Source: a virus
IMG/VR virus record: IMGVR_UViG_3300042296_000672
Coordinates: 1-20,873 of that record
DNA: 20,873 nt
Direction: 5' to 3' (one strand)
Positions within the stretch are counted from its first letter, which is position 1. Each line of letters starts with the position of its first letter. The notes beneath the pieces are model-generated. The model did no database searches and was not told the DNA's origin. It was given only the letters and a program-made list of their open reading frames with translations. Positions 1 through 20,873 of this stretch are shown here, one piece after another. The translations under genes were made by a program, and so were the position numbers.

Positions 1-17
1 TGATGAACATCCCATAA

Positions 18-992
18 TTATTGAATATAACGTGTCCCATTACAACTTATACATGGAGTCTTTGGATTGCGTAACATACGCTGTGCCTCGACTCGTATCA
101 TTTCAAGATTTTGATTTAATTGCGTTTCAAATTTAGCACGTTGCAAATCTATATCTTCTGCCGTGCGGTGAATCGTTAATGGATTCTTTCGTGTGGTAGT
201 TGCAATTTGGTCGCAGTAATCTATACCGAACCGATATAAACACGCCTGCTGAAATGCAACTGAATTACGGAATAGGCAGGCAATTAATTTCTGGTCGCAT
301 TGATAGGTAATATCTGCCATGATTCCGAATGTGTTGTTTACCGCTGTTGATGTTCCGTCATATCCATTCACTCGAAATAAGTTTTGATAACTCATGCGAT
401 AATTCCTTCCACAACATTCGGCAACTTCGAGATTAGCCGTTGCAATTGCGGTGTTATCGGTCGTGATGGTAATTAGATTTCCATCGGAACTGAATGCAGT
501 ATGAAACTCAACAACCTGTCCTGCGACTGCCGTTTCTACATAGGTTTCGGTCTGCCCTAAATTATCGCTTATTGTCAATGTAACAGAACCGTTCGTATTG
601 CATAAGAATCGAACTGCACCGACATTGATAATGCCGAATGTGTCTTGCCTGATATTGTGTATTTTAATGCCTCTGTTGGACGCATTTACTAAATTGTATG
701 CTATTGTACCACTTTTAGGTAATTCGCCCACCTTGACCCTGTCAAGTATCGAACCTTGGCGAAATTGCTGAATCAACCACTGCGATAAATTCGACACGAC
801 ATTACTCATACTAAAGTTTATCATGTCCTGAACGAATACAGCATCATTGCCGTAATCAGGCGTTCGGATGGAAATTAATTCAGCCTGTGAAACCATTGGC
901 AATTGCTCAATATAAAGCCCAAAATCGGATGGTAAATTCCAATCCGCTTTACGGCTTCCGATAATTTTACTGAGGCAATTCGGCAGGTTCAT
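18..992 (-). CDS. Phage protein of unknown function with C-terminal CxxC, downstream of capsid
   Basis: I do not recognise this 324-aa protein. The first 40 residues are mixed; the middle (about 85-200) is rich in short beta-type stretches with many T, V, N and G; the end (about 265-310) looks helical and charged. It finishes with CISCNGT at residues 314-320, half of a zinc-ribbon-like motif that resembles the second half of the cysteine motif in the portal gene of this window. It is the second gene after the major capsid protein, where head completion or head-tail connector proteins often lie, so a virion role is a reasonable guess. The ATG at 992 lies inside the end of the upstream gene (26-base overlap) and has no Shine-Dalgarno sequence; the next in-frame ATG is residue 33. 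The stop is TAA at 18-20, so the gene is complete. Confidence 0.75.
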   Translation of the reverse strand: MNLPNCLSKIIGSRKADWNLPSDFGLYIEQLPMVSQAELISIRTPDYGNDAVFVQDMINFSMSNVVSNLSQWLIQQFRQGSILDRVKVGELPKSGTIAYNLVNASNRGIKIHNIRQDTFGIINVGAVRFLCNTNGSVTLTISDNLGQTETYVETAVAGQVVEFHTAFSSDGNLITITTDNTAIATANLEVAECCGRNYRMSYQNLFRVNGYDGTSTAVNNTFGIMADITYQCDQKLIACLFRNSVAFQQACLYRFGIDYCDQIATTTRKNPLTIHRTAEDIDLQRAKFETQLNQNLEMIRVEAQRMLRNPKTPCISCNGTRYIQ

Positions 993-1410
993 AGATATAG
1001 AATATTGAGTATTGTTCGTTGTGTAATACTTCGGCTGACTTTCCGTGTTCGGAACAAATTTCGCCTACTAAATCAATCATTTCTTGGTCGGCAAATTCAG
1101 GATATGCAACGCTTGTATTATGACAGACACGAAATATCATGCCGTGCCCCGTTGTCAATCCCTTCCAATCTTTATCGGCTAATTTCACATTGAAATTAAT
1201 TCCGACTGGATTTAAACCCGATTTGATTCTTGCTTTATTTACTTTCTCGTGTTCGCCACCGCCTAATGCGTAGGCTTTGAGTTGTGCATCATTTGGCAAG
1301 GGGAGTAACCATAAATGATAACCCCACCTTGCTTCAAATGCATCAGCAACCGCCCGTGTGCACATGGCAACACGAGCGGATACAGATTTGTGATGATAGC
1401 CTAATATCAT
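967..1410 (-). CDS. Phage protein of unknown function directly after the capsid gene
   Basis: A 147-aa protein that I cannot assign. It has no signal peptide or membrane segment and looks like a compact mixed alpha/beta protein with several histidines, tryptophans and cysteines. The ATG at 1410 is only six bases after the capsid stop codon, so it is almost certainly co-transcribed with the capsid, and its end overlaps the next gene by 26 bases. Position suggests a head completion, head decoration or connector role, but nothing in the sequence proves that. A non-virion role, such as an enzyme carried as cargo, is equally open. Confidence 0.75.
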   Translation of the reverse strand: MILGYHHKSVSARVAMCTRAVADAFEARWGYHLWLLPLPNDAQLKAYALGGGEHEKVNKARIKSGLNPVGINFNVKLADKDWKGLTTGHGMIFRVCHNTSVAYPEFADQEMIDLVGEICSEHGKSAEVLHNEQYSIFYIYEPAELPQ

Positions 1411-1416
1411 TTGATA

Positions 1417-2448
1417 TTAAGTAGCAGAGTTGAATTTGAAGATACCATTAACACCAGCCAATGGGTCACCTGCCTTGTAGCCATCGGCATACAATTCGAT
1501 TTTGGTGAAGCGAGAAGATAAACGGCACTTCCAGATGTCACACTCAAGGTCGTACACCATCTTCATATCGTAGGTATAACCTGTGATTGGGTCAACGATT
1601 GTATTGTTTTGGAACGTTTCAGTTTGCTTCACATATTCGCCAACGTAGAAGTTTACGGGCACGAATTGATAAGCACCTGCCTCAAGTGCGATGAATTGAT
1701 TCACGTTGCCAAGGGCAGTTGCAACGGCAGGGTCTTCGAAATATGCGAATGAACCGCCACGACTCAAGTCGATTCCAAGCATGTTGGAAGTTGAGTAATT
1801 GCGGATACCAACGTATTCACGAAGTTCACCAACACCAATTGCCATTGGAATACCAGCAACACGAGCATCGCTCAATGCGTTTCTCATGATTACTTCACCT
1901 TGGTAATTTGCACCATTCATACCGCCTGTTGCAAGTGGTGCAACCATGTCGAGTGCGATTGGGTTTGTACCTGAATTTACACCATTGGCATAAGTACCGA
2001 ATTTGGTAATTACATCGTTCAATGCGATTGTGTTCATTTGAGTGAACAATGCATCAAGACGATTGCTTACGTCTTTGGCGAACCAAGAGGCTTGAGATTC
2101 GCACAATTCACGAACCTTGTAATCTTCAACTTGGAAATCCATGTACACTGAATCATCAATGCGATAGGTTTCTCCGTAGTTATCAGATTCATTGAATGGT
2201 CCTTCCATACAATCTGGAATACCTTGAGATACTTCGGCAGTTGTCGCACGCTTTTGGCGCATAACCTGCACATCTCTAATTTTACCATCACCTCTGTCGA
2301 TAGGCGTAACCTCAACTGATGATGTGTTGTATTGGTCAAGCAGAGCCAACAGAAATCCGTTCTGTGTGCGCTTTACTTGGGGTGCATGCTCTTTTGCAAG
2401 AGTCAGCAATTGCTCGTTTATAGCGGGGCAAATAGCAGTAAATGACAT
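1417..2448 (-). CDS. Putative major capsid protein
   Basis: A 343-aa protein called as the major head subunit from context more than from a recognised motif. It follows a scaffold-like gene, has the usual length for an HK97-fold capsid protein, and shows an acidic, evenly mixed composition with no signal peptide or transmembrane segment. The N-terminal 40 residues look helical, and a long helix-like stretch sits around residues 110-150. It has its own promoter and a leader of about 100 bases, as expected for the most abundant virion protein. The start at 2448 (MSFTAICPAI) lacks a Shine-Dalgarno sequence but has an A/T-rich leader typical of Bacteroidota. No maturation protease gene is visible nearby, so assembly probably relies on the separate scaffold. 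The main alternative is another abundant head protein. Confidence 0.7.
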   Translation of the reverse strand: MSFTAICPAINEQLLTLAKEHAPQVKRTQNGFLLALLDQYNTSSVEVTPIDRGDGKIRDVQVMRQKRATTAEVSQGIPDCMEGPFNESDNYGETYRIDDSVYMDFQVEDYKVRELCESQASWFAKDVSNRLDALFTQMNTIALNDVITKFGTYANGVNSGTNPIALDMVAPLATGGMNGANYQGEVIMRNALSDARVAGIPMAIGVGELREYVGIRNYSTSNMLGIDLSRGGSFAYFEDPAVATALGNVNQFIALEAGAYQFVPVNFYVGEYVKQTETFQNNTIVDPITGYTYDMKMVYDLECDIWKCRLSSRFTKIELYADGYKAGDPLAGVNGIFKFNSAT

Positions 2449-2532
2449 AATTATTGCGTTTGAAAATACTTGTTTTAATTTTCCCGATTCGAGGGCGGGA
2501 TAATGCCCTTAATGCGGAAGGTCGCCACCTAA

Positions 2533-2548
2533 GTTACCGAGCGGTAAC
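2533..2548 (-). promoter_or_regulatory. Perfect hairpin in the capsid mRNA leader
   Basis: A 6-bp perfect inverted repeat, GTTACC-GCTC-GGTAAC on the minus strand, lies just downstream of the predicted capsid promoter and so near the 5' end of that mRNA. A second small inverted repeat (AGGGC/GCCCT, 2492-2509) lies further along the same leader. Hairpins at the 5' end can protect a transcript from decay; that role here is inferred. Confidence 0.45.
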
Positions 2549-2552
2549 GCCA

Positions 2553-2586
2553 CAAATATACACAAAAATAAAACACCCGCAACAAA
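2553..2586 (-). promoter_or_regulatory. Bacteroidota-type promoter for the capsid gene
   Basis: On the minus strand TTTG (2586-2583) is followed after 22 bases by TATATTTG (2560-2553). This matches the known Bacteroidota -33/-7 pattern (TTTG or TTG, then TAnnTTTG), with spacing inside the wider range reported for Flavobacterium. Transcription would begin near 2547, giving a leader of about 100 bases before the capsid ATG at 2448. The -33 box lies inside the 3' arm of the terminator just upstream. Confidence 0.6.
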
Positions 2587-2604
2587 TAATTAATTCGTTA
2601 CGGG
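2564..2604 (-). terminator. Rho-independent terminator after the scaffold gene
   Basis: Read on the minus strand, an 11-bp stem (CCCGTAACGAA with TTTGTTGCGGG, two G-U pairs, 7-base loop; 2576-2604) is followed by a T-rich tract, TGTTTTATTTTT (2564-2575). The two wobble pairs are G-U only in minus-strand RNA and would be A/C mismatches in plus-strand RNA, so the element is directional. It separates scaffold transcription from the capsid unit. Confidence 0.75.
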
Positions 2605-2635
2605 CGCATCATGAAACCAACTTAAAATGAAAATA

Positions 2636-3463
2636 CTATTTCTTGCTACCTGATAGCGTGCGTTGTTTCTCTAAGTGTTGTTCTGCTCTCAATATATTTT
2701 GCTCAGCACGGGTCATAGGCTTGCTTGGTTCGCCTTTAGGTGCTGGTGCTGGGTTTGGATTCGGTTTATCATCTGCATTGCTTACCGCAAATATACCCGC
2801 AGTTTTACCTTCCAATACAAGTGCATCGGTTAATGACAATTCTTTCTTTTTGTCATCATACACTTTTGCCCCGTTTAGGTCGGTCAAAATTACGTTATTG
2901 CTCTCATCCAAATCAACCTTGTATTTCTTGAGGAAATCATTGGTAAAGCCCGGCAATACATAATTAGGTGCACCGTTGATTTTGTGCTTCGTCAATTCGG
3001 ATGTAATTACCTGATTTATTTTAAACTGCTTTAATTCAGTTTGAGCCTGCCCTTTTAAGGTAGGTATCACATTCTCGTCATACTCTTTTACCTTGTTTTC
3101 GTAGTCAATTACTTGTTGCTTCAAGTTATTGACTTGCTCAACCAAATCTTTGTTGCCCGACTTGTCAGATAGCTTGCCTTGTGCTAATTCCAACACCTTG
3201 CTGAAATCGCCTTTGACGTCCTTTATCTCGGCTTCGGTTAGTGAAAATATCTTCTTTACGGCAGTGGTGGCTTCGGCATAGCCTGCACCTTTACCCGCTT
3301 TGTGAATCTCGTCTTTTACCTTCTCTTTATAGAAGTTGACGAAATGCTCTTCGGTACTCTGAACGGATTCAGACACGTCGAAGGTATCATCGGCAGATTC
3401 CAGAGCCGATATAACCGACTCTGGAACGCCTAATGATTTAATGAACTCAATTGCTTTTGACAT
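2636..3463 (-). CDS. Putative head scaffolding protein
   Basis: A 275-aa highly charged, mostly helical protein immediately upstream of the capsid gene, which is the classic place for a scaffold. Residues about 85-150 (DLVEQVNNLKQQVIDYENKV and following) form a probable coiled coil. Residues about 225-245 are a flexible Pro/Asn/Ala linker, and the last 30 residues make a short basic helix ending RTLSGSKK. That layout of long helix, flexible linker and basic C-terminal helix is typical of phage scaffolds, whose basic tail contacts the capsid protein during prohead assembly. There are no serine-protease motifs, so it does not look like a fused protease-scaffold. The ATG at 3463 follows an A/T-rich 32-base gap without Shine-Dalgarno. 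A terminator follows the gene. Confidence 0.7.
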   Translation of the reverse strand: MSKAIEFIKSLGVPESVISALESADDTFDVSESVQSTEEHFVNFYKEKVKDEIHKAGKGAGYAEATTAVKKIFSLTEAEIKDVKGDFSKVLELAQGKLSDKSGNKDLVEQVNNLKQQVIDYENKVKEYDENVIPTLKGQAQTELKQFKINQVITSELTKHKINGAPNYVLPGFTNDFLKKYKVDLDESNNVILTDLNGAKVYDDKKKELSLTDALVLEGKTAGIFAVSNADDKPNPNPAPAPKGEPSKPMTRAEQNILRAEQHLEKQRTLSGSKK

Positions 3464-3495
3464 AAATATAGTTGCTGATGAAAATTAAAAATGAA

Positions 3496-3711
3496 TTATG
3501 CCTCTACCTGCTTCTTTGGTTTACGAGCAGGTTTAACTACTTCGGCTTCTGCTTCGGTTTCAATTGCGTTCAAATGGGGCACAATCGACCATCCGTGAAA
3601 TGGGCTGAGTTTGCCTTTAATTGAAGTTAAATAAACCGATTCAGCCACCACCGTTTGTTTGCCAGTAGCATCATTCTGAATGAGCACCTGACCTGCTTGT
3701 AAATCCGCCAT
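3496..3711 (-). CDS. Small hypothetical protein with charged tail
   Basis: A 71-aa protein of unknown function. Residues 1-45 look like a small beta domain. The last 25 residues are low-complexity and charged, first acidic (ETEAEAEVV) and then basic (KPARKPKKQVEA), and probably disordered. It starts one base after the stop of the secreted 164-aa gene and ends 32 bases before the scaffold start, so it is translated within the same unit. A decoration, cementing or assembly-factor role would suit its place beside the scaffold, but this is guesswork. Confidence 0.65.
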   Translation of the reverse strand: MADLQAGQVLIQNDATGKQTVVAESVYLTSIKGKLSPFHGWSIVPHLNAIETEAEAEVVKPARKPKKQVEA

Positions 3712-3712
3712 A

Positions 3713-4207
3713 TTAGAACGACCTCCAATTGATTGTGGATGCTACACGAATTTGCGGAGAGTCAATGGTTGTATTGAATATGACCGTACCGACTGGCGTA
3801 AATCCCCAATTGAATAAACTATCACGCTGAATTGTAGTTGCATTGCGCTGTGCCAAATTAGGTGGATTGAAATAAGCATTTAAGAAATTAGCACCAACCG
3901 CTGTAATTCCATACGTAGTCAAATGATATTGAGTCTTACGATAGCGAGTTACAATTGAATTGTCCGACACACGTCTGATGATAATCATTGTATCTGCGCC
4001 TACGGTAGAATAGAACGCCAATACATTACCTGCACCGATGTAATCGAATGGATTTACAACGAGTGAGCCTGACTTCTGTGATTTAATAGTAATCACTTTC
4101 GTACTTGCATTTTGCGACACGGTAAGGGTGTCACGGGTTTGCGCTTCGACTTGAATGGTAGCAACCATAAGGAACGCCATGAGAATGAATGAAAATAGTG
4201 TTTTCAT
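3713..4207 (-). CDS. Secreted protein of unknown function, 164 aa
   Basis: Residues 1-22 form a clear Sec signal peptide: MKT, a hydrophobic core, then VEA before the predicted cleavage at A22/Q23. There is no lipobox cysteine. The mature part of about 142 residues is rich in T, I, V and N and looks all-beta. The mature N-terminus, QTRDTLTV, resembles that of the other secreted protein here (QSRDTVYI, gene 4651-5580), suggesting a shared family or duplicated domain. An export signal is unexpected for a gene between portal/minor head and scaffold, since virion proteins assemble in the cytoplasm. Possible roles are a cell-surface or periplasmic factor (superinfection exclusion, lysis, lysogenic conversion) or a host gene picked up as a moron. 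A -7-like promoter box lies 25-32 bases upstream. Confidence 0.7.
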   Translation of the reverse strand: MKTLFSFILMAFLMVATIQVEAQTRDTLTVSQNASTKVITIKSQKSGSLVVNPFDYIGAGNVLAFYSTVGADTMIIIRRVSDNSIVTRYRKTQYHLTTYGITAVGANFLNAYFNPPNLAQRNATTIQRDSLFNWGFTPVGTVIFNTTIDSPQIRVASTINWRSF

Positions 4208-4231
4208 ATTTATTGTGTTTAAGAATTATTA

Positions 4232-4245
4232 CAAATTTACGAATT
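4232..4245 (-). promoter_or_regulatory. Possible -7 promoter box before the secreted protein
   Basis: Minus-strand AATTCGTAAATTTG contains a TAnnTTTG box (4239-4232) and differs at two positions from the ATTTCGTATATTTG core found at 8944-8957 and 17678-17691. No good TTTG is seen at the right distance upstream, and the box overlaps the stop codon of the preceding gene, so this is weak. Confidence 0.3.
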
Positions 4246-4440
4246 ATCCTTCAATAACCATTTCCAGAATTTTACGACAAAATAACCGACCGAACCCGCT
4301 ACGGCAGGTGCAATAATTATCTTAAAGAATAACCCATCTGTGTTAGTGAAGTGCGCCCATGCGAGTGAGCCAATGCTGAATAGGATTGATACAAGGTATT
4401 CCCATAAATTGTCAGGACTTCCATTTATGTGATTAGCCAT
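4237..4440 (-). CDS. Small two-helix membrane protein, holin-like
   Basis: With the ATG at 4440 this is a 67-aa protein with two probable transmembrane segments, about residues 12-30 and 37-60 (LFFKIIIAPAVAGSVGYFVV), and a basic C-terminus (KFWKWLLKD). I prefer this start to the one at 4473 because it overlaps the upstream stop by eight bases (ATGGCTAA), and GGGAGG lies nine bases before it, one of the few Shine-Dalgarno-like sequences here. Size and topology fit a class II holin, which would form lesions in the inner membrane at lysis. No endolysin gene is visible beside it, so the function is inferred from topology alone. It could instead be a membrane partner of the neighbouring secreted proteins. 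Confidence 0.65.
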   Translation of the reverse strand: MANHINGSPDNLWEYLVSILFSIGSLAWAHFTNTDGLFFKIIIAPAVAGSVGYFVVKFWKWLLKDNS

Positions 4441-4648
4441 TGTACCATTCCTCCCATGATTCTGCTTGCTCATTGCTTGCTGTGTTAGAATTGAATGGAA
4501 TAATCATGCCTACGCCATCTCCCTCATTGAAATAATTGCTTGGTGAGTAAATGCCGTATGGGTTGCCGTCAGCATCCATCTGCAAGCATTTAATTGTTCT
4601 GATTCCCTGTGGAGTTTCAGAGCGGTAATAGTGTCCGATTTGTATCAT
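4433..4648 (-). CDS. Small hypothetical protein, 71 aa
   Basis: An acidic 71-aa protein I cannot assign. The sequence looks like a small beta-rich fold (MIQIGHYYRS start) ending in a flexible acidic tail. There is no signal peptide or membrane segment. It starts two bases after the stop of the upstream secreted protein and overlaps the downstream membrane-protein gene by eight bases, so the three are probably translationally coupled. Confidence 0.6.
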   Translation of the reverse strand: MIQIGHYYRSETPQGIRTIKCLQMDADGNPYGIYSPSNYFNEGDGVGMIIPFNSNTASNEQAESWEEWYNG

Positions 4649-4650
4649 AT

Positions 4651-5580
4651 TTATTTATTGAGTTGCAATAGTTGAATTTCCGTACCTGTCGTGAATCTTG
4701 TAGTAGAGGGTGAACTCGTTGTAATCTGAATTGATGTAATTTGACTTGTTGCATCACGCCAAAATCCACCTGATGAGGTATGCCCGTAGATGCTTGCGCT
4801 TCGTGCGTACGCCCCACTTGCATTGACTTGCCTAAATACATTTGAAGCCACCACGCAAGGGCTAATGTTGATGTTTGAACTAAACACAACGGGTGCAAGT
4901 GTGTTGATAGTAGATACAATTCCTGTAAAGAATGATGTATTTACATTTTGTGCACTTAGCGCACCTGCTTGCGTAATTTGCGAATTGGTAGATGTGTATG
5001 CACCTGCTGTCGTTATATTGTTAAATAGCATGACAAGGCGTATATCTGCCGTAGATGTGCCGATTGCAACACCATTGATTACAACCTGCCATAATTTAGC
5101 ATCGTTGCCCAATAGCCCTGTTATATTTATAAAATTCGTATCGCCTACGACGTACTGCGTATTGGCTTCGAGTGATGCGGGCAGAACCGATACAACTTTG
5201 ATTGTTCTAATCAATTCAACCTTATTTAGTGTGCCTGAATTTAGATTGTTAATTGTTGTATAAATACTATTTGAGCCTGACACGACACTGCCATTGATTT
5301 TAAATATGAAATTGGCAATATTAAACCGCTGTACTTCGGATTGAATGTCTTTAATTATTATCTGCGTGCCTTGACCGTATGCGACAAGTGTATCACAATT
5401 GATGTTTGTAATTAGTATATTCTTTACATTGGTTCGCCACTGCAATTGAACGAGTGCGTTTGTGCTCGTAATATAAACCGTATCACGAGATTGAGCCGAT
5501 ACGTTTGCATAACCCAACAAACCAAACAGCACCCAAATTATGGAGCGTTTTAATTTAAAAAAAGGAAGAATTTGTAACAT
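4651..5580 (-). CDS. Secreted protein with phage fibre-like C-terminal domain
   Basis: A 309-aa protein. Residues 1-29 are a Sec signal peptide (basic KLKRS, hydrophobic WVLFGLLGY, then VSA before Q30). The mature N-terminus QSRDTVYI resembles that of the 164-aa secreted protein downstream. The body is beta-rich with many S, T, N and A. The last 70 residues, with FWRDATSQITSIQI and then TGTEIQLLQL, fit the pattern seen at the ends of many phage tail or adhesion proteins (an 'ITSIxI ... GSxIxLYGI' beta-sandwich strand pair). A virion-style domain on an exported protein is unusual: it may be a surface adhesin or decoy, or a virion protein with an N-terminal membrane segment. The ATG at 5580 follows a 27-base A/T-rich gap after the minor head gene. 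Confidence 0.7.
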   Translation of the reverse strand: MLQILPFFKLKRSIIWVLFGLLGYANVSAQSRDTVYITSTNALVQLQWRTNVKNILITNINCDTLVAYGQGTQIIIKDIQSEVQRFNIANFIFKINGSVVSGSNSIYTTINNLNSGTLNKVELIRTIKVVSVLPASLEANTQYVVGDTNFINITGLLGNDAKLWQVVINGVAIGTSTADIRLVMLFNNITTAGAYTSTNSQITQAGALSAQNVNTSFFTGIVSTINTLAPVVFSSNINISPCVVASNVFRQVNASGAYARSASIYGHTSSGGFWRDATSQITSIQITTSSPSTTRFTTGTEIQLLQLNK

Positions 5581-5607
5581 CTTGTTTGTACTATAATTAA
5601 TGGAAGT

Positions 5608-6456
5608 TTATTCATTGTCGTCAGGCTCAAATACGGGAATCGCTTTATGCCTACATCTATACCCGCCACGATAGGTGCAGAACGAAGATGTAGTTGTTGC
5701 GAGATTCATTCCTGAACCATTTGTAAATGCCCACTTTATTTCGGCTTGCAATTGAGCGACTGGTATTTTACCATCAAATTTCGACACCCACCGAATACAC
5801 TGCGGTCTTGAATCGCCAATCAGCGAACCAATATACATGATATAATTCGTGCCGTATGTTGTCCTGAATTGGTCATAGATTTGACCATCATATTGAAGTA
5901 TGCCATCCTGCGCCCACGTCATAGCGTAGCGGGTCAGGCGTGCATATTTCTGCCCCTCTTGTTTCGTTAGGAAATCGGATATGTAATTACGGGTGTCAGT
6001 AAGTTTTGAACCTGCAAACACATTACGTTGCAATGCTTCACGAATCGGCTGGCGTATTTCGGCAGTCAGTGAATCGCCTGTCATGTTATTGACAATCGTT
6101 TCAATTTGTGCCATTCTAATTTGACTCACGCCCAATCGGTCAAAATCAATTTTTACTTTCGGATTGTAATTGGTTAAGACTTGCTGAGATAGTTCGGTTA
6201 TCTCTTCAATGCTACGAACACACTGAGCAACGGCACTCGGATAGGCGCTGTTATTAATCGCTTCGGCAAGAATTACATTAATTCTCTGCAAGTATTCTGC
6301 ACTGCCCTCCATGATGAATTTACCATCGGCATTTGGAAATGTACTAATGTATGAAGATAATGCCGTCACCATCTTCTTAGTGGCATCGTCAGACCCGAAC
6401 TGAACCTGTGCGAGTGTATCGTCTAATATCTTCTCGATTTTATCTTCGGGTGACAT
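5608..6456 (-). CDS. Minor head protein, SPP1 gp7 / Mu gpF type
   Basis: A 282-aa protein matching the phage head morphogenesis (MuF-like) family in layout and signature. The first 200 residues are mainly helical. The C-terminal domain carries a conserved-type aspartate and cysteine pair, GDSRPQC (D215, C220), and then the closing motif GGYRCRHKAIPV (C268, H270) that is diagnostic for this family. These proteins bind the portal and enter the prohead, where they help assembly and DNA delivery. It lies five bases after the portal gene, the normal neighbour for this family. There is no fused toxin or protease domain after the MuF motif; only an acidic tail (EPDDNE) follows. Confidence 0.8.
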   Translation of the reverse strand: MSPEDKIEKILDDTLAQVQFGSDDATKKMVTALSSYISTFPNADGKFIMEGSAEYLQRINVILAEAINNSAYPSAVAQCVRSIEEITELSQQVLTNYNPKVKIDFDRLGVSQIRMAQIETIVNNMTGDSLTAEIRQPIREALQRNVFAGSKLTDTRNYISDFLTKQEGQKYARLTRYAMTWAQDGILQYDGQIYDQFRTTYGTNYIMYIGSLIGDSRPQCIRWVSKFDGKIPVAQLQAEIKWAFTNGSGMNLATTTSSFCTYRGGYRCRHKAIPVFEPDDNE

Positions 6457-6461
6457 AACAA

Positions 6462-8291
6462 CTACTCAGGTATAATTATTTCAGTTCGTGTTGGCTTTGC
6501 AACTAAGGCAAATTCGGCATTCATATCAGCAAGTAATGCATCGTCATTTTTCGTGAGCCACTCAGCACCGTTACGGCTTATGAGTTTGTAAACGATGCTG
6601 TCTGCCATGAGGTGACGCTGTATATCGACTTCATTGACTGCGCCCAGCATACTGGCAGTTTGAATGTCTGCCATTGATTGACCATAAAGAGAATCAAACA
6701 AAATAACGGCATCCAGCATCCTTTCGGCTTCGGCTTCACCACTATAGCGTTTCTTGACTAACTCACGCTGTGCCCGAATCTTTACCTGTATTGGTGCGTT
6801 CGCCTCGTTCAATGCTTTTAATTCATCAATCAGGCTTGCTTCGTTGCGTATCATGAAGGATTGAGGTGCAACAACGATAGGCATTTCAGGATTGACAATG
6901 TTTCTTAACCTAATTAATATCCATAAATGATTCCAAATTATGTGTTTAAACATGTGGTCGGAAATCATTTTAATTAATGTGTATTTGCCCTCTCTATCTA
7001 CTTCTTTAGCATCACCGCTCTGTACACTATCATTGAATAATTGATAGATACTTTGCTCGGCTTTTTTAATCAGCATCTCCCACGTTTCGCCCATGTACCG
7101 CAGACCCTCAACTGGTGGCTGTACAAATGAAATCGGGTCATCTACCAATGTTTGATTTTCGAGCGTAGTGCTGTCGGGTACTTTAACAATGTACTTGCCA
7201 TAAGGACTTCGGACATTGACTGAACCTGTGCCATTACATGAATTGCACTTACGCCTATTCTCGCCTTCTGCATCCCACACATAGCCATTATCACAACCTT
7301 GTGCATTGCATGGCATTTCCTTTTCAACAACCTGCGGATAGCCTGTCATTAATCGTGATGCTTTCCAATCGTCAAAGGCTTTCAGTGCTTCGTTTCCGTA
7401 TGCAATGAATCCCGATAGGAATGACTTGTAGTAATCAATGAATTGAGGCATTGCGAGGTCGTTCAAATCGAACGTGCCGTTGTTGTTGGTGTACGGCATC
7501 CAACTGCCGTAATCCTTCTCGCCAAACATGGCTTTACGGGTCTTGTAATCGTAACGCCCGATTGACGTGGCAGACAATCCACCATTTAAAACGATTGGTA
7601 TTTCACCTAAATTATGAACGTACCAAGGTTCGGTCGTGAATGATGTTTCGCCACTTTTGCTCTCAAGCAATTTAAACTCTCTGTGCTTATAATAAGCATC
7701 TTTAGTAATTGTAATAAACACACGACCTACCGTGCCATCATCGAAATAGAAACGGTCTTCGGGTTTGTAAAAAGTAATTCTGTCTTCGGTTAGTTCGGTA
7801 ATACAAACCCAATAGATTTGATATGGTTTCGGGTCGAGTTGTACCGATGCATCCTCAACGCCTTCACCTGCTGGCAACCACGTCAGATAGCCGTTCGGGT
7901 CGGATATAACGCGAGGCGCAACGTCATTGAAGATGTAGGCGTAGTAATCCTTCCCTGTGCCGTACGCCTTCGTATTGCCGAATATAGGACGGTCAAGATA
8001 CTCGGCTGTATCATCATCTACATAGACGTTAAATGGTGCTTCACCAATGGGGTAGAATATTTCATTCATTGCCCGATTAATGGCATCCATTGTAATCGGC
8101 TCAAAGTTGTTTAGTCGAAAATTCAGAATTTCATCGGATTCGTTCGGGCGTTGCAGGAATAGCAACTTCGCAGGATTGTGACCCTGCGTATGAACTATCA
8201 TCGAATAGAATTCTGATGCGCCCCGAAGCCATCCATCTGGACGTGCTTCGGGGTCGAACCAAAAACCATAACCTGTGTCAATTGCTTGCAT
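6462..8291 (-). CDS. Portal protein with internal DnaJ-like zinc motif
   Basis: A 609-aa protein called as the portal, the dodecameric ring at the capsid vertex through which DNA is pumped. Support comes from its length, its place directly before the MuF-type minor head gene, and a helix-rich C-terminal third (about 395-580) containing motifs such as AEQSIYQLFNDSVQSGDAKE and a long charged helix like the portal stem and wing regions. The odd feature is residues 328-357: C328-x4-C333-x15-C349-x2-C352 followed by NGTG, the pattern of one DnaJ-type zinc-binding unit, sitting mid-protein just before the stem-like part. The start at 8291 follows the upstream stop by 10 bases. Confidence is high for a portal role, and lower for zinc binding, which no experiment here supports. 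Confidence 0.75.
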   Translation of the reverse strand: MQAIDTGYGFWFDPEARPDGWLRGASEFYSMIVHTQGHNPAKLLFLQRPNESDEILNFRLNNFEPITMDAINRAMNEIFYPIGEAPFNVYVDDDTAEYLDRPIFGNTKAYGTGKDYYAYIFNDVAPRVISDPNGYLTWLPAGEGVEDASVQLDPKPYQIYWVCITELTEDRITFYKPEDRFYFDDGTVGRVFITITKDAYYKHREFKLLESKSGETSFTTEPWYVHNLGEIPIVLNGGLSATSIGRYDYKTRKAMFGEKDYGSWMPYTNNNGTFDLNDLAMPQFIDYYKSFLSGFIAYGNEALKAFDDWKASRLMTGYPQVVEKEMPCNAQGCDNGYVWDAEGENRRKCNSCNGTGSVNVRSPYGKYIVKVPDSTTLENQTLVDDPISFVQPPVEGLRYMGETWEMLIKKAEQSIYQLFNDSVQSGDAKEVDREGKYTLIKMISDHMFKHIIWNHLWILIRLRNIVNPEMPIVVAPQSFMIRNEASLIDELKALNEANAPIQVKIRAQRELVKKRYSGEAEAERMLDAVILFDSLYGQSMADIQTASMLGAVNEVDIQRHLMADSIVYKLISRNGAEWLTKNDDALLADMNAEFALVAKPTRTEIIIPE

Positions 8292-8301
8292 CAGGTCGTG
8301 C

Positions 8302-8859
8302 TTATACTGTACCTAAATCGAAAACGTATTGAGTGCCTTGAGTCAAGCCTGTGAACTTAATAGTTACAGCCATGTGCTTAGACTCTTGGTTGTTATCGGG
8401 TGTAACGGGATTCATTACAAGTGTGAAGTTATCAACTCTCCACATTCTGCCATCGCAACTTCCGTAGTACAAATTGTACACGTTCGGATTGTTTTGAATT
8501 GAATTGTAGAAGGCTTCCTTCTCGAATACGATTGGGTTTGTGCCTGTTTCGCTGAAATCGTAATCCATGATGGCGAGCGTCCATGTCTTGCCTGTCAATT
8601 GCTCGGCATTACATGACTGCATTCTGACTTCGTTGATACTTGGTTCGGGTAAAGAACCTAACAAACCCTTAATTACACGGGCATTGTTGGCTGTTACCGC
8701 AGCCTGCCAAACGGACAAATCCGTAGGCTGTGCAAGGATGGTGGTATCATCGCAAGATACGAATCCAAGGAATGGAATACCGCCGGGTTTTTTGTTGATT
8801 CCGCAACTTGCGGATAAGGCTGGAACTGCAACGGTACAGCCTGAACAGGATAATGGCAT
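8302..8859 (-). CDS. Putative major tail (tube) protein
   Basis: A 185-aa protein with no signal peptide or membrane segment and a beta-rich profile. It has six cysteines: C5, C8 and C19 near the N-terminus and three others in SC pairs. It shows no enzymatic motif. I suggest the tail tube subunit because its size fits, it ends the tail block, and it is preceded by the same terminator-promoter element as the capsid gene, as expected for a protein made in hundreds of copies. Its position after the tail-tip genes and before the portal is not the usual place for a tube gene, which precedes the tape measure in most siphophages. A head-tail connector, or an abundant head protein, is the alternative. 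Confidence 0.55.
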   Translation of the reverse strand: MPLSCSGCTVAVPALSASCGINKKPGGIPFLGFVSCDDTTILAQPTDLSVWQAAVTANNARVIKGLLGSLPEPSINEVRMQSCNAEQLTGKTWTLAIMDYDFSETGTNPIVFEKEAFYNSIQNNPNVYNLYYGSCDGRMWRVDNFTLVMNPVTPDNNQESKHMAVTIKFTGLTQGTQYVFDLGTV

Positions 8860-8943
8860 ATTAAATAGTGTTTAAATGTGAACTGAAATGAAACCTATTA
8901 TATGGCAATTAGCCTAATGCGCTGGGTGCGCTATGAATTGGTA

Positions 8944-8974
8944 CAAATATACGAAATAAAAACGCCCGCACAAA
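8944..8974 (-). promoter_or_regulatory. Consensus Bacteroidota promoter for the 185-aa gene
   Basis: TTTG (8974-8971), exactly 19 bases, then TATATTTG (8951-8944) on the minus strand: a full match to the Bacteroides -33/-7 consensus in sequence and spacing. Transcription would start near 8938, giving a leader of about 80 bases that contains a GCGC-ACCCA-GCGC inverted repeat soon after the start. The -33 box is the first four bases of the 3' arm of the terminator at 8954-8992. Confidence 0.7.
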
Positions 8975-8992
8975 TATAAATTTATGCGAGCG
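8954..8992 (-). terminator. Rho-independent terminator after the 388-aa gene
   Basis: On the minus strand a 12-bp stem (CGCTCGCATAAA wrapped around a 6-base loop with its partner arm; two G-U pairs; 8963-8992... 8964-8991 for the core 11 bp), then TTTTTATTT (8962-8954). As at 2564-2604, the wobbles are G-U only in minus-strand RNA, so it acts on the leftward transcript. It would stop read-through from the tail-tip genes into the putative tube gene. Confidence 0.75.
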
Positions 8993-9029
8993 CAACCTTT
9001 TAAACAATCACGAAAAAAAGTAACCGATG

Positions 9030-9061
9030 CAAAGATACATCAACATTGCTGATAATCCAAA
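9030..9061 (-). promoter_or_regulatory. Second promoter upstream of the 8954-8992 terminator
   Basis: TTTG (9061-9058), 20 bases, then TATCTTTG (9037-9030) on the minus strand, again a full consensus match. It overlaps the end of the 388-aa gene. Because the terminator lies only about 35 bases downstream of the predicted start near 9024, it would make an RNA of about 70 nt unless polymerase reads through. Confidence 0.45.
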
Positions 9062-10206
9062 CAATCACATCCACGAAGTTCGGTGTCAATAATCCACATA
9101 TTGCTGTTGTCATTATTCTTATCTGCACCCGCTTGTGGCTGAACTTGGATAGTAGGCTCATTGCCAAGTCCTGTAAGCAATGCAACCGAACCGCTCATGT
9201 TGTTATTCCATATCTGAGCAACGTATGGTGGGCATGGCTTAAGGCGAACACGAAATAGGGGATAGGTTTTTGTCTTAATTGAAAAACATTGACGTTCGGG
9301 TATATCCTTCTCGATGAAGTGTCCGACTTGTTCAACATTGCCGTAGAACCTGTGCAGGTTGCGATAGGTTGCACCTTGTCCGCTTCGTAATTGTATTAAA
9401 TTATTTACAGCGAGTACCTGCCTTGGAAATGGCTGTGGATTTGCTTCAAAGGGTGAGCCAAACCATGTAAGGTTAGGACTTGGATTCGAGTAAGTATAAC
9501 CAAAGCAATCTGTTGTGCTATAAACGCCCTCAAATTGGATTGTATCTTGACAGCGTGCTACTTCATAGGTTTGACTATAAATGTTGAATGATGCGCCTGT
9601 AAATGGCGTTATCGTGAACATGAAATAGAATTGACTTGGAAAGCCTGTGGGTAATGTCGTAGGTAGGCATAAATTAATATTCTGCACCCACCTGTACCAT
9701 GCTTGATTCGGCAGTGTACGACTTGAAGCATCTCTATCTAAATCAAGAAATACAGACGCCTGTTGTATCATATCATCTGCATAATTGTGCGGTGTTGGTG
9801 TCGGTATAGTGAACTCAGCACCTGTACAGGCATCGAATAGCCTTGCCCTTATGGTGAAGTTTGTCGGGTTGAGGCTGTAATGATACCATCCGTAAGTAAT
9901 GAAGTTAGGTGTGGTTTGTGTGCTATAAATACCAATCGGTTTGGGTGCGTTTCGGGTCGATTGATATTGAAATTGAAAACTTAGGCAATCACCTTTGGCA
10001 ACGGGTTGATTGAAGCAGAAATCGTTCGGGCAAAGGTTGTTATTCCATGCATCCGATAGATTGCATATTATCTCATCCTGTATAATTGGTTCGCATACGT
10101 TGCAGGGATTATTAACTCCCAACGGCACAACTATGTCAATTACGCCTATCGTTACGCCATTACCAATTCCAATTGGCACGCTGTCATGATTTATTACTAT
10201 TCCCAT
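9040..10206 (-). CDS. Cysteine-rich putative tail-tip protein, 388 aa
   Basis: A 388-aa protein that I cannot place in a named family. It is beta-rich and has 15 cysteines spread over its length, including CNVC near residue 40 and a CDCLDYQQC ending. It starts one base after the 1117-aa gene and so belongs to the tail-tip/fibre cluster that follows the tape measure and hub-like genes. There is no signal peptide or membrane segment. The composition (many T, N, P, Y, F) is typical of phage tip or receptor-contact proteins. The cysteines could form disulfides once the particle is outside the cell, or bind metal. The downstream 180-base gap holds the terminator and promoters described separately. 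Confidence 0.65.
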   Translation of the reverse strand: MGIVINHDSVPIGIGNGVTIGVIDIVVPLGVNNPCNVCEPIIQDEIICNLSDAWNNNLCPNDFCFNQPVAKGDCLSFQFQYQSTRNAPKPIGIYSTQTTPNFITYGWYHYSLNPTNFTIRARLFDACTGAEFTIPTPTPHNYADDMIQQASVFLDLDRDASSRTLPNQAWYRWVQNINLCLPTTLPTGFPSQFYFMFTITPFTGASFNIYSQTYEVARCQDTIQFEGVYSTTDCFGYTYSNPSPNLTWFGSPFEANPQPFPRQVLAVNNLIQLRSGQGATYRNLHRFYGNVEQVGHFIEKDIPERQCFSIKTKTYPLFRVRLKPCPPYVAQIWNNNMSGSVALLTGLGNEPTIQVQPQAGADKNNDNSNMWIIDTELRGCDCLDYQQC

Positions 10207-10207
10207 G

Positions 10208-13200
10208 TTATGGTCTAATTAAAAAGTGAAGTTTTATTTCGTAATCGCCTTGAATTGGCAGTGCGGGATAATCAATATCGAAATTAATATCGGCATTCAC
10301 TCCGAATTGAGGCGATAGATTGCTGATGAATTGTGAATCAATCGGAATGATTATATTACCTGCAACGGGTTGCGCTGATGTGCTTGACAACATACCGCCT
10401 CTGAATGGTACGATTTCAAGTGCTACTCCAAACATTTGCCTATTCACTGTTGAACTGCCCCATTGCGCATTTACATTGATTGTTCCCGTTGTGGCACAAG
10501 GGTCAGCCGTACCGATTGGTATTGGAGTAGGTGTGGAATCGTCGGGGTATTCAATTTCAATATCATCAATGAAATCATTCGGATTTATCTTAGCATAATC
10601 CGTTACGCCATTGGGTCGCTCAATTGTTTGGAATGCGTGATAGATTTCTTTATTATCAAATATCTGAAACTCCATTTGCCAATCAAAAATGATATTCCGA
10701 TTCCGCATTGAGAAGGGCGGTAATTGTTGCTGGCAGTCGGCATCGAATAGGTAGATGGTGTCGGATGCGCCTAAACCGCTACCAACGTAAAGAATGCCTT
10801 GTGCAAGTAGTATAAATGCTGGCTTCGAACCTGTGCCAATGAATAAGTTTGTAACTACGTTGTATGATTGCGTGTCGTATCCAATTACGCTATCAACTGA
10901 ATCGGAGGTATAAATTACTCCACCAAATTCGGTAAAGAATCCAAATGTGTATGTAATTGCAATTGATTGAACTATTGCAAGGGTATTTACATCAATTACG
11001 TCAATGCTTGTAGCACCTACCCATATTTCATCGCCTACTAATTTAATTGCAACGGCACTTGTAACGGCAATTGTACCTACGTGGGTTAGTGTTGAGTAGT
11101 CTACCCGCTCAACGCTTGTACTTGCTTGACACGCTACCCATATCTCATTAATTAATGGTATAAATTCAACCTGTACTGGATTGCTACCTGTACCCAATGT
11201 AATAGGCGCACCCACAACTAAATTTGTATTTACATTGATTCGCTCAATTGTATTTGCAGACCCATTTGCTACAATTAACTCTTGAGATTGTGGAATGTAT
11301 TTTATTCCACTTATCAAATCCCCTGCCGTACCAATTGCAATTGTAGCAATTATTGAACGACTTGTAACCGAAATGCAGTAAACAAATTGATTCCCTGTGT
11401 CTGATATGTACACACAATTATTTGCAGGGCAATATTCGGCATAAGATATATTTGTCGCAGGTAATGCAATTGCAGTAATAAATGTTGCAGTGTTCGCATC
11501 GAATATGTGTACTTCAAGGTTGGCTACTTCTAACGCCCAAACCTCTGTCGTTGTTGGAATGAATACTATTTCCTGACTATATTCAGAACCACTTACCCCA
11601 CTCTGCATACTTCCAAAACTCTGCCCAAAATTACACTGATTTACCTGTGTGGCAATCGCACAATCAAGGCTTGCACTCGTTAATGGCGCACGCTGGAATT
11701 GACCTTCAACACGTTGGAATAATCCCTCTCTGCCAATGTTGCGGTAAATGTTGTCGGGAATTGTAAATGGGAATGTAACTTCCAAACTTGAACCCGTACC
11801 TTGCGATACCATACCCTCTTCGGTAAATATCGCACCGCAAGTATTCTTTGCCTGTGGTTGAAAAAACATCGTATCGAGTAGTAAATTACCCGTTAATGGA
11901 TTCTCCTCATACACGTCTAATTTAACGGCTGTAAGTGCCGTTCTTGCATCGGTAAGCAATCCGCCTGTCTTAGCACTCAATTCGGCATTTGTTGCTGACA
12001 AATCTAATCTTAATGATGACTCCAAATCCATATTGACAGGAACGCCCCGAACGGTTTGGATAGTGCTTACATACTCTTGCTCAACCGTTCTCCAAACTAA
12101 ATCCAAACTACCCAATGGCATCGCTTCGTCATCGTAATTAATTAATTGAATCGGTTGAGGTGTAATTGTACTTCTTGTTTCTTGGTCAAGCGCACTAATC
12201 GCAACAAATATAAATCGGTAACTTAATGAAATACCACTTATGCCTTCCAAATCTGGATGCAGTGCGCTTACATCAAACTCGGCTTGAAAGTTATCGCCCG
12301 TTATATTCACAGGTGCGACCGTTGGCGTAATGTTTGTGCTTACTGCCAATGTAGTCAAATCGGCTTGCTCGTACTCGTAATTCTCGTAATAATCTAATTG
12401 ATTGTTTTGTGCATCATTTCTAATCATGTACACCCACATCGCATCGGGTGGCGTGCCCGAAACGTTGCCACTTATGTAATCGAAATCAACAACAACCGAA
12501 GTAGGTCGTGTCGTGCTGAGATAATCGGTTGCCGTACCCGTTGCCGTTCTTGCCAATGTAACCGAATTTAATATCAATCGCATAGGCGATACCGTTACAC
12601 TCGGTTCGTTGTAGAATGGCAACTCTGCCTTAATTGAGAAAATAGCATCTTGATACACCGCACCAATTGTTCTATAAACAACCGTTGCCCACGTCATGTA
12701 CTTGGGATTTCTATAAACAGAGTTCTCCGATTCGTTATTAATTATTAAATCATTCCGCACGCTATTCTTCAATAGCACGTCATGATTATTAATGAAGTTA
12801 TTACCTGCTGGCTGAGTCGTATCGGCAGGCATATTAAAATGAATTGTAATGGTCATACTCGTACCACCGCTTGCAATTACACCACCGATATAAGGTGTTC
12901 GTGCGCTGTTTTCTTCGCTTGGTTGTTCACCATACCATTCCATTTGAAATGAGCCATCAACACTTGGCTCACCCTCTTCTGGAGTAATTAAACAAACACG
13001 ATACTTCCAACCTGCAATGGGATAATCTTGATACGCCCAATTTACTATCTGAGCAAATAACCACTGACTGAAATATATTTCATCGCCAACGACAAGAGGC
13101 TGAGCAAGGGTGTGAGTTATGCTAAATATATTCCGATTCGCCATGCACGAACCATGAAACACCTCGCAGTCAGCATTGAAGTTACTATTGTCAATCGTAA

Positions 13201-13561
13201 CCTCGCTACTCGCATCGTCAAGCCTCCATGCCGTTGTTGCAATTTCGCAATATACCTCTTCCCATGTAAGATTGACCCGAACTATATTACCGCTTCGAGT
13301 TACCAATATCGTACATGAACCAATGCCCGGCACGCCATCGCCAACATACGTCATTGTGTACGTTCTGCACTGACATATTGCGAACGCATCCGATGCGGGC
13401 AGTCCCGTAAATGCAGGGCAGGTGCAACTAAATGCGTATGTGTGCGCACCGTCCGAATTGCAGAACTGCAAGTCGATTGTATCGCCATCGCAAATGCGTC
13501 CAAGGTTCACATCGAAACTCGCACCACTTACGCCTATATCAATTATTTGTCTGTTTGCCAT
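10208..13561 (-). CDS. Large tail protein with inserted YVTN-type beta-propeller
   Basis: A 1117-aa protein, the largest here. Residues 1-190 hold 11 cysteines, including pairs CTC (46-48) and CQC (63-65). Residues about 200-620 are beta-rich with no motif I recognise. Residues about 660-940 contain seven repeats of roughly 35-45 residues with the YVTN/NHL propeller pattern, a strand ending in 'xEIWVA' or 'xxLIVANG' and then a strand with 'V(D/N)xxT': for example ELIVANG (761-767), NEIWVAC (805-811), DEIWVGA (844-850), IYTSD (883-887) and LYVGSG (924-929). Residues 945-1117 return to the tail-like style. Position after the tape measure and hub-like genes makes it a tail-tip or fibre protein. 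The propeller is a plausible receptor- or glycan-binding head, which is inference. Confidence 0.75.
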   Translation of the reverse strand: MANRQIIDIGVSGASFDVNLGRICDGDTIDLQFCNSDGAHTYAFSCTCPAFTGLPASDAFAICQCRTYTMTYVGDGVPGIGSCTILVTRSGNIVRVNLTWEEVYCEIATTAWRLDDASSEVTIDNSNFNADCEVFHGSCMANRNIFSITHTLAQPLVVGDEIYFSQWLFAQIVNWAYQDYPIAGWKYRVCLITPEEGEPSVDGSFQMEWYGEQPSEENSARTPYIGGVIASGGTSMTITIHFNMPADTTQPAGNNFINNHDVLLKNSVRNDLIINNESENSVYRNPKYMTWATVVYRTIGAVYQDAIFSIKAELPFYNEPSVTVSPMRLILNSVTLARTATGTATDYLSTTRPTSVVVDFDYISGNVSGTPPDAMWVYMIRNDAQNNQLDYYENYEYEQADLTTLAVSTNITPTVAPVNITGDNFQAEFDVSALHPDLEGISGISLSYRFIFVAISALDQETRSTITPQPIQLINYDDEAMPLGSLDLVWRTVEQEYVSTIQTVRGVPVNMDLESSLRLDLSATNAELSAKTGGLLTDARTALTAVKLDVYEENPLTGNLLLDTMFFQPQAKNTCGAIFTEEGMVSQGTGSSLEVTFPFTIPDNIYRNIGREGLFQRVEGQFQRAPLTSASLDCAIATQVNQCNFGQSFGSMQSGVSGSEYSQEIVFIPTTTEVWALEVANLEVHIFDANTATFITAIALPATNISYAEYCPANNCVYISDTGNQFVYCISVTSRSIIATIAIGTAGDLISGIKYIPQSQELIVANGSANTIERINVNTNLVVGAPITLGTGSNPVQVEFIPLINEIWVACQASTSVERVDYSTLTHVGTIAVTSAVAIKLVGDEIWVGATSIDVIDVNTLAIVQSIAITYTFGFFTEFGGVIYTSDSVDSVIGYDTQSYNVVTNLFIGTGSKPAFILLAQGILYVGSGLGASDTIYLFDADCQQQLPPFSMRNRNIIFDWQMEFQIFDNKEIYHAFQTIERPNGVTDYAKINPNDFIDDIEIEYPDDSTPTPIPIGTADPCATTGTINVNAQWGSSTVNRQMFGVALEIVPFRGGMLSSTSAQPVAGNIIIPIDSQFISNLSPQFGVNADINFDIDYPALPIQGDYEIKLHFLIRP

Positions 13562-13564
13562 AAT

Positions 13565-15304
13565 TTAAAATTCGCCTGTAATTCTTATTGTTCTTTCGCC
13601 AAAATTGGCAATGATTGTATTGATTTTGCCCTGTACGGTTGTGCCGTATGGTGTCTGCATCCGAACGGTTCTATTAACACTCAAGTTCTTTACCATCACG
13701 CAATCCATCTTGGCTTCAATTTCATAATCCCAGAAGCGGTATGGGTTCTGCGTGGGGTCGTTTATAGCGTGGAAGTCTTTGTAGATGTTAGAAGTTCCGC
13801 TTTGTAAATTACCCACATAGGAAATGCAAAATCTTGGATTGGATTGAATTACATTGGTAGGATATAATGTTTGGTTCTCTTTAACATATTGCTGAATTGG
13901 GGCAGTGCGTGGTCTTGCTTCATCCACCGTATTTGAATCTTGGTCCCATTCATAATATTTGGGTACGGCAAATTCTTCCTTCTGCAATAATGGCATCCAC
14001 CTTGTACTTGAAATAACATTTCCATATTGAACATTTAGCAACCCTAAAAATGGATATGAACTTACCCCACTTCGAGGCCATAATTCATCACTAAACCTTA
14101 CGGGTGCGAAATTTAATTGAACATCTTTTACATCTCGCCATGACTCCCACCCTGCAGGATTATTGTACCACTTAACATAATCGAAATAGACTGAATATAA
14201 ATCTATGCTGTGATTCCCGCACCCTTCACTTAAATCCATTTGAGCCTTAATTCTTTGAGCGGAATACAACGTACCTTGATTATATTTAAAGCACGGACCA
14301 TTTAGTATATTGCCACGCTTAGCCTCAGCAATTGCATCGAATATAATGGGCGCACCCAAGTAATAATCTTTGCGCTCCATGTAAAGCACTCCATTCTCAA
14401 CCCACCAATTAGCATTAAAATCAGATGCAATTTGATTGAGAAATTCAGTTATGGTTTGGCGTGGTCTGTTCTCAACAATGTATCTTTGACTTGAATTGTT
14501 TTTATATTTCCTATCGCCGGGCTTTAATGGGGCGTAAAAATATAGAGTTGATGCATACCATGAATTAGGGTCTGTAAATATACCTGATACAAATGGCGTT
14601 GCTTGATTGCAATTGCAATACTTAGCCCCTTCTCCGATATAGTCAACTATTCGAGGGCTTGGGTGCTTACGTCCGCATGATATTAAATTTTCACCAATCC
14701 ATTTATTGAAATTTGTAATTGCATTGTTTTGACCGAATATAACAGAAAACAAACCTGATAATAAACTAATAATTACGGTGACTATTTGAACTATCACTAT
14801 AAGTAAGTGATGAAATACCGCAGGCTTTGAATCGTTGCAGTATGGTATCATGGGAATTGTTATACCCTTTGTTACATCAAGTGTCCAATGTGAATTATTC
14901 ACACTCCCATCAGGATTCTCAAGGTCAGTAGTTATCGGCGTGCGCTTGAAACAATCATAAATGCGTTCATCTGCATCCTCTCTCGTCATGCGTGCGACAA
15001 CAAAGCAATCACCCGTGCAGTAATCGACACTATCACCTTTGATTATGAAATCCTCATAGATAAATTCATTACAGCACTCATCCCAAATTTGAACCTTAAT
15101 GTATTTATACAACCCCTGCTGACTTGCTACGAGGGTGTTGAATATAAGGTCGAACCCATCATCAAAGAACTTCAATTCGTTGGTGTACGCCTTCTGTGTT
15201 GCACCCGTTTGCTCATCACGTGAATAGGTTACGCTGAACGATTCTAACCCTTCTATGCGCCCCCTAATTGGTGTCCCGTTTAATCTTACTTGTAATGAGC
15301 TCAT
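13565..15304 (-). CDS. Putative tail hub/tail-tip protein with a hydrophobic segment
   Basis: A 579-aa protein directly after the tape measure gene (ATGA overlap), where siphophages keep the distal-tail and tail-associated (hub) proteins. The start, with an N-terminal beta domain (residues 1-120), suits a Dit- or hub-like fold. The stretch around 284-312 (TITEFLNQIASDFNANWWVE then NGVLYMERKDYY) resembles hub proteins of the gp27/gpD type. The unusual part is residues 163-190, a 28-residue strongly hydrophobic run (HHLLIVIVQIVTVIISLLSG and on) that reads like one or two membrane helices, followed by a Cys-rich stretch (C210, C230, C232). It has no N-terminal signal peptide, so the segment is internal. 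It may enter the cell membrane during DNA delivery; this is a hypothesis. Confidence 0.65.
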   Translation of the reverse strand: MSSLQVRLNGTPIRGRIEGLESFSVTYSRDEQTGATQKAYTNELKFFDDGFDLIFNTLVASQQGLYKYIKVQIWDECCNEFIYEDFIIKGDSVDYCTGDCFVVARMTREDADERIYDCFKRTPITTDLENPDGSVNNSHWTLDVTKGITIPMIPYCNDSKPAVFHHLLIVIVQIVTVIISLLSGLFSVIFGQNNAITNFNKWIGENLISCGRKHPSPRIVDYIGEGAKYCNCNQATPFVSGIFTDPNSWYASTLYFYAPLKPGDRKYKNNSSQRYIVENRPRQTITEFLNQIASDFNANWWVENGVLYMERKDYYLGAPIIFDAIAEAKRGNILNGPCFKYNQGTLYSAQRIKAQMDLSEGCGNHSIDLYSVYFDYVKWYNNPAGWESWRDVKDVQLNFAPVRFSDELWPRSGVSSYPFLGLLNVQYGNVISSTRWMPLLQKEEFAVPKYYEWDQDSNTVDEARPRTAPIQQYVKENQTLYPTNVIQSNPRFCISYVGNLQSGTSNIYKDFHAINDPTQNPYRFWDYEIEAKMDCVMVKNLSVNRTVRMQTPYGTTVQGKINTIIANFGERTIRITGEF

Positions 15305-17619
15305 AGTCGTGTTTTTAATCGGTTCATGTTGGCGTGGCTTCGGTCGGTAATAACTGCAATGCCGTTGTGGTCAATTCGCACGTCTGTATGTGGGATGTAT
15401 TTGGCAATGGATTTGCCCAATTGATTGTAATCAATGTCACCCGAACTTTGCTGACCTGCATACACTCCACCCGTTGCAAGTTTGGCAATGAAGCCCGCCT
15501 CTTTATCCGATATTTTTCTGTCGTGCGCTAAGTCCATTAATGCAGAATATCCGGGCTGAGTATTGATGTCCTCAGGTACGACACGCTCGTTAGGTGTTAG
15601 TATAGCATGAACACTATCCTTGCCCCGTACCGCACCCCGCACCATTGGTACTTTCTTCGTGCCTTTGTTGTATGGGATGGGTGTGGCAAGGACGATACCT
15701 GCCTGAATCGCACCAAGCGCACCAATTACGGGTGCAAGTGGTAAACCCAATACCGAACCCGCAGCAGAAGATACACCCTGTGCCGTATTGATTGCAATAT
15801 TAAACAATGCACCTGCTTTATCAATTACGGCTTGTCTGCGCTTAATCTTACGCAGAGATTGTTCGTATTGCTCTTGACTTATAACACCTTGCTCAAGTTG
15901 CTTTTGCAGTTGGTTTGTTTGAGATTGCGTGTATGCATTATTGAGCATGTTTAAAGTTTCCAGTGTCTTGTCTGTGGCGTAAACTCTTGACTGTGCTTCT
16001 GTCCAAACTTCCTTTGTTCTTTCTTTAGCAAAACCCTGCTCAAATGCGTATATCTCCTCTTCTACTTTGCGCTTGTCCTGTCCGTATTTTTCATACAATG
16101 CCAATTTAGCACGAAGGTATTGTTCCTCTGTTTTCTCACCCATCTTGTGAGCGTGTTCGAGGTTGGTCTGCGCTTCCTCGAATTGGGATTGCATTTCTTT
16201 TTTCGTGCGCTCATCAATACCCATGCCCATATTTGCTTGCTCCCTTGTCTGTTGCGGACCAACAAGCCCTGAGCGGGTTTCGAGGTGTATTTTGGCTTGC
16301 TCGGTTAGCCAATCTTTAATATCTTTTTGTGCCTTTTCTCTTGCGCTTTTCTCCTTTTCTAATCGCTTTAATTCTGCATCGGTCATTTCACTTGCGCCCT
16401 TATCTTTCACATCCTTATACTCACTATCCATGGCTATAACGGCACTATAATAAGCAGATGTAATTGACTTCTGCGTACCATAAGCCTTTGCCAACTCTTC
16501 TACATTTCTATTGAGCCTTGCACGCTCTGCCTCGTTTGTTGATAAAGCCATTTTCTCTTTTTCGGCTTCAAGTTGGGTAAGTAGTTCAGCCTGCTTCCTT
16601 GATGATACTTGATAAATTGGTACAAGTTCGCCAATTATCTCACGTGCGGTTTTGCCCTCTTTTTTGTATGCTTCAATTCTTTGCTCAACTGCCTTTTCGA
16701 TTGCTGGTGTTATTCTTTTTTGTTCTTGCTCAATGGTATAATTTGCAATACCCAAAACTGCACGCTCAAGGTCGTCATTAAGTTGTTGAACAAGCCCAAT
16801 TAGAATATTTAAAGAAACTTCTGCAAATCCTGTATTTCCAATTGTTTCATAGAGTGCGGTAAATGAATTTTCAAGTATAGCAGTCTTTGCATTTAATTGC
16901 GTAGCCATTTCTTGTGCATTTGCCCCGTATGCGTTCTCCATTTCTTGAGCAAATTTGGGTAGTACTTCGGATGCAAGCAATTGACCCGATGCCATCATCT
17001 TGTCAAGTTCTTGGGTTGTTACGCCCAATGATTTTGCCATTATACCAAACGCCGCAGGCATGGCTTCCCCTAATTGCCCTCGTAATTCTTCGGCTTGTAT
17101 TTTGCCTTTCCCAATCATTTGCGTAAGTGCCGTAAATGCACGCTTAGCCGTTTCCGCATTTGCACCACTACCTTTGATTGCAATGGTCATGGATTTAAAT
17201 ATCTTTTCGGCTTTACTTATTTCTACTCCTGACGCTTTCGCCCCGCCTACAAATGAAGCGTAATTACTTGCAAGTTCTTTAAACTCTATTCCTAATTCGT
17301 TGGCGGTTTTTCTTAATTCAGCCATTGCCTTATCACCTTGTTCCTGACCGCCTTTAATATCTGCAATTCGGGTAGTAAGCGATTCGATTTCAGCACGGGT
17401 TTTTGCAACCTCTTTCCCAAATGCTATAAGAGAACTCACCGCAAATGCACCCGCCACCATTCCACCAATATTGCCTAACGCTTTCTGAAACTGCCCTACT
17501 TCGGCTGTCGCTTGCTTGGTCTTTTTATTAACCGCATCGACCTCAACCCCTGTCTTCTTCATGCCTGCGTCAAAGTTTGACGTGTCGGCTGAAATCTTAA
17601 ATACTATATTCTGAGCCAT
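15301..17619 (-). CDS. Tail tape measure protein
   Basis: A 772-aa protein that sets tail length and is ejected ahead of the DNA. Residues about 60-260 match the tape measure N-terminal family, including the recognisable core EELRGQLGEAMPAAFGIMAK (178-197) and TTQELDKMMASGQLLASEVL (201-220). Residues 300-600 are long charged helices/coiled coils. A hydrophobic glycine/alanine-rich region (about 605-648) and a conserved C-terminal segment around GKDSVHAILTPNERVVPE complete the usual layout. At the commonly used figure of about 0.15 nm of tail per residue the tail would be near 115 nm. The chaperone pair upstream and the hub-like gene downstream are the normal neighbours. The ATG at 17619 follows a 75-base gap; no catalytic peptidoglycan hydrolase motif is seen. 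Confidence 0.9.
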   Translation of the reverse strand: MAQNIVFKISADTSNFDAGMKKTGVEVDAVNKKTKQATAEVGQFQKALGNIGGMVAGAFAVSSLIAFGKEVAKTRAEIESLTTRIADIKGGQEQGDKAMAELRKTANELGIEFKELASNYASFVGGAKASGVEISKAEKIFKSMTIAIKGSGANAETAKRAFTALTQMIGKGKIQAEELRGQLGEAMPAAFGIMAKSLGVTTQELDKMMASGQLLASEVLPKFAQEMENAYGANAQEMATQLNAKTAILENSFTALYETIGNTGFAEVSLNILIGLVQQLNDDLERAVLGIANYTIEQEQKRITPAIEKAVEQRIEAYKKEGKTAREIIGELVPIYQVSSRKQAELLTQLEAEKEKMALSTNEAERARLNRNVEELAKAYGTQKSITSAYYSAVIAMDSEYKDVKDKGASEMTDAELKRLEKEKSAREKAQKDIKDWLTEQAKIHLETRSGLVGPQQTREQANMGMGIDERTKKEMQSQFEEAQTNLEHAHKMGEKTEEQYLRAKLALYEKYGQDKRKVEEEIYAFEQGFAKERTKEVWTEAQSRVYATDKTLETLNMLNNAYTQSQTNQLQKQLEQGVISQEQYEQSLRKIKRRQAVIDKAGALFNIAINTAQGVSSAAGSVLGLPLAPVIGALGAIQAGIVLATPIPYNKGTKKVPMVRGAVRGKDSVHAILTPNERVVPEDINTQPGYSALMDLAHDRKISDKEAGFIAKLATGGVYAGQQSSGDIDYNQLGKSIAKYIPHTDVRIDHNGIAVITDRSHANMNRLKTRL

Positions 17620-17654
17620 GATGTTTTTAGTTTAACCTTTGTATGGCTCAGAGC

Positions 17655-17711
17655 CTATTCGCTTGGGTAGCGATATGCAAATATACGAAATTATCTATTT
17701 CGCTTGGGTAG
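17655..17711 (-). repeat. Pair of direct repeats around a -7 box
   Basis: CTACCCAAGCGAATAG (17670-17655) and CTACCCAAGCGAAATAG (17711-17695) on the minus strand are near-identical, differing by one A, and lie 40 bases apart. The upstream copy covers the last codons and stop of the chaperone extension; the other is noncoding. Between them is the TATATTTG box at 17678-17685. The pair could be operator half-sites or a relic of a short duplication. Confidence 0.6.
17678..17691 (-). promoter_or_regulatory. Possible promoter core before the tape measure gene
   Basis: Minus-strand ATTTCGTATATTTG is identical over 14 bases to the core ahead of the 185-aa gene at 8944-8957. It includes TATATTTG (17685-17678). 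No TTTG stands at the -33 distance, so it may need an activator or may not be a promoter. A GGCT-CTG-AGCC inverted repeat lies just downstream (17646-17656), like the leader hairpins elsewhere. This is the content of the 75-base gap before the tape measure gene. Confidence 0.4.
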
Positions 17712-18039
17712 ATTGATGCTTTAAATGTATGTCATATCGGTAAGTATCGAGAATCGCACCGTACTCGTCTATGCCCTTATGAAGTAGTAAATCGGTTTCA
17801 CTTATCACGCCCTTGGTTATCTGTGCGTGCATCCAATTAATACTTCTTAACTCGTTCATGTATTCATCAGCCCAGTTTCGTGTAAGGGAAAGATACTGCT
17901 TTGGTTGTCGCTCGATTCCGTCAAAGCCCTTTGTAGGATATGCATACGGATAACAGCGTCTGAGATGTCCGACAATTGAATGATATAGTGTACTGCTTTT
18001 GTGATAAAAAAAAACCGACAATCTATATCCTCTTGCCAT
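17695..18039 (-). CDS. Tail assembly chaperone extension (T-like part), read by -1 frameshift
   Basis: This reading frame, -1 to the gene at 17856-18386, stays open until TAG at 17695. It is protein-like after the T-run, with YPYAYPTKGFDGIERQPKQY and then a helical charged segment with SETDLLLHKGIDEYGAILDT. It has an ATG at 18039, but I think the useful product is the fusion: 127 residues from the upstream frame through the nine-T run, a one-base backward slip, then 103 residues from this frame, about 230 aa in all. In lambda and many siphophages a short G protein and a longer G-T fusion, made just before the tape measure gene, act as chaperones that coat the tape measure. The spacing here fits exactly. 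The alternatives are an independent overlapping gene, or a sequencing indel in the T-run. Confidence 0.55.
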   Translation of the reverse strand: MARGYRLSVFFYHKSSTLYHSIVGHLRRCYPYAYPTKGFDGIERQPKQYLSLTRNWADEYMNELRSINWMHAQITKGVISETDLLLHKGIDEYGAILDTYRYDIHLKHQSTQAK

Positions 18040-18386
18040 ATTTTTATCTTCTGAGCGTTTAATGAGGGTTTGTACACATGCGGGTCTTCATCTGGAAGCA
18101 ATGCGAATACGCACGCTATATCCATCAGTAACGCCTCGTCTGGGATGTCGGCAACTCGCTTCTTTAACTGGTCGAATTTCGAGTATGCATTGATAATGCT
18201 ACCCGTATTTAGGTCGGCTTCGATTTCCTCGAATGCCTTGACGAGTCGATTGCCTGTCAAGCCCATTGATGCCCGATTCACGGCAAGGTCGGCAGGGATA
18301 ACTCGTTCGGCTGGTACGTTGAGCCAATCGGTAATCATTGACCAATTCGTACCGTCTGTGGATGTGTAGATGTTGGAGGTTATCAT
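17856..18386 (-). CDS. Tail assembly chaperone (G-like) protein
   Basis: A 176-aa, mostly helical protein in the slot just before the tape measure gene. Residues 1-124 look like a coherent acidic domain (VPAERVIPADLAVNRA early; LPDEDPHVYKPSLNAQKIKI near 98-117). Residues 125-127 are encoded by nine consecutive T bases, after which this frame runs on for 49 codons to TGA at 17856. A second frame (-1) is open over the same stretch and beyond. Chaperones of this kind hold the unfolded tape measure during tail assembly and are not in the virion. I assign the role from position, length and the slippery site, not from sequence family. The ATG at 18386 follows the coiled-coil gene by eight bases. 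Confidence 0.6.
   Translation of the reverse strand: MITSNIYTSTDGTNWSMITDWLNVPAERVIPADLAVNRASMGLTGNRLVKAFEEIEADLNTGSIINAYSKFDQLKKRVADIPDEALLMDIACVFALLPDEDPHVYKPSLNAQKIKIWQEDIDCRFFFITKAVHYIIQLSDISDAVIRMHILQRALTESSDNQSSIFPLHETGLMNT
18006..18033 (-). promoter_or_regulatory. Slippery site with upstream Shine-Dalgarno-like sequence
   Basis: On the minus strand nine T bases (18014-18006) read as TTT TTT TTT in the G-like frame, and contain the heptamer T TTT TTT, which lets both tRNAs re-pair after a -1 slip. AGAGGA (18033-18028) lies 13 bases upstream, the arrangement that stimulates -1 slippage at bacterial sites such as dnaX. No clear downstream hairpin is visible. Long T-runs are also common places for sequencing errors. 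Confidence 0.5.
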
Positions 18387-18394
18387 GATTGAAT

Positions 18395-18598
18395 TTAATT
18401 ATTTGGTTTGGCTTTAAGCGATTCATTCTCCGCCCTCAATCGGCTCACTTCTCTTTCGGCTATTTCAAGTTTTATTTGATATGTCTTTATAATCATTTGG
18501 TAATCCTCAAGTATTTTGTGTTCTCGCTCAAGTATATCAACTGATTTGCATAGCCTCGCTTCGAGGTCTTTTACTTTTTTGATATTGAATATGTCCAT
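18395..18598 (-). CDS. Small coiled-coil protein, paralogue of 20139-20417
   Basis: A 67-aa protein that is almost entirely one charged helix with a heptad pattern (VKDLEARLCKSVDILEREHK and on), so a coiled coil. Its first 16 residues, MDIFNIKKVKDLEARL, nearly repeat those of the 92-aa protein on the other side of the large terminase gene (MDIFNRKKVKQLEADL), which points to duplication. It sits 15 bases after the terminase stop and eight bases before the chaperone gene. The function is unknown; the common N-terminus may be a shared docking or oligomerisation motif. Confidence 0.65.
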   Translation of the reverse strand: MDIFNIKKVKDLEARLCKSVDILEREHKILEDYQMIIKTYQIKLEIAEREVSRLRAENESLKAKPNN

Positions 18599-18613
18599 GA
18601 TTGTTTAATTAAT

Positions 18614-19942
18614 TTACACGTCAGCAAACTTACCCATTTTTGCGAACCTATCCAAAAACTGCCTGTGAAATGTCCACAAGTAATATTCAAGGCAGTCGAA
18701 TAAGTGACCTGTTAAATTATCGGGTGGCTTCTTTTCTGCACCATCGCCACGCTGTACGAGTTCCAAATCTTGTATGAGGTATTTACACTGGTTGCTTATT
18801 TGGATGTCACCATGCTTGGATAATAGCGAGTTGAGCAGTACAATATAATCGGTGCTGTGCGGATTGGCTGAAAGTAATCGTATCTGCCCATCGGATAATT
18901 TTAGGTAGCCTTTAATTAGTTTCCAGTTGGTCATGCCCTTTTGATGTGCAGTGCGATTCCTTCCGCTTGCATCGCCTGTGAATATTAGGCGGTGGTGGTT
19001 CGGGTATTTAGTACTTATGCGCTGGCAGAGTTCAGACACGTCCGAATTTATTAATCGCTCTTCGCCAATGATTCGTATCGTCTTCCTGTCGGGTGTATGC
19101 TGGCTATAAACGCACGTCATAGGTGACACGTTGAAGTCAATACTAACGTACACTGGCAGGTTTGCAAACTCGGTAAAATCGCCTACATGCACCTTGCGAG
19201 TGAAGGCATAGGCATAGATAGAACTCTGTGCGGTGATGAGATGCGCCAACACTTCACGCTTGAATGTCTGCGGGTCTAAGGTGGCTTCTAATTGCTCGAT
19301 GTAGCCATCAGGTAGGTTGTGCTTGTTTACATAACTTTCAGCCTGAACAATGGCAATGCGATTCGATTCTGTTTGGCTTGCTTCCTTGAGTTCCAAATAA
19401 TACTTCACGTTGTCAGGTGGGGTGGTGGCGGTTAGGATTTTGTGGGTCAATCCCAACTTTTTAAACGTCTGCCCTCTGAGCCTTGCACGCAACCTGCCTA
19501 ATGCAAATTCAAAGTTGCGGATGTCACGTGTTTCATCGCAGACGATTGCATCCCATTCTGACCCGTTTACGGTGTTGTAATTGTCGAGTGAAGTTAGTAC
19601 GCCATAACTGCCCCAACGAAAGGTTATGACGTTCTCTGACCCGATTCGGCTGTATGGCTTAACGCCTTTCATTTGCTTGTTGATAACATAATCCACATCA
19701 GGTCTTAATCCCATCTGCGACCATGCCGATTCAATCCCGGGCAGTGTGGCGGTCTTCATCATCGGCACGGTTGGTGCACAAATTAAAACTCGTGCGTTCG
19801 GGATGGAAAGGAAAGGTAATGAAGCCATACCCAACATGAATGTTTTGCCAACGCCTACACCTGTAACCATGTGAACTTCTTTGGTTTCGGTATGGTGGAG
19901 TAGGTAGTATGCTTGTTGCTGTGCTTCGTTTAAAGTGGTCAT
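18614..19942 (-). CDS. terL: Terminase large subunit
   Basis: The ATP-driven DNA packaging motor and nuclease. Counting from ATG 19942 (442 aa): Walker A GVGVGKT (28-34), Walker B AIVCDE (132-137), coupling motif TATTPP (171-176), and an RNase H-like nuclease with acidic residues in VSIDFN (D269), FTGDAS (D324) and HLFDCLEYY (D416). All expected catalytic residues are therefore present. A longer frame opens with a TTG at 19963, but I prefer the ATG because it overlaps the upstream stop as TGATG and the extra seven residues add nothing conserved. The small terminase lies two genes upstream. The protein would dock on the portal at the capsid vertex. Confidence 0.92.
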   Translation of the reverse strand: MTTLNEAQQQAYYLLHHTETKEVHMVTGVGVGKTFMLGMASLPFLSIPNARVLICAPTVPMMKTATLPGIESAWSQMGLRPDVDYVINKQMKGVKPYSRIGSENVITFRWGSYGVLTSLDNYNTVNGSEWDAIVCDETRDIRNFEFALGRLRARLRGQTFKKLGLTHKILTATTPPDNVKYYLELKEASQTESNRIAIVQAESYVNKHNLPDGYIEQLEATLDPQTFKREVLAHLITAQSSIYAYAFTRKVHVGDFTEFANLPVYVSIDFNVSPMTCVYSQHTPDRKTIRIIGEERLINSDVSELCQRISTKYPNHHRLIFTGDASGRNRTAHQKGMTNWKLIKGYLKLSDGQIRLLSANPHSTDYIVLLNSLLSKHGDIQISNQCKYLIQDLELVQRGDGAEKKPPDNLTGHLFDCLEYYLWTFHRQFLDRFAKMGKFADV

Positions 19943-20142
19943 CAGTGATTCGATGCAATCCAATCATCGCAACTTGCGACACGAGCGTACACGTTGCCTG
20001 CACCCTTCGATAACGAGAATGTTGAATTGGTTACAGGGTCGTGCTTGGTTACGATTATTTGAACCGTATCGCACATTTCCATTAACTCGGACACCTTGCG
20101 GTCAATCATGGAATCAATTATGTCTTTTTCGGTTTCGGTCAT
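19942..20142 (-). CDS. Small hypothetical protein between the terminase genes
   Basis: A 66-aa acidic protein of unknown function. The first half is helical (MTETEKDIIDSMIDRKVSEL); the second is mixed, around STFSLSKGAGNVYARVASCD. It overlaps both neighbours, by ATGA with the gene before it and TGATG with the large terminase, so it is translationally coupled to packaging genes. A terminase accessory role is possible but not shown. Confidence 0.7.
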   Translation of the reverse strand: MTETEKDIIDSMIDRKVSELMEMCDTVQIIVTKHDPVTNSTFSLSKGAGNVYARVASCDDWIASNH

Positions 20143-20417
20143 GGCTTAATATCTAACATTTCGGCTGGCACGTGATAAATAAATCCACATCTACCACCAC
20201 CGCAACGACGTCGCTTTACACACCTTGACTTAATACGATAACTCAACTCAACTGCATCCTCAGTAAAGTTTATGTGCTTGACTTCCTGCACTTTTTTCGC
20301 TTCAATTAGTTGATTTTGCAATCCTGTATTTGCGTTCTTGTATCGCAATAACTCAATATTCAATTTGCTTAAATCTGCTTCGAGTTGCTTTACTTTTTTT
20401 CGGTTGAAAATGTCCAT
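20139..20417 (-). CDS. Small coiled-coil protein with basic Cys-rich C-terminus
   Basis: A 92-aa protein. Residues 1-45 form a heptad-like helix sharing its opening (MDIFNRKKVKQLEADL) with the 67-aa protein at 18395-18598. After residue 64 comes a basic, glycine- and cysteine-rich stretch (RCVKRRRCGGGRCGF) that could bind nucleic acid or a metal ion, but the cysteines do not form a standard finger. It begins five bases after the small terminase stop. A role in DNA packaging is suggested by position only. Confidence 0.7.
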   Translation of the reverse strand: MDIFNRKKVKQLEADLSKLNIELLRYKNANTGLQNQLIEAKKVQEVKHINFTEDAVELSYRIKSRCVKRRRCGGGRCGFIYHVPAEMLDIKP

Positions 20418-20422
20418 AGTGA

Positions 20423-20833
20423 TTATTTCTTTAGTTTATCAATCGCTTCCTGACTAATGTTTACGGTGATGTTGGGCGGTTGGTATTGTTCATCCTGTTT
20501 CGATTCGACTTCAATGCGTTCACCGTAATGTCGTGGTGCTTTTTTCGATGCACGCCATTTGTAAAATTGAGCCAATTCCCTTGCCCTTGTCACCTCAGTC
20601 ATTGTGCCATCGGCTTCAATTAAAACCTGCTCTGCCTTGTCGGAATCGGTATCAGCACTGAATTGGCGTGCCTCCTTGATACGTGCGGAATGTTCGGGCA
20701 GGTGGATGAAATCAAAGAAAACGGTTAAACTCATACCGTATTTGCTTGCCATTTCTCTGTAACTCATGCAGTTAAGTATATCCTCAACTACTTCGGAGAT
20801 GTCAGGACGGGGTATTTTAGTAGGCTTTGCCAT
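20423..20833 (-). CDS. terS: Terminase small subunit
   Basis: A 136-aa protein that recognises phage DNA for packaging. Residues about 10-45 look like a helix-turn-helix (SYREMASKYGMSLTVFFDFI), followed by a helical core (SARIKEARQFSADTDSDKAE) and the stretch RELAQFYKWRASKKAPRHYG, all in the style of Sf6-like small terminases. The C-terminus is a short helix ending DKLKK. It is first in the late block and lies two small genes ahead of the large terminase. Its predicted promoter ends only four bases before the ATG, so the message may be leaderless. Confidence 0.8.
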   Translation of the reverse strand: MAKPTKIPRPDISEVVEDILNCMSYREMASKYGMSLTVFFDFIHLPEHSARIKEARQFSADTDSDKAEQVLIEADGTMTEVTRARELAQFYKWRASKKAPRHYGERIEVESKQDEQYQPPNITVNISQEAIDKLKK

Positions 20834-20837
20834 GCCT

Positions 20838-20869
20838 CAAATTTACGAAATAAAACTATACCGCGCACA
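20838..20869 (-). promoter_or_regulatory. Promoter-like sequence before the small terminase
   Basis: On the minus strand TGTG (20869-20866, one mismatch to TTTG), 20 bases, then TAAATTTG (20845-20838). The six bases just before the box (ATTTCG) match those at 8952-8957 and 17686-17691, and the T-rich GTTTTATTTCG before it mirrors the terminator tail at 8952-8962. The window ends four bases further on, so any hairpin is cut off. Confidence 0.5.
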
Positions 20870-20873
20870 CTGC

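Follow-up and report, generated by a model that had tools for sequence, protein, structure and literature searches.

The stretch of DNA analysed here (hereafter the window; 20,873 nucleotides of the IMG/VR virus record IMGVR_UViG_3300042296_000672) carries on its minus strand a gene for a 388-aa protein, with its stop codon at 9040, followed by a gene for a 185-aa protein. The features that lie from this stop codon onwards are:

8962 to 8993, minus strand: intrinsic-terminator hairpin of copy B, 14 bp with a 4-nt loop, sequence GCGCTCGCATAAATTTATATTTGTGCGGGCGT
8971 to 8974, minus strand: -33 box TTTG, within the 3' arm of the hairpin and 19 nt ahead of the -7 box (consensus according to PMC2483708)
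8952 to 8961, minus strand: T-tract TTTTATTTCG, doubling as the promoter spacer
8944 to 8951, minus strand: -7 box TATATTTG (TAnnTTTG), found in all relatives
8860 to 8939, minus strand: predicted 5' leader of the 185-aa gene, 80 nt, with +1 at 8939 (box placement of PMC9723704)
8302 to 8859, minus strand: 185-aa virion-module gene, the first gene downstream of the promoter; tail tube by position only

The hairpin starts 47 nt after the stop codon of the 388-aa gene, and as RNA it folds at -20.4 kcal/mol (z -5.86), a value equalled by none of 200 shuffled sequences. A stable G+C-containing hairpin, an immediate T-tract and a same-strand gene upstream are together the sequence marks of an intrinsic terminator. 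The same bases hold an exact promoter match, TTTG-N19-TATATTTG, with both the -7 (TAnnTTTG) and the -33 (TTTG, N19) boxes of a Bacteroidota sigma-A (sigma-ABfr) promoter; the published consensus for this primary sigma factor is TTTG at -33 and TAnnTTTG at -7, with the -33 box required for full activity (PMC2483708, PMC7366714). The terminator-promoter element before the 185-aa gene, which the first-pass annotation had described as the second of its kind in the window, is thus confirmed (hairpin 8993–8962, T-tract, TATATTTG), with two adjustments of detail: the 3' arm starts ATTTG rather than TTTG, and the element extends to 8993 rather than 8992.

The sister element (copy A) precedes the gene for the probable capsid protein:

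2573 to 2607, minus strand: terminator hairpin of copy A, ahead of the capsid gene
2553 to 2560, minus strand: -7 box TATATTTG, with TTG at N19 and TTTG (2586–2583) at N22
2449 to 2548, minus strand: capsid-gene leader, +1 predicted at 2548
1417 to 2448, minus strand: gene for a 343-aa protein, the probable major capsid protein judging by gene order

Both start sites (8939 and 2548) were predicted by placing the -7 box at -12 to -5 (PMC9723704). Gene order underlies the labels 'capsid' and 'tube'; upstream of the capsid gene, the gene at 2636–3463 gives a weak match to Phage_scaffold, family searches with the 185-aa protein returned no match, and PDB profile searches with the 185-aa and capsid proteins gave nothing credible. 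AlphaFold models of the two (pLDDT 46.5 and 32.6, respectively) were of too low a quality to serve in a fold search. The phage collection holds no cultured relatives for the DNA between 2400 and 9100, the portal, the 185-aa protein or the capsid protein, and the capsid alignment has no match among GTDB species genomes; a Bacteroidota-type host is suggested by the promoter type only.

Comparison of the two copies alters what had been supposed of their relationship. A spacing of exactly 19 applies to copy B (TTTG-N19); in copy A the full TTTG lies at N22 and only TTG at N19. The left arms, thought to be different, are so in part, since both open GCGC(C/T)CG, and the copies align with a score of 24.5 (1000 shuffles: mean 3.7, maximum 20.0), whereas alignments of the window-clade copies with elements of other clades score between -0.5 and 11. 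Because the A/B alignment exceeds both the shuffles and the pairings with other clades, the two copies, which had been claimed to be independent, probably are not; they look like diverged duplicates or converted copies, old, and made within the window's clade.

Relatives were collected by scanning IMG/VR with the capsid and 185-aa proteins, giving about 40 contigs that share the window's gene order, with amino-acid identities from 99–100% down to 51% (capsid) and 57% (185-aa). One of these, the 39-kb contig IMGVR_UViG_3300043436_002351 (L029, L049), has the capsid gene near both ends, probably reflecting permuted or redundant ends and a genome of about 37–38 kb. At the capsid site, a hairpin, a T-tract and TTG-N19(20)-TAnnTTTG are present in all 17 distinct upstream sequences (N19 in 16/17, N20 in 1/17), with the hairpin sequence swapped between clades and the promoter and its spacing retained. 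The TTTG lies in the right arm in the window's clade, and at the end of the T-tract (TTTTTTG) in distant relatives. All relatives have the -7 box and the leader before the 185-aa gene; an adjacent hairpin occurs there in most lineages, not all. Several non-homologous hairpins stand ahead of the same 185-aa promoter and leader (L010/L011; L028–L031; L057; L058): the arms are GCGCTCG..CGGGCGT in the window's clade, CAGCCGGG..CCCGGCTG or the compensated variant CAGTCTGGG..CCCAGACTG in L028–L031, CAGCCTCGG..CCGGGGCTG in L057, and CCCTCC..GGAGGG in L058. The idea of a selected terminator-promoter design therefore holds up, with the promoter always kept, a hairpin and T-tract at every capsid site and most 185-aa sites, and stems unrelated between clades. 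It had been staked on the pair recurring in related phages, which it does at all capsid sites among the approximately 40 contigs; the L012/L013 lineage has no adjacent hairpin at the 185-aa promoter.

In that lineage a gene has been inserted, the terminator stands ahead of the inserted gene, and the 185-aa promoter is preceded only by a T-rich stretch. TTTG at -33 before the 185-aa gene is absent from the L012/L013 and L028 lineages. Since L012/L013 lacks both and L028 lacks the TTTG, neither the hairpin nor the -33 TTTG is indispensable at the 185-aa promoter of these lineages. No promoter box separates the inserted gene (L013:1190-1720; about 100 aa) from the terminator hairpin (TTTTTTTTATTTATG) that it directly follows, and the gene must as a result be read through or made in another way.

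The turnover of the stems bears on a different reading of the inverted repeat, namely as an operator for a repressor or activator of the overlapping promoter, the RNA hairpin being incidental. The repeat does overlap the -33 region, a classical place for a repressor. However, in other clades it has been replaced by unrelated sequences whilst the promoter and leader persist, the T-tract invariably faces the promoter, and the -33 location shifts from the 3' arm to the T-tract; we regard an operator as very improbable. A terminator, in contrast, requires the T-tract to lie downstream of the stem in the direction of transcription, which is the arrangement in every case. The terminators' sequences are non-homologous between clades.

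The reading that we consider highly probable, from the sequence comparisons, is that the element, of 50 bp, combines an intrinsic terminator, which insulates the operon upstream, with an overlapping strong promoter for the host primary sigma factor (sigma-ABfr type). RNA polymerase arriving from the tail operon, whose last gene is the 388-aa gene, would form the hairpin and be released at the T-tract; transcription would begin anew at about 8939, using the -33 TTTG and the spacer contained in the same DNA. The 185-aa gene, the portal and the downstream genes would then form a separate, strongly promoted unit; the capsid gene has its sister element. The sharing of bases between terminator and -33 box would keep the arrangement compact, with each virion unit set on its own. 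That termination and initiation both take place here, and that they serve insulation and high output of virion proteins, we infer.

How far the pairing departs from chance was assessed at two scales. Within the window, TTTG-N17..22-TAnnTTTG occurs six times against 1.02 expected, a number reached in none of 100 shuffles. TAnnTTTG alone (26 against 22.4) and loosely defined terminators (13 against 18.2) show no enrichment; copies A and B are the longest two of these 13. Across ten records, a uniform rule for terminator-like hairpins returned 103, 20 of which are followed on the same strand by TAnnTTTG within 32 nt, nine-fold above the 2.2 expected from the box frequency. Nineteen of the 20 pairs lie at three operon starts: those of the capsid gene and the 185-aa gene, and that of the terminase small-subunit gene in distant relatives. 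Because the genomes are related, the 20 pairs are evidence of conservation and do not amount to 20 independent cases.

The arrangement also occurs outside the group. Among unrelated IMG/VR contigs, CGGGTTTTTTG-N18..20-TAnnTTTG has 54 matches. A CCCG..CGGG stem of 7 bp or more accompanies 21 (15 distinct); in a reversed-box control, the 22 matches included four (three distinct) with such a stem. On tRNA-rich phage contigs of 20–311 kb, the fused terminator-promoter heads a tRNA-Leu(UAA) unit inside tRNA arrays (L131, L136, L142, L148, L155, L164, L177, L184). In 11 of the 15 distinct elements outside the group the promoter is followed by GTTCTTTGACAT, a motif resembling boxA (antitermination?).

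These counts weigh on a simpler explanation, in which only the promoter matters, the hairpins are ordinary gene-end terminators and their overlap with it comes from compaction alone. Gene ends generally need terminators, the L012/L013 lineage does without an adjacent hairpin, and the terminase promoters of the near clade have no hairpin as far as sequence reaches, all of which would fit. Against this, the 19–20 nt from the terminator-supplied TTG to the -7 box have been held through hairpin turnover, and the pair exceeds the box frequency nine-fold and recurs in unrelated phages. Compaction by itself thus appears unlikely, albeit the least so of the alternatives.

As an element, the terminator-promoter fusion is a variant of known parts. 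It resembles the primary-sigma promoters of Bacteroidota (PMC2483708, PMC7366714, PMC9723704) in both boxes, the spacing of 19 and the AT-rich start context, but here the -33 box comes from a terminator arm or T-tract. With intrinsic (Rho-independent) terminators it shares a G+C-rich stem, a short loop, a T-tract and a place after the last gene of an operon, but the copy B stem overlaps a promoter and is rich in A+T towards its loop. In the T7-like phage LUZ100 the major capsid gene is preceded by a local promoter and followed by a terminator (PMC10134795), so that the capsid gene likewise has its own promoter and insulating terminators; there, however, the promoter is for a phage polymerase and the terminator follows the gene, whereas here a promoter of host-sigma type is fused to a terminator before it.

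Terminators adjoining same-strand promoters are also found in E. coli, where RNA polymerase has been seen in vitro, by single-molecule methods, to stay on the DNA after termination and restart at a neighbouring promoter (PMC6978380, PMC11347151). In comparison with these recycling sites, studied in vitro and over longer distances, the distance here is nil, the parts overlapping, and is conserved. By analogy, and more speculatively, the terminated polymerase may remain bound to the DNA and reinitiate at this promoter. The argument that recycling termination is of little benefit to phages with their own RNA polymerase (PMC11347151) would count against such reinitiation if this phage has one. The element nonetheless offers a natural system for asking whether a terminating polymerase passes to an overlapping promoter, and its compact, recurrent form provides a sequence signature of operon boundaries in uncultured phages. 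To our knowledge, transcription in Bacteroidota phages has hardly been mapped.

A further promoter match lies just upstream of copy B:

9030 to 9061, minus strand: P1, another match to the promoter consensus (TTTG-N20-TATCTTTG), where the 388-aa gene ends

A transcript from P1 (+1 about 9025) would meet the terminator after about 65–70 nt (about 65–95 nt when the corresponding units of relatives are included), making P1 and the terminator together a candidate small RNA or attenuator. Taken as the main function, this would mean that a short RNA ends at 8961–8952, read-through feeds the 185-aa gene, and the second promoter is secondary. P1 fits the promoter consensus, and its -7 box is retained in L013, L011 (TAACTTTG) and, following insertion, L010; tandem promoter-terminator units, two of them, stand ahead of the 185-aa promoter in L028, and the inserted gene of L013 has no box of its own. 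The -33 box of P1, though, falls within the coding sequence of the 388-aa gene, clades do not share the short transcript, and nothing else in the region is as conserved as the second promoter with its leader, so that we think this scheme improbable as a replacement for the insulating terminator with overlapping promoter. Units resembling P1 plus terminator are found at L010:3450-3755, L013:1190-1720 and L028:9660-10012.

Downstream of the promoters, both leaders contain predicted structure:

2548 to 2533, minus strand: first hairpin of the capsid leader, starting at +1
2530 to 2519, minus strand: second hairpin of the capsid leader
2509 to 2482, minus strand: possible H-type pseudoknot of the capsid leader, AGGGC (2509–2505) with GCCCT (2496–2492) and TCCC(G) (2500–2496) with (C)GGGA (2486–2482)
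8931 to 8919, minus strand: first hairpin of the 185-aa leader, GCGC ACCCA GCGC
8914 to 8904, minus strand: second hairpin of the 185-aa leader, GGC..GCC

In each of the 11 distinct promoter-leader combinations, the first hairpin of the capsid leader opens exactly on the predicted +1, a position that gives independent support to the promoter call. The hairpin's sequence varies by clade (GTTACC..GGTAAC, GTTACAT..ATGTAAC, GTCTGAT..ATCAGGC), with one pair lost in L013. The leader of L004 is 100% identical to that of the window over 99 aligned positions, with 58% identity at third codon positions of the gene; for L016 the values are 82% and 42%. In the distant clade, 97.9% of pair cells are paired and five pairs are changed on both sides, one position occurring as C-G, A-U and U-A. 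The covariation score of 0.205 (against 0.093) was reached by none of 500 shuffles, and slid partners all scored lower. RNAalifold on mixed-clade alignments returned no compensated pairs, owing to misalignment of the two clades within the stems, a problem resolved by counting the distant clade alone. The third stem of the possible pseudoknot (44-48/58-62) is invariant in that clade, and could be an alternative to the fourth.

The core of the capsid leader is found only ahead of this capsid gene, in 24 stretches (leaders of this kind include L013:7899-7987, L016:16199-16287 and 20 others); four GTDB matches to its pattern, one each in unrelated phyla, were taken as chance. An upstream peptide was rejected as the source of the conservation: apart from an ATG-TAA in L005, the near-clade leaders lack a start codon, the frame in L033 is cut short by an early stop, and the change of AGGTGGCGACC to AGGAGGCGTCC alters the peptide and retains the pair. 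A search of Rfam gave no match at the gathering score in the window, and nothing credible at E up to 5. The capsid leader is apparently a conserved folded RNA that is undescribed.

Several bacterial and phage mRNAs, for example those of ompA and T4 gene 32, have 5'-terminal stabilising hairpins and structured leaders. The capsid leader is like them in opening with a hairpin at the predicted +1, but differs in that the rest is conserved far beyond any stabilising need and belongs to no Rfam family. A tentative reading, to which we give slightly less than an even chance, is that it is a new structured cis-regulatory RNA (a +1 hairpin, another small hairpin, and either a pseudoknot or a two-state switch) that would stabilise the mRNA or control capsid translation, for instance by binding the capsid or scaffold protein. 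In this uncultured phage group the RNA would be delivered by a modular cassette of terminator and promoter, the 185-aa gene having a simpler leader. The capsid leader would as such be a candidate new RNA regulator of virion assembly, and together with the comparative pattern it makes the locus of more interest than an ordinary promoter call. In the 185-aa leader, the first hairpin is compensated between clades (GCGC..GCGC / CCTCT..AGAGG) and the second is invariant, evidence that is weaker, coming from six distinct rows; L100 matches this leader pattern in unrelated surroundings and was set aside.

At the edge of the window, a promoter of the same type precedes the terminase small-subunit gene (Sf6-type by Pfam):

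20838 to 20845, minus strand: -7 box TAAATTTG, with the predicted +1 at the A of the ATG (20833)

Since the predicted start coincides with this A, the terminase small-subunit mRNA is predicted to be leaderless. The arrangement TTTTATTTCGTAAATTTG-N4-ATG (20865–20833, minus strand) ahead of the gene is present in the window and in G005 (L125, minus strand).
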